A stretch of 64,000 nt of DNA from Microbacterium azadirachtae. Its GTDB lineage: Bacteria; Actinomycetota; Actinomycetes; Actinomycetales; Microbacteriaceae. Below are positions 1-64,000 of the stretch, piece after piece; the first letter of the stretch is position 1; each line of letters begins with the position of its first letter. The translations under genes were made by a program, and so were the position numbers. The stretch spans positions 1 through 64,000 of the forward strand of contig NZ_JYIT01000085.1 in NCBI RefSeq assembly GCF_000956545.1. Direction: 5' to 3'. The notes under the pieces were generated by a model, which was given only the letters and a program-made list of their open reading frames with translations, searched no databases and had not been told where the DNA came from.

Positions 1-132
1 GCCCACGCCGGTGACGGCGACGGATGCGAGGTCGACACCGGGTCCGACTCGCTGTACGTGACGCCGCTGGTGCGTCGCCTCGCCGCCGAGAAGGGCGTCG
101 ACCTCGCATCCGTCGCCGGCACCGGCGTGGGC
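1..132. repeat. Inverted repeat flanking the left junction of the E2 rearrangement
   Basis: Bases 1-36 are the reverse complement of 97-132 with one mismatch (35 of 36). The mismatch changes the conserved Gly of the subunit-binding-domain GTGVGG motif to Val in the left copy. The loop between the arms is 60 bases. A fold-back arrangement like this at the edge of a sequence is typical of template-switching or amplification chimeras, but a genuine inverted duplication is not excluded. Confidence 0.8.
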
Positions 133-1044
133 GGCCGCATCCGCAAGGAGGACGTGCTGAACGCTGCCGCCGCTCCGGCTGCGACCGCTGCGCCCGCCGC
201 CGTTGCGGCTGCGCCGAAGGAGCGCGTGATCTCGCCGCTGCGCGGGACCACGCAGCCGATGTCGCGTCTGCGCAAGGTTCTGGCCGAGCGGGCCGTCGCC
301 TCGATGCAGCAGACCGCGCAGCTGACCACGGTCGTCGAGGTCGATGTCACGAAGCTCGCCGCCTACCGCGATGAGGTCAAGGGCTCGTTCCAGCAGAAGA
401 CCGGCGACAAGCTGTCCTTCCTGCCGTTCTTCGCCCTGGCCGCTGCCGATGCGTGCGAGCACGGCACCGACGGCGATGGTCTCGTCCTCGGCGGCCACGA
501 TCTCCTGCAGGGTGCCCGCAACGGGCGAGGGGATCTCGGTGTCGACCTTGTCGGTGGAGATCTCGAGCAGCGGCTCGTCGACGGCCACGTCATCGCCGAC
601 CTGCTTCAGCCAGCGGGTGACCGTGCCCTCCGTCACGCTCTCGCCCAGCTCGGGCAGGCGCACGTCGGTCGCGTCGGACGAGGCGGAGGCGGGCGCGGGG
701 GCTGCGGCCTCGGCGGCGGGCGCCTCGGCAGCGGGAGCCTCCGCGGCCGGAGCAGCGGCGGGCTCAGCGGCCTCGGCGGCCGGAGCGGCAGGCGCGGACG
801 TGCCGGAGCCGTCGCCGATGCGTGCGAGGATCGCGCCGATCTCGACCGTGTCGTCCTCGGCGACGAGGATCTCCTCGATCACGCCGCTGACGGGGGACGG
901 GATCTCGGTGTCGACCTTGTCGGTCGAGATCTCGAGCAGTCCCTCGTCGGCCTGAACGGTGTCGCCGACCTGCTTGAGCCAACGGGTCACCGTGCCCTCG
1001 GTGACGCTCTCTCCGAGGGCGGGAAGGACCACGGGTGTGCTCAT
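1..1044 (-). CDS. sucB: Dihydrolipoamide acyltransferase (E2), 5' part, internally rearranged
   Basis: E2 core protein of the pyruvate/2-oxoglutarate dehydrogenase complexes; it carries acyl groups on lipoyl-lysines. Read on the minus strand from ATG 1044, with an AAGGAGA ribosome site, it shows two near-identical N-terminal lipoyl domains (about 1041-815 and 672-452). Each carries the lipoylation motif STDKVDTE, and an Ala/Pro/Glu-rich linker lies between them. The next part of the protein, the peripheral subunit-binding domain and start of the catalytic domain, lies on the opposite strand (37-450). Minus-strand binding-domain sequence then resumes at 36-1, in frame with the ATG. The C-terminal catalytic core with its HxxxDG motif is outside the window. 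In actinobacteria one E2 usually serves both complexes and is named DlaT, AceF or SucB. As written, the gene would not make a normal E2. Confidence 0.8.
37..450 (+). other. Inverted internal segment of the E2 gene
   Basis: On the plus strand this stretch encodes the end of the E2 linker, the subunit-binding domain ([20 protein letters not shown], then [13 protein letters not shown]) and the first part of the catalytic domain (ending [12 protein letters not shown]). It runs opposite to the lipoyl domains on its right and to the binding-domain fragment on its left. The right junction lies near 444-452, where both parental sequences share a short GCCGATGCG-like stretch. The left junction is at the palindrome GTCGAC (31-36). 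The segment is 414 bases, a multiple of three, and contains no stop in the minus-strand frame. Confidence 0.75.
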
Positions 1045-1141
1045 GACGGAGTCTCCTTAAGGAAGTACGTGATGGTGATCAGCTTAGTGGGCAACACGGG
1101 GTTCAGCCCAGCCTTGATTTCCACGATGTGCAAGAAAGTTT

Positions 1142-2515
1142 TCACAATGCGTGAAGTGGTTTGCCCGCAAGAGCGAGGAAGGCCTCGCCCAGCGCCTCGC
1201 TCTGCGTCGGGTGCGCGTGGATCAACGGGGCGATGTCCTCGGGGTGGGCCTCCCAGCTCACGGCGAGCTGGCCCTCGGTGATGAGCTCTCCGACGCGGTC
1301 GCCGAGAAGATGAACACCGAGCACCGGGCCGTCCTTGAGGCGGACGACCTTCACGAGTCCACCCGTGCCGATGATCTCGCTCTTGCCGTTGCCGGCGAGG
1401 TTGTACTCGTAGGAGACGACGCTGTCGGCGCCGTGCTCCGCGACGGCCGCGGCCTCGGTGACGCCGACCGAGGCGACCTCCGGGCTGCAGTACGTGACGC
1501 GGGGGACCTGCGCATCCGGGATCACCGCCGGAGCGAGACCCGCGATGCGCTCGGCCGCGGCGATGCCCTGCAGGAAGCCGCGATGGGCGAGCTGGAGCCC
1601 CGGGACGATGTCGCCCACGGCCCAGACGTGCGCGACGTTCGTGCGCAGCTCGGGATCCGTCAGCACGAATCCGCGCTCCATCTGCACTCCGGCCTCCTCG
1701 AATCCGAGGCCGGCCGTGGCGGGGCCGCGGCCGACGGCCACGAGCAGGTAATCGGCCTCGTACGAGGTGCCGTTCTCCAGCGTGACGGTGACGGCATCGG
1801 CGGTCTGGGTCGCACTCGCGAACCGCACCCCGAGCGAATACGCGATGCCGCGGCGGCGGAACGCGCGCTCGAGGCCCTTGCTGAGAGCGATGTCCTCGTT
1901 CGGTGCGAGATGGTCGAGCGCCTCGACGATCGTGACCTCGGCGCCGAACGAGCGCCAGACGCTCGCGAACTCCACGCCGATCACGCCGCCGCCGAGGATC
2001 ACCACGCGCTGCGGCACCTCCTCGAGCGCCAGAGCCTGCTCGCTCGTGAGGATCCGCCCGCCGATCTCGAGCCCGGGAAGGCTGCGGCTGTACGAGCCGG
2101 TCGCCAGGACCACGTCGGCGCCGGCGTAGACGTCCTCGCCGACGGCCACCGTGCGGTCGGCGAGGAGCGTGCCCTCGCCGTGGACGACCGTGATGCCGCG
2201 GGCCTTGATGAGCCCCTCGAGGCCCTTGTACTTCTTCGCGACGATCCCCTCGCGATAGGCGCGGACGCCGGCGGGGTCGATGCCGTCGAACGAAGCGCCC
2301 ACGCCGTACTTCGCGGCGTCGCGCACGTTCTCCGCGATCTCGGCGGAGTGCAGCAGCGCCTTGGTGGGGATGCAGCCGCGGTGCAGGCAGGTCCCGCCCA
2401 CCTTGTCCTTCTCGATCAGGACGACGGACTTCCCGAGCTCGGCGGAGCGCAGCGCCGCGGCGTAGCCGCCGCTGCCGCCGCCCAGGATCACGACGTCGGC
2501 GCTGTGCGCGGTCAT
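1142..2515 (-). CDS. lpdA: Dihydrolipoyl dehydrogenase (E3)
   Basis: A 457-residue FAD flavoprotein that reoxidises dihydrolipoyl groups on E2 with NAD+. The N-terminal [10 protein letters not shown] fold binds FAD. The redox disulfide is in [12 protein letters not shown] (Cys43 and Cys48). A second Rossmann motif ([12 protein letters not shown]) binds NAD. The C-terminal dimerisation domain contains the [12 protein letters not shown] active-site His/Glu motif. Length is normal for the family. The ATG at 2515 overlaps the pepA stop by four bases (ATGA), so translation is probably coupled to pepA. The E2 gene lies 97 bases downstream on the same strand, which places both complex subunits together. 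Confidence 0.97.
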
Positions 2516-3990
2516 GCGCGGCCTCCCTTCGCGCGGGTCTCGGCGAAGGCGATCAGAGTGCGGACGATCGCACCCGTCGCGCCCTTGTCGGTGAAGCCAT
2601 AGGGGGCGCCCTTGTGCTCGGACGAGCCGGCGATGTCCAGATGCGCCCACGGGATCCGCGGGGCGTCGTCCTCGTCCGACACGCGCCCGACCATCCGCCG
2701 CAGGAACAGGCCGGCGAAGAGCGAGCCGCCGGCCGGGTCGCCGATCTTCGCGTTCACCATGTCGGCGATCGGCGACTTCAGCTCCTCCTCCATGTGCTCG
2801 GGCAGCGGCATCGGCCACGCGGCCTCGCCGGTCGCGGCGGCCGCGGCCAGCACCTCCTGGACGGTGTCGTCGTCGCCGAACACACCCGTGTGGCGCATGC
2901 CGAGCGCGACGATGATGGCGCCGGTGAGCGTCGCGACGTCGAGGATCACGTCCGGGTGCTCCCGGCTGGCCGCGACGAGTCCGTCCGCGAGGACGAGGCG
3001 GCCCTCCGCATCGGTGTTGAGCACCTCCACGGTCTGCCCGTCGGCGAAGCGCAGCACGTCGCCCGGCCGGATCGCCGTGCCGGACGGCATGTTGTCCGCG
3101 ATGCACAGCCAGGCCGTGACGCGGATCGGCAGGCCGAGCGCGGCGACGGCCTTGGTCGCGGCGAGGATGCTCGCGGCGCCCGCCATGTCGGTCTTCATGC
3201 CGACCATGCTGGCCGGCGGCTTGAGCGAGAGACCGCCGGTGTCGAACGTGATGCCCTTGCCGACGAGGGCGATGTGCCCGGTCGCGTCGGCGGGGGAGTA
3301 GTCCAGGCGCACCAGACGCGGCGGTCGGGCGGAGCCCTGACCGACTCCGAGGATGCCTCCGAACCCCCCGGCGGCGAGCGCCTGCTCGTCCAGCACCTCG
3401 ACGGAGACGTCCAGGCCGGCCACCGCATCGCCGGCGCGCGCGGCGAGGTCGGCGGGTCCCAGCCATTCGGCGGGCGTGGTGACCAGGTCGCGGGTGAGCG
3501 CCACGGCCTCGGCGAGGGCCGTGGCGTGCGCGACGTCCTCTGCGGAGAGCTCGGCGTGCAGGACGACGGCGCTCGCGCGCTTCTGCTTCTCGCCCGAGCG
3601 GTAGTCGTCGAAGCGGTAGCCGCCGAGCAGCGCGCCCTCCGCAGCCGCGCTCGCGAATCCGGCGACGGCGTCGGCGAGGAGGACGGACACCCGGTCGAAC
3701 CCGGTCAGCGTGCGCAGCGCGGCTCCCGCGGCCTCGCGGACGCTGCTCGCATCGGGAGCGGCGCCGGCGCTCACCACGGCGACCGGGACGCCGGCGATCT
3801 CGGGAGCCGGGATGCGCGCATATGCGCCCGCCTTTCCCGTGAAGCCCACCGCGGTCAGCGCCGCGTGCGTGGAGGAGAACGGGGACAGGTCTTCCGGGGT
3901 GTCCGTGAGACCGGCGACGACGAGCACGACCGCATCTGCGTTCGTGTCCGCCGGAGCGCCTGTGAAGAGCTCGAGCGCAGGTGACGTCAT
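2512..3990 (-). CDS. pepA: Leucyl aminopeptidase (M17 family)
   Basis: A 492-residue cytosolic metallo-aminopeptidase that removes N-terminal residues from peptides. The catalytic C-terminal half carries the M17 signature NTDAEGRL, and the metal-binding stretch VGKGITFDTGG lies before it. I chose ATG 3990 because it has GGAG just upstream. An in-frame ATG at 3999 has no room for a ribosome site. A minus-strand TAGGAT box (3998-4003) ends seven bases before ATG 3990, so the message may be leaderless or nearly so. It overlaps lpd by four bases and is the first gene of a pepA-lpd-E2 group. The same peptidase/E2 neighbourhood occurs in mycobacteria. Confidence 0.95.
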   Translation of the reverse strand: MTSPALELFTGAPADTNADAVVLVVAGLTDTPEDLSPFSSTHAALTAVGFTGKAGAYARIPAPEIAGVPVAVVSAGAAPDASSVREAAGAALRTLTGFDRVSVLLADAVAGFASAAAEGALLGGYRFDDYRSGEKQKRASAVVLHAELSAEDVAHATALAEAVALTRDLVTTPAEWLGPADLAARAGDAVAGLDVSVEVLDEQALAAGGFGGILGVGQGSARPPRLVRLDYSPADATGHIALVGKGITFDTGGLSLKPPASMVGMKTDMAGAASILAATKAVAALGLPIRVTAWLCIADNMPSGTAIRPGDVLRFADGQTVEVLNTDAEGRLVLADGLVAASREHPDVILDVATLTGAIIVALGMRHTGVFGDDDTVQEVLAAAAATGEAAWPMPLPEHMEEELKSPIADMVNAKIGDPAGGSLFAGLFLRRMVGRVSDEDDAPRIPWAHLDIAGSSEHKGAPYGFTDKGATGAIVRTLIAFAETRAKGGRA

Positions 3991-4088
3991 GATCTCCATC
4001 CTAGATTCGGACGGCGCACGGCGGAGCGGACGCGGCGCGCGCGTGTTCGCTCTCAGCGCTCTGCGGATCCTCGGCGCGGAGCGGCTCG

Positions 4089-4094
4089 TAGCAT
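4089..4094 (+). promoter_or_regulatory. Probable -10 box for the PAC2 gene
   Basis: TAGCAT ends six bases before ATG 4101. This TAnnnT-N6-start arrangement recurs in the window and implies a leaderless transcript. GGAG also sits in the gap, so a short-leader mRNA is possible. Confidence 0.5.
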
Positions 4095-4100
4095 GGAGTC

Positions 4101-5036
4101 ATGCCCATCTCCGGAGAGATCCACGAACGCGTCGCCCGTGCCGGCGGCGTGCCGTCCGGCCTGCCTCTGGTCATCCTGCTGACCGGGTTCACCGACGCCG
4201 GATCCGCGGTGTCGGGGCTCATCGACCATCTCGGCGAGACCACCGCGCCCGAGCCGGTGCTCGTCTTCGACAACGACGTGCTGCTGGACTACCGTGCGCG
4301 GCGGCCGGTGCTGACGTTCGACCAGGACCACATCGCGGATCTCAAGCCCGCGCGGCTGGAGCTCTCGCTCGCGCACGACGCGCTGGCCCGCCCGTTCCTG
4401 CTGCTGGCGGGCTACGAACCCGACTTCGCCTGGAACGCCTTCGCGGACGTCGTGCTCGACTTCGCGGCGGAGTTCGAGGTGTCGACCGTGACCTGGGTGC
4501 ACTCGATCGCGATGCCGGTGCCGCACACGCGCCCGATCGGCGTGACCGTCAGCGGCAACCGCGCGGAGCTCATCGCGGCGCACTCGGTATGGCGTCCGCG
4601 GACCCAGGTCCCGGGCACGGTCGGGCACCTCCTGGAGTACCGCTTCGTGCGGGCGGAGCGGAGCGTCGCGAGTTTCGTGCTGCTGATTCCGCACTACCTC
4701 GCCGACACGGAGTACCCCGATGCGGTGCTGACCGCCGCAGAGAAGGTCATGGCGGCGACGGGCCTTGTACTGCTGACCGACGACCTGCGAGACCGGCGCG
4801 CGTCGTACCTCGAGCGCGTGGACGACCAGGTGCGCGACAACGAGGAGCTCGGCCAGATGGTGAGCACGCTCGAGCATCGCTACGACGCGTACATGGCGGG
4901 CCTCGACGTCGAGGACGACGGGCCGGCGGAGTTCGACGAGCGCTCGCTGCCCAGTGCCGATGAGCTCGCTGCGGAGCTGGAGCGGTTCCTGGCGTCGCGT
5001 CCCAGCGGCGACGAGGACAAGAACGGCCGCATCTGA
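4101..5036 (+). CDS. PAC2 family protein
   Basis: A 311-residue protein of the PAC2 family, whose archaeal and eukaryotic relatives are proteasome assembly chaperones. In actinobacteria the function is not firmly established; a mycobacterial member also exists. The N-terminal half has the typical PAC2 beginning (LVILLTGFTDAGSAVSGLI) and a central VHSIAMPVPHTRP segment. The C-terminal quarter is highly charged and probably helical (DDQVRDNEELGQMVSTLEHR), ending in an acidic tail. It lies immediately upstream of sigA on the same strand, a common actinobacterial arrangement. It has its own promoter-like box at 4089. Assignment to the family is secure; the molecular role is not. Confidence 0.88.
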   Translation: MPISGEIHERVARAGGVPSGLPLVILLTGFTDAGSAVSGLIDHLGETTAPEPVLVFDNDVLLDYRARRPVLTFDQDHIADLKPARLELSLAHDALARPFLLLAGYEPDFAWNAFADVVLDFAAEFEVSTVTWVHSIAMPVPHTRPIGVTVSGNRAELIAAHSVWRPRTQVPGTVGHLLEYRFVRAERSVASFVLLIPHYLADTEYPDAVLTAAEKVMAATGLVLLTDDLRDRRASYLERVDDQVRDNEELGQMVSTLEHRYDAYMAGLDVEDDGPAEFDERSLPSADELAAELERFLASRPSGDEDKNGRI

Positions 5037-5119
5037 CCTTCTGCGGGAAGGTTCCCACGAGGAACCGGCGAGGATCGGCGCGGATCTGCGGATCCGGCCT
5101 CGTCGGCGGCAGAGTGTGC

Positions 5120-5254
5120 GATACTTATCTGACGACCCGTTGTCAAGACCCTCTGCACCGTTGAGGACTTGACAAGGGTCTTACTAGTGCCCGAAACGGC
5201 ACAGGCCGATCAAGCCGACAGGCTGAAGGAACACAGGGCGCCCGCGCAGCGCCC
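5120..5254 (+). promoter_or_regulatory. Probable sigA promoter and structured leader
   Basis: The 234 bases between PAC2 and sigA hold a GATACT -10-like hexamer (5120-5125). After it come three inverted repeats: TTGTCAAG/CTTGACAA (5140-5147 with 5168-5175), GTGCC/GGCAC (5187-5191 with 5198-5202) and GGGCGC/GCGCCC (5236-5241 with 5249-5254). A second pairing, AAGACCC (5145-5151) with GGGTCTT (5176-5182), competes with the first stem. No -35 element is convincing. Confidence 0.4.
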
Positions 5255-5270
5255 CGTTGAGAGGCGAGAC

Positions 5271-6512
5271 GTGACGACTGCCACGAAGAAGAACACCCGC
5301 ACGAAGACCGAGGCCACCGAGCCCGAGGAGGTCGCGGCGAACGCCGACGGCACCGCGGAGCAGGCCGCCCCGACGAAGGCGGCGGCGAAGAAGCCGGCTG
5401 CGAAGAAGTCGACCAGGGCGAAGAAGGACGCCGTCGAGGAGACCGCGTCCGAGGACGCGCCCGCCGAGGTCGCCGACGACAGCGACGAGGAGGAGGGCGC
5501 CAAGCCCGCCTTCGCCGAGCCGCTGCCCACCGGAGCCATCCGCATCAGTTCGACGGACGAGGACGATGTCCCCGTCTACTCGACCCAGATCACCGGCGCC
5601 ACCGCCGACCCGGTCAAGGACTACCTCAAGCAGATCGGAAAGGTCGCGCTGCTGAACGCGGCCGAAGAGGTCGAGCTCGCGATGCGGATCGAGGCCGGTC
5701 TGTTCGCCGAGGAGAAGCTGTCGGCGATGTCCGCGGCGGAGAAGACCAGCCAGCTCGGGCTCGACCTGCAGTGGGTCGCCCGTGACGGCCAGCGTGCGAA
5801 GAGCCACCTGCTGGGCGCGAACCTGCGCCTCGTGGTCTCGCTCGCCAAGCGCTACACGGGCCGCGGCATGCAGTTCCTGGATCTGATCCAGGAGGGCAAC
5901 CTCGGTCTCATCCGTGCGGTGGAGAAGTTCGACTACACCAAGGGCTTCAAGTTCTCGACCTATGCGACGTGGTGGATCCGTCAGGCGATCACCCGCGCGA
6001 TGGCCGACCAGGCCCGCACGATCCGCATCCCGGTGCACATGGTCGAGGTCATCAACAAGCTCGCCCGCGTGCAGCGTCAGATGCTGCAGGACCTGGGCCG
6101 CGAGCCCACGCCGGAAGAGCTGAGCCGCGAGCTCGACATGACGCCGGAGAAGGTCATCGAGGTGCAGAAGTACGGGCGTGAGCCCATCTCGCTGCACACG
6201 CCTCTGGGTGAGGACGGAGACAGCGAGTTCGGAGACCTCATCGAGGACACCGAGGCCGTGGTCCCGGCCGACGCGGTCGGCTTCACGATGCTGCAGCGTC
6301 AGCTCGAGCAGCTGCTCGACTCGCTGTCGGAGCGCGAGGCGGGCGTCATCCGCATGCGCTTCGGCCTCGGTGACGGGCAGCCCAAGACGCTCGACCAGAT
6401 CGGCGACACGTTCGGCGTGACCCGCGAGCGGATCCGGCAGATCGAGTCCAAGACGATGGCGAAGCTGCGCCACCCGAGCCGTTCGCAGTCGCTGCGGGAC
6501 TACCTCGAGTGA
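5271..6512 (+). CDS. sigA: Principal RNA polymerase sigma factor (SigA/RpoD/HrdB type)
   Basis: A 413-residue group 1 sigma-70 factor that directs RNA polymerase to housekeeping promoters. A low-complexity Lys/Ala/Glu N-terminus (about 1-100) is followed by region 1.2 ([20 protein letters not shown]), region 2 with the RpoD box ([20 protein letters not shown]) and the -10-recognition helix ([17 protein letters not shown]). Region 3 comes next, then region 4 with the -35 helix-turn-helix ([17 protein letters not shown]). Start GTG 5271 is preceded by GAGAGG at a six-base spacing; an upstream in-frame ATG at 5169 lies within the leader hairpins and has no ribosome site. The stop overlaps the next gene by GTGA. 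Confidence 0.96.
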
Positions 6513-7213
6513 GCGCGGAGGCGAAGCCGAACGACGGCAAGAACCTCGACATCTCCGTCGAGGGCACACGCTGGCTGCGGATCCCGATCCGGACGAAGGT
6601 CGTCATGCCGGGCGACGTGCTCGCCGACGTCGTGAGCGAGTACGCCGCGGGTGAGGTGAAGGAGGGCGACCTTCTCTTCATCACCGAGAAGATCGTCGGC
6701 ATCACGCAGGGGCGCTCGTTCCTGCTCGAGGAGATCCATCCGCGCCGGCTCGCGCACTTCCTGTCGAAGTACGTGACGCGCACGCCCTACGGCATCGGGC
6801 TCGGCATGCCCGAGACCATGGAGATGGCGCTGCGCGAGTGCGGCACCCCGCGCATCCTGCTGGCCGCAGCGGTGTCCGCCGTGACCAAGGCCTTCGGCCG
6901 TCGCGGCGACTTCTACCGGATCGCCGGCGAGAAGGCGCGCGCGATCGACGGGCCGACCGAAGGCACCATGCCGCCCTACGACCGGTCGGTGGTGCTCGGG
7001 CCCGCGCGTCCGCGCGAGGTCGCCCACGAGATGCAGGCGCTGCTCGGCGGCGTCTGCGACGTGGCCGTGGTGGACATCAACGACCTCGGCGGCAACATCC
7101 TCGGATCCACGCTCGACAAAGCCGAGGAGAAGCGGCTCGTCGCGATCCTCAAGGACAATCCGCTCGGCCAGGGCACGGAGTCCACGCCCATGGGCATCAT
7201 CCGCCCGGCCTGA
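6509..7213 (+). CDS. CofE-like (coenzyme F420-0:gamma-glutamyl ligase family) protein
   Basis: A 234-residue protein resembling the CofE/FbiB-N fold, which attaches glutamate to a substrate in a GTP-dependent reaction. Family features are an N-terminal [14 protein letters not shown] stretch, [17 protein letters not shown], and the C-terminal [17 protein letters not shown] region. Start GTG 6509 overlaps the sigA stop by four bases, so it is co-transcribed and probably translationally coupled to sigA. No other F420 biosynthesis gene is nearby. Its neighbours are instead an ATP-grasp protein and two racemase homologues, so a role in another amino-acid ligation, possibly in the cell wall, is a reasonable alternative to F420 synthesis. 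Family assignment is good; substrate is unknown. Confidence 0.75.
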
Positions 7214-7225
7214 CCGTGTGAACAC

Positions 7226-7266
7226 GAAGAAGCCCGCCCCGTCACGACGACGGGGCGGGCTTCTTC
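7226..7266. terminator. Bidirectional terminator between convergent genes
   Basis: A perfect 18-base-pair stem (GAAGAAGCCCGCCCCGTC at 7226-7243, complement at 7249-7266) encloses a five-base loop. A-rich and T-rich ends on either side let it work in both directions. It separates the CofE-like gene from the convergent ATP-grasp gene. Confidence 0.9.
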
Positions 7267-7279
7267 CTGCGCCCGGCGC

Positions 7280-8302
7280 TCAGAACTTGATCGCGGCCTG
7301 GTAGCGCGGCTTGTGCCCGGTGCGGATGCCCGACACGCTCGGCTTGTTCTCGTAGACGCCGGCGCCCCAGTTGCCCTCCACGAGCACCGGTCCGTCGGGA
7401 CCCACCACGATGTCCCAGCCGACGTACTGGACCTGCGGCACGACGCGGGCCACCTGGTCGACGAACGCCTTGACCTCGTCGATCAGCGGGAGCTGGAAGT
7501 CGGCGATGCGGAAGCCCGAGTCGGGGTGCAGCTCGTGGACGTGTCCGTGCGAGTCGTAGCCGGCGCTCACCGCGTGGCCGTCGTCGTCGAGCATCGTGTA
7601 GAAGCCGCCGAACGACATCTGGTCGCTGACCTCGCCGCGCCCGAACTTCTGCGCCATCGCGAGGATGTGCGTCTTCTCCCCGTCGAAGAACGCGGTCACG
7701 CGCGTGGTGTTGACCGTGCCGGGGCAGACGGCGGCGAGGTCCGGGTGCTGCCGGATGACCTCCTCGACGAGGAGGCGTCCCTTCCCGAGGAGCTCGGCGT
7801 GGAACGCCTCCCAGTCCGTGATGTCGGCGGCGTGGTAGCGGAACACGCCCGATCCGGCCTGGCCCATCGGGGTCTTCACGATCACCGTGCCCTGACGCTG
7901 GACGAAGTCGCGCAGCTCGTCGGCGTTGCCGGGCTTCACGACCATCCACTCACGGCGCAGGAACTCGCTGAACTTCTCGTCGAACTCGATCTTGTCGTGG
8001 AACAGGTGCCGGAAGTCGGGGTGCGCATAGCGCTCCGAGATCTGGTTCGACACCGGGTGCGTCATGTACGTCGCACGCTCCGCGCGGTTCAGGATCGCGA
8101 AGTCGTAGTCGATGTAGTCCTGGAAGCCGACGTTGTGCCGGCCGGCCGACCAGAGCATGTCCACCACGACGGCCGGGACGGCCTTTCCGTGCTGCGCCGA
8201 GGCCTTCTTCGCGCGCTCGATCACCGAGCCGACGTTGATGCGACGGGCGCGCTCGGCGAGATAGCCGAGACGGGACTTGAGGCCGAGGCCGTTCGAGGGC
8301 AT
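7280..8302 (-). CDS. Sugar-transfer-associated ATP-grasp family protein
   Basis: A 340-residue ATP-grasp-fold protein, a class of enzymes that activate a carboxylate with ATP and join it to an amine or similar acceptor. The nucleotide-binding core begins near VIVKTPMGQAGSGVFRY. The metal-binding end is WDIVVGPDGPVLVEGNWGAGV, with the usual Asp, Glu and Asn. It resembles the domain found with sugar-transfer loci; its real substrate is not known. Start ATG 8302 is followed by MPSNGLGLKSRLGYLAERAR. A TAGAAT box on the minus strand (8337-8342) gives a leader of about 30 bases. It diverges from the racemase-like pair with 115 bases between start codons, suggesting shared control. Confidence 0.75.
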   Translation of the reverse strand: MPSNGLGLKSRLGYLAERARRINVGSVIERAKKASAQHGKAVPAVVVDMLWSAGRHNVGFQDYIDYDFAILNRAERATYMTHPVSNQISERYAHPDFRHLFHDKIEFDEKFSEFLRREWMVVKPGNADELRDFVQRQGTVIVKTPMGQAGSGVFRYHAADITDWEAFHAELLGKGRLLVEEVIRQHPDLAAVCPGTVNTTRVTAFFDGEKTHILAMAQKFGRGEVSDQMSFGGFYTMLDDDGHAVSAGYDSHGHVHELHPDSGFRIADFQLPLIDEVKAFVDQVARVVPQVQYVGWDIVVGPDGPVLVEGNWGAGVYENKPSVSGIRTGHKPRYQAAIKF

Positions 8303-8405
8303 GCGTACTCCGGGTCGAGGGTCGTGGAACCGGTCCATTCTAGGCGGCGATGCTCCGAGCCTCCCGGGACGGCCGGTCCCGAAGGGGGTTCGCGCGTCGC
8401 GCCGG

Positions 8406-8411
8406 TAGGGT
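8406..8411 (+). promoter_or_regulatory. Probable -10 box of the racemase-like pair
   Basis: TAGGGT ends six bases before GTG 8418, with no ribosome-binding sequence in the gap. This supports a leaderless transcript and the choice of start codon. Confidence 0.55.
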
Positions 8412-8417
8412 GAGACG

Positions 8418-9140
8418 GTGACCGCCCCGCCTCCTGCCTCCCCCTCGCGGAGCGCGATGCTCCGGGCTTTCGTCTCGCGCTCGGCCCTCGCGTCCGGGGC
8501 GGTCCGTGCCGTCGCCGCCGGGGGAGCGGGCATCGCCGACCTCCGCCGCGACGCCTGGGGGCACGGCCTGATCGAGGCCGCCCGTGTCGCGACCGCCGCG
8601 GGTGCGCGCGCCGTGCGGGTGGACGGCGAACCCGAGGTGGCGCTGCTCGCCGCCGAGGGCATCACGGCGACGTGCGACGAGGCCGCGGACCTGGATCCGC
8701 GGCTCCTCTACGGTCTCCCCGATGTGGAGGGCGCGCTCACGGGTGCTCCCGCGATGCGGGTCGTGGGCCGGGTGCTGTCCACGAAGGACATCGCCGCCGG
8801 GGCCGGCGTGTCCTACGGCTACATCCATCGGGCGCCGGTCGACTCACGACTCGCCCTGGTCACGGGCGGCTACGCCCAGGGCGTCGTCCGAGCGCTCGGG
8901 AGCAGCGCGTCGGTCGAGATCGACGGCGTCGTGCACCCGATCGTCGGCCGGATCGCGATGGACGTGTGCGTGGTCGACATCGGCGATGCCGACGTGGAGC
9001 CGTCCGCCGAGGTCACCTACTTCGGGGGCACAGGGCCGCTCGCCGCGGGGCTCGCGCACTGGTCGCAGGTCACGGGAATGACTGCGGGCGAGCTCGTCGC
9101 GGTCGTGGGACAGCGGACGGAGCGCACATGGGTGGCGTGA
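8418..9140 (+). CDS. Shortened alanine-racemase homologue (C-terminal-domain type), lacks PLP lysine
   Basis: A 240-residue fold-type III PLP enzyme relative; normal alanine racemases are about 370 residues. The N-terminal segment aligns with the first strands of the barrel, but the PLP-binding motif (normally VVKAxxYGHG) reads DLRRDAWGHG, so the catalytic Lys is Arg43. Barrel strands after about residue 85 are missing and the chain jumps to the beta-rich C-terminal domain. That domain is intact, with the catalytic-Tyr motif GVSYGY (Tyr133), GYAQGVVRALG and VGRIAMD. By itself it should not racemise amino acids. It overlaps the next gene, a racemase homologue with the opposite defect, by 13 bases, which suggests a two-subunit enzyme. 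A regulatory role is an alternative. Confidence 0.78.
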   Translation: MTAPPPASPSRSAMLRAFVSRSALASGAVRAVAAGGAGIADLRRDAWGHGLIEAARVATAAGARAVRVDGEPEVALLAAEGITATCDEAADLDPRLLYGLPDVEGALTGAPAMRVVGRVLSTKDIAAGAGVSYGYIHRAPVDSRLALVTGGYAQGVVRALGSSASVEIDGVVHPIVGRIAMDVCVVDIGDADVEPSAEVTYFGGTGPLAAGLAHWSQVTGMTAGELVAVVGQRTERTWVA

Positions 9141-10177
9141 CGGGACCGGTGCTGCGGGCCGATGCCACGGTGCTGCGGGCGAACATCGCGGCGGTGACCG
9201 CGCGGGTCGCGCCGGCTGAGCTGATGATCGTCGTGAAGGACGACGGCTACGGCCTCGGCGCCGCCTGGGCTGCGCGGGTCGCTGTCGATGCGGGCGTGCG
9301 CTGGATCGGCAGCTACGACATCCCGACCGCGATCCAGCTGCGCGCCGAGATCGGCGACGGTCCTCGTCTGTTCGCCTGGGTGACGTCGACCGACGACGAG
9401 ATCGCCGCCGCGCTGCACGCCCATGTCGACCTCGGCGTCGGCAGCCTCGACTACCTCGAGCGCGTGATCGTGCAGGCGGACGCCAGCGGATTCCGCGCCC
9501 GGATCCACCTCAAGATCGACACCGGGCTGCACCGCAACGGCCTGTCGGCCGCGGAGTGGGACGAGGGCGTGCGCATCGCGCTCGATGCCCAGCACCGCGG
9601 CATGATCGACCTGGTCGGCGCCTGGAGCCATCTCGCCGAGGCCAGCGACGCGGAGGACGACGCTGCGCAGGCGCGCTTCCTCGCCGCCGTCGCGCGTGCA
9701 GAGGAGCTCGGCGCGGTGCTCCCGCACCAGCACCTGACCGCCTCGGCCGCTACCTGGGAGCGCCCCGAGCTGCGCGGAACGCTCGTACGCGTGGGAGCCT
9801 TCTGCTTCGGCGTGCGCTCTGCGGGCGGTCCGGATCTGCCGGGGATCGCCCCGGCAGCCGAGCTGCTCGCGCCGGTGACGCGCATCGAGGGCGACGTCGC
9901 GGTGATCGCCGTCGGATCGTTCGACGGACTGCCCAGCACCCTCGCCGGGCGAATCAGGGTCGGCACGCCGGCCGGCCCCCGGCCACTGCGCGACATCGGC
10001 ATCGACGAGATGCGGCTCGAGGCCTGGGACAGTGCAGCACCGGGGGACGAGGTGCTGCTTTTCGGGCGCGGCCGCTGCGGCGAGGAGACGCCCACGACCC
10101 TCGCCGAGGCGATCGGCACGGTCGGCGAGGAGATCCTCTGCCGGCTGACGCCCCACGTGCACCGCGAGTACCGCTGA
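9128..10177 (+). CDS. Alanine-racemase homologue lacking the catalytic-tyrosine loop
   Basis: A 349-residue fold-type III PLP protein. The barrel is complete: PLP lysine in MIVVKDDGYGLG (Lys37), HLKIDTGLHRNGL, WSHLAEA, SASAATW-like TASAATW, and the phosphate-binding LVRVGAFCFG. In the C-terminal domain the strand that normally holds the catalytic Tyr (GVSYG) is absent: ELLAPVTRIE runs directly into GDVAVIAVGSFDGLP. The C-terminal end (DEVLLFGRGRCGEE) is normal. It overlaps the preceding shortened homologue by 13 bases. ATG 9128 has GGAG five bases upstream; GTG 9137, overlapping the previous stop by four bases, is an alternative start. Its product and its neighbour carry complementary active-site halves. 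The amino-acid substrate is unknown. Confidence 0.8.
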   Translation: MGGVTGPVLRADATVLRANIAAVTARVAPAELMIVVKDDGYGLGAAWAARVAVDAGVRWIGSYDIPTAIQLRAEIGDGPRLFAWVTSTDDEIAAALHAHVDLGVGSLDYLERVIVQADASGFRARIHLKIDTGLHRNGLSAAEWDEGVRIALDAQHRGMIDLVGAWSHLAEASDAEDDAAQARFLAAVARAEELGAVLPHQHLTASAATWERPELRGTLVRVGAFCFGVRSAGGPDLPGIAPAAELLAPVTRIEGDVAVIAVGSFDGLPSTLAGRIRVGTPAGPRPLRDIGIDEMRLEAWDSAAPGDEVLLFGRGRCGEETPTTLAEAIGTVGEEILCRLTPHVHREYR

Positions 10178-10200
10178 CGCGACTGGTCCAGACGACGAAA

Positions 10201-10228
10201 GCGCCCGATGCCGCAGGGCATCGGGCGC
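10201..10228. terminator. Terminator after the racemase-like pair
   Basis: GCGCCCGATGCC (10201-10212) pairs perfectly with 10217-10228 around a four-base loop. AAA precedes it and T-rich sequence is limited, so strength is uncertain. It lies between convergent genes. Confidence 0.75.
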
Positions 10229-10311
10229 TCCAGTCTGTGTGCGGTCGGCGGCCGGCAGGCTGCTGACGGTCCGGCTCGGACGGCTCAGCGCCGTCGTCCG
10301 GATCTTGGGGG

Positions 10312-10524
10312 CTACTCGCTGAGACGCGACGTCTCGTCGTGCCAGCTCGTGGCCACCGGTCGCAGCTTCTCCTCGTACTTGCGTGCGTGATGCGCGCAGT
10401 ACAGGAGCTCCGAGCCATTCACCTCGACGGCGACGTATGCCTGCGCGCCGCAGGCGTCGCATCTGTCCATCGCCGTGAGGCGGGGGATGACCGTACCGGC
10501 GTCTCTTTCCGTGGTCGCGTTCAT
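10312..10524 (-). CDS. DUF7455 small cysteine-containing protein
   Basis: A 70-residue protein of unknown function, typical of actinobacteria. It has CDACG and a distal CAHHA, spaced like a small zinc-binding module, around a hydrophobic core (AQAYVAVEVNGSELLYC). ATG 10524 has AGGAGG upstream at a good spacing, so I prefer it to a longer reading that begins at 10578. It is often found near sigma-factor or topoisomerase genes, as here. Zinc binding is inferred from the Cys/His pattern. Confidence 0.85.
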   Translation of the reverse strand: MNATTERDAGTVIPRLTAMDRCDACGAQAYVAVEVNGSELLYCAHHARKYEEKLRPVATSWHDETSRLSE

Positions 10525-10691
10525 CTCGGTGCCTCCTTGGTGTTTCGGGTCCGCTTGAGGTGTGCTCAATACAACCACGCAGAGCTGGGAGTCATGCCCG
10601 AGAGACGGCGTGTTTCGCTCAGCGCGTACGCAGAGGGTCGCAAGCCCGTCACGACAAGGAGTGTCGCCGGATCCGTGTCGGGTCCTCTCGA

Positions 10692-10697
10692 TACGAT
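10692..10697 (+). promoter_or_regulatory. Probable -10 box of the topoisomerase subunit B gene
   Basis: TACGAT ends eight bases before GTG 10706, again suggesting a leaderless message. Confidence 0.5.
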
Positions 10698-10705
10698 GGG
10701 GGATT

Positions 10706-12814
10706 GTGACAGCCGAGTACTCCGCCCATCACCTCCAGGTCCTCGAGGGTCTCGAAGCCGTCCGCAAGCGGCCCGGGATGTACATCGGCTCGAACGGCTC
10801 TCCGGGCCTCATGCACTGCCTGTGGGAGATCATCGACAACGCGGTCGACGAGGCCGTGGCCGGCAACGGCACGCGCATCGATGTCCTGCTCCACGAGGAC
10901 GGCAGCGTCGAGGTGCGCGACCGCGGTCGAGGTGTCCCGGTCGACGTCGAGCCCCGCACGGGACTCACCGGCGTGGAGGTCGTCTACACCAAGCTGCACG
11001 CCGGCGGGAAGTTCGGCGGCGGCTCCTACGCCGCCTCCGGCGGTCTGCACGGCGTCGGCGCTTCCGTCGTCAACGCCCTCTCGGAGCGCCTCGACGTCGA
11101 GGTCGACCGCAACGGCAAGACCTATGCGATGTCGTTCCACCGCGGCGAGCCCGGCACGTTCGCCGACGACGGCGCGCCGCGGGCGGACGCCCCCTTCACG
11201 CCGTTCGAGGACCGCAGCGAGCTGCGCGTGATCGGGAAGGTCGCGAAGGGCGTCACGGGAACCCGCGTGCGCTACTGGGCCGACCGTCAGATCTTCACCA
11301 AGGACGCCGCGTTCCAGCTCCCCGAGCTCGAGACGCGGGCGCGGCAGACCGCCTTCCTGGTGCCGGGGCTGGAGATCGTCGTGCGCGACGAGCGCGGCGC
11401 GGCGGGAACCGCCGAGGACGGCGCCGCGCCGGCGGCGAACGAGACCAGCTACCACTACGAGGGCGGGATCAGCGAGTTCGTCGAGTACCTCGCCACCGAT
11501 GCGCCGGTCACCGACACCTGGCGGCTGCAGGGATCGGGCGGATTCACCGAGACGGTGCCGGTGCTGCAGGCCGACGGGTCGATGAAGGCCACCGAGGTGC
11601 ACCGCGAGTGCGCGGTCGACATCGCGCTGCGGTGGGGCACCGGGTACGAGACGGCACTGCGCTCCTTCGTGAACATCATCTCGACCCCCAAGGGCGGCAC
11701 GCACCAGCAGGGATTCGAGCAGGAGCTCCTGAAGACCCTCCGCGCGCAGGTCGAGCAGAACGCCCGCCGTCTCAAGGTCGGCAATGACAAGCTCGAGAAG
11801 GACGACGTGCTGGCCGGCCTGACCGCCGTGCTCACCGTGACGGTGCCCGAGCCGCAGTTCGAGGGGCAGACCAAGGAGGTGCTCGGCACGCCCGCGGTGC
11901 GCACGATCGTCGCCCAGGTGGTGCGCAAGGCGCTCGGCGAACGGTTCTCGTCGACCAAGCGCGACGACAAGAACCAGGCGTCGATGCTTCTGGACAAGAT
12001 CGTCGCCGAGATGAAGGCCCGCGTCTCGGCGCGCGCCCACAAGGAGACCCAGCGCCGCAAGAACGCGCTGGAGTCCTCGTCCCTCCCGGCCAAGCTCGTC
12101 GACTGCCGCTCCACGGACGTCGCGCAGACCGAGCTGTTCATCGTGGAGGGCGACTCCGCGCTCGGCACCGCCAAGCACGCCCGCACCAGCGAGTACCAGG
12201 CGCTTCTGCCGATCCGGGGCAAGATCCTCAACGTGCAGAAGGCGTCCGTCAGCGACATGCTGTCGAACGTCGAATGCGCCTCGATCATCCAGGTGATCGG
12301 CGCCGGATCCGGCCGCTCGTTCGACCTCTCGACGGCGCGCTACGGCAAGATCATCCTGATGAGCGACGCCGACGTCGACGGCGCGCACATCCGCACGCTG
12401 CTGCTCACCCTGTTCTACCGCTACATGCGGCCGCTCATCGAGGACGGACGGGTCTTCGCCGCCGTGCCGCCCCTGCATCGCGTGATCGTGATGAACCCCG
12501 GATCCAAGCCCAACGAGACGATCTACACCTACAGCGAGGGCGAGCTGCACGCGCTGCTGGCCAAGCTGCGCAAGCAGAACAAGCGCTGGCACGAGCCGAT
12601 CCAGCGGTACAAGGGTCTCGGTGAGATGGATGCGGAGCAGCTGGCGTCGACCACGATGGACCGCTCGGGTCGTCTCCTGCGCCGTGTGCGCATGGAGGAC
12701 GTGGAGGCCGCAGGGCGCGTCTTCGAGCTGCTGATGGGCAATGAGGTCGCGCCGCGTCGCGAGTTCATCATCGACTCCTCGGACCGGCTGGCCCGCGAGG
12801 CCATCGACGCCTGA
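10706..12814 (+). CDS. parE: Type IIA DNA topoisomerase subunit B (topoisomerase IV ParE type)
   Basis: A 702-residue ATPase subunit that works with the A subunit to relax or decatenate DNA. The GHKL ATPase domain shows RKRPGMYIGS, the WEIIDNAVDEA Mg-binding Asn helix, and GGLHGVGASVVNALS. The TOPRIM domain has EGDSALGTAKHAR and DADVDGAHIRTLLL. The C-terminus contains QRYKGLGEMDAEQL. GTG 10706 gives the expected N-terminus (TAEYSAHHLQVLEGLEAVRKR). The chromosomal gyrB is expected near dnaA, outside the window. The probable partner, subunit A, is at 20079-22526, so this is likely the topoisomerase IV set. The stop overlaps the next gene by one base. Confidence 0.93.
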   Translation: MTAEYSAHHLQVLEGLEAVRKRPGMYIGSNGSPGLMHCLWEIIDNAVDEAVAGNGTRIDVLLHEDGSVEVRDRGRGVPVDVEPRTGLTGVEVVYTKLHAGGKFGGGSYAASGGLHGVGASVVNALSERLDVEVDRNGKTYAMSFHRGEPGTFADDGAPRADAPFTPFEDRSELRVIGKVAKGVTGTRVRYWADRQIFTKDAAFQLPELETRARQTAFLVPGLEIVVRDERGAAGTAEDGAAPAANETSYHYEGGISEFVEYLATDAPVTDTWRLQGSGGFTETVPVLQADGSMKATEVHRECAVDIALRWGTGYETALRSFVNIISTPKGGTHQQGFEQELLKTLRAQVEQNARRLKVGNDKLEKDDVLAGLTAVLTVTVPEPQFEGQTKEVLGTPAVRTIVAQVVRKALGERFSSTKRDDKNQASMLLDKIVAEMKARVSARAHKETQRRKNALESSSLPAKLVDCRSTDVAQTELFIVEGDSALGTAKHARTSEYQALLPIRGKILNVQKASVSDMLSNVECASIIQVIGAGSGRSFDLSTARYGKIILMSDADVDGAHIRTLLLTLFYRYMRPLIEDGRVFAAVPPLHRVIVMNPGSKPNETIYTYSEGELHALLAKLRKQNKRWHEPIQRYKGLGEMDAEQLASTTMDRSGRLLRRVRMEDVEAAGRVFELLMGNEVAPRREFIIDSSDRLAREAIDA

Positions 12815-13287
12815 TGAGCCCGGTGTCGGAGGGCTTCGCGCTGCGGGCCGCGATGCCCGAGGACGTCGATCTCGTCGCCGCGCTCAAGGAGCGAGTGCTG
12901 CGCCGCGACCTGGAACCGCTGGTCGGGTGGGATCCCGACCGCTCCCGCGCCCGCGTCGTCGAGCACTTCTCGACCGCGCACACGCGCATGATCCTCGTCG
13001 ACGACGCGGTCGCCGGCACGATCACGCTGCGTCCGGAACGGGAGGCGGTGTGGCTGGAGATGTTCTACCTCGACGCCGCGTACCAGGGACGGGGGATCGG
13101 CACCGCGGTGCTCCGCGCTGTGCTGGCCGAGACGCGCGAGCGCGAGCTGCGGCTGCAGGTGCTCGTCGGATCCGCCGCGCGGCGGCTCTACGAACGTCAC
13201 GGCTTCGCCTGCGAGCACGAGGACGGCGTCGACGTCTGGATGCGTCGCGCTCCGGGCGGGTCGGGCGCGGCGGCGACGCCGGCTTGA
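12814..13287 (+). CDS. GNAT family N-acetyltransferase
   Basis: A 157-residue acetyl-CoA-dependent acetyltransferase. The acetyl-CoA pyrophosphate-binding motif is YQGRGIGTAVL, preceded by the MFYLDAAY strand. The C-terminal YERHGF motif is typical of the fold. It begins at the last base of the parE stop (TGATG), so it is coupled to parE. The substrate cannot be told from the sequence. Confidence 0.88.
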   Translation: MSPVSEGFALRAAMPEDVDLVAALKERVLRRDLEPLVGWDPDRSRARVVEHFSTAHTRMILVDDAVAGTITLRPEREAVWLEMFYLDAAYQGRGIGTAVLRAVLAETRERELRLQVLVGSAARRLYERHGFACEHEDGVDVWMRRAPGGSGAAATPA

Positions 13288-13299
13288 CAGACTGAGACG

Positions 13300-14238
13300 A
13301 TGGTCGCCGTCGTCTCCGCCCCCACGAACCTCGGTCTCCGCCCGCCCGTGCCGGGCGGCGTGCCGGGAGCCGCCAAGGCACCCGAAGCGCTCCGCGAGGC
13401 GGGACTGCACCGTCTGCTGCACGCGCGTGGCGCGGTCGACGGCGGTGTCGTGCTGCCGGGCCGATACGTGGACGACGACGGACGCCGAGCGGCCGGAACG
13501 GTGCGCAATCAGGCGGCCATCATCGACCATGCCCGTCGCCTCGCGCATCGTCTGTTCGAGATCCGGGAATCGGGGCAGGCGCCGCTGGTGCTCGGCGGCG
13601 ACTGCAGCCTTCTGATCGGCGCCGGACTCGCGACTCGCGTGAGCGGCGGCGGGGGCCTCGTGCACATCGACGGTCATACGGACTTCCGCCACCCGGGCAA
13701 CAGCGACGGCGTCGGGAGCGTGGCGGGGGAGGACCTCGCCGCCGCGGTGGGTGCGCACTCGCCTGCGCTCAGCGACATCGACGGGCTCTCCCCGTATTTC
13801 GCTCCGGCGCGCACCGCGCACATCGGCTGCCGCTACGGCGACCCGCACGAGGAGGAGCTGCGCCGGACCATCGCGCTCGTCGCGCCCGCCGACGAGGTCA
13901 TCCTGCACGGCGGCGTGCGGGCGGCGTCCCGCGTCCGCGCGGTGGACGGCCTCGAGAGCGGCTACTGGATCCAGGTCGACGTGGACGTGCTGGATCCGTC
14001 GCACATGCCGGCCGTGGACAGCCCCGACCCGGGTGGGCTCTCGCCGGGGGAGCTCATCGGCCTGCTCGCCGCGCTCGCACCGCACGCCTGGGGTGCGTCG
14101 GTGACGGTGTTCGATCCGGACCTGGACCCGGATGGCGTGCACGCGCGCACGGTCGCGGGGATCGTCGCGGAAGGGCTCGCGGATCTCGGGGCGGAGATCG
14201 GAGACGACGCCCCGATCAGCGCACCCGGCGCGCGCTGA
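13300..14238 (+). CDS. Arginase/agmatinase-family (ureohydrolase) protein
   Basis: A 312-residue ureohydrolase-fold protein; relatives hydrolyse arginine, agmatine or formiminoglutamate with a binuclear Mn centre. The metal ligand motifs are HIDGHTDF (normally DAHxD) and QVDVDVLDP, followed by FDPDLDPDG. The first motif, usually GGDHS, is GGDCS here, so one Mn-ligand His is Cys. That may alter metal binding or mark a separate subfamily. ATG 13300 lies 12 bases after the GNAT gene. Its 3' end overlaps the convergent glycosyltransferase gene by 23 bases. The substrate is uncertain. Confidence 0.82.
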   Translation: MVAVVSAPTNLGLRPPVPGGVPGAAKAPEALREAGLHRLLHARGAVDGGVVLPGRYVDDDGRRAAGTVRNQAAIIDHARRLAHRLFEIRESGQAPLVLGGDCSLLIGAGLATRVSGGGGLVHIDGHTDFRHPGNSDGVGSVAGEDLAAAVGAHSPALSDIDGLSPYFAPARTAHIGCRYGDPHEEELRRTIALVAPADEVILHGGVRAASRVRAVDGLESGYWIQVDVDVLDPSHMPAVDSPDPGGLSPGELIGLLAALAPHAWGASVTVFDPDLDPDGVHARTVAGIVAEGLADLGAEIGDDAPISAPGAR

Positions 14239-15433
14239 TGGCCGCGTCGTAGACGGCGAGCAGCCGGTCCCGGTGCGTGCTCTGGGCGACCTGCGGCCGA
14301 TGCGCGATCGCTGCGGCGCTCATCCGGGCGACGTGTTCCGGTGCTCCCGCCAGCGCGGTCAGAGCGGCGGACAGTCCTTCGGCATCCGGGCTCGCGGCGA
14401 CGAGGTATCCGTCCGGAGGCAGCGCCTCGGCGAGGTCCGGATCGGCGAGGATCACCGGCAGACCCGCGGCGACGGCCTCCAGCAGCACCATGGGCTGGTT
14501 GTCGAAGTCCCACGAGGAGGAGACGAGCACGTGCGCGTCCTGCATCGCGGACAGCACCTCGTGCTGGGGGACCGAGCCGCGGACGTCCACGCGGCCCTTT
14601 CCGATCGCGGCCGCACGCCGTGCGACGGCGGCGCGCGAGATCCCGTCGCCGAGCATGACGGCCGTCGAACCCGGGGTGCGGGCCATCGCATCGAGGAACA
14701 CCTCGGGGCGCTTCTCGGGGGACAGCCGACCGCACCACAGCACCCGCAGCGGCTCCCCGGCGGAGAGGTGTCGCGGAGGCGGCTGTCCGATCGCCGCGAG
14801 CACGGAACTCTCGAGTCCGTTCGACAGCACGGTCAGCGGCGTCCGCACGCCCTGGGCGCGGAGCTTGCCCGCGAAGTGCTCAGACGGCACGATGACGTGA
14901 TCGGCCTGCTGCGCCTGGCCGACCATGAGCCGCCACATGCGTTGCGCCGTGCGAGTGCGCGCGTAGTGCGCCGTCGGGTCGATGCGGGCGTCGGCAGCCC
15001 CGAGACCACGCCGGTGCATCGCGGCGAGCACCGCCGTGGTCACGGCCGGAAGCGGGAGCACCGAGCGCGTGTACACGTCGATGCGCCCGTGCATGGTCTG
15101 GACGAGGGGGATGCCCCGTGCGCGGGCGGCGCGGTATGCCGCGAGCGCCGCGAACATCTCGGTGTGCACATGCACGACGTCGAAGCCGACGAGCTCCTGC
15201 TCGAGCACCGCGGTCGCGGCGCGCAGCGTCCACGTGAACGGATACCCGTCGGGGGCGAAGCGCCGGGCCGTCGGCAGCCGCACGGTCGCCGCATCCGGCG
15301 ACGGGGCGGCGAGGGGAGCGAACACCGTGACGTGGTGCCCGGCCCGCACGAGCTCTTCGCGATGCGCCTTGATGGCCGTCTGCACCCCGCCGAGCGTCGG
15401 CAGGTAGTAATCGGTGACCATCGCGATGCGCAC
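14216..15433 (-). CDS. Glycosyltransferase family 4 protein
   Basis: A 405-residue GT-B-fold retaining glycosyltransferase resembling the actinobacterial MgtA/PimB-like group that transfers mannose or glucose to lipids. The N-terminal acceptor domain starts IAMVTDYYLPTLGGVQTAI. The linker region contains VVHVHTEMFAALAAYRAARA and TMHGRID. The C-terminal donor domain has LWCGRLSPEKRPEVFLDA and the DFDNQPMVLLEAVAAGLPVI sugar-nucleotide motif with its Glu. GTG 15433 is supported by TACAGT (15440-15445, minus strand) six bases upstream. It diverges from the Ole-like operon by 72 bases. The sugar and acceptor are unknown; membrane glycolipid synthesis is plausible. Confidence 0.88.
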   Translation of the reverse strand: MRIAMVTDYYLPTLGGVQTAIKAHREELVRAGHHVTVFAPLAAPSPDAATVRLPTARRFAPDGYPFTWTLRAATAVLEQELVGFDVVHVHTEMFAALAAYRAARARGIPLVQTMHGRIDVYTRSVLPLPAVTTAVLAAMHRRGLGAADARIDPTAHYARTRTAQRMWRLMVGQAQQADHVIVPSEHFAGKLRAQGVRTPLTVLSNGLESSVLAAIGQPPPRHLSAGEPLRVLWCGRLSPEKRPEVFLDAMARTPGSTAVMLGDGISRAAVARRAAAIGKGRVDVRGSVPQHEVLSAMQDAHVLVSSSWDFDNQPMVLLEAVAAGLPVILADPDLAEALPPDGYLVAASPDAEGLSAALTALAGAPEHVARMSAAAIAHRPQVAQSTHRDRLLAVYDAAISARRVR

Positions 15434-15439
15434 GCTCCC

Positions 15440-15499
15440 ACTGTAGGGCGGGGTCAGCGCGGGTCGTCGCGGGAGCCGCGCACGGGCGTGCCCTAGCAT
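15440..15499. promoter_or_regulatory. Divergent promoter region, glycosyltransferase / Ole-like operon
   Basis: The minus strand has TACAGT (15440-15445) six bases before GTG 15433. The plus strand has TAGCAT (15494-15499) six bases before ATG 15506. Both therefore look leaderless, and the two promoters share about 50 bases. Confidence 0.5.
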
Positions 15500-15505
15500 C
15501 GGGAC

Positions 15506-16504
15506 ATGCCCTCGACCGACGCTCCCGTGCTCGTGACGGGGGCGAGCGGCTTCCTCGGCGGACACGTCGTGCGTGAGCTGCGGGCCCACGGGATCCCGGT
15601 CCTGGCCTCGGGGCGGAACGTCACCGCGCTCGCGCGGATCTCCGCTGCGGAGGATCGACTCGTCCTGCCGCTCGCGGAGCTCCCCGCCGTGCGTCGCGAC
15701 GTCGATGCGGTGGTGCACTGCGCGGCCCTCTCCTCGCCCTGGGGGCGCCGGCGCGACTTCGAGGAGGCCAACGTCGCGGGCACGGCCGCGGCGCTCGCCT
15801 TCGCGGAGCGCAACGGGGCGCGGCGGTTCGTCTTCGTCTCGTCGCCGAGTGTGTACGCCGCGGGACGGGACCGCACGGGGATCCGCGAGGACGAGGTCGA
15901 CGTCGGCAACCGGCTGAACGAGTACATCCGCTCGAAGATCGCCGCCGAGGCCCTCTTGCAGGAGGCGCTGCGCGCGGGCCGGATCCGCGAGCTCGTCATC
16001 CTGCGGCCTCGGGGGCTCATCGGCGCCGGCGATCCGAGCCTCGTGCCGCGGCTCGTCGCGGTGCACCGCCGGATCGGCGTGCCGCTCTTCGACGGCGGAC
16101 GCAACCTCGTCGACGTCACCGCCGTCGAGAACGCGGCGAGCGCGCTGCGCCTCGCACTCCGCAGCGGTGACCCGCGCGGCGGCGTCTACAACATCAGCAA
16201 CGGCGATCCGCGTCCGTTCCGGGTGCTGCTCGAGGAGCTGCTCGTGCGGCTGGGGGAGACGCCGCGGTACCGGCACGTCTCCCGCCGGGCGGCGTGGGCG
16301 ATGGCCGCGGCGATGGAGGCGGTGTGCGGGGTGCTCCCCGGTCGTCCGGAACCTCCGCTGACCCGCTACACGTTGTCCACCATCGCCTTCTCCCAGACGC
16401 TCGACATCTCGCGCGCCAGGGCGGAGCTCGGCTACCGGCCCGTGGTGTCGATCGATGAGGCGCTCGACCGTGCGGTGGACGCCCTGTCCCCGGAGGTGCG
16501 ATGA
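15506..16504 (+). CDS. NAD(P)-dependent epimerase/dehydratase-family reductase (OleD-like)
   Basis: A 332-residue extended SDR of the 3-beta-hydroxysteroid-dehydrogenase/OleD type. The NAD(P)-binding motif is TGASGFLGGH (residues 10-19). The catalytic Ser is in the VFVSSPSVYA region, and Tyr/Lys are in YIRSK. The substrate-binding half contains VDVTAVENAASAL and a C-terminal LGYRPVVSIDEAL typical of this clade. In olefin (ole) biosynthesis OleD reduces the 2-alkyl-3-keto acid made by OleA. Here it begins a tight four-gene operon, overlapping the next gene by ATGA, whose last gene encodes a ketosynthase III. The reduction of a beta-keto acyl product is inferred from this context. Confidence 0.8.
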   Translation: MPSTDAPVLVTGASGFLGGHVVRELRAHGIPVLASGRNVTALARISAAEDRLVLPLAELPAVRRDVDAVVHCAALSSPWGRRRDFEEANVAGTAAALAFAERNGARRFVFVSSPSVYAAGRDRTGIREDEVDVGNRLNEYIRSKIAAEALLQEALRAGRIRELVILRPRGLIGAGDPSLVPRLVAVHRRIGVPLFDGGRNLVDVTAVENAASALRLALRSGDPRGGVYNISNGDPRPFRVLLEELLVRLGETPRYRHVSRRAAWAMAAAMEAVCGVLPGRPEPPLTRYTLSTIAFSQTLDISRARAELGYRPVVSIDEALDRAVDALSPEVR

Positions 16505-17298
16505 CCGGCCGACTGCGGCACTTCGTCTGCGGCAGCACCGCGCATGACCTGGGTGCGCTCTTCCGCGGAGGCGAGCGGGGGGTGCGCGCGTTCCCCGCGG
16601 GTGTCTTCCTCTACGAGCCCGGCGACGGCCGCCGGATCCTGTTCGACACCGGGTACGCACCCGAGCCGTGGGACGCCGGGTGGCGCGGTCGGGTGTACCG
16701 GCGGATCCTGCCTCCGACGGTGGATCCCCAGGAGGCGGTGGACGTGCAGCTCGCCGCGCACGGCGTCGCGCCGGAGAGCATCACGCATCTCGTGCTGTCC
16801 CACCTCCACCCCGATCACATCGGCGGCGTGGGACGGTTCCCCGGCGCGCGGCTGATCCTGACCTCCGGGATGCTCGCGTCCTACCGACGTGCGCGGCTTC
16901 GTGACGCGATCCTGGTCGGCCTGCTCCCTCCGGACTTCCCGGGGCGGGATCCGCTCGTCCTCGCACCGGACCGGTTCTCGGCCGTGCCCGTCGCGGGTGA
17001 GACCGTGCGCGTCGCGGATCCGTTCGGCGATGGCCTGCTGCGGCTCGTGGATCTGCCCGGTCATGCGAACGGGCATCTCGGAGCGCTGATCGAGGACAGG
17101 GTGCTGATCGCCGGCGACGCCGCATGGGGCTCGGATCTGCTCGCCGCGGCGCCGCGCATGCGCGCGCTGCCACGGCGGCTGCAGAACGACCCCGAGGCGT
17201 ACGGGAAGACCGCGCGCATGCTCGTGGCGCTGTCGCGTGCGGGCATCCGCGTCGTCTGCAGTCATGACCCCCTGACCGACCGGGAGCTGCTCGGCTGA
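16501..17298 (+). CDS. Metallo-beta-lactamase-fold hydrolase in the Ole-like operon
   Basis: A 265-residue MBL-fold protein. The metal site is complete: HLHPDHIGG (HxHxDH), the later His in LPGHANGHLG, Asp in IAGDAAWG and a C-terminal His in VCSHDPL. The overall layout resembles lactone hydrolases of the AHL-lactonase type, with a long insertion between the first two metal motifs. Start ATG 16501 overlaps the reductase stop (ATGA) and its stop overlaps the next start (TGATG). In the ole pathway a beta-lactone decarboxylase (OleB, alpha/beta hydrolase) would be expected. This protein could open or process a lactone instead, which is inference. Confidence 0.82.
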   Translation: MTGRLRHFVCGSTAHDLGALFRGGERGVRAFPAGVFLYEPGDGRRILFDTGYAPEPWDAGWRGRVYRRILPPTVDPQEAVDVQLAAHGVAPESITHLVLSHLHPDHIGGVGRFPGARLILTSGMLASYRRARLRDAILVGLLPPDFPGRDPLVLAPDRFSAVPVAGETVRVADPFGDGLLRLVDLPGHANGHLGALIEDRVLIAGDAAWGSDLLAAAPRMRALPRRLQNDPEAYGKTARMLVALSRAGIRVVCSHDPLTDRELLG

Positions 17299-18617
17299 TG
17301 TCCCGCCTGCGCATCCTGGGCGAGTTCGCCTCCACACGCTGGCTGCGTCCGCTGCGGAGCCGCGCCGCCGTCGAACGGCGTCAGCGTCGGCTGCTGCGCC
17401 GTCATCTCGACTTCCTGCGGCGGCGGTCCCCGTACTTCCGCGATCTGATCCCGCGGGGTGCGGACGATCTCGGATCACTACCCCTGATGGACAAGGCGAT
17501 CATGATGGCCCGCTTCGACGAGCTCAACACGGTCGGCGTGCGCCGCGACGAGGCCCTGAACCTGGCCCTGGCGAGCGAGCGGTCCCGCGACTTCAGCGCT
17601 GATATCGACGGATGCTCCGTGGGTCTCTCGAGCGGGACGAGCGGCCATCGCGGGCTCTTCCTGGTCAGCGCCGCGGAGCGGGACGCCTGGGCCGGATACA
17701 TGCTGGCGCGGACGCTCCCGCGCGGGCGGATCCTCGGGCATCGCATCGCGCTGTTCCTTCGCGCCGGGAACACGCTGTACGGATCGGTGGCGTCCCGCGC
17801 GGTGTCGTTCTCCTACTTCGACGTGTTCGCCGACCGTGCCGCGAATCTCCAGCGGCTGGCGCGGTTCGCACCGACGATCCTGGTCGCTCCGCCGTCGGTG
17901 CTCCTCGCGATCGCCCGGGAGGTCGAGCGGGGCGCCGTGTCCGTGCGGCCGGAGAAGGTGTACGCGGTCGCGGAGGTGCTGGAGATCGCGGACGGACGCC
18001 GGATCGCCGCGGCCCTCGGACAGCGCATGATCCACCAGCTGTACCAGTGCACCGAGGGCTTCCTCGCGCACACCTGCGAGCACGGCACGCTGCATCTCAA
18101 CGAGGACGGGATCGTGATCGAGCGGGAGCCGCTCGGCGACGGTCGTTTCGTGCCGATCGTGACGGATCTGCGCCGCCGAGCGCAGCCCATCGTGCGCTAC
18201 CGGTTGGGCGACGTGCTGCGCGCCCGCGTCGATGCCTGCCCCTGCGGGAGCGCTCTGGCCGCGCTGGAGCGGATCGAGGGTCGGGAGGGCGACACGCTTC
18301 TGCTGCCGGGACGCGACGGCGGCACCGTGGACGTGTTCGCCGACCTGGTGTCGCGGACGATGCTCTACGCCGACGGCGTGTCGGAGTACCGCGTCGTGCA
18401 GGTGGACCGCGCCAGGCTCGAGGTGCAGCTGCGGGTGGCGGACGACGCGCGAGAGGACGCGGTGCGCGCCGACGTCGCCGCGGAACTGGCATCATTGGCC
18501 GACCGCCTCGGTGCGGTGCGACCGGAGCTTGGGTTCGCACCCTATGCGCCGGACGACGGCCGCAAGCTGCGCCGGGTAGAACGGCGCTGGAGGGGGGACG
18601 GGAATGCGGAACTGTGA
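17298..18617 (+). CDS. F390-synthetase-related adenylate-forming enzyme
   Basis: A 439-residue AMP-forming enzyme of the CapK/PaaK/F390-synthetase group. The P-loop-like motif is SSGTSGHRG; the adenosine-binding YQCTEGF and the PIVRYRLGD motif with its Asp follow. A CPCG pair occurs in the following segment. Such enzymes activate a carboxylate as an acyl-adenylate. In the ole pathway OleC uses an acyl-adenylate to close a beta-lactone. Members of this subfamily occur, to my knowledge, beside a FabH-like synthase, a reductase and an MBL protein, as seen here. It starts on the last base of the previous stop and overlaps the next gene by 14 bases. The substrate is unknown. Confidence 0.8.
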   Translation: MSRLRILGEFASTRWLRPLRSRAAVERRQRRLLRRHLDFLRRRSPYFRDLIPRGADDLGSLPLMDKAIMMARFDELNTVGVRRDEALNLALASERSRDFSADIDGCSVGLSSGTSGHRGLFLVSAAERDAWAGYMLARTLPRGRILGHRIALFLRAGNTLYGSVASRAVSFSYFDVFADRAANLQRLARFAPTILVAPPSVLLAIAREVERGAVSVRPEKVYAVAEVLEIADGRRIAAALGQRMIHQLYQCTEGFLAHTCEHGTLHLNEDGIVIEREPLGDGRFVPIVTDLRRRAQPIVRYRLGDVLRARVDACPCGSALAALERIEGREGDTLLLPGRDGGTVDVFADLVSRTMLYADGVSEYRVVQVDRARLEVQLRVADDAREDAVRADVAAELASLADRLGAVRPELGFAPYAPDDGRKLRRVERRWRGDGNAEL

Positions 18618-19536
18618 GATCGCAGGCTGGGGCACGACGCTGCCCGAGCGCGTCGTGCGCTTCGGGGACGCCGTCCGCTATCGCGTCGAGGATGACGTCT
18701 CGCATCTGGACATGCTCGCCGGCGCCGCACGGCGAGCCCTGGACCACGCGGGTCTCTCGGTCGACGACGTGGATCTGGTGCTCGGCGCATCGGCGGCGGG
18801 CATCCAGCCGATCCCGTGCACCGCGGCGCTGGTGTGGGAGCGGCTGACGCGGGCGGGGCACGCGGCCGCGTTCGATGTGAACTCCACCTGCACGAGCTTC
18901 GTGACCGCGCTCGACGTCGCCTCGCGCTACCTGGACGACGGCGAGTACGGCACGGTGCTGATCGTCGCGGGAGACGTGGGGAGCCGCTTCCTCAACCCGG
19001 GGCAGCGGGAGAGCTACGAGCTCTTCAGCGACGCCGCGGCCGCGGTGGTGCTGCGGCGCCCGGCGGCCGGCGGAGGCGGCGTGGTCTCGAGCCTGCAGCA
19101 GACCTGGCCCGCGCACGCGCACGACACGGAGATCCGCGGCGGGCTCTCGCATTCCCCGGCGCAGCGGTACGCGGAGGCGGATCCGGCCGACTACCTGTTC
19201 GACATGGACGGGCGTCGCGCGCTGCTGGCGATGATGCGCGTCCTCCCGGAGTTCTTCAGCCGTTTCCTGGCGCGCGCCCGGCTCTCGCACGACGACATCG
19301 CGCTGTGGATCCCGCATCAGGCCTCCGCGGCGCTCGGCCCGATGCTGGACCGGATCGGTGTGCCGGCGGACCGTCGTGTGGACGAGGTCGCGGCGTTCGG
19401 CAACATGGTCTCCGCGTCGGTGCCGTTCATGCTCGTCCGGTCCCTCGAGTCGGGCCGGATCCGCCGCGGAGACACCGTCGTGCTCTGCGGAACCGCCGCG
19501 GGTCTCACCGCGAACGCGCTGGCCCTGCGGATCTAG
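18604..19536 (+). CDS. 3-oxoacyl-ACP synthase III family protein (FabH/OleA-like)
   Basis: A 310-residue thiolase-fold condensing enzyme. The catalytic triad is visible: Cys96 in NSTCTSF, His238 in IPHQAS, and Asn267 in FGNMVSAS. Length and motifs match KAS III. FabH makes acetoacetyl-ACP; OleA joins two acyl-CoAs head to head. It is not next to other fatty-acid synthase genes but ends a four-gene operon with reductase, MBL and adenylating enzymes, which points to a dedicated acyl-condensation pathway. ATG 18604 lies inside the previous gene. Which acyl substrates it uses cannot be judged from sequence. Confidence 0.85.
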   Translation: MRNCEIAGWGTTLPERVVRFGDAVRYRVEDDVSHLDMLAGAARRALDHAGLSVDDVDLVLGASAAGIQPIPCTAALVWERLTRAGHAAAFDVNSTCTSFVTALDVASRYLDDGEYGTVLIVAGDVGSRFLNPGQRESYELFSDAAAAVVLRRPAAGGGGVVSSLQQTWPAHAHDTEIRGGLSHSPAQRYAEADPADYLFDMDGRRALLAMMRVLPEFFSRFLARARLSHDDIALWIPHQASAALGPMLDRIGVPADRRVDEVAAFGNMVSASVPFMLVRSLESGRIRRGDTVVLCGTAAGLTANALALRI

Positions 19537-19560
19537 CCCCGGCGCACCTGCCGTCGAGCG

Positions 19561-20082
19561 TCAGATCAGCGCGTCGTCCCACCGGGTGCGGATCGCGTCG
19601 AGCGTGTCGTCGAGCGTCAGGCCGGTGGTGTCGAGGCGGAGTCCCGGTGCGCGGAAGCGGTCCTGATCGTCGCGCAGATGACTCCACTGATCCGCGACGT
19701 GCTTCTCGCGCGCCGCATCGCGGCCGTCGATCGTGTCCGGGGACGCCGTCAGAAGCACGAAGCGCAGCGGCAGAGCGATCCCCCGGCGGTACTCGTCGAG
19801 CAGTTCGGGCCACAGCACCACATCCGAGATCGACACGTCGAAGTCGGACTCGGCGAAGTTGCGGGCCAGTGCCACGATGTTGCGCCGACGCAGGTCCAGC
19901 TGGCGCTCCGCCTCCTCAGCGGGCTCCTGCCCGGGCGCGACCAGTCCGGAGAGGATCAGGGACTCGCCGATCTGATCGGTGTCGAGGTGTGCTCCTCGGG
20001 TGGCTCGCGCCGCGAGCTGCCGGGCCACGGTCGTCTTGCCGACGCCGGGCAGACCCGACACGAGCACCACCGAGCCGGTCAT
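19561..20082 (-). CDS. P-loop NTPase / small-molecule kinase-like protein
   Basis: A 173-residue AAA-type kinase-fold protein. Walker A is GLPGVGKTT (residues 10-18), and a DTDQ motif follows the first helix. The overall size resembles shikimate-, adenylyl-sulfate- or chloramphenicol-type kinases, but no motif fixes a substrate. Its ATG overlaps the stop of the topoisomerase subunit A gene by four bases, so it is translated from the same message. Confidence 0.75.
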
Positions 20083-22526
20083 GCGCCCAGGGCGCTGCCG
20101 ATCGAGCCGATCACACCGTCGATCGGCTGACCCGACGCGTCGCGCTTGGCCCCCGTCTCGGGCAGCACCCGCGCGGAGCCGTCGGGGCCGACCGCGAGCG
20201 CCGGCTCTGAGCCGACCCAGGCGAGGGTCAGGCGGTCCTCGCCCTTCAGGAACGCATGCGCCCGCACTCCGCCGGTCGCCCGGCCCTTGCCGGGGAACTC
20301 CGCGAAGCGGGACGCCTTGGCGCGGCCGGGGTCGGTGCCGGCGATCATGCCCGTGGCGCCGGAGACCGTCACCACGATGGCGTCCTCGTCGCCGGCGGCC
20401 AGCACCGAGAAGGCGATGACCTCGGCCTTGGCGCCGAGCTTGATGCCCGCCATGCCTCCCGCCGGTGCGCCCTGCGGCCGCACGCCCGAGGCGGGGAAGT
20501 GCAGCAGCTGCGCGTCGCTCGTGACGAACACGAGCTCCGTGTCGTCCGGGGCAGTGCCCGCGCCGACGACCGCGTCGCCCGGCTTCATGCCGATGATCTC
20601 GAGCTCGGGCTTCACCGCGAGCGAGGACGGCACGACCCGCTTCACGACGCCCGCGCGCGTGCCGAGCGCCAGCGGGGTGTCGTCGTCGAAGCGGACGAGC
20701 GCGAGGATCCGCTCGCTCTTGTCGAGCAGCCCGATGTAGTCGCGCAGCGGCACGCCCGCGGCGAGATGCACCGAGGCGGGCGGCACGGACGGCAGATCCA
20801 TCGCGGTGAACCGCAGCACCCGTCCCGCGGTGGTGACCGCACCGATCTCGGTGCGCGTGGTGGTCGACAGCGTCGTGAGGATCGCGTCGTGCTTGCTGCG
20901 TCGCGTGGCGGGGGAGAGCTCCTGGCCGGGCTCGAGGTCCACGCGCACCGCGCGACCGGTGGTCGAGAGCACGACCGTCGTCGGAGCGTCGGCGATCTGC
21001 GTGTCCACCGGGCCCTTGGCGGCGCGCGTCTTGGGCGGCGCCGCGTTGAGCAGCATGGTGCGCCGCGGCGTGCCGTACGCCTCGGCCGCGGCGTCGAGCT
21101 CGGTCGCGACCTGTGCGCGCAGCAGCGCGTCGCTCGCGAGCAGCTCCTGCAGCGCCGCGATCTCGGCGAGCAGCTGGTCGCGCTCGGTCTCGAGCTCGAT
21201 GCGGGAGAACTTGGTGAGGCGGCGCAGCCGCAGCTCGAGGATGTACTCCGCCTGCCGCTCGCTGAGGTCGAAGACGCTCTGCAGCCGGGTGCGGGCCTGC
21301 TCGGAGTCGTCCGAGGAGCGGATGACCTGGATGACCTCGTCGATGTCGAGGATCGCGATGAGCAGTCCCTCGATCAGGTGCAGGCGCTCCTCGCGGCGGG
21401 CGAGACGGAAACGGCTGCGGCGCGTGACCACCTCGAGGCGGTGCCGGACGTAGACGCTCAGCAGCTCCTTGAGCCCGAGGGTGCGCGGCTGGCCGTCGAC
21501 GAGGGCGACGTTGTTGATGCTGAAGGAGTCCTCGAGCGGGGTGAGCCGGTACAGCTGCTCCAGCACCGCGTTCGGGTCGAAGCCGTTCTTGACGCCGATC
21601 TGGATCCGCAGGCCGTGGTTGCGGTCGGTGAGGTCGTTGACGTCGCTGATGCCCTGCAGCTTCTTCGCCTGCACGGCGTCGCGGATCTTCTCAATCACGC
21701 GCTCCGGTCCGACCATGTACGGCAGCTCGGTGACGACGATGCCGGTGCGACGGGGGCCGAGCGGCTCGACCGACGCCTTGCCGCGCACCTTGAACGCACC
21801 GCGGCCGTTCGCGTACGCATCGCGCACGCCGTCCAGGCCCATCACGATCCCGCCGGAGGGGAAGTCCGGTCCCGGCACGAACTCCATGAGCTCTTCGGTG
21901 GTGGCCTCGGGGTGCTCGAGCAGATGCACCGCCGCGGCCACGACCTCGATGAGGTTGTGCGGCGCCATGTTGGTGGCCATGCCGACCGCGATGCCGCTTG
22001 CGCCGTTGACGAGGAGGTTGGGGAACGCGGCGGGCAGCACGGAGGGCTGCTGGAACTGGCCGTCGTAGTTCGGCACGAAGTCGACGACGTCCTCGTCGAG
22101 GCTCTCGGTGAGCGCGAGGGCCGCGGGAGCGAGGCGCGCCTCGGTGTACCGCGAGGCGGCCGGGCCGTCGTCCAGGGATCCGAAGTTCCCGTGCCCGTCG
22201 ACGAGCGGCAGACGCAGCGAGAACGGCTGGGCGAGACGCACGAGCGCGTCGTAGATCGCGGAGTCGCCGTGCGGGTGCAGCTTGCCCATCACGTCGCCGA
22301 CGACGCGCGCGCTCTTGACGTGGCCTCGGTCGGGGCGCAGGCCCATCTCGGCCATCTGGAACAGGATGCGCCGCTGCACGGGCTTGAGCCCGTCGCGGGC
22401 GTCGGGGAGCGCGCGGGAGTAGATGACGGAGTACGCGTACTCCAGGAACGAGCCCTGCATCTCGCTCGACAGATCGATGTCCTGGATGCGCTCTTCGATC
22501 GGCTCGGGCGGCGTGGTGCGGGGCAT
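20079..22526 (-). CDS. parC: Type IIA DNA topoisomerase subunit A (topoisomerase IV ParC type)
   Basis: An 815-residue DNA-cleaving subunit. The winged-helix/tower core carries the catalytic tyrosine in [10 protein letters not shown]. The quinolone-resistance region reads [17 protein letters not shown], so the positions equivalent to E. coli GyrA Ser83 and Asp87 have the sensitive-type residues. The [17 protein letters not shown] motif and a coiled-coil segment (about 430-480) are present. The C-terminal beta-pinwheel has no QRRGGxG GyrA-box, which favours ParC over GyrA. It is oriented opposite to parE, about 7 kb away, with the Ole-like operon between them. It overlaps the downstream kinase gene by ATGA. 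Confidence 0.92.
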
Positions 22527-22606
22527 GGGCTTCCTGCGGTCTTCGGGAGGCGGCGGAGCGTTTCTCGACGCCGGTCCGGGCCGGGCTCTGTGCGAGACTG
22601 ACTCGG

Positions 22607-23734
22607 ATGACCCTCATGCTACCGGCGATCCCGCCGTCCACCCGGAGCATCACCGGGGTGGCGCGCGACCTTTTCGGTGCGCTCGACGGCGTCGGGGACT
22701 CGCTGCCGAGGGCTCGATCGGTCGTCCTGGTCGTGATGGACGGGCTCGGCGCGATCCCGCTGCGGGCGCACGCCGGGCACGCTCGACGGCTCACGGGCGC
22801 CATGTCGAAGAAGGACGTGCTCTCGAGCGTGTTCCCCTCCACGACGGCCGCCGCGCTGACGAGCCTGCTCACGGGCGTCGATCCCGGCCGGCACGGACTC
22901 GTCGGCTACGAGGTCCGGGATCCGCAGACCGGCGTCATCGTCAACCAGCTCGCCGGCTGGGAGAAGGCCAAGGTCGACCCGCTCGCCTGGCAGCGCACGC
23001 CGACCGTGTTCGAGACCGCGACGGAGGGCGGCCGTCCGGCGTTCGCCGTCGGACTCGCCGAGTACGCGCGGAGCGGATTCTCCGCGGCGACGCTCCGCGG
23101 CGCACAGTTCCGCTCCGCGACGTCCGCGGCGGAGCGGGTCGCCCTCGCTCTGAGCCTCGCCGAGGAGCACGAGGGTGCCCTGGTCTACTGCTATCTGCCC
23201 GAGGCGGACAAGGCGGGGCACAAGCACGGCATGGCATCCGGCGCGTGGGTCGCGGCGCTCGAAGAGCTCGACGCGGCGATCCCCGCTGCGGTGCCCGACG
23301 GCGTAGGCGTGCTCGTGACCGCCGATCACGGCATGGTCGACGTGCCGCGGAGCCGGCACCTCGTGATCGACGAGCGAAGCCCGCTTCAAGAGGGCGTCGT
23401 CGCGATCGCGGGGGAGCCCCGCATGCTCCATGTCTATCTCGACGACCCGGCGCGGGCGGTCGAGGCGGCCGCGCGCTGGGCGGCGGGGGTCGAGGGCGCG
23501 GCGGACGTGCTGACCCGCACCCAGGCGGTGGACGGCGGCCTGTTCGGCGCGGTTCCCACGGTGGAGGCGCAGAGTCGCGTCGGCGACCTCGTCGTTCCGG
23601 CGCGCGGACTGTGGGCGCTGTACGACGGAGCCGCGGCCGACCAGCGCGCGCAGGGCATGATCGGCCAGCATGGCTCGCTGAGCCCCGAGGAGCTCCGGGT
23701 GCCGTTGATCCGCTTCGGCGCGTTCGCCCGCTGA
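22607..23734 (+). CDS. Alkaline phosphatase superfamily nucleotide pyrophosphatase/phosphodiesterase
   Basis: A 375-residue protein of the type I phosphodiesterase/nucleotide pyrophosphatase family. Metal site residues are in VVMDGLGA and [10 protein letters not shown]; the nucleophilic Thr is probably in [16 protein letters not shown] further His/Asp pair is in [12 protein letters not shown]. There is no signal peptide, so it is predicted to be cytoplasmic. It is divergent from parC (80 bases apart) and converges on sepH with nine bases between the stops. The substrate is not known. Confidence 0.87.
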
Positions 23735-23743
23735 CGGGGCGGG

Positions 23744-24808
23744 TCAGTCCTCGCTGCGCGCTCCGAACACGATCTCGTCCCAGGACGGCATTCCCCGCCG
23801 ACGGCGGCGCGAGCCCGAGTCGCTGTCCATCGACGCGGGTGCGGCCTCCTCGGGCTCGGGCTCCGGTTCGTACCCGGGCTCGAGCGCGTCGAACAAGGCG
23901 AGCGGGCGGGAGTCGTCCGTCTCCTCCTCGACCGTGGGGCGAGCCTCGCGCTGTCCGCGACGGCGGCGCAGGGCCTCCAGCAGATCCGCCGTGTCGGAGG
24001 GGGTGGCCGGGGCGAAGGTCGCGCTCCGGGTGGCCGCCTCCTGCGCGTTCGAGGAGGACTGCGGGTGGCGGGCCGACCGCGGCTCGGGCGCCTCCGAGGC
24101 GGCGGGCTGCTCCGCGACGTCGGCAGGCTCTGCGGGCGACGGCACGAGGCGCGGTCCGAATGCGCCCGAGTCGAAGCGCGTCTCGTCCTTGTAGGGCGAC
24201 GGGCGCTCCGTGTCCAGGGCGCGCAGTCGCGGGATCAGGCCCTCGGGCAGAGAGCCCTGCCGGGAGAGCTGCGTGGCGTCGGCGTTGAGCGGCGCGAGCG
24301 CGCTGCGGCGCGGGTCGAAGCTCCAGCGCGCGTCGTGGTCGACGTCGTTCGCCGAGAACTCGAGCTTGACGATCCAGCCGCTGTCGTCCTTCCAGCTCGC
24401 CCAGCGCTCGTCGGTCGCGGCGAGCTCGGCGAGCTTCGCCCGGATCGCCACGCCGAAAGTGGGCTGGGCGTCGGGCTCGACCTCGCTGCCGATCAGCACC
24501 GGGACCGCGAGGGCCTGGCCCACGATGTGCTCGCGCTCGGCGAGCACCGGGCTCTCGAATCGCTGCACGACGTCGAGGTCGACGCCGAGCACCTCGGCGA
24601 CCTCGGCGGCCGACATCCCCGCGCGGATGTGCGCCTGGATCTCTCGAGGGCTCGCGGCGAGGGGAGCGGGCTTCTCCTCACGGCCGGCCTTGGCCCGGCG
24701 CAGTTCGGTGCGCAGCACCTCGTCGATGGGCAGCGCGAATCGCTCTCCCGACTCGGTGGCGAGGACGAGGACGTCGTCCTCTGCGCCGACGATCGTGACG
24801 TGTTCCAT
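23744..24808 (-). CDS. sepH: Septation protein SepH (DUF3071)
   Basis: A 354-residue actinobacterial cell-division protein. In Streptomyces and Mycobacterium SepH promotes FtsZ assembly. The N-terminal DUF3071 region contains a helix-turn-helix-like part (IRAGMSAAEVAEVLGVDLD, about residues 61-79). The C-terminal half is Pro/Ala/Glu-rich and probably disordered, and it ends in a conserved RRRRGMPSWDEIVFG motif. ATG 24808 has GAGGGG upstream. The neighbouring DUF4193/dut block is typical of the same chromosomal region in other actinobacteria. Confidence 0.9.
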   Translation of the reverse strand: MEHVTIVGAEDDVLVLATESGERFALPIDEVLRTELRRAKAGREEKPAPLAASPREIQAHIRAGMSAAEVAEVLGVDLDVVQRFESPVLAEREHIVGQALAVPVLIGSEVEPDAQPTFGVAIRAKLAELAATDERWASWKDDSGWIVKLEFSANDVDHDARWSFDPRRSALAPLNADATQLSRQGSLPEGLIPRLRALDTERPSPYKDETRFDSGAFGPRLVPSPAEPADVAEQPAASEAPEPRSARHPQSSSNAQEAATRSATFAPATPSDTADLLEALRRRRGQREARPTVEEETDDSRPLALFDALEPGYEPEPEPEEAAPASMDSDSGSRRRRRGMPSWDEIVFGARSED

Positions 24809-24917
24809 GGCTTCAGCCCCTCAGGATGAGTGTCGATTCATGGTGTCACGGCAGGGCGCCGCTGCAGGGAATATCGTGGGCGCGCCGTGAGTTCGGATGG
24901 GGTGGACCGAGTGGCAT

Positions 24918-24946
24918 TTGCGATTTGAACGCGCGTCATGCAAACT
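24918..24946 (+). promoter_or_regulatory. Candidate promoter of the DUF4193 gene
   Basis: TTGCGA (24918-24923) and CAAACT (24941-24946) are 17 bases apart, giving a leader of about 50 bases. The -10 match is imperfect. The remaining intergenic sequence (24809-25001) shows no other clear signal. Confidence 0.35.
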
Positions 24947-25001
24947 ATGGGCCGCCGAACACCCCCGGCTCCCGCCACTCGCAGGATGAAAGTGGAGATC
25001 C

Positions 25002-25295
25002 ATGGCAACCGATTACGACGCCCCGCGCAAGAGCGAAGACGAGAGCGAGTCCATCGAGGCTCTCAAGGAGCGCGTCCCCGACAAGCTGTCGGGATCGATC
25101 GATGTCGAGGACTCGGACAACCCCGGTGGGTTCGACCTCCCCGGTGCAGACCTCTCCGACGTCGAGCTCGACGTCGTCGTGCTGCCCCCTCAGGAGGACG
25201 AGTTCACCTGTGTCAGCTGCTTCCTCGTGAAGCACCGTTCGCAGCTCGACCACGAGGACGCTGCAGGCCCCATCTGCAAGGAGTGCGCGGCCTGA
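25002..25295 (+). CDS. DUF4193 family protein
   Basis: A 97-residue conserved actinobacterial protein of unknown function. The acidic N-terminal half is probably flexible. The C-terminal half has two Cys pairs (FTCVSC and PICKEC) that look like a zinc ribbon. ATG 25002 has GTGGAGA upstream. It is at the start of the conserved block DUF4193, DUF3093, dut, DUF3710, DUF3159. Confidence 0.9.
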   Translation: MATDYDAPRKSEDESESIEALKERVPDKLSGSIDVEDSDNPGGFDLPGADLSDVELDVVVLPPQEDEFTCVSCFLVKHRSQLDHEDAAGPICKECAA

Positions 25296-25310
25296 CATCT
25301 CGACGCTGCT

Positions 25311-25340
25311 CGCGCCCGGACCTGATCGGTTCCGGGCGCG
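25311..25340. terminator. Terminator between DUF4193 and DUF3093 genes
   Basis: CGCGCCCGGA (25311-25320) pairs with TCCGGGCGCG (25331-25340) around a ten-base loop that can pair further. TTCTGCGTTT follows. It separates two convergent genes. Confidence 0.7.
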
Positions 25341-25387
25341 TTCTGCGTTTCCGGGCCGCGTGCGTCGCCCGGGACGGCGGCGTCCGG

Positions 25388-25885
25388 TCAGGCAGACGTC
25401 GTGGCGGCAGCCCTGGCCGCGTCGATCGCCGCTGCGAGCCGGTCGGGAGTGCGCGTGGAGATCGTCCAGCTCGGCGCCGGATCCGCCGGGTCGATGTTCG
25501 GGACGACCACCACCCCGTCGATCCCTCCGCGGATGAGGTGCCAGCCGCGCGCCGGGAGCGCGGGGCCGCGCGCCTGGCGCGCCTCCTCGCCGGTGCGGAT
25601 CTCGGGCTCGCCCAGCCAGGACGCGTCGATCCAGGCGCGACCGGCGCGGAGCAGCCGGCCGTCCACCTCGACGCGGGGGGAGCCGAGAATCATGAGCGCG
25701 ATGATGGCGATCGTCGCGACGACGCCGATCACGAGCGCGACGGCGGATCCCGCCGGCACGAACACGAGGGCGAGCATCGGACCGCCGAGCGCCGCCGCCA
25801 GGAACAGCCACAGGCTCGGCGCGAGACGCTCGCGATAGCGGACGGCGACCGTTGCGGGGCGGGCTTCGCCCGGAGCGTTCTGCAT
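25388..25885 (-). CDS. DUF3093 membrane protein
   Basis: A 165-residue actinobacterial membrane protein. Two hydrophobic helices (about residues 24-62) are followed by a soluble C-terminal domain (SPRVEVDGRLLRAGRAWI). Function is unknown. The ATG at 25885 is only 12 bases from the divergent dut start, so its promoter must lie inside dut: GATAAT on the minus strand (25922-25927) is a good -10 candidate. AGAGG precedes the ATG. Confidence 0.87.
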   Translation of the reverse strand: MQNAPGEARPATVAVRYRERLAPSLWLFLAAALGGPMLALVFVPAGSAVALVIGVVATIAIIALMILGSPRVEVDGRLLRAGRAWIDASWLGEPEIRTGEEARQARGPALPARGWHLIRGGIDGVVVVPNIDPADPAPSWTISTRTPDRLAAAIDAARAAATTSA

Positions 25886-25891
25886 TAGCCT
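25886..25891 (+). promoter_or_regulatory. Probable -10 box of dut
   Basis: TAGCCT begins at the base next to the DUF3093 start codon and ends six bases before GTG 25898. The dut message is therefore probably leaderless, and its -35 region lies within the DUF3093 coding sequence. Confidence 0.5.
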
Positions 25892-25897
25892 CTTTCC

Positions 25898-26371
25898 GTG
25901 ACCGAATCCGTGGACGTTCCCATTATCGCGCCCGAGCCTCCCGTCTACGCCCACCCCGGAGACGCCGGCGCCGACCTCGTGTCGACGGAGGCCGTGCGCC
26001 TCGAGCCCGGTCAGCGCGCTCTCGTCGGAACCGGCGTGAGCATCGCTCTGCCCGACGGGTTCGCCGCGTTCGTGGTGCCCCGCAGCGGGCTCGCGGCCAA
26101 GCACGGCATCACCGTGGTCAACGCGCCGGGCACGGTCGACGCCGGATACCGTGGCGAGATCAAGGTGAGTCTCCTGAACACGGACAGCGACGCGGCGTAC
26201 GATGTCGCGGTCGGTGATCGCATCGCCCAGCTGATCGTCATGCCCGTCACGCGAGCCCGGTTCATCCCGGTCTCCACCCTCGACGAGTCTGCGCGCGGTG
26301 CGGGAGGGTTCGGATCCACCGGCTATCAGACGCAGAGCGCCGGCACCGTCGGCGCGGAGGAGAACGCATGA
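25898..26371 (+). CDS. dut: Deoxyuridine 5'-triphosphate nucleotidohydrolase (dUTPase)
   Basis: A 157-residue trimeric dUTPase that converts dUTP to dUMP and pyrophosphate, keeping uracil out of DNA and feeding dTMP synthesis. All five family motifs are visible: HPGDAGADL, PRSGLAAKHG, NAPGTVDAGYRGEI, GDRIAQLIV and the C-terminal Gly-rich GAGGFGSTGY that closes over the substrate. GTG 25898 gives the normal length. The stop overlaps the next gene by ATGA. Confidence 0.97.
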   Translation: MTESVDVPIIAPEPPVYAHPGDAGADLVSTEAVRLEPGQRALVGTGVSIALPDGFAAFVVPRSGLAAKHGITVVNAPGTVDAGYRGEIKVSLLNTDSDAAYDVAVGDRIAQLIVMPVTRARFIPVSTLDESARGAGGFGSTGYQTQSAGTVGAEENA

Positions 26372-26976
26372 CTGACGACAGCACGTCCCGCATCGAGCCC
26401 GTCGACGACGCCGCACCGGTGCCCGTCCGTGACCGCGCGGTGGACGGCCCGTTCGACGAGAGCGAGGCGAACCCGGTCCGCCCGTACATCGACCTCGGCG
26501 CGATCAAGATCCTGCCGCGCGAGGGCCTGAACCTGCGCCTCGAGGTGGAGGAGCAGACGCAGCGCATCGTCGCCGTCGGTCTGGACTACGCCGACTCCAC
26601 GCTGCAGGTGCAGCCGTTCGCCGCGCCGCGCTCGAGCGGGCTGTGGGATGAGACCCGCGCCCAGATCCAGGAGCAGATCTCGCAGCAGGGCGGCACGGTC
26701 ACCGAGCGCGAGGGTGCCCTGGGGGCCGAGCTGCTCGCGGAGATCCCTGCCGTCGCCGGCGACACCGCGGTCACCCGCCTGGCGCGCTTCGTGGGAGTCG
26801 ACGGGCCGCGCTGGTTCCTGCGCGGGGTGATCGGCGGCGCGGCGACGTCGGACGACACGGCCGCCGCGGCCGTGGAAGACCTGTTCCGCTCGATCGTGGT
26901 CGTGCGCGGGGGCGCCCCGATGCCGCCGCGAGACCTGATCCCGCTGCGGATGCCCGCGGCCCCCGGCACCGCGTGA
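26368..26976 (+). CDS. DUF3710 family protein
   Basis: A 202-residue conserved actinobacterial protein of unknown function that follows dut in many genomes. The start is coupled to dut by a four-base overlap. The first 40 residues are acidic; the rest (from YIDLGAIKILPREGLNLRLE) is a mixed alpha/beta domain with the conserved DGPRWFLRGVIGG motif. No membrane segment is present. Confidence 0.9.
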   Translation: MTDDSTSRIEPVDDAAPVPVRDRAVDGPFDESEANPVRPYIDLGAIKILPREGLNLRLEVEEQTQRIVAVGLDYADSTLQVQPFAAPRSSGLWDETRAQIQEQISQQGGTVTEREGALGAELLAEIPAVAGDTAVTRLARFVGVDGPRWFLRGVIGGAATSDDTAAAAVEDLFRSIVVVRGGAPMPPRDLIPLRMPAAPGTA

Positions 26977-27758
26977 GCACCTCCGGGGAGCCGGAGCAGT
27001 CGTCCGAGCCGGCGTCGGAGCAGTACGCGCCGCCGCCTCCCGTCGACGCGGTGCAGAGCCTGGGGGCGGCGCTCGGCGGCGCGGCCCAGCGCCTCGGCAT
27101 CGACCCGAACTCGGGAGCGAGCACCGGCCGCGTCGTGTGGAGTGCGATGGGCGGCTGGCGCGGAGTGCTGGAGTCGGTGCTGCCCAGCGCGGCGTTCCTC
27201 GTCATCTACACCCTGCGCCCGGATCCGCTCTGGCTCTCCCTCGTCGTCTCGGTCGGCCTGGCCGCCGTCTTCTCCGTGATCCGGCTGCTGCAGCGTTCGC
27301 CCGCCGCCTCCGCGATCGGCGGGCTCGTCGCCGTAGCCGTCGCCGCCGGGCTCGCCCTGTGGACCGGTCGCGGCCAGGACAACTTCGTCCCTGGGTTCTT
27401 CACGAACGCCGCATACGGCGCGGTGCTGCTGATCTCGGCGCTCGTCGGCTGGGCCCTCATCGGGCTCGCGGCCGGCTTCCTGATGGGCGACGTGCGCGGC
27501 TGGCGGCAGGACGTCCGCAAGCGTCGCGCCTTCTTCTGGCTCACGGTCGCGTGGGCGGCGCTCTTCTTCGCCCGCCTCGCGGTGCAGCTTCCTCTCTACT
27601 TCGCCGGCAACGTGCAGGCTCTGGGCACTCTGAAGCTCGTGATGGGGCTGCCGTTGTTCGCCCCCATGGTGGCGCTCACCTGGCTCGTGGTGAGGGCGCT
27701 CTATCCGCCGGAGGCGAAGGCCGACACGGTTGCCGAGAAGGCCGATCCGACCTCCTGA
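26973..27758 (+). CDS. DUF3159 membrane protein
   Basis: A 261-residue protein with about six transmembrane helices after a Pro/Ser-rich cytoplasmic N-terminus (residues 1-50). Conserved parts include GWRGVLESVLPSAAFLVIY and AVLLISALVGWALIG. Function is unknown. It overlaps DUF3710 by four bases (GTGA) and ends the dut operon. Confidence 0.88.
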   Translation: MSTSGEPEQSSEPASEQYAPPPPVDAVQSLGAALGGAAQRLGIDPNSGASTGRVVWSAMGGWRGVLESVLPSAAFLVIYTLRPDPLWLSLVVSVGLAAVFSVIRLLQRSPAASAIGGLVAVAVAAGLALWTGRGQDNFVPGFFTNAAYGAVLLISALVGWALIGLAAGFLMGDVRGWRQDVRKRRAFFWLTVAWAALFFARLAVQLPLYFAGNVQALGTLKLVMGLPLFAPMVALTWLVVRALYPPEAKADTVAEKADPTS

Positions 27759-27769
27759 GACGTGTTAGA

Positions 27770-27791
27770 TTTATCTCGACGTCAAGATAAA
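27770..27791. promoter_or_regulatory. MarR-type palindromic operator upstream of aconitase
   Basis: TTTATCT (27770-27776) and AGATAAA (27785-27791) flank CGACGTCA, so the 22-base site is an almost perfect palindrome centred on GACGTC, with one mismatched pair. The AT-rich arms stand out in this GC-rich DNA. The site lies about 130 bases before the acnA start. TamR, a MarR-family regulator, is known to bind the aconitase promoter in Streptomyces; I cannot confirm that it uses this motif. Confidence 0.7.
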
Positions 27792-27918
27792 TCGACACCT
27801 TTCGCTCACACGCACCGAAGCGCACACTGGTAAGGCCCGCCTTGCTAGCCGCGCGGGGGAGCGGGCGAGCAAGATGGAGTCGCCTGTCGCTTCCATCCGA
27901 ACAGAAGGAGACGGATCC

Positions 27919-30738
<2,820 letters not shown>

Positions 30739-30753
30739 TCCGCGAGCACGACG

Positions 30754-30785
30754 ACGGGGCCGGTTCCTTCGGGAATCGGCCCCGT
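30754..30785 (+). terminator. Terminator of acnA
   Basis: ACGGGGCCGGTTCC (30754-30767) pairs with 30772-30785, with one mismatch, around a stable TTCG tetraloop. TCTCG follows. Confidence 0.85.
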
Positions 30786-30809
30786 TCTCGTCCCTCGCTG
30801 CGTCTCCGG

Positions 30810-30896
30810 TGCGACGTCTGCAGGACGGTGCGACGGATGCAGGGCCCGAATCGGGATTCGCACCTGCAGACGTTGCGCGATGCTGCAGGCGTCGCG
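30810..30896. repeat. Cluster of four short repeats, two in each orientation
   Basis: The 15-base unit YGCGACGNNTGCAGG occurs at 30810-30824 and 30829-30843 on the plus strand. It occurs at 30863-30877 and, imperfectly, at 30883-30896 on the minus strand. The outer ACGTCTGCAGG and CCTGCAGACGT are exact complements, so the block could form a cruciform or RNA hairpin. It lies between convergent acnA and the citrate synthase gene. Confidence 0.65.
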
Positions 30897-30915
30897 GCCC
30901 GTCGTACCGCGGGGA

Positions 30916-32079
30916 TCAGCCGGCCGCCGGCCCCACGTAGCGGGACGACGGGCGCAGGATCTTGCCGTCCTGCACCTGCTCGCAGGCGTGTGCGCCCCAC
31001 CCGATGAGGCGGGCGGACGCGAAGGTGGGCGTGAACAGCTCCCGGGGGATCCCGCATGCCTCCATCACGACCGCCGCATAGAGCTCGACGTTCGTGCGCA
31101 GCGATCGACCGGGCTTGAGCTCGTCGAGCACCCGGAGCACGGTCTGCTCGACGGTCACGGCGAGGTCGACGCGATCCGAGGCGAGCCCGTCCGAGCGCAG
31201 TCGCTGCGCGACGCCCCGGAGCAGCCGTGACCGCGGGTCCTCCGTGCGGTACACGGCGTGGCCGAACCCCATGATGCGGCCGCCGTGGTGCACCCTGTCG
31301 CGCACCCAGGCCTCGGCGCGATCGGGGGAGCCGATCTCGTCGAGCATGTCGAGGGTGCGCGCCGGCGCGCCGCCGTGCAGAGGTCCGGCGAGCGCCCCGA
31401 GCGCTCCGCCGACGCACGAGGCGAGATCGGCTCCGGTGGAGGCGATCACTCTCGCGGTGAACGTGGAGGCGTTGAATCCATGGTCGATCGCGGCCGTCAG
31501 GTAGGTGCCGAGAGCGGTGACCAGACGTGCGTCGGGCGTGCTGCCGAGGAGCATCCGCAGATAGTCGCCGATGGGATCGAGCACGGGATCGGGGGCGAGC
31601 GGATCCAGGCCCCGTCCCAGGCGGTGCAGTGCCGCGATGAGCGCCGGCGCCACGGCCGCGAGGCGGACCGCGTCGTCGACGCGCTCCGACTCGTCCTCGT
31701 CGTAGAGCGGGCGCCGCCCGTCGGCCGCGGAGACGAGAGCGAGCGCCGTGCGCAGCTGTGCCATGGCATCCAGGCCCGAGCGCGCGATCGACGGAAGTGT
31801 CTCCGACACGGGCGCGGGGATTCGGCGGGCCGCGGCCGTGCGCGTGCGCCACCGGCCTGCGCCCGAGTCGTCGGCGGGCAGGGCGCCGAGCGCGACCAGA
31901 TGCCAGGCGTCCTCGAAGCGCGCGTCGGCGGCGAGCTCCACGCCGGAGACGCCACGGTAGTGGAAGAAGCCCTCGGCGCCGCGCACATCGCCGATGCGCG
32001 TCTCCGCGACGACGACGTTGGTGAGGCCTCGGGGGACGTCGATGAGCTGCGTGTCGTTGCGATCGATGGTGATGGCCAT
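30916..32079 (-). CDS. Citrate synthase (citrate/2-methylcitrate synthase family)
   Basis: A 387-residue enzyme that condenses acetyl-CoA (or propionyl-CoA) with oxaloacetate. All catalytic residues are present: His in GPLHGGA, His in MGFGHAVYRTEDPR, and Asp/Glu position in RTNVELYAA. HGFNASTFTAR precedes them. The acidic residue reads Glu rather than the usual Asp. ATG 32079 has GGAG upstream. It diverges from a gene for a DNA-binding citrate synthase homologue, which may regulate it. The gene may encode the main citrate synthase or a methylcitrate synthase; I cannot separate these by eye. Confidence 0.88.
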   Translation of the reverse strand: MAITIDRNDTQLIDVPRGLTNVVVAETRIGDVRGAEGFFHYRGVSGVELAADARFEDAWHLVALGALPADDSGAGRWRTRTAAARRIPAPVSETLPSIARSGLDAMAQLRTALALVSAADGRRPLYDEDESERVDDAVRLAAVAPALIAALHRLGRGLDPLAPDPVLDPIGDYLRMLLGSTPDARLVTALGTYLTAAIDHGFNASTFTARVIASTGADLASCVGGALGALAGPLHGGAPARTLDMLDEIGSPDRAEAWVRDRVHHGGRIMGFGHAVYRTEDPRSRLLRGVAQRLRSDGLASDRVDLAVTVEQTVLRVLDELKPGRSLRTNVELYAAVVMEACGIPRELFTPTFASARLIGWGAHACEQVQDGKILRPSSRYVGPAAG

Positions 32080-32180
32080 GTCGGCTCCTCTCTGGCGAGT
32101 CGCGGGTGGCGGCTCACTGCTCTGCGGGCCGCGTTGCGGCCCTGTGCTCACGATCCGACATGGATCCGGATATCGTCAAT

Positions 32181-32195
32181 GTTGATCGGATCAAC
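32181..32195. promoter_or_regulatory. Palindromic operator between the divergent citrate synthase genes
   Basis: GTTGATCGGATCAAC is a perfect 7-1-7 palindrome, 14 bases before GTG 32209 and about 100 bases before the divergent start. An overlapping imperfect copy (GTCAATGTTGAT) lies just upstream. It is a natural target for the MerR-like domain of the neighbouring protein. Confidence 0.6.
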
Positions 32196-32208
32196 GAGGA
32201 GGACCGCC

Positions 32209-33510
32209 GTGGATCAGCTCACCGCCGCACAGGCCGCCGCCCGCCTCGGCGTGCGGACCGAGACGCTGTACGCGTATGTGTCCCGCGGGCTGATCTCCCG
32301 CGAGCGCGCGGCGCACGGCTCGCTCTTCGATCCCCTGGAGGTCGAGCGCTTCGCCCGCACCCGCCGGAGGACGACCTCGCCGTCGCACGGGGGCGCGCGA
32401 GCCGCGGGCGCGGACGGGAGTCCCCTCGCCGTGATCGATACGGACATCGCGCTGATCGAGGACGGCGAGCTGTGGATCCGGGGCGTGCCCATCGACGAGC
32501 TGATCGCCCCACCGGGGGAGGCGCCGCGATTCGACGGCGTGGTGCGCTGGCTGTTCGAACGCACCGCGCTCCCGCTGCCCGATCCGCGACCTCTCCGCTC
32601 GGCCGACCGCGACGCCGCTCGTGCGGTCGTCGCCGCACTGCCGCCGGAGTCGCCGGCGTTCAGTCGGCTGCTCGCGATCGTGGCGGCCCTCGCCGCGGGC
32701 GATCCGGAGCGATACGACCTGCGACCGGAGACGGTGGCGCGCGTCGCCCGGCGGCTCGTGGCGGGGCTCGTCGACGCCCTGCCGTCGGCGGCCCCCTCGG
32801 ACGCCGTCGAGCGCGACGACGCGGGAGGAAGCACTCCGCTGGCCGCGCGACTCTGGCCGCGTCTGAGCGCCCTGCCGGCGACCGCCGAGCGCGTGCGAGT
32901 GCTGGATGCGGCACTCGTGCTGCTCGTGGACCACGACATGGCCGTCTCCACGCTCGCTGCACGTGCGGCCGCCTCGGCGCGCGCCCATCCCTACGCGGTG
33001 GTGACCGCCGGATTCGGAGCCCTCGACTCCGCCCTGCACGGTGCTGCCAGCGCGTCCGTGCACGCCCTCCTGAGCGCCGTGCGGGCGGGCGCCGACGTCA
33101 CGGCGGCGATCGCGACGGCCACGCGGCTCGGCGGTGCGGGCGTCCCCGGCTTCGGACAGCCGCTCTACCCCGGCGGCGATCCCCGTGGCAGGCTCCTGCT
33201 CCGGGCTCTGCGGGAGACCGGGGATCCGCGCGCCGAATCGGCGTGGGAGGTCGCCGAGGAGGTCATCGACGTCGTGCGCACCCGCACCGGGCTGCTCCCG
33301 ACCGTGGATCTGGCGCTCGCGACGATCGCGCTCGCATGGGACATGCCGCCCGACGCGGGGGAGATCGTGTTCGCGGTCGCTCGATCGGCGGGATGGTGCG
33401 TGCATGCGCAGGACGAGTACGGCCGAGCCCCTCTGCGTCTGCGGCCGATCGGCCACTACGTCGGCCCGGATGCGGCGGATCTCCAGCAGCCCGGCAACAT
33501 AGCTCGGTAG
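32209..33510 (+). CDS. Helix-turn-helix/citrate-synthase fusion protein, probably regulatory
   Basis: A 433-residue protein. Residues 1-50 form a MerR/excisionase-type DNA-binding domain (LTAAQAAARLGVRTETLYAYVSRGLI). Residues from about 75 onward form a citrate synthase domain. The domain keeps DHDMAVST (His242), SALHGAAS (His277) and TVDLAL (Asp367). The key His of FGHxxY is Gln317 (GFGQPLYPGGDPRG). That His normally holds oxaloacetate, so catalysis is doubtful. GTG 32209 has GAGGAGG upstream. It diverges from an intact citrate synthase gene with a palindrome in between. I infer a metabolite-sensing regulator of that gene. Confidence 0.8.
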   Translation: MDQLTAAQAAARLGVRTETLYAYVSRGLISRERAAHGSLFDPLEVERFARTRRRTTSPSHGGARAAGADGSPLAVIDTDIALIEDGELWIRGVPIDELIAPPGEAPRFDGVVRWLFERTALPLPDPRPLRSADRDAARAVVAALPPESPAFSRLLAIVAALAAGDPERYDLRPETVARVARRLVAGLVDALPSAAPSDAVERDDAGGSTPLAARLWPRLSALPATAERVRVLDAALVLLVDHDMAVSTLAARAAASARAHPYAVVTAGFGALDSALHGAASASVHALLSAVRAGADVTAAIATATRLGGAGVPGFGQPLYPGGDPRGRLLLRALRETGDPRAESAWEVAEEVIDVVRTRTGLLPTVDLALATIALAWDMPPDAGEIVFAVARSAGWCVHAQDEYGRAPLRLRPIGHYVGPDAADLQQPGNIAR

Positions 33511-33571
33511 GCTGGATCGGTGCGGCGGACCCTGGTCCGGTGCATCCGATTCGCTTCAGGAGGCAGATACG

Positions 33572-35554
33572 GTGGCGATCCTTCCCGGCATCTCCGGTCC
33601 CCGTGACCTCGACCGGCTGACCCCCGACCAGCTCACGGAGCTCGCGGCCGAGATCCGTTCCTTCCTGATCGAGAACGTCGCGCGCACCGGCGGGCACCTG
33701 GGTCCGAACCTGGGCGTCGTCGAGCTGACCATCGCGCTGCACCGCGTGTTCTCCTCGCCCGAGGACCCGATCATCTTCGACACGGGTCACCAGTCCTACG
33801 TGCATAAGCTGCTGACGGGTCGGCAGGACTTCTCCGCCCTGCGCTCGCGCGGCGGACTCGCTGGATACCCGCAGCGCTCGGAGAGCGCCCACGACGTGGT
33901 CGAGTCCTCCCACGCCTCCAGCTCGCTCAGCTGGGCGGACGGCATCTCCCGGGCGTTCACGGCGACCGGCCGGGCGGACCGCCACGTGGTCGCCGTCGTC
34001 GGTGACGGTGCGCTCACGGGCGGCATGACCTGGGAGGCGCTCAACAACATCTCCGACGACAACGAGCGCAACCTCGTGATCGTCGTGAACGACAACGGCC
34101 GCTCGTACGCGCCGACGATCGGCGGGATGGCGCGCTACATGAACCGCGTGCGCACCGCAGGGGTCTACCGCGATCTCCATCAGAAGTCGGATCGGTTCTT
34201 CCGCGCCTTCGGACCACTCGGGCGCGCGTTCTACCGCGGCGTGCGCGGCGGCACGCACGGCTTCCTCTCCCGCTTCTCGAACAACGAGGAGCTCTACTCG
34301 AACCTCGACATCAAGTACCTGGGGCCCGTCGACGGGCACGACATCCAGGCGCTCACCGAGACGCTGCAGCTCGCGAAGGACTTCGGCGCGCCGGTCATCG
34401 TGCACGTCATCACCGAGAAGGGCCGCGGCTATCAGCCGGCGCTCGACGACGAGGCCGACCAGTTCCACGCCGTCAACAAGATCGATCCGAAGACCGGCGC
34501 GCCGCTCGCCGCATCCGGGACGGGCTGGACCGACGTCTTCGCCGAGGCGCTGGTGGACGTCGGCGGGCGCACGCCGAACGTCATCGCGATGACTGCGGCG
34601 ATGCTGCGCCCCACGGGGCTGGCCCCGTTCGCGGAGCGCTTCCCCGACCGCGTCTACGATGTCGGCATCGCCGAGCAGCACGCCGTCACGGCGGCGGCGG
34701 GACTCGCGTACGGCGGCCTGCATCCGGTCGTGGCCCTCTATGCGACCTTCATGGGGCGAGCGTTCGACCAGGTGCTCATGGATGTCGGCCTGCATCGCGC
34801 GGGCGTCACGTTCATCCTGGATCGCGCCGGCGTCACCGGCCCCGACGGGCCCAGCCACCACGGCCTGTGGGACCTGTCGATGCTGCAGATCGTCCCGGGC
34901 ATCAGGATCGCGGCACCGCGGGACGGCGCGCGTCTGCGCGAGGAGCTCGAGGAGGCCGTCGCGGTCGACGATGCGCCGACCGTCATCCGATTCCCCAAGG
35001 GGGCGGTGACGCCGGAGATCCCCGCCCTGGAGCGCCTGCACGACGGGGTGGACGTGCTGTCCCGCGGCGAGGGCGAGGACGTGCTGCTCGTCGGCATCGG
35101 GCCGTTCGCGACGCTCGCGCTGGACGTGGCGGAGCGACTCAAAGCCCAGGGCATCGGCGCGACCGTGATCGACCCGCGCTGGGCGATCCCGGTGCAGCCG
35201 TCCGTGGTGGAGCTGGCGGCCCGGCACCGCCTGGTGATCACGCTCGAGGACGGGATCCGCGTCGGCGGCGTCGGCACGCGCGTGCGTCAGGTGCTGCGCG
35301 AGGCGGGCATCGACACGGCGGTCGACGAGCTGGGCCTTCCCGATGCGTACATCGATCACGCGAGCCGCGAGCAGATCCTCGAGGACGCCGGACTCACCGC
35401 GGGCAAGATCGCGCAGGACGTGGTCGCGCAGGTGCTCGGAACCCGTGTGCCCATCGCGCGGCCCACGGGAGAGGTGCCCCTGCACACCGGCACAGTCGAG
35501 ATCGTCGCCGGCCGCACCGTTGACACCGAGGCCGAAGAGCCCAGGCGGCTCTGA
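33572..35554 (+). CDS. dxs: 1-deoxy-D-xylulose-5-phosphate synthase
   Basis: A 660-residue thiamine-diphosphate transketolase-type enzyme, the first step of the MEP isoprenoid pathway (pyruvate plus glyceraldehyde 3-phosphate). The N-terminal half has HLGPNLGVVELTIAL, the cofactor motif GDGALTGGMTWEALNN and NDNGRSYAPTIGG. The pyrimidine domain has the catalytic Glu in VGIAEQHAVTAAAG and GPDGPSHHG. GTG 33572 has AGGAGG upstream. A TAGGCT box (33508-33513) overlapping the end of the previous gene is a possible -10, giving a short leader. Confidence 0.96.
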   Translation: MAILPGISGPRDLDRLTPDQLTELAAEIRSFLIENVARTGGHLGPNLGVVELTIALHRVFSSPEDPIIFDTGHQSYVHKLLTGRQDFSALRSRGGLAGYPQRSESAHDVVESSHASSSLSWADGISRAFTATGRADRHVVAVVGDGALTGGMTWEALNNISDDNERNLVIVVNDNGRSYAPTIGGMARYMNRVRTAGVYRDLHQKSDRFFRAFGPLGRAFYRGVRGGTHGFLSRFSNNEELYSNLDIKYLGPVDGHDIQALTETLQLAKDFGAPVIVHVITEKGRGYQPALDDEADQFHAVNKIDPKTGAPLAASGTGWTDVFAEALVDVGGRTPNVIAMTAAMLRPTGLAPFAERFPDRVYDVGIAEQHAVTAAAGLAYGGLHPVVALYATFMGRAFDQVLMDVGLHRAGVTFILDRAGVTGPDGPSHHGLWDLSMLQIVPGIRIAAPRDGARLREELEEAVAVDDAPTVIRFPKGAVTPEIPALERLHDGVDVLSRGEGEDVLLVGIGPFATLALDVAERLKAQGIGATVIDPRWAIPVQPSVVELAARHRLVITLEDGIRVGGVGTRVRQVLREAGIDTAVDELGLPDAYIDHASREQILEDAGLTAGKIAQDVVAQVLGTRVPIARPTGEVPLHTGTVEIVAGRTVDTEAEEPRRL

Positions 35555-35582
35555 GGCGGCTGCCGTCAGGCGCTCTCCGGGC

Positions 35583-36158
35583 TCACCGAACGGCAGACGT
35601 GGTTCGCCGCCGGCGGCGGAACCAGGGCCGCGTCGTGATTCCCTGGTCGGCGCGCAGCGCGATGGACGCGGTTCTCGCCCATGCGAGCGGGATGGCCGCG
35701 CTGCCGGAGAGGAAGCCGGTGACGAGGAACGCGCTCATCAGGCTGGGCTGGTCCCGGAACAGGAGATGCGAGACGGCGAGCGAGACGGCGCCCGAGAAGA
35801 CGACGCCGAATGCGCACCAGACGAGCACGTGAGTGCGGAAAGTCCGGACCCGGACCATGACTTGCCCGAGCAGAAGCGCGGGGAGGATGCCGAGCACCGT
35901 GGCGATGAGGCTGATGGGGACGGCGTAGACGCCGACGAAGAGCACGAGCCCGATCGATCCGGAGAGCGCAGAGAGGAAGACCTCGATCGACGGCCCGTCG
36001 TGGAACATCCCCATGACGAGGCTCGCCAGCCCCGAGAGGATCAGGAAGAGGGCGAGGTGCAGGGCGACGGCCCGTGCCGCACCGGCGGCGAACTCGCCGG
36101 AGTCGAACGCCATGGGCTTCGTGGCCGTGCGCGGCGGAGCCGCCTCGTCGATGCTCAT
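35583..36158 (-). CDS. Membrane protein coupled to a TetR regulator
   Basis: A 191-residue protein with about five hydrophobic helices between residues 28 and 175 and a basic C-terminus (WFRRRRRTT). No family is recognised. Its ATG overlaps the stop of the upstream TetR gene (ATGA), so the two are coupled, and it is the only obvious partner of that regulator. A similar TetR/membrane-protein pair occurs at 54412-55586. Confidence 0.75.
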   Translation of the reverse strand: MSIDEAAPPRTATKPMAFDSGEFAAGAARAVALHLALFLILSGLASLVMGMFHDGPSIEVFLSALSGSIGLVLFVGVYAVPISLIATVLGILPALLLGQVMVRVRTFRTHVLVWCAFGVVFSGAVSLAVSHLLFRDQPSLMSAFLVTGFLSGSAAIPLAWARTASIALRADQGITTRPWFRRRRRTTSAVR

Positions 36159-36847
36159 GGCCGCACGTCCGCGATCTGGTCGAGGAGGTCGCGGGTGACG
36201 CCGCGCACGCCCGGGACGCGCAGGAACGGGAGAGCGACGGCGAAGAGCCGCAGGCCCGTGTCCAGGAGGCGAGCGGTCTTCGCCTGGTCGGGGGACTCGT
36301 CATAGGTCCATCGCAGGATGAGCGCCAGGTACATGGGGAAGATGGCCGCGGGGAGGCGCTCCGCGATGTCGTCGGGGACGCGATGCGAGGCGCCCTCGAC
36401 GACCTCCTTCAGGAGCCCGATCGTCATGTCGCGGGCGGGTGACGACTCCACGGACAGCGGGTTGATGGGGGAGTCGGGGGAGACCATCGCGCTGAGGAAT
36501 CCGGGGGCGACGGCGCGGTAGGCGCTCACGGTCTCCAGGCCCGTCTCGAAGAACACGCGCAGGCGGTCCACGAGGCCCGTCGTGCCGGCGAGGCGCGGCC
36601 GTGCCGCGTCGCCGTGATCGCGCTGCTGCTGGTCGTACAGATCCTGGACCAGGTGCTCCTTGGAAGGGAAGTAGTAGTACGCGTTGCCGACCGAGACCCC
36701 GGCCTCCTTGGCGATGAGGCGGATGGTCGTGTCGGGGTAGCCGCGTTCGACGAAGGATGCCATCGCCGCGTCCCGGATCCGTGCCCGCGTCGCCTCCGCC
36801 TTGGGCGTCAGCGGCTTCTGGGGATTGTCCTTCTCAGAACTGAACAT
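36155..36847 (-). CDS. TetR family transcriptional regulator
   Basis: A 230-residue repressor-type protein. The N-terminal helix-turn-helix is TTIRLIAKEAGVSVGNAYYY (about residues 40-60). The C-terminal ligand/dimer domain is unremarkable. I choose ATG 36847: a minus-strand TAGTCT box (36854-36859) ends six bases upstream, and an in-frame TTG at 36853 would fall in that gap. A 12-base palindrome covers the start codon, which suggests strong autoregulation. It is translationally coupled to the downstream membrane protein. Confidence 0.87.
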   Translation of the reverse strand: MFSSEKDNPQKPLTPKAEATRARIRDAAMASFVERGYPDTTIRLIAKEAGVSVGNAYYYFPSKEHLVQDLYDQQQRDHGDAARPRLAGTTGLVDRLRVFFETGLETVSAYRAVAPGFLSAMVSPDSPINPLSVESSPARDMTIGLLKEVVEGASHRVPDDIAERLPAAIFPMYLALILRWTYDESPDQAKTARLLDTGLRLFAVALPFLRVPGVRGVTRDLLDQIADVRP

Positions 36848-36852
36848 GTTCA
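36841..36852. promoter_or_regulatory. Palindromic operator over the TetR start codon
   Basis: TGAACATGTTCA is a perfect 12-base palindrome that includes the ATG at 36847 and abuts the TAGTCT -10 box. Binding of the regulator here would block both transcription initiation and early translation. Confidence 0.65.
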
Positions 36853-36912
36853 AAGACTAGCGCCGGATGGCGGACACGTCCAACGGTGGGAACCGTGTAC
36901 CGGGGCGGGAGC

Positions 36913-38439
36913 TCAGCCGAGGTCGGCGAGCGTCTCGGCGACGAGGGCGGCGACGGAGTCCTGCGCCCGCGCGCGGTCGTCGTCGACCAGCCCGATCCGG
37001 GTGCGGCGGTCGAGCACGTCATCGGCGGTGAGCGCGCCCTCCGCGCGCACCGCGAACTCGACCTCGGCCCGCGTGACGTCGATCCCCGGGGCGATGGGCG
37101 TGGCGGGCTCGAGACAGCGCGCTCGTGCGAGGACGCGTCCGGCTTCGGCGCCGTAGCGCCAGTCCAGGGCGCGGGCGGGCGCCGTCGGTGCGGCGATCGC
37201 GCCGACGAGAGGCAGCGAGGCGGTGCGGCAGGGGCCCGCCGAGAGGTCCGCCAGCCCGATGGCGCGATCGACCGCGTCCTGCGCCATGCGGCGGTAGGTG
37301 GTGAGCTTCCCGCCGAGCACGTTGACGAAACCGCCCTCCGAGACGGCGACGAGATGCCGCCGCGAGATGTCCGCGGTGGTCTCCGCTCCCGTGTCGACCA
37401 GTGGGCGGAGTCCGGCATAGGCGCCGCGTACCTGATCCCGCCGGATCGGCGCCCGTAGACCGCGGTTGAGCGTGTCGAGCAGGAAGCGGATCTCGGACTC
37501 GGTCGGCGCGGCGACGGCGGGCACCGGTCCCGGTGCGTCCTCGTCGGTAAGTCCGACGACGACGCGCCCGAGCTGCTGCGGGAGGGCGAACACGAAGCGG
37601 CTGATCGAGCCGGGATGCGGCAGCGTGAGCGCGGCCGTCGGGTCGCCGAGATCGGCGGCGTCGAGCACGATGTGGGTGCCGCGGCTCGGTCGCATCCGGA
37701 TCGTGTCATCGAGCTCGCCGGCCCAGACGCCCGTGGCGTTCACGACCGCGCGTGCGCGGAGATCGAAGGTCTCCCCGGAGAGCGCATCCTCGACCCGTGC
37801 GCCGCGACCATGCAGCGAGAGCGCCCGCGTGCGGGTGAGGATCCGTGCGCCCCGCGCCGCCGCGGTGCGCGCGACCGCCACGACCAGCCGCGCGTCGTCG
37901 ACGAGCTGACCGTCCGCCGCCAGCACGGCTCCGCGGAGCCGCGCCGGATCCAGCGCCGGCACCAGGCGCCGTGCGGTCCGGGCGCTGACCGGGTGCGGTG
38001 CCGGCAGGATCGAGCGTGCGGTGCCCGCCCGGAGCCGCAGGAGGTCGCCGAGCGCGAAGCCGACGGCGCCCGTGGCGCGCTGGCGGGCTGTCACGGCGGG
38101 GGAGAAGGGAAGCAGCTGAGCCAGGGGGCGGATCAGGTGAGGGGCGATCCGGGTCATGAGCAGATGCCGCTCGGTCGCGCTCTCGCGAGCCGTCGCGACG
38201 TCACCGGTCGCGAGATAGCGCAGGCCGCCGTGCACGAGCTTCGAACTGAACCGGCTCGTGCCGAAGGCGAGATCCTCGGCCTCGATGAGCACCACGCTCA
38301 GCCCGCGGGACGCGGCGTCGAGGGCCACGCCCACGCCGGTGATGCCCCCGCCGACCACGAGCAGATCGGCGGTCTGCTCGGCGGCGAGCGCGAGCTCGCG
38401 GCGGCGGCGCACGGCGTCGAGCATCGCAGACCCGGTCAC
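36913..38439 (-). CDS. glpD: Glycerol-3-phosphate dehydrogenase, FAD-dependent
   Basis: A 508-residue aerobic glycerol-3-phosphate dehydrogenase that yields dihydroxyacetone phosphate and passes electrons to quinone. It has the N-terminal FAD motif VVGGGITGVGVALDAASRG, FSSKLVHGGLRYL, and GGKLTTYRRMAQDAVD near residue 400. The C-terminal domain is the DAO_C type. GTG 38439 overlaps the upstream TetR stop by four bases; ATG 38424 is a later alternative. No glpK or glpF is nearby. The neighbours are lipid genes, so it may supply DHAP for them rather than serve glycerol catabolism. Confidence 0.93.
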   Translation of the reverse strand: MTGSAMLDAVRRRRELALAAEQTADLLVVGGGITGVGVALDAASRGLSVVLIEAEDLAFGTSRFSSKLVHGGLRYLATGDVATARESATERHLLMTRIAPHLIRPLAQLLPFSPAVTARQRATGAVGFALGDLLRLRAGTARSILPAPHPVSARTARRLVPALDPARLRGAVLAADGQLVDDARLVVAVARTAAARGARILTRTRALSLHGRGARVEDALSGETFDLRARAVVNATGVWAGELDDTIRMRPSRGTHIVLDAADLGDPTAALTLPHPGSISRFVFALPQQLGRVVVGLTDEDAPGPVPAVAAPTESEIRFLLDTLNRGLRAPIRRDQVRGAYAGLRPLVDTGAETTADISRRHLVAVSEGGFVNVLGGKLTTYRRMAQDAVDRAIGLADLSAGPCRTASLPLVGAIAAPTAPARALDWRYGAEAGRVLARARCLEPATPIAPGIDVTRAEVEFAVRAEGALTADDVLDRRTRIGLVDDDRARAQDSVAALVAETLADLG

Positions 38440-39035
38440 GGCCGGAGCAGCCCTTCCAGCGCGGCCCGCAGTTCCCGCTCCCAGGAGGCCTCGTCGATGA
38501 GCTCGCTCACGGTGCTGTGCGAGAGCAGCGCCGACTGGGTGATGAGCAGCATCATCACGGCCATGGCCTGCGGGTCGTCGCGGCGCACGGAGCCGTCGTC
38601 CTGTGCGGCGTCGATCGCCGCGGCGAGCCAGGCGAGGATCGCGCGCTGGCTGGATCCCACGCGTTCGAGCGTGTAGCGGGTGAACGCCTCCGGCTCCTCC
38701 GCCAGCAGATGCCGGTAGACGGAGTCTGCGCGGAACCGCGCCGCGAAGCGGAAGACGTCGTCGACGATCGCGGTGCGCGTCGTCGCCGGCTCGTCGAATC
38801 CGGCGAGGATGCCGATCACGCGTCGCAGCAGGGCCGCGCGCACCACGTCGTCGGCGTCGGACCAGTTCCGGTAGATCGTGGGGCGGCTGACCCCGGCCCG
38901 GCGGGCGAGCTCGGCGATCGTCACGCCGCGCACGCCGCGCATCGCGATGAGTGCGTCGGCGGCATCCAGGATCCTGGTCTGCGTCGCGTCCCAGCTCGGC
39001 AGCGACGCGGCGAGAGTTGCTTGACGTTTTGTCAT
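38436..39035 (-). CDS. TetR family transcriptional regulator of the glpD/AGPS region
   Basis: A 199-residue TetR protein. The helix-turn-helix is VTIAELARRAGVSRPTIYRNW (about residues 38-58, shown in part). It is coupled to glpD by a GTGA overlap and diverges from the alkyl-DHAP-synthase-like gene with only 20 bases between start codons. A palindrome in that gap is its likely operator. The context suggests control of glycerol phosphate and ether-type lipid genes. Confidence 0.87.
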   Translation of the reverse strand: MTKRQATLAASLPSWDATQTRILDAADALIAMRGVRGVTIAELARRAGVSRPTIYRNWSDADDVVRAALLRRVIGILAGFDEPATTRTAIVDDVFRFAARFRADSVYRHLLAEEPEAFTRYTLERVGSSQRAILAWLAAAIDAAQDDGSVRRDDPQAMAVMMLLITQSALLSHSTVSELIDEASWERELRAALEGLLRP

Positions 39036-39039
39036 GATC

Positions 39040-39054
39040 TGTCACACTGTAACG
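39040..39054. promoter_or_regulatory. TetR-type operator in a 20-base divergent gap
   Basis: TGTCACACTGTAACG is an imperfect 7-1-7 palindrome (five of seven pairs) of the common TGTnACA-n-TGTnACA form. It fills most of the gap between the starts at 39035 and 39056, so one bound dimer could control both genes. TTGACG at 39021-39026 is a possible plus-strand -35. Confidence 0.5.
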
Positions 39055-39055
39055 C

Positions 39056-40726
39056 ATGACCCCCGAGAACGGCACGGCGCCGAACGACAGGAACGTCGAG
39101 GTCGCGTCCGCTCCGGCCGCGCCCATGCGCTGGGACGGGTGGGGCGATCCCGCCCGGGCGGAGAGCCTGCCGTTCGCGGTGCGATCGCTGCTGCCGCTCG
39201 TGGTGGGCCGCGTGCGCCGCCCACCCGCGGGGCCTGTGCTCGAAGACGTGCACGTGGAGGCCACCGCGCTGACGCCGGACGACATCGCCGCCTTCACAGC
39301 TCTGCTCGGGGCGCAGCATGTGCGCACGGACGCAGAGAGCCGCATCCGGCATGCGGGCGGCAGATCCACGCCCGACCTTCTCCGACGCAGGCAGACCGCG
39401 CAGTCGGCGCCGGATGCGGTGCTGCAGCCGGCCGGGCACGACGAGGTGGCCGCGTGCCTGCGGATCGCGACCGAGCGCGGCCTCGCCGTCATCCCGTTCG
39501 GCGGCGGCACCAGCGTCGTCGGAGCGCTCGAGCCGGAGCGCGGCGCGCACCGGGGCGTCGTCAGCCTCGACCTCGGACGGATGAGCGGGCTTCTGCAGTA
39601 CGACGCGGTGAGCGCGGAGGCGGTGCTCGCCGCCGGCACCTCTGGTCCTGAGGCCGAGCGGCTGCTGGCGGGGCACGGCATGGAGCTCGGGCACTACCCC
39701 CAGAGCTTCCGTTACGCGACGATCGGCGGCTTCGCCGCAGCGCGTTCCTCGGGCCAGAACTCGGCCGGATACGGGCGTTTCGACGCGATGGTCACGGGGA
39801 TCAGGGTCGCGACGCCGACGGGAGACCTGGAGCTCGGCCGTGCGCCGGGGAGCGCCGCCGGCCCCGATCTGATCCGCCTGTTCCTGGGGTCGGAGGGGAT
39901 CTTCGGCGTGATCACCGAGGTGCGCGTGCGGGTGCATCCCGTGCCCGCCGAACGGCTCATGGAGTCGTGGAGCTTCCCCGACTTCGCCACGGGCGCGGCG
40001 GCCCTGCGCGCGGTCGCCCAGCACGGCGGAGGGCCCACGGTGATCCGCCTCTCGGACGAGACCGAGACCGGCGTGAGCCTCGCGCAGGTGGGGAGGATCG
40101 GCCGGGCGCTCGCGAAGGGCGCGAGCGCGGTGACCGTGTTCGAGGGCGATGATGTCGCAGGCCGTCGTGCACGCACCGCGGAGCTCCTGCAGGGAGCCGG
40201 AGGCACGTCGCTCGGCGAAGGCGCCGCCGAGGATTGGCTGCGCACACGCTTCGACGGTCCCTATCTGCGCGACGCGCTGCTGGATGCCGGCGTCTTCTGC
40301 GAGACGCTGGAGACGGCGACGACGTGGTCACGGCTGCCGGCGCTGCGCGAGGCCGTGACCGCGGCGATCAAGGACGGCTTCTCGGAGGTCGGCCGCAAGG
40401 CGTTCGTGATGTGCCATGTCTCCCACGTCTATCCGACCGGCGCCTCGCTGTACTTCACCGTGCTGGCACCGCTCGGGAGCGATCCCCTCACCGCCTGGGC
40501 GGGTGTCAAGCACCGGGTCGGCGACGCCATCATGGCGGCAGGCGGGACGATCAGCCATCACCACGCGGTGGGCCGCGATCACGCCCCGTGGCTCTCCGAG
40601 GAGATCGGAGAGACTGGGATCCGGATCCTCGCCGCCGTCAAGCGCGAGCTCGACCCCCACGGCGTGATGAACCCCGGGGCGGTGCTCGGGCCGGCGACGC
40701 CCGCTCCCGTGAGCACGAAGGCATAG
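39056..40726 (+). CDS. FAD-binding oxidase, alkyl-dihydroxyacetonephosphate-synthase-like
   Basis: A 556-residue flavoprotein of the VAO/PCMH fold. The FAD pyrophosphate motif is PFGGGTSVVGALEP, followed by QSFRYATIGGFAAARSSGQNSAGYG. The C-terminal SHHHAVGRDHAPW motif matches the His triad of alkyl-DHAP synthase, which swaps the acyl chain of acyl-DHAP for a fatty alcohol to make the first ether lipid. The family also includes D-lactate and glycolate oxidases, but the His triad and the neighbours (glpD, diacylglycerol-kinase-like gene) favour the AGPS type. ATG 39056 is close to the TetR operator. The ether-lipid role is inference. Confidence 0.82.
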   Translation: MTPENGTAPNDRNVEVASAPAAPMRWDGWGDPARAESLPFAVRSLLPLVVGRVRRPPAGPVLEDVHVEATALTPDDIAAFTALLGAQHVRTDAESRIRHAGGRSTPDLLRRRQTAQSAPDAVLQPAGHDEVAACLRIATERGLAVIPFGGGTSVVGALEPERGAHRGVVSLDLGRMSGLLQYDAVSAEAVLAAGTSGPEAERLLAGHGMELGHYPQSFRYATIGGFAAARSSGQNSAGYGRFDAMVTGIRVATPTGDLELGRAPGSAAGPDLIRLFLGSEGIFGVITEVRVRVHPVPAERLMESWSFPDFATGAAALRAVAQHGGGPTVIRLSDETETGVSLAQVGRIGRALAKGASAVTVFEGDDVAGRRARTAELLQGAGGTSLGEGAAEDWLRTRFDGPYLRDALLDAGVFCETLETATTWSRLPALREAVTAAIKDGFSEVGRKAFVMCHVSHVYPTGASLYFTVLAPLGSDPLTAWAGVKHRVGDAIMAAGGTISHHHAVGRDHAPWLSEEIGETGIRILAAVKRELDPHGVMNPGAVLGPATPAPVSTKA

Positions 40727-40730
40727 GCGA

Positions 40731-41627
40731 GTGCCGAAGATCGCGCTCGTCGCCAATCCACGCTCCGGGAAGGGGCGCGGCGCCGCCGCTGCCGACGCGG
40801 CCGTCGCCGCGCTGCGTGCCGCGGGCGCCGATGTCCAGCGGCACGCAGGGGCATCCGCCGCCGAGACGCGGGCCCTCGTCGCCGCCGTGCTGGCCGAGCA
40901 GCCGGACGTGCTCGTCGTCGTCGGAGGCGATGGGACCGTGTCGGGGATCCTGCCGGAGCTCGCCGGTGCGAGCGTGCCGCTCGCCGTGGTGCCGGCGGGG
41001 ACCGGCAACGACCTGGCCCGAGCCTTGGCGCTGCCCCTGCAGGATGCGGCCGCGGCGGCAGGGATCGCCCTGCACGGAATCCCGCGTCGCATCGATGTGG
41101 GAGAGGTGGTGACCGCGGAGCGCACGGTACCGTTCCTCACCGTCGCCGCGCTCGGCTTCGATGCGAAGGTCAGCGACCGCACCAACCGGCTTCGGTGGCC
41201 ACGCGGCGCCGCGCGCTACTACCTCGCGATCCTCATCGAGCTGGCCCGGCTGAGGCCCGTGCGGTTCCGGCTCGGGTGCGACGGCGAGGCGATGCACGAT
41301 GCGCCGGGCACGCTCATCGCGGTCGGGAACACGACGAGCTACGGCGGCGGGATGCCGATCAGCCCTGCGGCCCGCCCGGACGACGGCCTGCTCGACGTGG
41401 TGCATGTGGCGCCGCTGCACCGCAGCACGCTGGTGCGCCTGTTCCCGCTGCTGCTCACCGGCCGGCACCTGCAGCGCAGGGAGGTCGCGCATCGCCGCGT
41501 GCGGGAGATCTCGGTCGAGGCCGACGATCTCGTGGTGTACGCGGACGGCGAGCGCATCGTCGAGGGCGCGTGCGCCATCCGCGTGCGTCCCGGCGCGCTG
41601 ACGATGATGGTTCCGGAAGGGGAATGA
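40731..41627 (+). CDS. Diacylglycerol/lipid kinase family protein
   Basis: A 298-residue DAGK catalytic-domain protein. The nucleotide motifs are VVVGGDGTVSGIL and PAGTGNDLARAL; NTTSYGGGMPISP and ARPDDGLLDVV follow as in lipid kinases such as DgkB and YegS. It phosphorylates a lipid alcohol, often diacylglycerol, to a phosphatidate. GTG 40731 begins four bases after the upstream stop, so the genes form an operon. Its product would be an acidic phospholipid precursor. Confidence 0.9.
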   Translation: MPKIALVANPRSGKGRGAAAADAAVAALRAAGADVQRHAGASAAETRALVAAVLAEQPDVLVVVGGDGTVSGILPELAGASVPLAVVPAGTGNDLARALALPLQDAAAAAGIALHGIPRRIDVGEVVTAERTVPFLTVAALGFDAKVSDRTNRLRWPRGAARYYLAILIELARLRPVRFRLGCDGEAMHDAPGTLIAVGNTTSYGGGMPISPAARPDDGLLDVVHVAPLHRSTLVRLFPLLLTGRHLQRREVAHRRVREISVEADDLVVYADGERIVEGACAIRVRPGALTMMVPEGE

Positions 41628-41631
41628 GGCG

Positions 41632-43257
41632 ATGACGGGCTTCGACGAGGATGTCGTGGTGGTCGGATCCGGGTTCGGCGGTTCCGTCGCCGCCCTGCGG
41701 CTGGCGGAGAAGGGCTACCGCGTGCGGGTCTACGAGGCGGGGCGGCGGTTCGCCGACGAGGACTTCGCAGCCACGAACTGGAACGTGCGCCGCTACCTGT
41801 GGGCCCCCGCGCTCGGATGCTTCGGGGTGCAGCGCATCCACCGCCTGCCGCACGTCATGATCCTCGCCGGCGCGGGCGTCGGCGGCGGCTCCCTGAACTA
41901 CGCGAACACGCTCTACCAGCCGGGCGCGGCGTTCTTCGACGACCCGCAGTGGGCGCACATCGCCCCGTGGCAGGAGGAGCTCTCCCCGCACTACGCCACT
42001 GCCAAGCGCATGCTCGGCGTCGTGGAGCACTATCCGCACACCGGGCCGGTGGAGCGGATCATGGCGGGAGCGGCCGAAGACCTCGGCGTCGCGAAGACGT
42101 TCCGCCGCGCCCCGGTGGGCGTGTACTTCGGCACCCCGGGCGAGACCGTGCCGGATCCGTTCTTCGGCGGGGAAGGACCCGCGCGCACCGGCTGCACGCT
42201 CTGCGGCAACTGCATGGTCGGGTGCCGCGTGGGGGCCAAGAACACGCTCGTGAAGAACTATCTCGCCCTCGCCGAGCTCCGCGGCGTCGTCATCGAGGCG
42301 CTGCGCACGGTCGTGGAGGTGCGGGAGCTCGCCGAAGGCGGGTTCGCCGTCACGACCCGCCGCAGCGGAGCCTGGGGGCGGGGCCGCAGGCGTACCGTCA
42401 CCGCAGAGCACGTCGTGCTCGCTGCGGGCACCTGGGGCACGCAGCAGCTGCTGCATCGCATGAAGGCGTCGGGCGCGCTGCCGCGGATCCCGGATGCGCT
42501 GGGCCGCCTCACCCGCACCAACTCCGAGGCGCTCGACGGCGCGGTCGCCACGTCCGTCCCGGAGAGTGCCGGCTTCGCCCACGGCGTGGCGATCACCACG
42601 TCGTTCCACGTGGACGAGCGCACCCACGTCGAGAACGTCCGCTACGGGCCCGGGTCCAACCTGATGGGTGCACTCGCCACGGTGCTGGTTCCGGGAGGGG
42701 CGCCCCTTCACCGGCGCCTGGCGGCTCTGGGGACGGCGATCGTGCGCCACCCGATCCGCCAGCTCCGCCTCGGCTCGCTGCGCCGGTGGAGCGAGCGCGG
42801 GATCATCGCGCTCGTCATGCAGAACGCCGACAACTCGCTGACGCTCTCGCTGCGTCGTCGATTCGGACGCGATGTCCTCACGAGCGCCCAGGGGCACGGC
42901 GCCCCGAACCCGAGCCATCTGCCCGAGGCGCACCGGGCGGCCGCCGCGATCGCGGCGCGGATGACCGCCGAGACCGGCGTGCCCGCCGCGGCGCGCGGAT
43001 CCTGGCCCGAGGTCTTCGGGATCCCCTTGACCGCGCACTTCCTGGGCGGTGCGGTGCTCTCCGACGCGCCCGCGCACGGTGTCGTCGACCCGTACCACCG
43101 GGTGTGGGGGCATCCCGGGCTCTCGGTCGTCGACGGTGCCGCCGTGCCCGCGAACCCGGGCGTCAACCCGTCCCTCACGATCACGGCCCTCGCCGAGCGT
43201 GCGGTGTCCTATTGGCCGCGCCGCGGAGAGCCGGATCCGCGCCCGCCGCAGTCCTGA
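41632..43257 (+). CDS. GMC family oxidoreductase (cholesterol-oxidase-like)
   Basis: A 541-residue flavoprotein. The N-terminal VVVGSGFGGSVAALRLAEKG binds FAD. A GVGGGSLNYANTLYQP motif and the Cys-rich GCTLCGNCMVGCRVGAKNT segment match the ChoD-like group of actinobacteria. The C-terminus has GVVDPYHRVWGHPGLSVVDG and PGVNPSLTITALAE. Proposed substrates in the family are sterols and long-chain alcohols. It is the last gene of the operon with the AGPS-like and lipid-kinase genes, so a fatty alcohol or lipid substrate is more likely than cholesterol. No signal peptide is visible. Confidence 0.85.
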   Translation: MTGFDEDVVVVGSGFGGSVAALRLAEKGYRVRVYEAGRRFADEDFAATNWNVRRYLWAPALGCFGVQRIHRLPHVMILAGAGVGGGSLNYANTLYQPGAAFFDDPQWAHIAPWQEELSPHYATAKRMLGVVEHYPHTGPVERIMAGAAEDLGVAKTFRRAPVGVYFGTPGETVPDPFFGGEGPARTGCTLCGNCMVGCRVGAKNTLVKNYLALAELRGVVIEALRTVVEVRELAEGGFAVTTRRSGAWGRGRRRTVTAEHVVLAAGTWGTQQLLHRMKASGALPRIPDALGRLTRTNSEALDGAVATSVPESAGFAHGVAITTSFHVDERTHVENVRYGPGSNLMGALATVLVPGGAPLHRRLAALGTAIVRHPIRQLRLGSLRRWSERGIIALVMQNADNSLTLSLRRRFGRDVLTSAQGHGAPNPSHLPEAHRAAAAIAARMTAETGVPAAARGSWPEVFGIPLTAHFLGGAVLSDAPAHGVVDPYHRVWGHPGLSVVDGAAVPANPGVNPSLTITALAERAVSYWPRRGEPDPRPPQS

Positions 43258-43260
43258 CAC

Positions 43261-43296
43261 GACGAGGGCCGCCTCCCTCCGGAGACGGCCCTCGTC
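43261..43296. terminator. Bidirectional terminator between GMC oxidase and fadB
   Basis: A 16-base-pair stem with one mismatch (43261-43276 with 43281-43296) and a CTCC loop lies between the convergent stops. Confidence 0.85.
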
Positions 43297-43310
43297 TGCG
43301 ACGCGAACGA

Positions 43311-45455
43311 TCAGCTCTGGGCGATGCCCCGGATCGTCGGCGTGTGGAACGTGCCGCCGAAGACGCGCTCCGACGCGCCCTCGCGGTCCAGGTACGGCGA
43401 AGCACCGCCGTCGATGAACGGCCAGCCCGCACCGAGGATGAGGCAGAGGTCGATGTCCTCGACCTCGGGCACCACGCCCTCGTCGAGCATGAGCCGGATC
43501 TCCTGTGCGAGGCCGTCCTGCACGCGACGCAGGATCTCGGCCGCCGGAGTCGGGGTCGATCCTGCCGCCTGCTTGACGAGCTTCTCCGCGGCCTTCGTGA
43601 ACCCGGTCACGCGACCGCCCTTGTCCTTCTCGACCACCTCGGGCAGATCGGCCAGGGCGTGGAAGTTCTCGTTGGCGTAGAACCGGTCCGGGAACGCGTG
43701 CACCATCGTGTCCTGCACGTGCGCGGCGACCTTCCAGCCGACCAGGTCGATGAGCTGGAACGGTCCCATGGGCAGACCGAGCGGAGCGAACGCCTTCTCG
43801 ACGTCGGCTACCGGGGTGCCCTCGTAGACGGCCCGCGCGGCCTCGCCCATGACCTTGGCGAGGAGGCGGTTCACAACGAAGCCGGGGGCGTCCGCGGTCA
43901 GCACGGCGTTCTTGCCCAGGCCCTTCGCGACCACGAACGCGGTCGACAGGGCCGCCTCGGTCGTCGTCGGCGTCTTCACGATCTCGATGAGCGGCATGAC
44001 GGCCACGGGGTTGAAGAAGTGGAAGCCGACCAGCCGCTCCGGGTGGGCGAGCTTCGCACCGATCTCCTCGACGGAGAGCGACGACGTGTTGGTCGCGAGG
44101 ATCGCGTCCTCGGCGACGATCTTCTCGATCTCGCCGAACACGGCCTGCTTGACGCCGACCTCCTCGAACACGGCCTCGATCACGAAGTCGCAGTCCGCGT
44201 ACAGGCTCTTGTCGGTCGTGCCGGTCACGAGGCCGCGCAGCTTGTTCGCGCTGTCCGCGTCCAGGCGACCCTTCGCCTCGAGCTTGCCGATCTCGTCGTG
44301 GATGTAGGCGACGCCCTTGTCGACGCGCGCCTGGTCGAGGTCGGTGATCAGCACGGGCACCTGCAGCTTGCGCACGAACAGCAGCGCGAACTGGCTGGCC
44401 ATCAGGCCGGCGCCGATGATCCCGACCTTGGTGACCTTCTTGGCGAGGGCCTTGTCGGGCGCGCCGACGGGGCGCTTCGCACGCTTCTGCACGAGGTCGA
44501 ACGCGTACATCGAGGCGGCGAACTGGTCGCCGGTGACGAGGTCTGCGAGGGCCTCGTCCTCGCGGGCGAAGCCTTCCTCCCTGGTTCCGCTCCTGGCCTT
44601 GTCGAGCAGGTCGAGGGCGACGTAGGGCGAACGGGGGACGGTGCCGATCTTGGACTCGAGCATGCCGCGGGCCATCTTGATCGCGATCGGCCACTTGGTG
44701 AGCCGCTCGATCTTGCCCGGCTCGTTCCTGCGCTCGACCTTCTTGCCGCCGAGGACCGCGTCGGCCCAGCGGAGCGAGTCCTCGAGGAAGTTCGCGGCGG
44801 GGAAGATCGCGTCCATCATGCCGAGCTCGAAGGCCTGCTGCGGCTTGAGCATGCGGTTCTGCTTCAGCGGGTTCGAGACGACGACCTCGAGCGCGTTCTC
44901 GATGCCGATGAGGTTCGGCAGCAGGTACGCGCCGCCCCAGCCCGGGATGATCCCGAGGAAGACCTCGGGAAGGGCGAGTGCCGCCGCGGAGGCGTCGACC
45001 GTGCGGTAGGTCGAGTTCAGGGCGATCTCGACGCCGCCGCCCAGGGCGAGCCCGTTGACGAAGGCGAACGACGGGACGCCCAGCGTGCTGAGCGAGCCCA
45101 GCACCTTGTGACCGAGCTGCGCGATGAGGCGGGCATTGTCGCGGGATCCGACCCGGCTGATGTCGGAGAGGTCGGCGCCCGCGGCGAGGATGTACTGCTT
45201 GCCGGTGATGCCGACGGCGTCGATCTCGCCGGCGCCGACGCGCGCCTTCAGCGCCGCGAGCGTCTCGCCGAGCTCCGTGAGGGTGGCCGGGCCGAGCGTG
45301 TTCGGGCGGGTGTGGTCGCGTCCGTTGTCGAGCGTGATGAGGGCGAGCACCTTGCCGGAGGGCAGACGCACGTCGCGCACGGGGGAGTGCGTGACGACCT
45401 CGCCCTCGGTGAGGGCCATGATGGGCGTGAAGTCGATGGCGTCGTAGTTCGTCAT
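43311..45455 (-). CDS. fadB: Fatty-acid oxidation multifunctional enzyme (enoyl-CoA hydratase / 3-hydroxyacyl-CoA dehydrogenase)
   Basis: A 714-residue two-domain beta-oxidation enzyme. The N-terminal crotonase domain has the oxyanion-hole ILAAGADL and both acid/base Glu positions (FVNGLALGGGVEIAL and LPEVFLGIIPGWGG). The C-terminal dehydrogenase has the NAD motif KVGIIGAGLMASQFA (the usual MG is MA), LATNTSSLS and the catalytic His in GFHFFNPVAVMPL. I choose ATG 45455, which matches the usual family N-terminus. GTG 45467, overlapping the upstream thiolase stop by four bases, is an alternative. It acts with the thiolase as the trifunctional complex. Confidence 0.95.
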   Translation of the reverse strand: MTNYDAIDFTPIMALTEGEVVTHSPVRDVRLPSGKVLALITLDNGRDHTRPNTLGPATLTELGETLAALKARVGAGEIDAVGITGKQYILAAGADLSDISRVGSRDNARLIAQLGHKVLGSLSTLGVPSFAFVNGLALGGGVEIALNSTYRTVDASAAALALPEVFLGIIPGWGGAYLLPNLIGIENALEVVVSNPLKQNRMLKPQQAFELGMMDAIFPAANFLEDSLRWADAVLGGKKVERRNEPGKIERLTKWPIAIKMARGMLESKIGTVPRSPYVALDLLDKARSGTREEGFAREDEALADLVTGDQFAASMYAFDLVQKRAKRPVGAPDKALAKKVTKVGIIGAGLMASQFALLFVRKLQVPVLITDLDQARVDKGVAYIHDEIGKLEAKGRLDADSANKLRGLVTGTTDKSLYADCDFVIEAVFEEVGVKQAVFGEIEKIVAEDAILATNTSSLSVEEIGAKLAHPERLVGFHFFNPVAVMPLIEIVKTPTTTEAALSTAFVVAKGLGKNAVLTADAPGFVVNRLLAKVMGEAARAVYEGTPVADVEKAFAPLGLPMGPFQLIDLVGWKVAAHVQDTMVHAFPDRFYANENFHALADLPEVVEKDKGGRVTGFTKAAEKLVKQAAGSTPTPAAEILRRVQDGLAQEIRLMLDEGVVPEVEDIDLCLILGAGWPFIDGGASPYLDREGASERVFGGTFHTPTIRGIAQS

Positions 45456-45463
45456 TCCTGCGC

Positions 45464-46669
45464 TCACTTCCGCTTCTTGCCGTCGAAGTAGGGGTTCTCC
45501 CAGATGACCGACCCGCCCTGGCCGAGACCCACGCACATCGCGGTGAGGCCGTAGCGGACGTCGGGACGCTCGGCGAACTGCGCGGCGAGCTGGATCATGA
45601 GTCGCACGCCGCTCGCGGCGAGCGGGTGGCCGAGGGCGATCGCGCCGCCCCAGGCGTTGACGCGCGGGTCGTCGTCCGCGATGCCGAAGTGGTCGAGCAG
45701 GGAGATGACCTGGATCGCGAACGCCTCGTTCAGCTCGAACAGGCCGATGTCGTCGATCGTGAGGCCGGCCTTCTTCAGCGCCTTCTCGGTGGACGGGATC
45801 GGGCCGATCCCCATGATCTCCGGCTGAACGCCGGCGAACGCGAACGACACCATGCGCATCTTCGGGGCGAGCCCGAACTCCTTGACGGCGCCCGATCCGG
45901 CGAGCAGCGACATGGTCGCGCCGTCGGTCAGGGGCGACGAGGTGCCGGCGGTGACGCGACCGTGCGGACGGAACGGCGTCTTGAGGTTCGCCAGATCCTC
46001 CATCGTGGTCTGCGGGCGGCGCCCCTCGTCCTCGGTCGCGAGGCCCCAGGCGCCGTCGGCGTCCTTGATCGCGACGGGCACGAGGTCGGGCTGGATCTTG
46101 CCCGCGTCATAGGCGGCCTGGACCTTGTGCTGGCTCAGCATGCCGAACCGGTCGGAGCGCTCCTTGGTCAGGTGCGGGAAGCGGTCGAAGATGCGCTCCG
46201 CGGTGACACCCATGTTGAGGGCGCCCGGGTCGACCATCTTCTCGGCGACGAACCGCGGGTTCGGGTCGGCGTTGCCGCCGATGGGGTGGTGCCCCATGTG
46301 CTCCACGCCGCCCGCGAGGGCGAGGTCGTACATGCCCACGCCGATCGATGCGCCCATCGTGGTGACGCTGGTCATGGCGCCGGCGCACATGCGCTCGACG
46401 GCGAGGCCGGGCACGGTCTGCGGGAGGCCGGCGAGGATCGCGACGGAGCGCCCGAGGGTCAGACCCTGGTCACCCGTCTGCGAGGTCGCGGCGATCGCGA
46501 CGTCGTCGATCCGATCCAGGGGGACGTCGCCGTTGCGCTCCATCAGACCGATCGTGGCCTTGACGGCCAGGTCGTCCGCGCGGGTGTTCCAGTACATGCC
46601 CTTCTCGCCGGCGCGCCCGAAGGGGGTGCGCACTCCATCGACGAAGAAGACGTCCGAGATCTCGGCCAC
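45464..46669 (-). CDS. fadA: Acetyl-CoA acetyl/acyltransferase (thiolase)
   Basis: A 401-residue thiolase that cleaves 3-ketoacyl-CoA in the last step of beta-oxidation. The nucleophilic Cys is in VERMCAGAMTSV; His is in LNEAFA, GGAIALGHPLAASG carries the second motif, and the second Cys is in AMCVGLGQGG. GTG 46669 has GGAGG upstream. A TAGGCT box (minus, 46737-46742) gives a 67-base leader. It is first in a two-gene fadA-fadB operon. Confidence 0.95.
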   Translation of the reverse strand: MAEISDVFFVDGVRTPFGRAGEKGMYWNTRADDLAVKATIGLMERNGDVPLDRIDDVAIAATSQTGDQGLTLGRSVAILAGLPQTVPGLAVERMCAGAMTSVTTMGASIGVGMYDLALAGGVEHMGHHPIGGNADPNPRFVAEKMVDPGALNMGVTAERIFDRFPHLTKERSDRFGMLSQHKVQAAYDAGKIQPDLVPVAIKDADGAWGLATEDEGRRPQTTMEDLANLKTPFRPHGRVTAGTSSPLTDGATMSLLAGSGAVKEFGLAPKMRMVSFAFAGVQPEIMGIGPIPSTEKALKKAGLTIDDIGLFELNEAFAIQVISLLDHFGIADDDPRVNAWGGAIALGHPLAASGVRLMIQLAAQFAERPDVRYGLTAMCVGLGQGGSVIWENPYFDGKKRK

Positions 46670-46783
46670 TCTGCCTCCACACATCCAGTTCGAAGACCGA
46701 GCGGCTGCCGGGCCTCCAGATTTCAGGGTTGACCTCAGCCTAGGAGCGGGGGTGGATACGCGGACGAATCGGTTGGGCTGAAC

Positions 46784-47980
46784 CTACGAAGAGGATCCGG
46801 GCGCCTCGTCCGGCGTTTGAGCAGCTTCGACAAAAGCATCCGCGATCCGCTGTGCGGTTTCCTCAATCTGCCACCGTCGTGCGTCGCGTGCGGCGAGGGC
46901 CTCTCCGATCGTGCCGGCGTCGACCGGCACCGGCGGCTCCCACGCGATGCGGCGCAGCGTGTCGGGCGTGAGCAGGTTCTCGGTCGGCATGCCGAGCTCC
47001 TCGGCGTGCGCCTCCACGGCCGCGCGCGCGGCCTTCAGTCGCGCATCGGCCTCGGGGTTGCGGTCGGCCCACGCGCGCGGCGGCGGCGGCGCGTCGCTCG
47101 GCACGCGCTCGCGGGGCAGATCCGTCCGCTCCCGCCCGCGCTCGATCGCGGCCCACCATCGATCGATCTGGCTGCGGCTGGCGCGTCCGGTGAAGGCGGA
47201 GACCGCGGCGAGCGCGCCCTTGCTCTGCGGGTTCGCCTGCACGGCGGCGATGAGCGCACGATCCGGCACGAGCCGCCCGGGCGAGACGTCGGACTCGCGG
47301 GCGAGCTCCTCGCGCGCCTCCCAGAGCTCGCGGGCCACGGCGAGGTTCTTGGCGCCGCGCACCTGGTGCAGTCCGCTCAGGCGACGCCACGGCTCCTCCC
47401 TGGGCGGCTTGGGGCGGCGCACGCGGGCGGCTTCGAACTCCTCGTCCGCGAACCCGGTCTTGCCCGCGGCGTCGAGCTCGGCGGCGATGAAGTCGCGCAC
47501 GTCGATGAGGTGCAGCACATCGAGCTCGGCGTACTCGAGCCACGCGTTCGGCAGGGGGCGCGTGGACCAGTCCGCCGCCGAGTGCTCCTTCGCGAGCACG
47601 ATGCCGAGGGCGCGCTCCACGACGGCGGCCAGTCCGACGCGCTCGTAGCCGAGCAGACGCGCGGCGAGCTCGGTGTCGAACACGCGCGCGGGCTCGAGGC
47701 CCAGCTCGTGCAGCGAGGGCAGATCCTGGCTCGCGGCGTGGAAGACCCACTCCTCGGCGCCGATCGCCTCCTGCAGGGGAGCGAACGACGTGATCGCGAT
47801 GGGGTCGAACAGGAACGCTCCCGCGTCGCGGCGGAACACCTGCACGAGGTAGGCGCGCTGCGAGTAGCGGAAGCCGGAGGCGCGTTCCACGTCGACGGCG
47901 ACGGGTCCCTGTCCTGCGGCGAGCGCGTGTGCGGCGGACGCGAAGGCCTCATCGCTGTCGATGACGACGTAGTCAGTCAC
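46784..47980 (-). CDS. rnd: Ribonuclease D-like 3'-5' exonuclease with HRDC domain
   Basis: A 398-residue DEDD-family exonuclease. Metal ligands are Asp/Glu in VAVDVERASG, Asp in HAASQDLPSL and the Tyr/Asp pair in WLEYAELDVLHLI. An HRDC domain follows (about residues 210-290), and the C-terminal third is charged. It probably trims tRNA or other RNA 3' ends. GTG 47980 overlaps the DUF3000 gene by eight bases. The DUF3000/RNase D pair is conserved in actinobacteria. Confidence 0.92.
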   Translation of the reverse strand: MTDYVVIDSDEAFASAAHALAAGQGPVAVDVERASGFRYSQRAYLVQVFRRDAGAFLFDPIAITSFAPLQEAIGAEEWVFHAASQDLPSLHELGLEPARVFDTELAARLLGYERVGLAAVVERALGIVLAKEHSAADWSTRPLPNAWLEYAELDVLHLIDVRDFIAAELDAAGKTGFADEEFEAARVRRPKPPREEPWRRLSGLHQVRGAKNLAVARELWEAREELARESDVSPGRLVPDRALIAAVQANPQSKGALAAVSAFTGRASRSQIDRWWAAIERGRERTDLPRERVPSDAPPPPRAWADRNPEADARLKAARAAVEAHAEELGMPTENLLTPDTLRRIAWEPPVPVDAGTIGEALAARDARRWQIEETAQRIADAFVEAAQTPDEAPGSSS

Positions 47981-48554
47981 GGATGGTTCTCCTGGCGCCG
48001 AACACGGCGATGTCCTCTGAGCCTGGCGGCAGTCCCGCCAGCATTCCGACCAGTTCCGCCCACGCCTCGGCGTGCGGCGCGAGCCGGCCCGTCGGCGACC
48101 ACGACGCACGGAGTTCGATCTGTGCGCCGTCGCCCTCCGCGGCCAGCCCGCCGAACCCCTTGGACAGGGTCTTCGTCGAGGTGCCGGACGCGGAGTGGTG
48201 CGTCGCGCCGCGGGAGGCCAGCGCGTCGATCAGCCAGGACCACGCTACATCGGCGAGCAGCGGATCCGTGCCGATCTCCGGCTCGAGGGGCGCTTGGGCG
48301 AACGCGACGATGCGCCACGGCCCGCCCCACGCGTCCGGCGCGGCGGGGTCGTGCAGCAGCACGAACCGGCCCGTGCCGTAGAGCGAGTCGCCGTTCTCGT
48401 CGGGGCGCACGTCGGCGGCGAACGCCAGGGCGTCGGGGGCGAGCCCCGAAGGCGCGGGGATCTCGCGCACGACGATGTCGGTGCGGAATCGCAGCGCCCG
48501 CAGCTGCTCGGCGGCGTGCGCGAAGGCGCCGTCAGGTCCGGGATGAGCGCTCAC
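47973..48554 (-). CDS. DUF3000 family protein
   Basis: A 193-residue actinobacterial protein of unknown function. Conserved parts are VREIPAPSGLAPDALAFAAD and AWSWLIDAL, and it ends with an ELRASWSP-containing region. GTG 48554 is supported by a minus-strand TAGTCT box (48561-48566) six bases upstream, implying a leaderless message. It overlaps and probably drives translation of the RNase D gene. Confidence 0.88.
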   Translation of the reverse strand: MSAHPGPDGAFAHAAEQLRALRFRTDIVVREIPAPSGLAPDALAFAADVRPDENGDSLYGTGRFVLLHDPAAPDAWGGPWRIVAFAQAPLEPEIGTDPLLADVAWSWLIDALASRGATHHSASGTSTKTLSKGFGGLAAEGDGAQIELRASWSPTGRLAPHAEAWAELVGMLAGLPPGSEDIAVFGARRTIRD

Positions 48555-48560
48555 GCGGAC

Positions 48561-48570
48561 AGACTAGAGT
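48561..48570. promoter_or_regulatory. Overlapping divergent -10 boxes
   Basis: Minus-strand TAGTCT (48561-48566) for DUF3000 and plus-strand TAGAGT (48565-48570) for the alpha/beta hydrolase share two bases. RNA polymerase could occupy only one of them at a time. Confidence 0.5.
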
Positions 48571-48579
48571 CAGGAGGCG

Positions 48580-49740
48580 ATGAAGAGTCTCAGGCACGCC
48601 GCGACGGTCGGCGCGATCGCACTCGCGGGGGCCGCGGCTCTCGGCGCCGCGATCGGAGGAGCCCTCGTGCTACGGATCGCGCGCGAGGTGATCACCCCAG
48701 CGCCACGCAAGAACGACACCGAGGTCCTGGCGGTCGACACCGGGGCGCAGACGATCGAACTCGGACGCACACCCGACACGGAGCTCCCGGGGAGTTACGG
48801 CCTCTACGTGGACGGGACGCCGGGCTACGTCAAGCTCGGTGCGGTCCTGCACGCCGACGGCGGCACCGTGCGCCGCAAGCTCTTGACGCAGATCGAGCCC
48901 GGCGCCGAGATCGGCCGCCATGCGGCGTTCAGCGGCTACTACTACCTGGCTCCGAGCGAGCTGCACCTGCCGTACGAGTCCGTGCTGATCGGCACACCGG
49001 CGGGCCCCTGTCCGGCGTGGCTGTTCCCTGCGGCGTCGACCACCTGGGTGATCCAGGTGCACGGCCGCGGCGCGACGCGCTCGGAGTGCCTGCGGGCCGT
49101 CCCGGTCCTGCACGCCGCGGGTCTGCCCGTGCTCGTCACGTCGTACCGGAACGACGGCGAGGGCCCGCGCACGCGGCCGGGCTCGTACGGCCTCGGTGCG
49201 ACGGAGTGGCGGGACGTGGACACCGCGATCGCGTATGCGCTGCGTCACGGAGCGGAGCGGATCCTCCTCATGGGCTGGTCGATGGGCGGCGCGATCGCGC
49301 TGCAGACCCTCGTGTCCTCCGACCACGGCGGCGCGGTCGTGGGCATGATCCTGGACTCGCCGGTGGTGGACTGGCGCACCGTGCTGCGGTACCAGGCGCG
49401 GGAGATGGGGCTGTGGGATCCGCTCCCGCAGCTCGCGATGGACGCTCTGGAGCAGCCCTGGTCGGCACGGCTCAGCGGCGCGGACCAGGCGATCGCCTTC
49501 GACGCGCTGGACATGGTCGCCCGCTCGGCCGAGCTGGACGTGCCGATCCTGCTGCTGCACAGCGACGACGACGGCTTCGTGCCGTCCGATGCTTCGCACG
49601 CTCTCGCGGCGGCGCGCCCCGATCTGGTGACGATGCCCGTGTTCACGGGCGCCCGTCACACCAAGCTCTGGAACTACGACCAGACCCGCTGGACACACGC
49701 GATCAGCGACTGGCTCGGAGAGCACGGATTCGCCGACTGA
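48580..49740 (+). CDS. Alpha/beta hydrolase with N-terminal membrane anchor
   Basis: A 386-residue protein. Residues 7-34 form an uncleaved signal-anchor-like helix (IALAGAAALGAAIGGALVL). The rest is an alpha/beta hydrolase: nucleophile Ser in LMGWSMGGAIAL, acid Asp in LHSDDDGFVP, and His in GARHTKLW. The oxyanion region is VIQVHGRGATRSE. It is probably exported and tethered to the membrane, or faces the cytoplasm from it. The substrate is unknown. AGGAGG lies five bases before ATG 48580. Confidence 0.85.
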   Translation: MKSLRHAATVGAIALAGAAALGAAIGGALVLRIAREVITPAPRKNDTEVLAVDTGAQTIELGRTPDTELPGSYGLYVDGTPGYVKLGAVLHADGGTVRRKLLTQIEPGAEIGRHAAFSGYYYLAPSELHLPYESVLIGTPAGPCPAWLFPAASTTWVIQVHGRGATRSECLRAVPVLHAAGLPVLVTSYRNDGEGPRTRPGSYGLGATEWRDVDTAIAYALRHGAERILLMGWSMGGAIALQTLVSSDHGGAVVGMILDSPVVDWRTVLRYQAREMGLWDPLPQLAMDALEQPWSARLSGADQAIAFDALDMVARSAELDVPILLLHSDDDGFVPSDASHALAAARPDLVTMPVFTGARHTKLWNYDQTRWTHAISDWLGEHGFAD

Positions 49741-49765
49741 GCCCGGCGGTCCCGCGACGACGCGC

Positions 49766-50230
49766 TCAGGCGGCGAGGCGGGCGCGCACCTGACGCTTGG
49801 CGCGCATCAGCATTCCGGTCATCCCGGAGATGCGCAGCGGAGACACGACCCGGGTGAGTCCGATCGACTGCGGGAAGTCGTCCGGGATCGCCAGCACCTC
49901 GTCCGGGCTCAGCCCGGCGATGCCCTGCGCGAGGATGCTCGCGAACCCACGGGTCGTCGGCGCCTCCGCCGGCGCAGTGGCGTGCATCGTCACCGCGTCG
50001 TCGGCCACCTCGAGATAGATGTACACGGGCGACTGGCATTCGGCCACGCGCTCCGTCATCTCGGGATGCGCTGCGACCTCGTCCGAGACCGGCGGGAGCT
50101 CGTTCGAGAACTCCAGCAGCAGCTGCAGCCGATCCGGCTCGGGAAGCTCCAGGAACTCGTCCCTGATCTGCGCCAGCCGGTCGGGGAGGGCGTGCGGATC
50201 GGGCAGGGGAGAGGCGGGGAGATCGGTCAT
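49766..50230 (-). CDS. sufE: SufE family cysteine-desulfurase activator
   Basis: A 154-residue SufE-fold protein that accepts sulfur from SufS for Fe-S cluster assembly. The persulfide Cys is in RVAECQSPVYIY. ATG 50230 is chosen; ATG 50239 (three residues longer) is possible and lies closer to GGGAG. It follows a sulfurtransferase gene on the same strand by 20 bases. The same pairing (SseA with a SufE-like protein) occurs in mycobacteria. Confidence 0.9.
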   Translation of the reverse strand: MTDLPASPLPDPHALPDRLAQIRDEFLELPEPDRLQLLLEFSNELPPVSDEVAAHPEMTERVAECQSPVYIYLEVADDAVTMHATAPAEAPTTRGFASILAQGIAGLSPDEVLAIPDDFPQSIGLTRVVSPLRISGMTGMLMRAKRQVRARLAA

Positions 50231-50249
50231 CCCCGCCATTCTCCCACGC

Positions 50250-51143
50250 TCAGATCGAACCGGGCTCCTCGCCGGTGACGATCGGCACGCGCACCGCGCT
50301 GCCCCACTCGGTCCACGATCCGTCGTAGTTGCGCACGTTCTCGAAGCCGAGGAGGTGCTTCAGCACGAACCAGGTGTGCGCGGAGCGTTCTCCGATGCGG
50401 CAATAGGCGACGACCTCGTCCCCGGGGGCGAGGCCCGCGCCGTCCAGGTAGATCGCCTCGAGCTCCGCGCGCGGCTTGAACCCGCCGTCCTCTGCGACGG
50501 CCTTCGCCCAGGGCACGTTCTGCGCCGTCGGGATGTGTCCGGCGCGCAGCGCGCCCTCCTCGGGGTACGCCGGGGCCGAGGTGCGCGAGCCGTTGTACTC
50601 CTCCGGCGAGCGCACGTCGATCAGCGGGTTGCCGAGGTGGGCCAGCACGTCGTCCTTGTACGCGCGCAGCACCGTGTCGTCGCGCTCGACGACCGGATAC
50701 TCGGTCGCCGCGCGGTTCGGGAGGTCGGTCGTGATCTCGCGCCCCTCGGAGATCCAGCGGTCGCGGCCGCCGTCGAGCAGGCGGACGTCCTCGTGGCCGA
50801 AGAGCGAGAACACCCAGAGCGCGTACGCGGCCCACCAGTTGTTCTTGTCTCCGTAGATGACCACGGTGTCGTCCCGCGCGATGCCCTTGCGGCTCAGCAG
50901 CTCGGCGAAGCCGGCGCCGTCCACGTAGTCGCGCACGACCGGGTCGTTGAGCTCGGTGTGCCAGTCCACCTTCACCGCGCCCGGGATGTGGCCCGTCTCG
51001 TACAGCAGCACGTCCTCGTCGGACTCCACCACGACGAGGCCCTCCTCGCCGAGGTGCGCGGCGAGCCAGTCGGTGGTGACCAGACGGCCGGGCTCCGCGT
51101 AGTCGGCGAACGAAGCGGATGAGGTGTCGAACTCGACGGTCAC
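50250..51143 (-). CDS. sseA: Two-domain sulfurtransferase (thiosulfate/3-mercaptopyruvate type)
   Basis: A 297-residue protein with tandem rhodanese domains. The N-terminal domain is inactive-type ([16 protein letters not shown]). The C-terminal domain carries the active-site Cys in [14 protein letters not shown]; the loop CRIGERS fits the thiosulfate/mercaptopyruvate group. GTG 51143 has GAGGGAG upstream. It probably passes sulfane sulfur to SufE, encoded 20 bases downstream; this is inferred from context. Confidence 0.93.
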
Positions 51144-51321
51144 AGGGGGCTCCCTCGGTGATGGTGTTGCAGGGCGATGTGCTCGTGAACGGTCCCGCCG
51201 CAGGCGATGACGCGCGGTGAAACCGGGGACGACGACGGCGTAGGGTTGATCCGTCACTTCGACACTAGAACCCCGTGCGCCCCTGCGCATCCGCAGGGTA
51301 AGACTTCGACACAGGATCCGT

Positions 51322-52374
51322 ATGACCGATCAGGCCGCCTCCGCCGGCGTCGTCCATCTCATCGACCGCCAGCCGCAGATGACCGGCACCGAACTGCTGG
51401 GGGGTCTCGTCCCGCCGCCGCAGTTCGACGGCGCGACCTTCGAGAGCTATCGCTCCGATCCTGTCTACCCCTCGCAGGAGGAGGCGAAGCAGCAGCTCGT
51501 CGCCTTCTCGACCGGTGCACAGCCGGTCAAGCGCGGAGGGCTCTTCCGCCGCGCGCCCAAGGTCCCCGAGACCAAGCCCGGCGTCTATCTCGACGGCGGG
51601 TTCGGCGTGGGCAAGACCCACCTGCTCGCGTCGATCTATCACGCCATGCCGGCCCGCCGGAAGTACTTCGGATCCTTCATCGAGTACACCGCGCTCGTCG
51701 GAGCACTCGGCTACCGCAACACGGTCGACCTGCTGCGCGGATCGGACCTGCTGTGCATCGACGAGTTCGAGCTCGACGACCCGGGCGACACGATGGTGAT
51801 GACGCGCCTGCTCGGGGAGCTGGTCGGCTCGGGCACCCGCCTCGCCGCCACCTCGAACACGCCGCCGAACGCCCTGGGCGAGGGCCGGTTCGCCGCGCAG
51901 GACTTCCTGCGCGAGATCCACGCGATGGCCGACAGCTTCGAGACGATCCGGATCGACGGGGTCGACTTCCGGCAGCGCGCCCTCGACGGCCACGCGGTCT
52001 CGCTCACGCCGGAGCAGTACAGCGCGGAGCTGGCCGCGCTGAGCGCCAGTCACCGGGTGTCGGACGACGCGTTCGACGAGATCGTCAAGCACCTCGCGCA
52101 GGTGCACCCCTCTCGGTACATCCGCCTCATCGACGGCCTCGCCGCGCTGGGCATCCGCGACGTGCGCCAGCTCACCGACCAGTCCGAGGCGCTGCGCTTC
52201 GTCGCCTTCGTGGATCGCGCCTACGACGCGCAGATCCCGATCCTCGCGACCGGACGCCCGCTGGACGAGGTGTTCAGCGAGGAGATGCTCGGCGGCGGCT
52301 ACCGCAAGAAGTACCTGCGCGCGATCTCCCGTCTGAACGCGCTCTCGCACGCGGAGCGACCCGAGGCCGGCTGA
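51322..52374 (+). CDS. zapE: ZapE-like (AFG1 family) AAA ATPase
   Basis: A 350-residue ATPase. Walker A is [16 protein letters not shown], Walker B is [11 protein letters not shown], and sensor-1 is [11 protein letters not shown]. The mitochondrial AFG1 and E. coli ZapE relatives help protein turnover and cell division. The 180 bases upstream hold a TAGGGT box (51241-51246), too far from ATG 51322 to be leaderless. It stands alone, divergent from the sulfurtransferase gene. Confidence 0.92.
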
Positions 52375-52401
52375 GCCGCCGTCCGGGACCGCGCACTCTG
52401 C

Positions 52402-52448
52402 GAAACACGTTGTTCACACGGGAGCGCGTCCTGTAACACCGCCGCAAC
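52402..52448. promoter_or_regulatory. GlnR-like boxes upstream of the ammonium transporter
   Basis: Two pairs of half-sites with six-base gaps are present: GAAAC-N6-TTCAC (52402-52417) and GTAAC-N6-GCAAC (52433-52448). They resemble the GTnAC/GAAAC half-sites bound by GlnR in actinobacteria. They lie 75-120 bases before amtB. The half-site matches are imperfect. Confidence 0.45.
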
Positions 52449-52521
52449 ATCCACCGCGACCGCACGAAACACAGCGTCGACACACTGAAACGCACAACGC
52501 GATCAGGTGGAGGCGTAAGGC

Positions 52522-53757
52522 ATGGAAGCGACAGGGAACATCTCCTGGGGAGTCACGGCGACGGCGCTCGTGCTGCTCATGACGCCGGGAGTGGCGTTCT
52601 TCTACGGCGGCCTGGTGAAGGCCAAGAGCGTCATCAGCATGATGATGATGAGCTTCGGCGCGATCGGGCTCGTCGCCGTGCTGTGGATCCTGTACGGCTC
52701 GTCCATGGCGAGCGTCTCGTCTCCCACCCAGTTCGCGGGCGACCCGTTCGCCGACTTCGGGCTCGCGTCGCTCGCCAGCGGCAAGGGCTCCAACGTCGCG
52801 CTGCTGACCGTGGGCTACGGCGCGACCTTCGCCATCATCACCGTGGCGCTCATCTCCGGCGCCATCGCCGACCGCGCCAAGTTCGGTCCGTGGCTCATCT
52901 TCGTGGGCGTCTTCGCCACCGTCGGGTACTTCCCGATCGCCGCGTGGGTGTGGGGCGGCGGCTGGATCATGCACCTGGGCGGGATGCTCTTCGGGGAGAA
53001 GAGCGGCATCGAGTTCATCGATTACGCGGGCGGCACCGCGGTGCACATCAACGCGGGCGCCGCCGCCTTCGCCCTCGCCCTCGTGCTCGGCAAGCGGATC
53101 GGATTCCAGAAGGGCATCCAGAAGCCGCACAACGTGCCGCTGACGCTTCTGGGCGCCGCGCTGCTGTGGTTCGGCTGGTTCGGCTTCAACGCCGGGGCGC
53201 AGTGGACCACCAAGGGGATGGACGGCGTCGGCCTCATCACGATCAACACCTTCGGCGCGGCCGCGGCCGGCATCCTCGGCTGGATCCTGATCGAGCGGAT
53301 CCGCGGCGGCAAGGCGACCTCCATCGGCGCCGCCAGCGGCGCGGTCGCGGGCCTCGTGGCGATCACCCCCGCGTGCGCCAACCTGACGCCGGGCTGGGCG
53401 CTGCTGCTGGGCGCCATCACCGGAGCGGTGTGCGCGCTGGCCGTCGAGCTCAAGTTCCACCTCGGCTTCGACGACTCGCTCGACGTCGTCGGCCTGCACC
53501 TCGTCGGCGGCTTCATCGGCACGATCTACCTGGGCTTCTTCGCCACCGGGCAGGGCCTGTTCACGGGCGGCGACCTCCGTCTGCTCGTCGTCCAGGTGCT
53601 GGCATCGGGCGGGGTGCTCGTCTACTCCTTCGTCGTGGCGCTGATCATCGGCCTCGTCATCGACAAGACCATCGGCTTCCGTGTCACCAGCGAGGACGAG
53701 ATCGCCGGCGTCGACCTCGTGGTGCACGGCGAGGAGGGCTACGCGCTCACCTCGTGA
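52522..53757 (+). CDS. amtB: Ammonium transporter (Amt/Mep/Rh family)
   Basis: A 411-residue protein with about 11 transmembrane helices. The two pore His residues are in GGTAVHINAG and DVVGLHLVGG. The Amt signature FGWFGFNAGAQW is present. The short C-terminal tail has the regulatory ExxG-like DEIAGVD segment. AGGTGGAGG precedes ATG 52522. The usual partner glnK is absent: a PemK-like gene follows 40 bases later. Upstream half-sites suggest GlnR control under nitrogen limitation. Confidence 0.96.
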   Translation: MEATGNISWGVTATALVLLMTPGVAFFYGGLVKAKSVISMMMMSFGAIGLVAVLWILYGSSMASVSSPTQFAGDPFADFGLASLASGKGSNVALLTVGYGATFAIITVALISGAIADRAKFGPWLIFVGVFATVGYFPIAAWVWGGGWIMHLGGMLFGEKSGIEFIDYAGGTAVHINAGAAAFALALVLGKRIGFQKGIQKPHNVPLTLLGAALLWFGWFGFNAGAQWTTKGMDGVGLITINTFGAAAAGILGWILIERIRGGKATSIGAASGAVAGLVAITPACANLTPGWALLLGAITGAVCALAVELKFHLGFDDSLDVVGLHLVGGFIGTIYLGFFATGQGLFTGGDLRLLVVQVLASGGVLVYSFVVALIIGLVIDKTIGFRVTSEDEIAGVDLVVHGEEGYALTS

Positions 53758-53797
53758 GACCCGCGGGGATGCGGGAACGCGCGGATAGGGTGTCGTT

Positions 53798-54373
53798 GTG
53801 ACCACCAATGGCAACGGCATCCTGTCCGCGCTCGTCGCCGCAGGCGCGGCGATCCTCACGTCGTTCGCCCGTGGTTCCGGCAAGACCGAGGCGGCGCGTC
53901 GGCCCGCGACGGGGAACCGCCCGGCCGCGGGCACGGCCACTCTCGAGCCGGGCCACGGCGGCATCGCCGAGACGGTCGAACTCGATCCGAGATCGGTGCG
54001 CGGACTCCGCGTCCGCTACGCACCGCAGCGGGACGGCGCTCCGGACGCGGGCGAGATCGTGTGGACGTGGGTGCCCTACGCGGAGCGCGACGGGCGCGGC
54101 AAGGACCGTCCCGTGCTCGTGATCGCGACCCAGTCCGCGGATCGCGTGTACGCGGTGAAGCTCACCAGCAAGTCGCACGACGGCGACCGCGACTTCCTCT
54201 CCCTCGGATCCGGTCCCTGGGACGGCCAGGGGAGGGAGAGCTGGGTCGACGTGGACCAGCTCTACAGCGTGCACGTCTCGGGCGTGCGCCGTGAGGCGGC
54301 GGCCCTCGACCGCGACCGCTTCGAGAGGGTCGCCGGTGTTCTCGAACGACGGTTCGGATGGACCGCCGGCTGA
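53798..54373 (+). CDS. PemK/MazF-fold protein with N-terminal hydrophobic segment
   Basis: A 191-residue protein. Residues 8-24 are hydrophobic (ILSALVAAGAAILTSF), followed by a flexible linker and a PemK/MazF fold from about residue 85: GEIVWTWVPYAERDGRGKDR and PVLVIA, a pattern typical of MazF-type endoribonucleases. It ends LERRFGW. No antitoxin gene is adjacent. Such membrane-tethered single copies may not be classical toxins. GTG 53798 follows a TAGGGT box (53787-53792) by five bases. Confidence 0.8.
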   Translation: MTTNGNGILSALVAAGAAILTSFARGSGKTEAARRPATGNRPAAGTATLEPGHGGIAETVELDPRSVRGLRVRYAPQRDGAPDAGEIVWTWVPYAERDGRGKDRPVLVIATQSADRVYAVKLTSKSHDGDRDFLSLGSGPWDGQGRESWVDVDQLYSVHVSGVRREAAALDRDRFERVAGVLERRFGWTAG

Positions 54374-54411
54374 GGCCGGCCGCGCGGTGCTGAGGACGGT
54401 CGCGGTCGAAC

Positions 54412-54978
54412 TCAGGACGAGGTGCGCGTCTCCGGCGTCGTCCGGGCGAAGGCGGGCCCGGCGAGGAACCACACCGCCACGACGACGGCGAGGGTGATCA
54501 TCTGCGCCCAGAGCGGATTCGTCCCTGCCGCTTCCAGCGTCGACGGCAGCGGATCCCGTCGGACGACGAGCGCGAGGACCGCGAGGATCGCGGCCGCGAT
54601 CGCGGCCGCCAGCACGACGCGCAGCCACTCGACCCACAGGGCGCGCACGTAGGCGGCGCTGCCCTTGGCAGGCTTCGGAGGGCGCGCGACCCCGGCGAAT
54701 CGGCGGGCGAAGGTCGCGTCCGCCCAGCGGATCAGCGGATGGCCGAAGGCGATCGTGAAGCCGAGGTAGGAGGCCGCCAGTGCGTGGGAGGGCGTGGGAG
54801 CCGATCCGCGGGCGAGGTCGATCACCACGAAGGCGAGCAGTGCGAGGTCGATCACGGGGAGGGACCACAGCAGCACCGTGCTGAGGGTGCGGCGGCGCAG
54901 CAGATAGCGGGCGGCCAGCGCCAGGACGAGCGCGATCCAGAAGCCCGCCTCGGCCCCGAGGATTCCTGCGATGATCAT
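54412..54978 (-). CDS. Membrane protein coupled to a TetR regulator (second pair)
   Basis: A 188-residue protein with about five hydrophobic helices: residues 1-25, 35-58, 68-85, 118-141 and 158-178. No family is recognised. Its ATG overlaps the stop of the upstream TetR gene by four bases. It is probably the regulated target of that TetR protein. Confidence 0.72.
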   Translation of the reverse strand: MIIAGILGAEAGFWIALVLALAARYLLRRRTLSTVLLWSLPVIDLALLAFVVIDLARGSAPTPSHALAASYLGFTIAFGHPLIRWADATFARRFAGVARPPKPAKGSAAYVRALWVEWLRVVLAAAIAAAILAVLALVVRRDPLPSTLEAAGTNPLWAQMITLAVVVAVWFLAGPAFARTTPETRTSS

Positions 54979-55586
54979 GCGTCGTCCTCTCCTCGGCGCG
55001 GGGCCAGATCCTTCAGCCAGCGCTGCACCGCGCCGCGGGCCCTGTCTCGCGAGTTGAGCCCCGGGGCGACGAGCAGCTGCAGCGTGAGCCCGTCCACGAA
55101 CGCGTGCAGCCGCATCGCCTCCTCGTCGAGGTCGAGATCGGCGCGGACCATCCCGAGCCGGCGCAGATCCGTCAGCACGGTGACGATGAGCTCACGCACG
55201 GCCGTGACGCTCTCGTCGGCGACGGCCTGCAGCGACGCGTCGGTGCGGGACCGATCCAGGAACTCGAGATACGCGGCGAACTCCGCATGGGTGCGGTCGG
55301 TGACCGGGAGGAGCTCGACGAGCATCGCCGCCACGCGTTCGCGCAGGTCGGGGATCTCGGCCGCAGCGCGGATCCGCATCGCCACCGTCTCCACGAGGGC
55401 GGTCATCGCGAAGTTCATCAGCTCGGCCTGCGAGGGGAAGAAGTGCCGCACCGATCCGGCGGCGAGCCCGGCTTCGGCCGCGACGGCACGGACGGAGACG
55501 CCGGGGAGCCCGTCGCGAAGGATGATCCGCCACGTCGCCTCGGCGAGCACTCGGCGGCGTTCCGCCGCATCGATCCGATTGACCAT
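54975..55586 (-). CDS. TetR family transcriptional regulator
   Basis: A 203-residue TetR protein. The helix-turn-helix is VSVRAVAAEAGLAAGSVRHFF, about residues 30-50. ATG 55586 is preceded by a minus-strand TAGTTT box six bases upstream, so the message is probably leaderless. That box lies inside a 28-base palindrome, a clear autoregulatory operator. It is coupled to the downstream membrane protein. Confidence 0.9.
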   Translation of the reverse strand: MVNRIDAAERRRVLAEATWRIILRDGLPGVSVRAVAAEAGLAAGSVRHFFPSQAELMNFAMTALVETVAMRIRAAAEIPDLRERVAAMLVELLPVTDRTHAEFAAYLEFLDRSRTDASLQAVADESVTAVRELIVTVLTDLRRLGMVRADLDLDEEAMRLHAFVDGLTLQLLVAPGLNSRDRARGAVQRWLKDLAPRRGEDDA

Positions 55587-55590
55587 GAGT

Positions 55591-55618
55591 CCAAACTAGC
55601 ACGGGCGTGCTAGTTTGG
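55591..55618. promoter_or_regulatory. Perfect 28-base TetR operator
   Basis: CCAAACTAGCACG (55591-55603) and its exact complement (55606-55618) flank GG. The site overlaps the -10 box of the TetR gene and sits 40 bases upstream of the pta -10 box, so it may affect pta weakly or not at all. Confidence 0.85.
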
Positions 55619-55657
55619 CGCAGCCCGCCCGACGCGCTCCGGCGTCGCTTCGGCCCG

Positions 55658-55663
55658 TAGGCT
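55658..55663 (+). promoter_or_regulatory. Probable -10 box of pta-ackA
   Basis: TAGGCT ends six bases before GTG 55670; no ribosome site is visible, so the mRNA is probably leaderless. Confidence 0.55.
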
Positions 55664-55669
55664 GAGCGC

Positions 55670-57802
55670 GTGGCGAAGAGCATCCTCATCACGTCCGTCG
55701 AAGGCCATTCCGGCAAGTCTCTGATCGCGCTGGGCGTGATCGATGCGCTGAGCCGGGCGACCGCTCGCATCGGGGTGTTCCGCCCCGTCACCCGTTCCCG
55801 CGACCGCGACGACGTCCTGGAGATGCTGCTCTCGCGCACGCGGATCGGGCTGCCCGCCCAGGACTGCATCGGCGTCGGCTACGACGAGCTGCACGCGGAT
55901 CCGGACGCGGCGCTCGGGAGGATCGTGGAGCGCTTCCACGCGGTGGAGGCGCAGTGCGACGCCGTGGTGATCCTCGGCAGCGACTACACCGACGTCGCGG
56001 GACCCGCGGAGCTCGGGGTCAACGCCCGCATCGCGGCGAACCTGGGTGCGCCGGTGCTGCTCGTCCTCGGCGGACGCGACACCGCGGGGCACGGCGAGCG
56101 GCTCGGGGCGACGGCGGCGCGCACTCCTGTGCAGCTCGGGCAGCTGGCCCGCCTCGGCGTCGCCGAGCTCGCGCAGGAGCGGGCCGTGCTCTCCGCGATC
56201 ATCGTGAACCGGGCGGAGCCGGGGCAGGCCGACGACATCCGAGCGGAGGTCTCCGCGGTGCTCCGAGAGCGCCGGGACGAGTCCGCCGGAGAGGTGCCGG
56301 TCTGGGTCGTCCCGGAGGATCCACCCCTGGTCGCGCCGTCCGTGCGCGGCGTACTGCAGGCGCTCGGAGGCCGTCTCGCCCGGGGCGACGAGGAACTCCT
56401 GGACCGCGAGGTGCTGGACGTGGTGATCGCCGGCATGTCGATGGTGAACGTGCTTCCGCGCCTCATCGAGTCGGCGGTGGTCGTGATCCCCGCGGATCGC
56501 GAGGAGGTGCTGCTGGCGACGCTGCTCGCGCAGGCGGCGGGCACGTTCCCCTCGATCGCGGCGATCGTGCTGAACGGGCCCTTCGCGCTGCCGGAGCCGA
56601 TCGAGCGGCTGCTGGACGGCCTCGGCCCGCGGGTGCCGATCATCGCGACCGACCACGGGACCTACGACACGACCGTGCGGATCATGAACGCGCCCGGGCG
56701 CCTGTCGGTCGACGCGCCGCATCGGGTCGGGCGCGCCCTGGCGCTGTTCGAGCAGCACGTCGACGTGCCTGCGCTCATCGCGCTGCTGGGCGTCGCCCGT
56801 TCCGACGTCGTGACCCCGCTCATGTTCCAGTACGAGCTGTTCGACCGCGCGCGCACCCAGCGCCGCACGATCGTGCTGCCGGAGGGAGGCGACGACCGTG
56901 TGCTCCGTGCCGCGGGCGCCGTGCTGAGCGGCGGCATCGCCGACCTCGTGATCCTCGGCGACGAGACGGCCGTGCGGGCGAGGGCGCGGGAGCTGGGCGT
57001 CGACCTCGACGCGGCGCGCGTGGTGTCGCCGACGGATCCCGAGCTCGTGCCGCGCTTCGCGGCCGAGTACGCGCGTCTCCGCGCGCACAAGGGCGTGACG
57101 CTCGCGCAGGCCGCCGACACGGTCACGGACGTGTCGTACTTCGGGACGCTGATGGTGCACCTCGGCCTCGCGGACGGCATGGTGTCGGGTGCCGCGCATA
57201 CCACGGCGCACACGATCCGTCCCGCGTTCGAGATCATCAAGACGCGTCCCGGCGTCTCGGTGGTGTCGTCGGTGTTCCTCATGGCGCTCGCCGACCGCGT
57301 GCTCGTCTACGGGGATTGCGCCGTGATCCCGGATCCGACGAGCGAGCAGCTCGCCGACATCGCGATCTCCTCCGCGGCGACCGCGAAGGCGTTCGGCATC
57401 GATCCGCGCGTGGCGATGCTGTCGTACTCGACCGGCGACTCCGGCTCCGGCGCCGAGGTCGAGAAGGTGCGCGCGGCGACGGCGCTGGTGCGCACGCGCG
57501 CCCCGGAGCTGCCGGTGGAGGGGCCGATCCAGTACGACGCCGCCGCGGACGCCGCCGTGGCCCGGGCGAAGCTGCCGGGATCGTCCGTGGCGGGGCGGGC
57601 GACGGTGTTCGTCTTCCCGGATCTGAACACAGGCAACAACACGTACAAGGCCGTGCAGCGCTCCGCGGGCGCGGTCGCCATGGGACCGGTCCTGCAGGGG
57701 CTGAACAAGCCGATCAACGACCTCTCCCGCGGCGCGCTCGTCGAGGACATCGTCAACACGATCGCGATCACGGCGATCCAGGCCCAGGGGGATCGCGCAT
57801 GA
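55670..57802 (+). CDS. pta: Phosphate acetyltransferase
   Basis: A 710-residue long-form Pta that interconverts acetyl-CoA and acetyl phosphate. The N-terminal P-loop domain of the BioD/DRTGG type begins SILITSVEGHSGKSLIALG. A central DRTGG domain follows (about residues 215-330). The catalytic PTA_PTB domain begins near residue 395 with TIVLPEGGDDRVLRAAG and contains DGMVSGAAHTTAHTIRPAF and VFPDLNTGNNTYKAVQRS. The stop overlaps ackA by four bases. The start is supported by TAGGCT at 55658. Confidence 0.97.
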   Translation: MAKSILITSVEGHSGKSLIALGVIDALSRATARIGVFRPVTRSRDRDDVLEMLLSRTRIGLPAQDCIGVGYDELHADPDAALGRIVERFHAVEAQCDAVVILGSDYTDVAGPAELGVNARIAANLGAPVLLVLGGRDTAGHGERLGATAARTPVQLGQLARLGVAELAQERAVLSAIIVNRAEPGQADDIRAEVSAVLRERRDESAGEVPVWVVPEDPPLVAPSVRGVLQALGGRLARGDEELLDREVLDVVIAGMSMVNVLPRLIESAVVVIPADREEVLLATLLAQAAGTFPSIAAIVLNGPFALPEPIERLLDGLGPRVPIIATDHGTYDTTVRIMNAPGRLSVDAPHRVGRALALFEQHVDVPALIALLGVARSDVVTPLMFQYELFDRARTQRRTIVLPEGGDDRVLRAAGAVLSGGIADLVILGDETAVRARARELGVDLDAARVVSPTDPELVPRFAAEYARLRAHKGVTLAQAADTVTDVSYFGTLMVHLGLADGMVSGAAHTTAHTIRPAFEIIKTRPGVSVVSSVFLMALADRVLVYGDCAVIPDPTSEQLADIAISSAATAKAFGIDPRVAMLSYSTGDSGSGAEVEKVRAATALVRTRAPELPVEGPIQYDAAADAAVARAKLPGSSVAGRATVFVFPDLNTGNNTYKAVQRSAGAVAMGPVLQGLNKPINDLSRGALVEDIVNTIAITAIQAQGDRA

Positions 57803-58989
57803 GCGTGGTGCTGGTGATCAACAGCGGATCCTCGTCGTTCAAGTACCAGCTGGTCGACTCCGGATCCGGCTCCGCGCTCGCATCCGGTCTCGTCGAGCGG
57901 ATCGGGCAGGATCAGGGCCGTGCGGTGCATGTCGACGCGACGGGTGCCGAGACCGAGCGCACGCTGCCGATCCCGGACCACACCGCCGGATTCCAGGTGA
58001 TGCTGGAAGCGTTCGCCGAGCACGGCCCCTCCCTGGAGGACGCGGCGCCGGTGGCGGTCGGGCACCGCGTGGTGCACGGAGGGGCGCGGTTCTTCGAGCC
58101 CACCGTGATCACCCCGCGAGTGGAGGCCGACATCGAGGAGCTCGCGGCCCTCGCCCCGCTGCACAACCCGGGCGCCCTGCAGGGCATCCGAGCCGCGGAG
58201 CGCGCGTTCCCGGACGTGCCCCAGGTGGCCGTGTTCGACACCGCCTTCCACCAGACGCTCCCTCCCGCCGCGTACACCTACGCGATCGACCGCGATCTCG
58301 CCGAGACGTATCGGATCCGGAGGTACGGCTTCCACGGCACCTCGCACAAGTACGTCTCGACGGCCGCGGCCGCGTTCGTAGGGGGTGACCGCGAAGACCT
58401 GCGTCAGCTCGTCTTCCACCTCGGCAACGGCGCGTCCGTCACGGCCGTGCGCGGCGGGCGGTCCGTCGAGACGTCGATGGGCATGACGCCGCTCGAAGGG
58501 CTCGTCATGGGGACGCGTTCGGGCGACATCGATCCTGCGGTCCTGTTCACGCTGGCCCGGCGGGCGTCGCTCACCGTCGCGGACCTGGACGAGCTGCTGA
58601 ACACCCGCAGTGGTCTGAAGGGGCTGGCCGGCGTCTCGGACATGCGTGACGTGCTCGCGCGCGCCGAGGCGGGGGACGAGGCCGCGTCGCTCGCGTTCGA
58701 GGTCTACATCCATCGGCTGCGCAGCTACGCCGGCGCCTACATCGCCCAGCTCGGAGGTGTGGACGTGATCTCCTTCACGGCCGGCGTGGGGGAGAACAAC
58801 GCGCTCGTGCGCCGGGAGGCCATGGCGACGCTGGGTTTCGCCGGCGTCGAGATCGATCCGCTGCGCAACGAGTCCGCCGGCCGGGGGATCCGGGTGATCT
58901 CCACCGACGAGTCGCGCGTGACGGTGCTGGTGGTGCCGACGAACGAGGAGCTGGAGATCGCGCGGCAGGCGGCGCAGATCCTGCCCTGA
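57799..58989 (+). CDS. ackA: Acetate kinase
   Basis: A 396-residue ASKHA-fold kinase that converts acetyl phosphate and ADP to acetate and ATP. Motifs are VINSGSSSFKYQL, GHRVVHGGARF, DTAFHQTLPP, YGFHGTSHKYV, FHLGNGASVTAV and FTAGVGENN. The catalytic Arg and Glu are in these motifs. The ATG lies in the pta stop (ATGA), so the pair is coupled. With pta it provides acetate overflow or acetate assimilation. Confidence 0.97.
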   Translation: MSVVLVINSGSSSFKYQLVDSGSGSALASGLVERIGQDQGRAVHVDATGAETERTLPIPDHTAGFQVMLEAFAEHGPSLEDAAPVAVGHRVVHGGARFFEPTVITPRVEADIEELAALAPLHNPGALQGIRAAERAFPDVPQVAVFDTAFHQTLPPAAYTYAIDRDLAETYRIRRYGFHGTSHKYVSTAAAAFVGGDREDLRQLVFHLGNGASVTAVRGGRSVETSMGMTPLEGLVMGTRSGDIDPAVLFTLARRASLTVADLDELLNTRSGLKGLAGVSDMRDVLARAEAGDEAASLAFEVYIHRLRSYAGAYIAQLGGVDVISFTAGVGENNALVRREAMATLGFAGVEIDPLRNESAGRGIRVISTDESRVTVLVVPTNEELEIARQAAQILP

Positions 58990-59007
58990 CGGCGTGCGGC
59001 TCGGCGC

Positions 59008-61041
59008 TCAGGCGAACAGGGCGTCGAGGCCGTCCATGCGCACCCGGGGGCTCGGGGGCGCGGCCGCTGTGGCGAGGGGAGCCTGGACGCGCGTGTCGAC
59101 GACGTCGAGGCACGCGAGCGCTGCGCTGGTCAGGAAGCGGCTCGGCTTGGCCTGGACGTGGCGGGCCGTGAACGCGGTCGGGTGCGTGGGCAGGATGTCG
59201 GGGGCGTAGACGCTCAGGGTGTCACGCGCCCGGGTGAGACCGACGTAGAAGAGGCGCCGCTCCTCTTCCAGCCCCGCCCGCGAGGTGAGCGCCATGTCGG
59301 AGGGGATGGCGCCGTCGGTGGCCCGCAGCAGGTGCACGGCCGACCACTCCAGGCCCTTGGCCGAGTGGATCGTGGAGAGCGTCACCCAGTCCTCATCGAG
59401 GTGCGGCTGCCCGGCCCAGTCGCCGGAGGCCGCGACCGGGTCGATCGCCTGCTCGCCGACGAACGACCGCAGATCGCTCCGGCGGCCCGCGGCCTCGGCC
59501 ACGGCGGTGACGTCGCTCGCCCGCCGCTGCCAGTCGGGATAGTGCTGCTCGAGGAGCGTCGACACGGCGTCGTGGCACGCCTCGACGAGCTCGGAGACCG
59601 GGGAGTCGCCATCGACCACGCCGAGCAGCGACAGCGTCGTGGCGAGGCCCACCCGCGCGGTCGCCGGAGCTGCGGCGATCGCCTCGGGGCCGCCGGCGAT
59701 GCCCTGATCGGCGAGCACCCCGGCGAGGCGCCGGGCGCTGACTTTCCCCAGCCCCCGGTGGCGCGTGAGCAGGCGGTACCACGCGATCTCGTCGTGGGGA
59801 TTGAGCACGACGCGGAACGCCGCGAGCAGATCGCGGACGTGGGCGGTCTCGAGGTAGCCGATCCCCCCGAACTTCTTGAACGGGACGTCGCGCACGGTGA
59901 GCTCGATCTCGAGCAGCGCGCTGTGGGATCCGGTCCGCATCAGCACCGCCTGCTCCCGCAGCGGAACGCCGTCGGCATGGGCGGCGAGGATGCGATCGGC
60001 GACGGCACGCGCCTCATCGTCCGCGTTCTCGCACCGTACGAGCTCGGGACGCACCGCCGGGGCCGCGCGGTCCGCGAACAGCCGGATCGGGAACTCCTCC
60101 GGGCGGGTCGCGTTGGCGAGGTCGAGGATCGGCTGCGTCGAGCGGAAGTTGCGCTCGAGCCGGATCAGGTCGGCATGGGGGAGACGGTCGAGCACCTCCT
60201 GCAGCTGCCCCGCGCCGGCACCGCGGAACCCGTAGATGGCCTGCGCATCGTCGCCGACGACGGTGAGGCCCCGCCCGTCGGGGCAGAGCTCCTGGACGAT
60301 GTCCGCCTGCACGCGGTTGACGTCCTGGTACTCGTCCACGAGCACCCAGTCCCAGCGCGCCCTGAGGCGCGCGCCCACGTCGGGATCCCGCACCAGCGAA
60401 CGCCACGCGACCAGCAGATCGTCGAGGTCGAGCAGGCCGCGCGACCGCTTGCGCTGCGCGTAGGCGCGCAGAAGCGCCATGATCGGGTCGACGTGGCCGA
60501 GCGCCCACGGGAACTGCTCGGAGATCACCTCGCGTCCGGGGCGCTCCAGGCTCACCGCGCGGGATGCGATGTCGGCGATCGCCCTGCTCGTCGGCATCCG
60601 CCGGTCCGTGCCGTCCAGCCCGTGCTCGCTGCGCAGCAGGTCGATCAGGTCGACGATGTCGTCCGGCGCGAGCACGGTCACGTCGGCCAGCCCCAGATGC
60701 TGCGAGTACTCCGCGACCACCCGGTGGGCGACGGAGTGGAACGTCCCTCCGGCGATCCGCTGGGCGAGCGCGGTGTCGCCGACCATCGCGGCAGCGCGAG
60801 ACGTCATCGCCGCGGCGGCCCGGCGGGTGAACGTCAGCAGCAGGATCCGTTCCGGCGGCACGCCGGCGTCGATGAGCCGGGCCACCCGGCTGGTGAGCAC
60901 GCGCGTCTTCCCGGTCCCCGCGCCCGTCGCGACGACGAGCGGTCCGTCGCCGTGCTCGACGGCGCGGCGCTGCGCCTCGTCCAGGTCCTCGACCAGCTCT
61001 GCGGTGTCCATGCGGGCGACGGTATCCGTGCCCGCCGACAT
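59008..61041 (-). CDS. UvrD/PcrA-family ATP-dependent DNA helicase
   Basis: A 677-residue superfamily 1A helicase. Motif I is ATGAGTGKTRVL, motif II is WVLVDEYQDVNRVQ, motif III GDDAQAIYGFRGA, motif IV ERNFRST, and motif V/VI STIHSAKGLEW and RRLFYVGLTRARD. Length matches the mycobacterial UvrD2-like proteins without the C-terminal HRDC domain. It may unwind DNA in nucleotide-excision or recombination repair. Its stop is 18 bases from the convergent ackA stop. The start could be ATG 61041 or ATG 61011 (MDTAELVEDL). Confidence 0.92.
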   Translation of the reverse strand: MSAGTDTVARMDTAELVEDLDEAQRRAVEHGDGPLVVATGAGTGKTRVLTSRVARLIDAGVPPERILLLTFTRRAAAAMTSRAAAMVGDTALAQRIAGGTFHSVAHRVVAEYSQHLGLADVTVLAPDDIVDLIDLLRSEHGLDGTDRRMPTSRAIADIASRAVSLERPGREVISEQFPWALGHVDPIMALLRAYAQRKRSRGLLDLDDLLVAWRSLVRDPDVGARLRARWDWVLVDEYQDVNRVQADIVQELCPDGRGLTVVGDDAQAIYGFRGAGAGQLQEVLDRLPHADLIRLERNFRSTQPILDLANATRPEEFPIRLFADRAAPAVRPELVRCENADDEARAVADRILAAHADGVPLREQAVLMRTGSHSALLEIELTVRDVPFKKFGGIGYLETAHVRDLLAAFRVVLNPHDEIAWYRLLTRHRGLGKVSARRLAGVLADQGIAGGPEAIAAAPATARVGLATTLSLLGVVDGDSPVSELVEACHDAVSTLLEQHYPDWQRRASDVTAVAEAAGRRSDLRSFVGEQAIDPVAASGDWAGQPHLDEDWVTLSTIHSAKGLEWSAVHLLRATDGAIPSDMALTSRAGLEEERRLFYVGLTRARDTLSVYAPDILPTHPTAFTARHVQAKPSRFLTSAALACLDVVDTRVQAPLATAAAPPSPRVRMDGLDALFA

Positions 61042-61150
61042 CGTCCTCGGCGACGCGGGTGCGCCACGCCCGGCGGACGGCCTGGTCGGAGGGACCGCCC
61101 CGAATCGGGTATGCTCTTTACCTGTGCCTCAGGGCACGCAAAACCCGCAA

Positions 61151-61226
61151 GGGCGATTGGCGCAGTTGGTAGCGCGCTTCCTTCACACGGAAGAGGTCGT
61201 CGGTTCGAGTCCGGCATCGCCCACCA
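61151..61226 (+). tRNA. tRNA-Val (anticodon CAC)
   Basis: A complete 73-base cloverleaf: acceptor GGGCGAT pairs with ATCGCCC; the anticodon stem CTTCC/GGAAG (61177-61181 with 61189-61193) holds loop TTCACAC with anticodon CAC at 61184-61186. The T-arm GGTTCGAGTCC is normal. Discriminator A at 61223 is followed by an encoded CCA (61224-61226). It reads GUG, a common codon in this GC-rich genome. Confidence 0.97.
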
Positions 61227-61256
61227 TTCCTCCCTCCTCCGCACGACGTGTCGTGA

Positions 61257-61274
61257 TGTAACCTCGCAGTTGCA
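61257..61274. promoter_or_regulatory. ArsR-type operator 1 (before the SRPBCC gene)
   Basis: TGTAAC-CTCGCA-GTTGCA fits TGYAAY-N6-GTTGCA, shared with two sites after the arsR gene. It is 42 bases before GTG 61316. Confidence 0.6.
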
Positions 61275-61315
61275 GAACGGCGTTCGACGCCCTTCCCGAT
61301 GCGCAGGAGGCGACC

Positions 61316-61798
61316 GTGGCGAGCACGACCGGCAGGAACGCATCCGTCGTCGACGAAGGCGCGTTCCGCGTCACGCGCAGCATCGACATCGCCGCTCCCG
61401 TGCCGAAGGTCTGGCGCGCGGTCACGGATCCGGAGCTCCTGTCGCGGTGGTTCGGGCGCACAGTCCTGCTCGGCGACGGCGCGGGGGCGCACGGCACGAT
61501 GAGCTTCGAGGGATACGGGGCGATACCGATCCGCGTCGAGGCGATCGATCCGGAGCGCTCGGTGACCTATCGCTGGAACAACGACGATGCGCTCGGCATG
61601 CTGCCGGCGCAGGTCGACGAGGCCTCCTCGACCGTCTTCACCTTCACTCTCGCGGCGCAGGGCGAGGGGACGCGGCTCACCGTGGTCGAATCGGGCTTCG
61701 AGCGCACGTCCGATCCGATCGCGAACCTCGAGAGTCATCGTCGGGGCTGGGACTTCGAGCTCGACAAGCTCGTGGCGCTGATCGAGGGGGAGCGATGA
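61316..61798 (+). CDS. SRPBCC (AHSA1-type) protein
   Basis: A 160-residue START/SRPBCC-fold protein with a hydrophobic ligand cavity. AHSA1-type motifs are IAAPVPKVWRAVTDPELLSRWF, an internal SFEGYG strand and the C-terminal WDFELDKLV. Such proteins often accompany ArsR regulators. GTG 61316 has GCAGGAGG upstream. The stop overlaps the arsR start (ATGA). The ligand is unknown. Confidence 0.88.
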   Translation: MASTTGRNASVVDEGAFRVTRSIDIAAPVPKVWRAVTDPELLSRWFGRTVLLGDGAGAHGTMSFEGYGAIPIRVEAIDPERSVTYRWNNDDALGMLPAQVDEASSTVFTFTLAAQGEGTRLTVVESGFERTSDPIANLESHRRGWDFELDKLVALIEGER

Positions 61799-62109
61799 CG
61801 CAGGCCCTGGTCCCGGTCTTCGCGGCGCTCGGTGACGAGACGCGGTGGAGCATCCTCGTCGCCCTCGGAGAGGGGGCCGCTTCGGCGTCCGCCCTGGCCG
61901 CGCGCTTCCCGGTCTCGCGGCAGGCGATCGCGAAGCACCTGTCGGTGCTGGCCGAGGTCGGGCTGGTCGAATCGGTGCGCGTCGGACGGGAGGTGCGCTA
62001 CCGCGTCGTCGGCTCCGAGCTCAGCGCGACGGCGCGACGGCTCGACGCGATCGGGCGCGAGTGGGAGGGTCGCCTGGCCCGGATCAAGGAGATCGCCGAA
62101 GGGCTCTGA
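61795..62109 (+). CDS. ArsR family transcriptional regulator
   Basis: A 104-residue winged helix regulator. The HTH is ASALAARFPVSRQAIAKHLSVL, and the wing is ESVRVGREVRYRVV. It lacks the Cys motif (ELCVCDL) of metal-sensing ArsR proteins, so it probably senses an organic compound. It is coupled to the SRPBCC gene. Three similar palindromes around the locus are its probable sites. Confidence 0.92.
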   Translation: MTQALVPVFAALGDETRWSILVALGEGAASASALAARFPVSRQAIAKHLSVLAEVGLVESVRVGREVRYRVVGSELSATARRLDAIGREWEGRLARIKEIAEGL

Positions 62110-62125
62110 TCCGACTCCGCCTTTT

Positions 62126-62177
62126 TGCAACTCAAGGGTTGCTTCTTCGGTGACGTAAGTGCAATCCTAAGGTTGCA
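62126..62177. promoter_or_regulatory. ArsR-type operators 2 and 3 (before the SDR gene)
   Basis: TGCAAC-TCAAGG-GTTGCT (62126-62143) and TGCAAT-CCTAAG-GTTGCA (62160-62177) have the same arm spacing as the site at 61257. Their centres are 34 bases apart, about three helical turns. A TATACG hexamer follows at 62178. They precede ATG 62201. Confidence 0.65.
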
Positions 62178-62200
62178 TATACGGACAGGGAGAGCGCATC

Positions 62201-62995
62201 ATGCTGCTGCAGAACAAGGTCGCGGTCATCTACGGCGGGGGCGGATCGATCGGATCGGCCGCCGCCAGGGTCTTCGCACGGGAAGGCGCCCGGCTGTTCC
62301 TCGCGGGGCGCACGATGTCCCGGCTGGAGGAGGCGGCGGCCGCCGCGCGAGCCGAGGGGGCCGAGGTCTCGACCGCGGTGGTCGACGCCTCGGATCCCGC
62401 CGCGGTCGAACGGCACGCGGATCAGGTCGCCGAGGCCGCCGGCCGCATCGACATCACGCTGAACGCGGTCGGGTTCGATCACGTGCAGGGGCTGTCGATC
62501 GCGGAGACCTCGGTCGACGACTACCTGCATCCGATCGACGGCTACCTGAGGACGAACTTCCTCACGGCGAAGGCCGCCGCGCGCCACATGGTCGCGCAGC
62601 GCGCCGGCGTGATCTTGACGATCTCGACCCCCGGAGCCCGGCTGACCGGACGCGGCCTGATCGGCAACGCGGCCCAGTCCGCCGGGCTCGAGGGCTTCTC
62701 GCGGGCTCTCGCCGGCGAACTCGGCCCGGACGGCATCCGGGTCGTCTGCGTGCGCCCGCACGCGATCTCCGACGCCCTCGCGACCTCCTACGCGAACGCG
62801 ATGTTCGGCCGCATCGCCGACGCCTCCGGCATCGGGATGGACGAGTGGATCCAGGGCCTCACGGGTGCCACCGCGCTCGGCAGGCTGCCGATGCTCGCGG
62901 AGGTGGGGGAGTACCTCGCCTTCGCCGCGTCCGACCGGGCCTCATCGATGACCGGGGCGATCGCCAACCTCACGGCGGGCGCCCTGGTCGACTGA
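62201..62995 (+). CDS. SDR family protein lacking the usual YxxxK
   Basis: A 264-residue classical-SDR-like protein. The cofactor motif YGGGGSIGSAAARVFAREGA is good, with GGGGSIG and RT (residue 37-38) suggesting NADP(H). The substrate region has LNAVGF and TISTPGARL with the catalytic Ser. The expected Tyr-x-x-x-Lys reads as GNAAQSAG, so both residues are absent. Catalysis may differ or be lost. ATG 62201 has GGGAGAG upstream. Two ArsR-type operators suggest co-regulation with the SRPBCC gene. Confidence 0.82.
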   Translation: MLLQNKVAVIYGGGGSIGSAAARVFAREGARLFLAGRTMSRLEEAAAAARAEGAEVSTAVVDASDPAAVERHADQVAEAAGRIDITLNAVGFDHVQGLSIAETSVDDYLHPIDGYLRTNFLTAKAAARHMVAQRAGVILTISTPGARLTGRGLIGNAAQSAGLEGFSRALAGELGPDGIRVVCVRPHAISDALATSYANAMFGRIADASGIGMDEWIQGLTGATALGRLPMLAEVGEYLAFAASDRASSMTGAIANLTAGALVD

Positions 62996-63020
62996 GCCGG
63001 GCGAGCGGGACTGCCAGGAC

Positions 63021-63377
63021 TCAGGCAGCCTTGCGCTGCCACACGCCGAACCGGTTGCCCGCGGGATCGGCCAGGTGGGCGAACAGGATGACGCCGTTGT
63101 CCACCAGGGGTAGGACGGTCTCGGCGCCGCGGGCGAGCGCGGCGTCGATGCTCGCCCGGATGTCGGAGACCTCGACGTAGAAGATCGCCCAGGTGCCCGA
63201 TCCGATCCCGCTGGTGTCCCAGAGTCCGCCGTCGGTCTCGTTCACCATGCCGTAGCCGGACGGCCCCGCGGCACCGAACCGCCAGCCGAAGAGTCCGCCG
63301 TAGAAGGCCTTCGCCGTCTCGGGGTCGGGCGTGCCGATCTCGAAGTAGTTCACCGTGTTCTCGGGTGCATCCATCAT
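63021..63377 (-). CDS. VOC (glyoxalase/bleomycin-resistance) family protein
   Basis: A 118-residue VOC-fold protein. Typical parts are YFEIGTPDPETAKAFYGGLFGW, FYVEVSD and the C-terminal HLADPAGNRFGVW. Glu and His residues that may bind metal are in these parts. The start is ATG 63377 or 63374, with GAGGATCGG upstream. The promoter carries a MerR-type operator. The MerR-like gene lies directly upstream on the same strand. Confidence 0.87.
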   Translation of the reverse strand: MMDAPENTVNYFEIGTPDPETAKAFYGGLFGWRFGAAGPSGYGMVNETDGGLWDTSGIGSGTWAIFYVEVSDIRASIDAALARGAETVLPLVDNGVILFAHLADPAGNRFGVWQRKAA

Positions 63378-63427
63378 GCCGATCCTCTCGATCCGCGGCG
63401 CCGGCCGTTCGCGGCGCCTGCAGCTCA

Positions 63428-63458
63428 AGGCTGGAACCTGCCACAGTGGCAGAGTCAA
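63428..63458 (-). promoter_or_regulatory. MerR-type promoter of the VOC gene
   Basis: On the minus strand TTGACT (63453-63458) and CAGCCT (63428-63433) are 19 bases apart, the long spacer of MerR-activated promoters. The spacer contains the perfect palindrome CTGCCACAGTGGCAG (63438-63452). Transcription would start near 63420, 43 bases before the ATG. Confidence 0.75.
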
Positions 63459-63493
63459 ACCCGGGTTTCGAACACGGAGGTTCGGAGCGGTGA

Positions 63494-64000
63494 TCAGGCG
63501 ATCGGGATGTTGACCTCGGTCACCCACTGCTCCGGATCGCTCACTCGCCCGGGGCCGACGACGTACACGGTGAAGACCGGCCCGACCTGCGTGCGGCCGT
63601 GCTGGGCGATCCACTCGCCGAGCGCCTGCGTCGCCCGCCCGATCGTCTCGAACTCGCCGCGGTGCGTCGTCCAGGCGACCCGGCGGGCAGGGAGGTCGAC
63701 GATCTCGAACCCGCGTCGCGGGGTGAAAGGACCGTGGTATTCGCGCCAGATGGCCATCTCCACATCGTCGTCGCGGTACTCGGCGTCGAAGTACGTCGCA
63801 CCGGTCAGGTCTCCGAAGAGGCTCGGATCCACCTCCGCGGGCGATGCGAGAAGGTCGCGCAGGTCGGACCACAGCTCGCCCTCCGCCGGATAGCAGGCCA
63901 CCGTCCGCTGCAGGGCGAGCACGCGGGCGGGAGCGAAGGTCCGCTCGGCGACGACCGGCAGCGCAGCGTCGATCCCGGCGATCAGGGAGCGGGCGAGTCG
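63494..64000 (-). CDS. MerR-family regulator, C-terminal GyrI-like part (truncated by window)
   Basis: The last 168 residues of a protein whose start lies beyond 64000. It has a GyrI-like effector-binding fold: AERTFAPARVLALQR, the FDAEYRDDDVEMAIWREY strand, and YHGPFTPRRGFEIVDLPARR, an arrangement typical of BmrR/TipAS-type ligand domains. The DNA-binding domain is not visible. The frame is open to the window edge. I infer a MerR protein because of the 19-base-spacer promoter just downstream. Confidence 0.72.
   Translation of the reverse strand, partial: RLARSLIAGIDAALPVVAERTFAPARVLALQRTVACYPAEGELWSDLRDLLASPAEVDPSLFGDLTGATYFDAEYRDDDVEMAIWREYHGPFTPRRGFEIVDLPARRVAWTTHRGEFETIGRATQALGEWIAQHGRTQVGPVFTVYVVGPGRVSDPEQWVTEVNIPIA

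Follow-up and report, generated by a model that had tools for sequence, protein, structure and literature searches.

Reciprocal loss of catalytic residues between two adjacent alanine racemase paralogues of Microbacterium azadirachtae and other Microbacteriaceae

The gene pair at the sigA-parE locus

The window analysed here is a stretch of 64,000 nucleotides from Microbacterium azadirachtae (contig NZ_JYIT01000085.1, positions 1 to 64,000), and the genome that carries it measures 4.04 Mb. Between the genes for a sigma factor and for a topoisomerase/gyrase B-like protein (called parE here), the window holds two overlapping genes, termed A and B, whose products are homologues of alanine racemase (Alr). 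The features of the locus, together with loci of relatives referred to below, are listed in Table 1. Promoter and terminator scans found nothing.

Table 1. Features of the window around genes A and B, and selected loci of relatives
Feature	Position or locus	Strand	Remark
Principal-type sigma factor (sigA)	5169..6512	+	Locus anchor
F420_ligase (CofE-like) family protein	6509..7213	+	murT-gatD position in other genomes
ATP-grasp protein (ATPgrasp_ST)	7283..8305	-	Divergent neighbour; candidate bridge ligase (a guess)
Gene A, putative Tyr-donor subunit	8418..9140	+	Ala racemase C-terminal domain and barrel remnant; PLP Lys replaced by Arg43
Arg43 codon in A	8544..8546	+	PLP-Lys position; from sequence and alignment
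Tyr133 codon in A (GVSYGY)	8814..8816	+	Catalytic Tyr; from sequence and alignment
A/B overlap, 13 bases	9128..9140	+	Stop of A within the start of B
Gene B, putative Lys/PLP subunit	9128..10177	+	Complete barrel; hairpin with the catalytic Tyr missing from the C-terminal domain
Lys37 codon in B	9236..9238	+	PLP Lys; from sequence and alignment
Glu334 codon in B	10127..10129	+	Matches the Tyr354 specificity gate of Geobacillus Alr
Topoisomerase/gyrase B-like protein, called parE	10673..12814	+	Locus anchor
Tandem alr1-alr2 loci	L059, L062, L064-L066, L068, L071, L073, L077, L085, L086, L092, L099
murT-gatD loci, examples	L055:9917-10786; L074:7429-8199		Among L043-L095

Gene A encodes a protein of 240 aa, in which the Pfam domain Ala_racemase_C was recognized at residues 112-237 (91.9 bits); the barrel family gave only a weak match, under the cut-off, at residues 44-86 (E 0.1). 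In the alignment to Alr, Arg43 stands in the context ADLRRDAWGHG. The structure predicted for A as a single chain (mean pLDDT 93.4) was superposed on Alr 6scz_A over 225 of 373 residues (Z 22.5, rmsd 2.1 Å); thus about 150 Alr residues, mostly of the barrel, have no counterpart in A.

Gene B encodes a protein of 349 aa with Ala_racemase_N at residues 15-230 (140.5 bits). Ala_racemase_C starts in B only at profile position 31 (36.4 bits), and the catalytic-Tyr part is missing. The single-chain model of B (pLDDT 95.0) was superposed over its full length on Alr 5fac_B (348 residues, Z 43.1, rmsd 1.8 Å). The closest relatives of B among the database records were found in Microbacterium sp. USTB-Y (84% identity), a MAG (80%) and M. 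azadirachtae (77%).

Both proteins scored below the NCBIfam cut-off of 168 bits for TIGR00492 (alanine racemase, EC 5.1.1.1), A with 80.1 bits and B with 111.6 bits. The fold that defines Alr, a barrel plus a C-terminal domain, is present over the full chain in B and as the C-domain with a partial barrel in A. The further criterion, that PLP Lys and catalytic Tyr lie in one polypeptide, is met by neither, nor by any of the 132 split loci described below. An earlier note, made from the sequence alone, had given the coordinates and residues of A and B, and these held. Its claim that B keeps the whole barrel and lacks the Tyr-containing strand also held, the C-terminal domain being present without the Tyr hairpin, and its claim that A has lost most of the barrel held with a correction: the barrel is not wholly gone, and its first one or two beta/alpha units remain.

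Division of the active site across relatives

Relatives were sought in 199 genomes of the family, which were queried with A and then with alignments of B and of A. The window-type loci read comprised 49 from 24 genera of this sample and 80 from a list of relatives, which almost all bear Microbacterium titles, are the best 80 of at least 590, and may share species with the 199-genome sample; a species missing from this list is therefore not shown to lack the pair. Three further loci of a different kind, the alr-locus pairs of genus g78, were also read. The window-type pair was present in about 60 of the 199 family genomes (hand count). Within the genus, a B-length match at E 1e-105 was obtained in 100 of 119 genomes (hand count, B only), and some of the 19 genomes without one are incomplete assemblies. 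Among 297 genomes of the order, the listed matches outside the family all measured at least 1,098 bases, the length of an intact Alr, versus about 1,010-1,080 bases for B; this list is incomplete.

The chromosome of Microbacterium sufflavum was found to carry two separate A-B pairs (L130, L163). The pair of Frigoribacterium sp. JB110 (L170) clusters with Microbacterium sequences in trees, and a record titled Planococcus sp. APC 4015 (L179) has a Microbacterium-like pair; mislabelling of these two records, or transfer, is conceivable.

The 145 loci retrieved through a match to A or B yielded 289 Alr-type ORFs, which were classified solely by two letters, Lys38 and Tyr270 in the numbering of S. 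lavendulae Alr. Of these ORFs, 130 have the Tyr without the Lys (A), 132 have the Lys without the Tyr (B), 26 carry both letters and one is a fragment. The 26 two-letter ORFs make up 13 tandem loci, and the fragment sits behind an N run in L174; apart from this run, no broken copy of A or B was found among the loci read. As to whether A and B always occur as neighbours, a check that had been proposed for the pair, both lie on one strand in 130 of the 132 split loci, and the two exceptions are at contig ends, the contigs of L048 and L118 stopping before A. The count leaves out the fragmented assemblies G012, G112 and G177; in these three and in G124, likewise fragmented, the halves were not both seen on one contig. 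In a set of relatives compared, the two genes overlap, abut or are about 10 bases apart at most, with starts chosen by script. Because all 132 split loci are alike, save the two in which A would lie past the contig end, the division between A and B exceeds chance.

Lys38 and Tyr270 are fixed by the sorting itself, and the real test lies in the remaining positions. In Alr, the catalytic Lys and Tyr come from different subunits (PMC3485190), and a partner-side set of residues is contributed by the other subunit (PMC4517790); Lys129 and His168 are assigned to the barrel side. The barrel-side residues Tyr42, Arg136, His168 and Arg224 were invariant in all 132 B proteins, Ser/Thr209 was likewise kept in 132, and Lys129 in 131; the same positions in A were mostly deleted or altered. 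The partner-side residues Arg295 and Met318 were invariant in all 130 A proteins, which also had Tyr or Phe at position 289 (130/130), Arg315 (128/130) and Asp319 (124/130, with Asn in the other six). These positions drift in B; the exceptions are position 319, where Asp persists in 47 of 132 proteins, and position 289, where Tyr persists in 19 of 132. The paralogues A and B have thus reciprocally lost essential residues, and the proposal that they carry complementary half sites held in both the 130 of 132 split loci and the conserved positions.

In 10 of 10 comparisons of close relatives, which are not independent of each other, dN/dS was 0.14-0.34 for A and 0.13-0.27 for B. These values are well below 1, and both genes are therefore under purifying selection. 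The possibility that A and B are decaying leftovers of a disused tandem alr would draw support from the other intact alr genes of the window genome; it is practically ruled out by the dN/dS values, by the linkage of the pair in 130 of 132 loci and by the invariant residues across 24 genera.

The size of A varies among the loci read. At the upper end, A of L055 has about 350 aa and a dead barrel (open frame of 348 codons); other A proteins have about 240 aa, and at the lower end the matched part is only 142-153 aa. In the shortest A proteins (L089, L094, L096 and L098), this matched part includes little beyond the C-domain, and VSYG is retained. The open frame limits A to 197 codons in L094 and to 216 in L098; for L089 and L096, which have a longer open frame, the start of A is uncertain.

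Sequence complementarity, linkage, conservation and synteny are shown. We consider an obligate A-B heterodimer with a single active site the likely form of the enzyme; both dimer formation and activity are inferred, with no modelled complex and no assay. The A-B dimer would be built like the Alr dimer, the barrel of B holding PLP on Lys37 and the C-terminal domain of A contributing both Tyr133, as second acid/base, and the remaining partner-side residues. The mirror site, composed of the barrel remnant of A and the C-domain of B, would be dead, which would leave one active site per dimer. The earlier note had proposed such a heterodimer with one complete site, and this is supported by sequence, linkage and conservation, the complex and its activity being inferred; its statement that the coupled genes ensure equal expression rests solely on the overlap and is likewise an inference.

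Two other readings of the pair bear on this heterodimer. In one, A would be a pseudoenzyme with a regulatory or stabilising role, and B would be active by itself, with another residue or water standing in for the Tyr. Regulatory paralogues do exist, such as the trypanosomal AdoMetDC prozyme, and the PLP-binding residues are kept in B; against this reading, which we judge unlikely, the partner-side catalytic positions are kept in A, where a scaffold would not need them, and VSYG survives even in the four shortest A proteins. In the other, A-A or B-B homodimers would perform a different chemistry, with B acting, for example, as a decarboxylase or transaminase. PLP enzymes are promiscuous, and the residues of B suggest PLP binding; the co-occurrence of A with B and the conserved Tyr and Met of A speak against it and make it very improbable.

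The proposed A-B heterodimer shares with Alr, a fold-type III PLP racemase (S. lavendulae 1vfh, S. coelicolor 5fac, M. tuberculosis 1xfc), the fold, the PLP site, the catalytic Lys and Tyr and the cross-subunit layout. Alr differs in being a homodimer with two sites encoded by one gene, whereas A/B has Lys and Tyr in two genes, one predicted site and Glu at the gate. In the deoxyhypusine synthase of trypanosomatids (DHSc/DHSp), a heterodimer of paralogues likewise has one working and one dead site (PMC7581365); it is an unrelated eukaryotic enzyme, and a structure of the complex has been solved for T. brucei but not for A-B. Serine palmitoyltransferase LCB1/LCB2 is a PLP heterodimer of paralogues, one of which lacks the PLP Lys; it differs from A/B in being of fold-type I and without the reciprocal loss of two catalytic bases. 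Strych and Benedik reportedly made mixed dimers of Lys- and Tyr-mutant Alr with complementing half sites in 2002; those dimers were engineered, whereas A/B is a natural gene pair. The earlier note knew of no enzyme built in this way, and in the literature searched, from which subscription journals were largely missing, we found no paper on a natural heterodimeric alanine racemase. Paralogues with a shared active site are thus known in principle, as in deoxyhypusine synthase, and are new for the alanine racemase family as far as searched. If the heterodimer is real, a common family of bacteria would have divided into two parts an enzyme that is essential, a target of antibiotics and a textbook example of a homodimer.

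The gate residue, the second split pair and tandem alr genes

At the position of the Tyr354 gate, the 132 B proteins had Glu in 100, Asp in 28 and Tyr in three, the last being the g78 alr-locus pairs; one (L174) falls in an unread gap. The gate is acidic in 128 of 129 window-type B proteins, the remaining one being the unread gap. None of the 45 standalone Alr sequences read, some of them incomplete, had an acidic gate, and a few had His, Gln or Ala. The lysine and broad-specificity racemases (Lyr/Bar; 4dza, 4dyj) share the fold of A/B and also have the Tyr354 gate substituted (PMC3485190). They differ in that both catalytic residues lie on one chain and the gate is Thr or Ala, so that the Lyr/Bar criterion of a small gate residue is unmet by the Glu or Asp of window-type B. 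In one mutated Alr, charged gate residues lowered Ala racemisation (PMC4517790), and an acidic gate with a basic substrate is, to our knowledge, undocumented. The window genome (G000) contains three more Alr-family genes, each with both Lys and Tyr; its ordinary Alr has the gate motif TIDYEI. Two divergent intact Alr paralogues of this genome (L002, L003) have His (TIEHEI) and Ala (QIAADL) gates.

In all three sampled genomes of g78, an extra split pair was found at the ordinary alr locus. The order of this pair is reversed (three of 130 loci), a Lys half with a Tyr gate preceding a Tyr half in which Thr replaces the PLP Lys. The g78 genomes gave four Ala_racemase_C matches, which are two A and two B, and two strong Alr barrels (at least 180 bits), both belonging to B; the other barrel matches were A remnants or weak (25-66 bits). 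An intact Alr was not found in any of the three sampled genomes, nor was a D-amino-acid transaminase above the cut-off of 277, the best class-IV aminotransferase matches reaching 60.9-63.5 bits. Thus, D-Ala in g78 must, in all likelihood, come from a split racemase unless a bypass exists; this is inferred, activity was not assayed, and given the sub-cut-off aminotransferase and weak barrel matches a bypass remains possible. The TIGR00492 cut-off of 168 bits was passed by the alr-locus Lys half (233.3 bits) and by the window-type B of g78 (191.4 bits), and since the former passes, automatic annotation can hide the split. This alr-locus Lys half, which lacks the Tyr and lies at L102:7653-8762, would receive the annotation of an entire alanine racemase.

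These data bear on the possibility that the heterodimer is real and that its product is D-Ala or D-Ser, the pair serving as a second alanine racemase under cell-wall control. In favour of this reading are the family membership, the partner-side residues of A, which are as in Alr, and the g78 alr-locus pair, for which the Tyr gate and the lack of any intact Alr found make a split Alr for D-Ala likely. Against it stand the Glu or Asp gate in 128 of 129 window-type B proteins (one unread gap) and the finding that G000 and 17 of 17 sampled non-g78 genomes have a full C-domain match outside the pair in a frame of at least 370 aa, the barrel of these frames being read for part only. This alternative remains possible.

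Thirteen loci read, from seven genera, had two intact alr genes in tandem at the ordinary alr locus (Table 1). The gate of the first gene was Tyr in 12 and Trp in one, and that of the second gene was Asp in 11 and Glu in two. The second gene, with its acidic gate, is likely an intact homologue of B.

All trees were quick searches. In one of them, window-type B clustered with the tandem second genes (SH-aLRT 98). A single origin of window-type B was not rejected (AU p 0.148); the free tree places the intact second genes within B, and the Tyr hairpin may have been lost once or more than once. A C-domain tree of 137 columns left unresolved which of the two tandem genes gave rise to A. A clade of B and the g78 Lys half including the tandem second genes was not rejected (p 0.92), and the constrained tree beat the free tree. 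The same clade without the tandem second genes was rejected (p 0.001).

The g78 Lys half is possibly a close outgroup to B, and intact tandem alr genes may represent the ancestral state. As to origin, we propose that alr would have been duplicated in tandem and that reciprocal loss would have followed, the window-type pair keeping the barrel copy in which the Ala-selecting Tyr is replaced by an acidic residue. A separate origin of the g78 pair is favoured also because of its reversed order, different locus and Tyr gate. The split apparently arose twice, the two origins and the evolutionary order being inferred. With intact tandems and partners at several stages of reduction visible, the system is a good test case for the origin of obligate heteromers.

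Cell-wall neighbours and the putative substrate

Synteny derived from a reduced gene set picked by third-position GC placed the pair between the sigma factor and the parE-like gene. Both anchors were present in the region at 43 of the 45 larger window-type loci (23 genera), and L047 and L048 each showed only one of them. A MurT-like ligase and a GatD-like protein were encoded in 31 of the 45 regions and a CofE-like protein in 13, in 10 of these with an ATP-grasp gene; L090 had both sets, and L047 and L097 had neither. MurT_C was absent from 11 of 11 tested CofE-type genomes and present in 15 of 35 overall; it was also absent from five genus genomes with B (locus unread), three without B and one genome of another family. 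CofE appears to take the place of MurT-GatD at the locus. The CofE-like proteins, mostly accompanied by an ATP-grasp protein, are possible cross-bridge ligases.

In other bacteria, MurT-GatD amidates the stem D-Glu. Gly-D-Glu is characteristic of type B walls, with D-Ala-D-Dab (PMC4156110). The type-B bridge starts at the stem D-Glu. The glutaminase Cys was kept in none of 45 rows of family GatD-like proteins, which have G, A, T or S (some genes counted twice); an outgroup GatD-like protein, from another family of the order (L211), retains the catalytic Cys. In S. aureus GatD, the C94G mutation abolished amidation that depends on glutamine, whereas free ammonia at pH 8.5 could still be used (PMC3266927), and therefore the loss of Cys in the family is no proof that amidation has ended. 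The Cys-less MurT-GatD of the family could perhaps be a non-glutaminase ligase that starts the type-B bridge.

The Glu or Asp gate in 128 of 129 window-type B proteins and the adjacent cell-wall ligase genes make it likely that the window pair is not an alanine racemase, its activity being inferred. Ala, Orn, Lys, Ser and Glu had been named as substrates worth testing; this list can be narrowed, a larger and probably basic amino acid being a better candidate than Ala because an ordinary Alr lies elsewhere in the window genome and the gate of B is acidic. For a basic substrate of the window-type pair, which is inferred from one gate residue and the neighbours, we see the chances as evenly balanced. 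Under this hypothesis, the sigA-parE locus would be a bridge-building locus and the racemase the source of its D-diamino acid, an inference unchecked against L-Lys species. The product would be the D-basic residue of the type-B peptidoglycan cross-bridge, most likely ornithine, and Lys or 2,4-diaminobutyrate in other genera. If this is true, the pair would provide a candidate enzyme for the synthesis of the D-diamino acid found in type-B walls; in the literature searched, in which subscription journals were largely missing, no paper on racemases of Microbacteriaceae walls was found.

D-diamino acids are common in Microbacteriaceae. Against a D-diamino role, about 139 of the 199 family genomes lack the window-type pair (hand count). 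The wall of Rhodoluna lacicola contains D-Dab (PMC4156110); G010, which may be a Rhodoluna (a guess), gave a single match, and a single ordinary Alr, with Tyr at the gate, is present in each of its genus-mates, G092 and G154. A Rhodoluna without the pair would, possibly, speak against the pair as the only D-diamino route.

A bolder joint reading would be that a two-gene heterodimeric racemase evolved at least two times from one type of tandem alr duplication with opposite outcomes, an acidic-gate barrel at sigA-parE for D-ornithine, D-Lys or D-Dab and an Ala-type barrel at the g78 alr locus as sole alanine racemase; on balance, we lean slightly against it.

The walls of Microbacterium contain D-Orn, L-Lys or Dab, depending on the species, with L-Lys in the M. 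imperiale clade, M. gubbeenense and M. enclense (PMC10757982). M. galbinum and M. sufflavum, the walls of which contain D-Orn (PMC10757982), both carry B.
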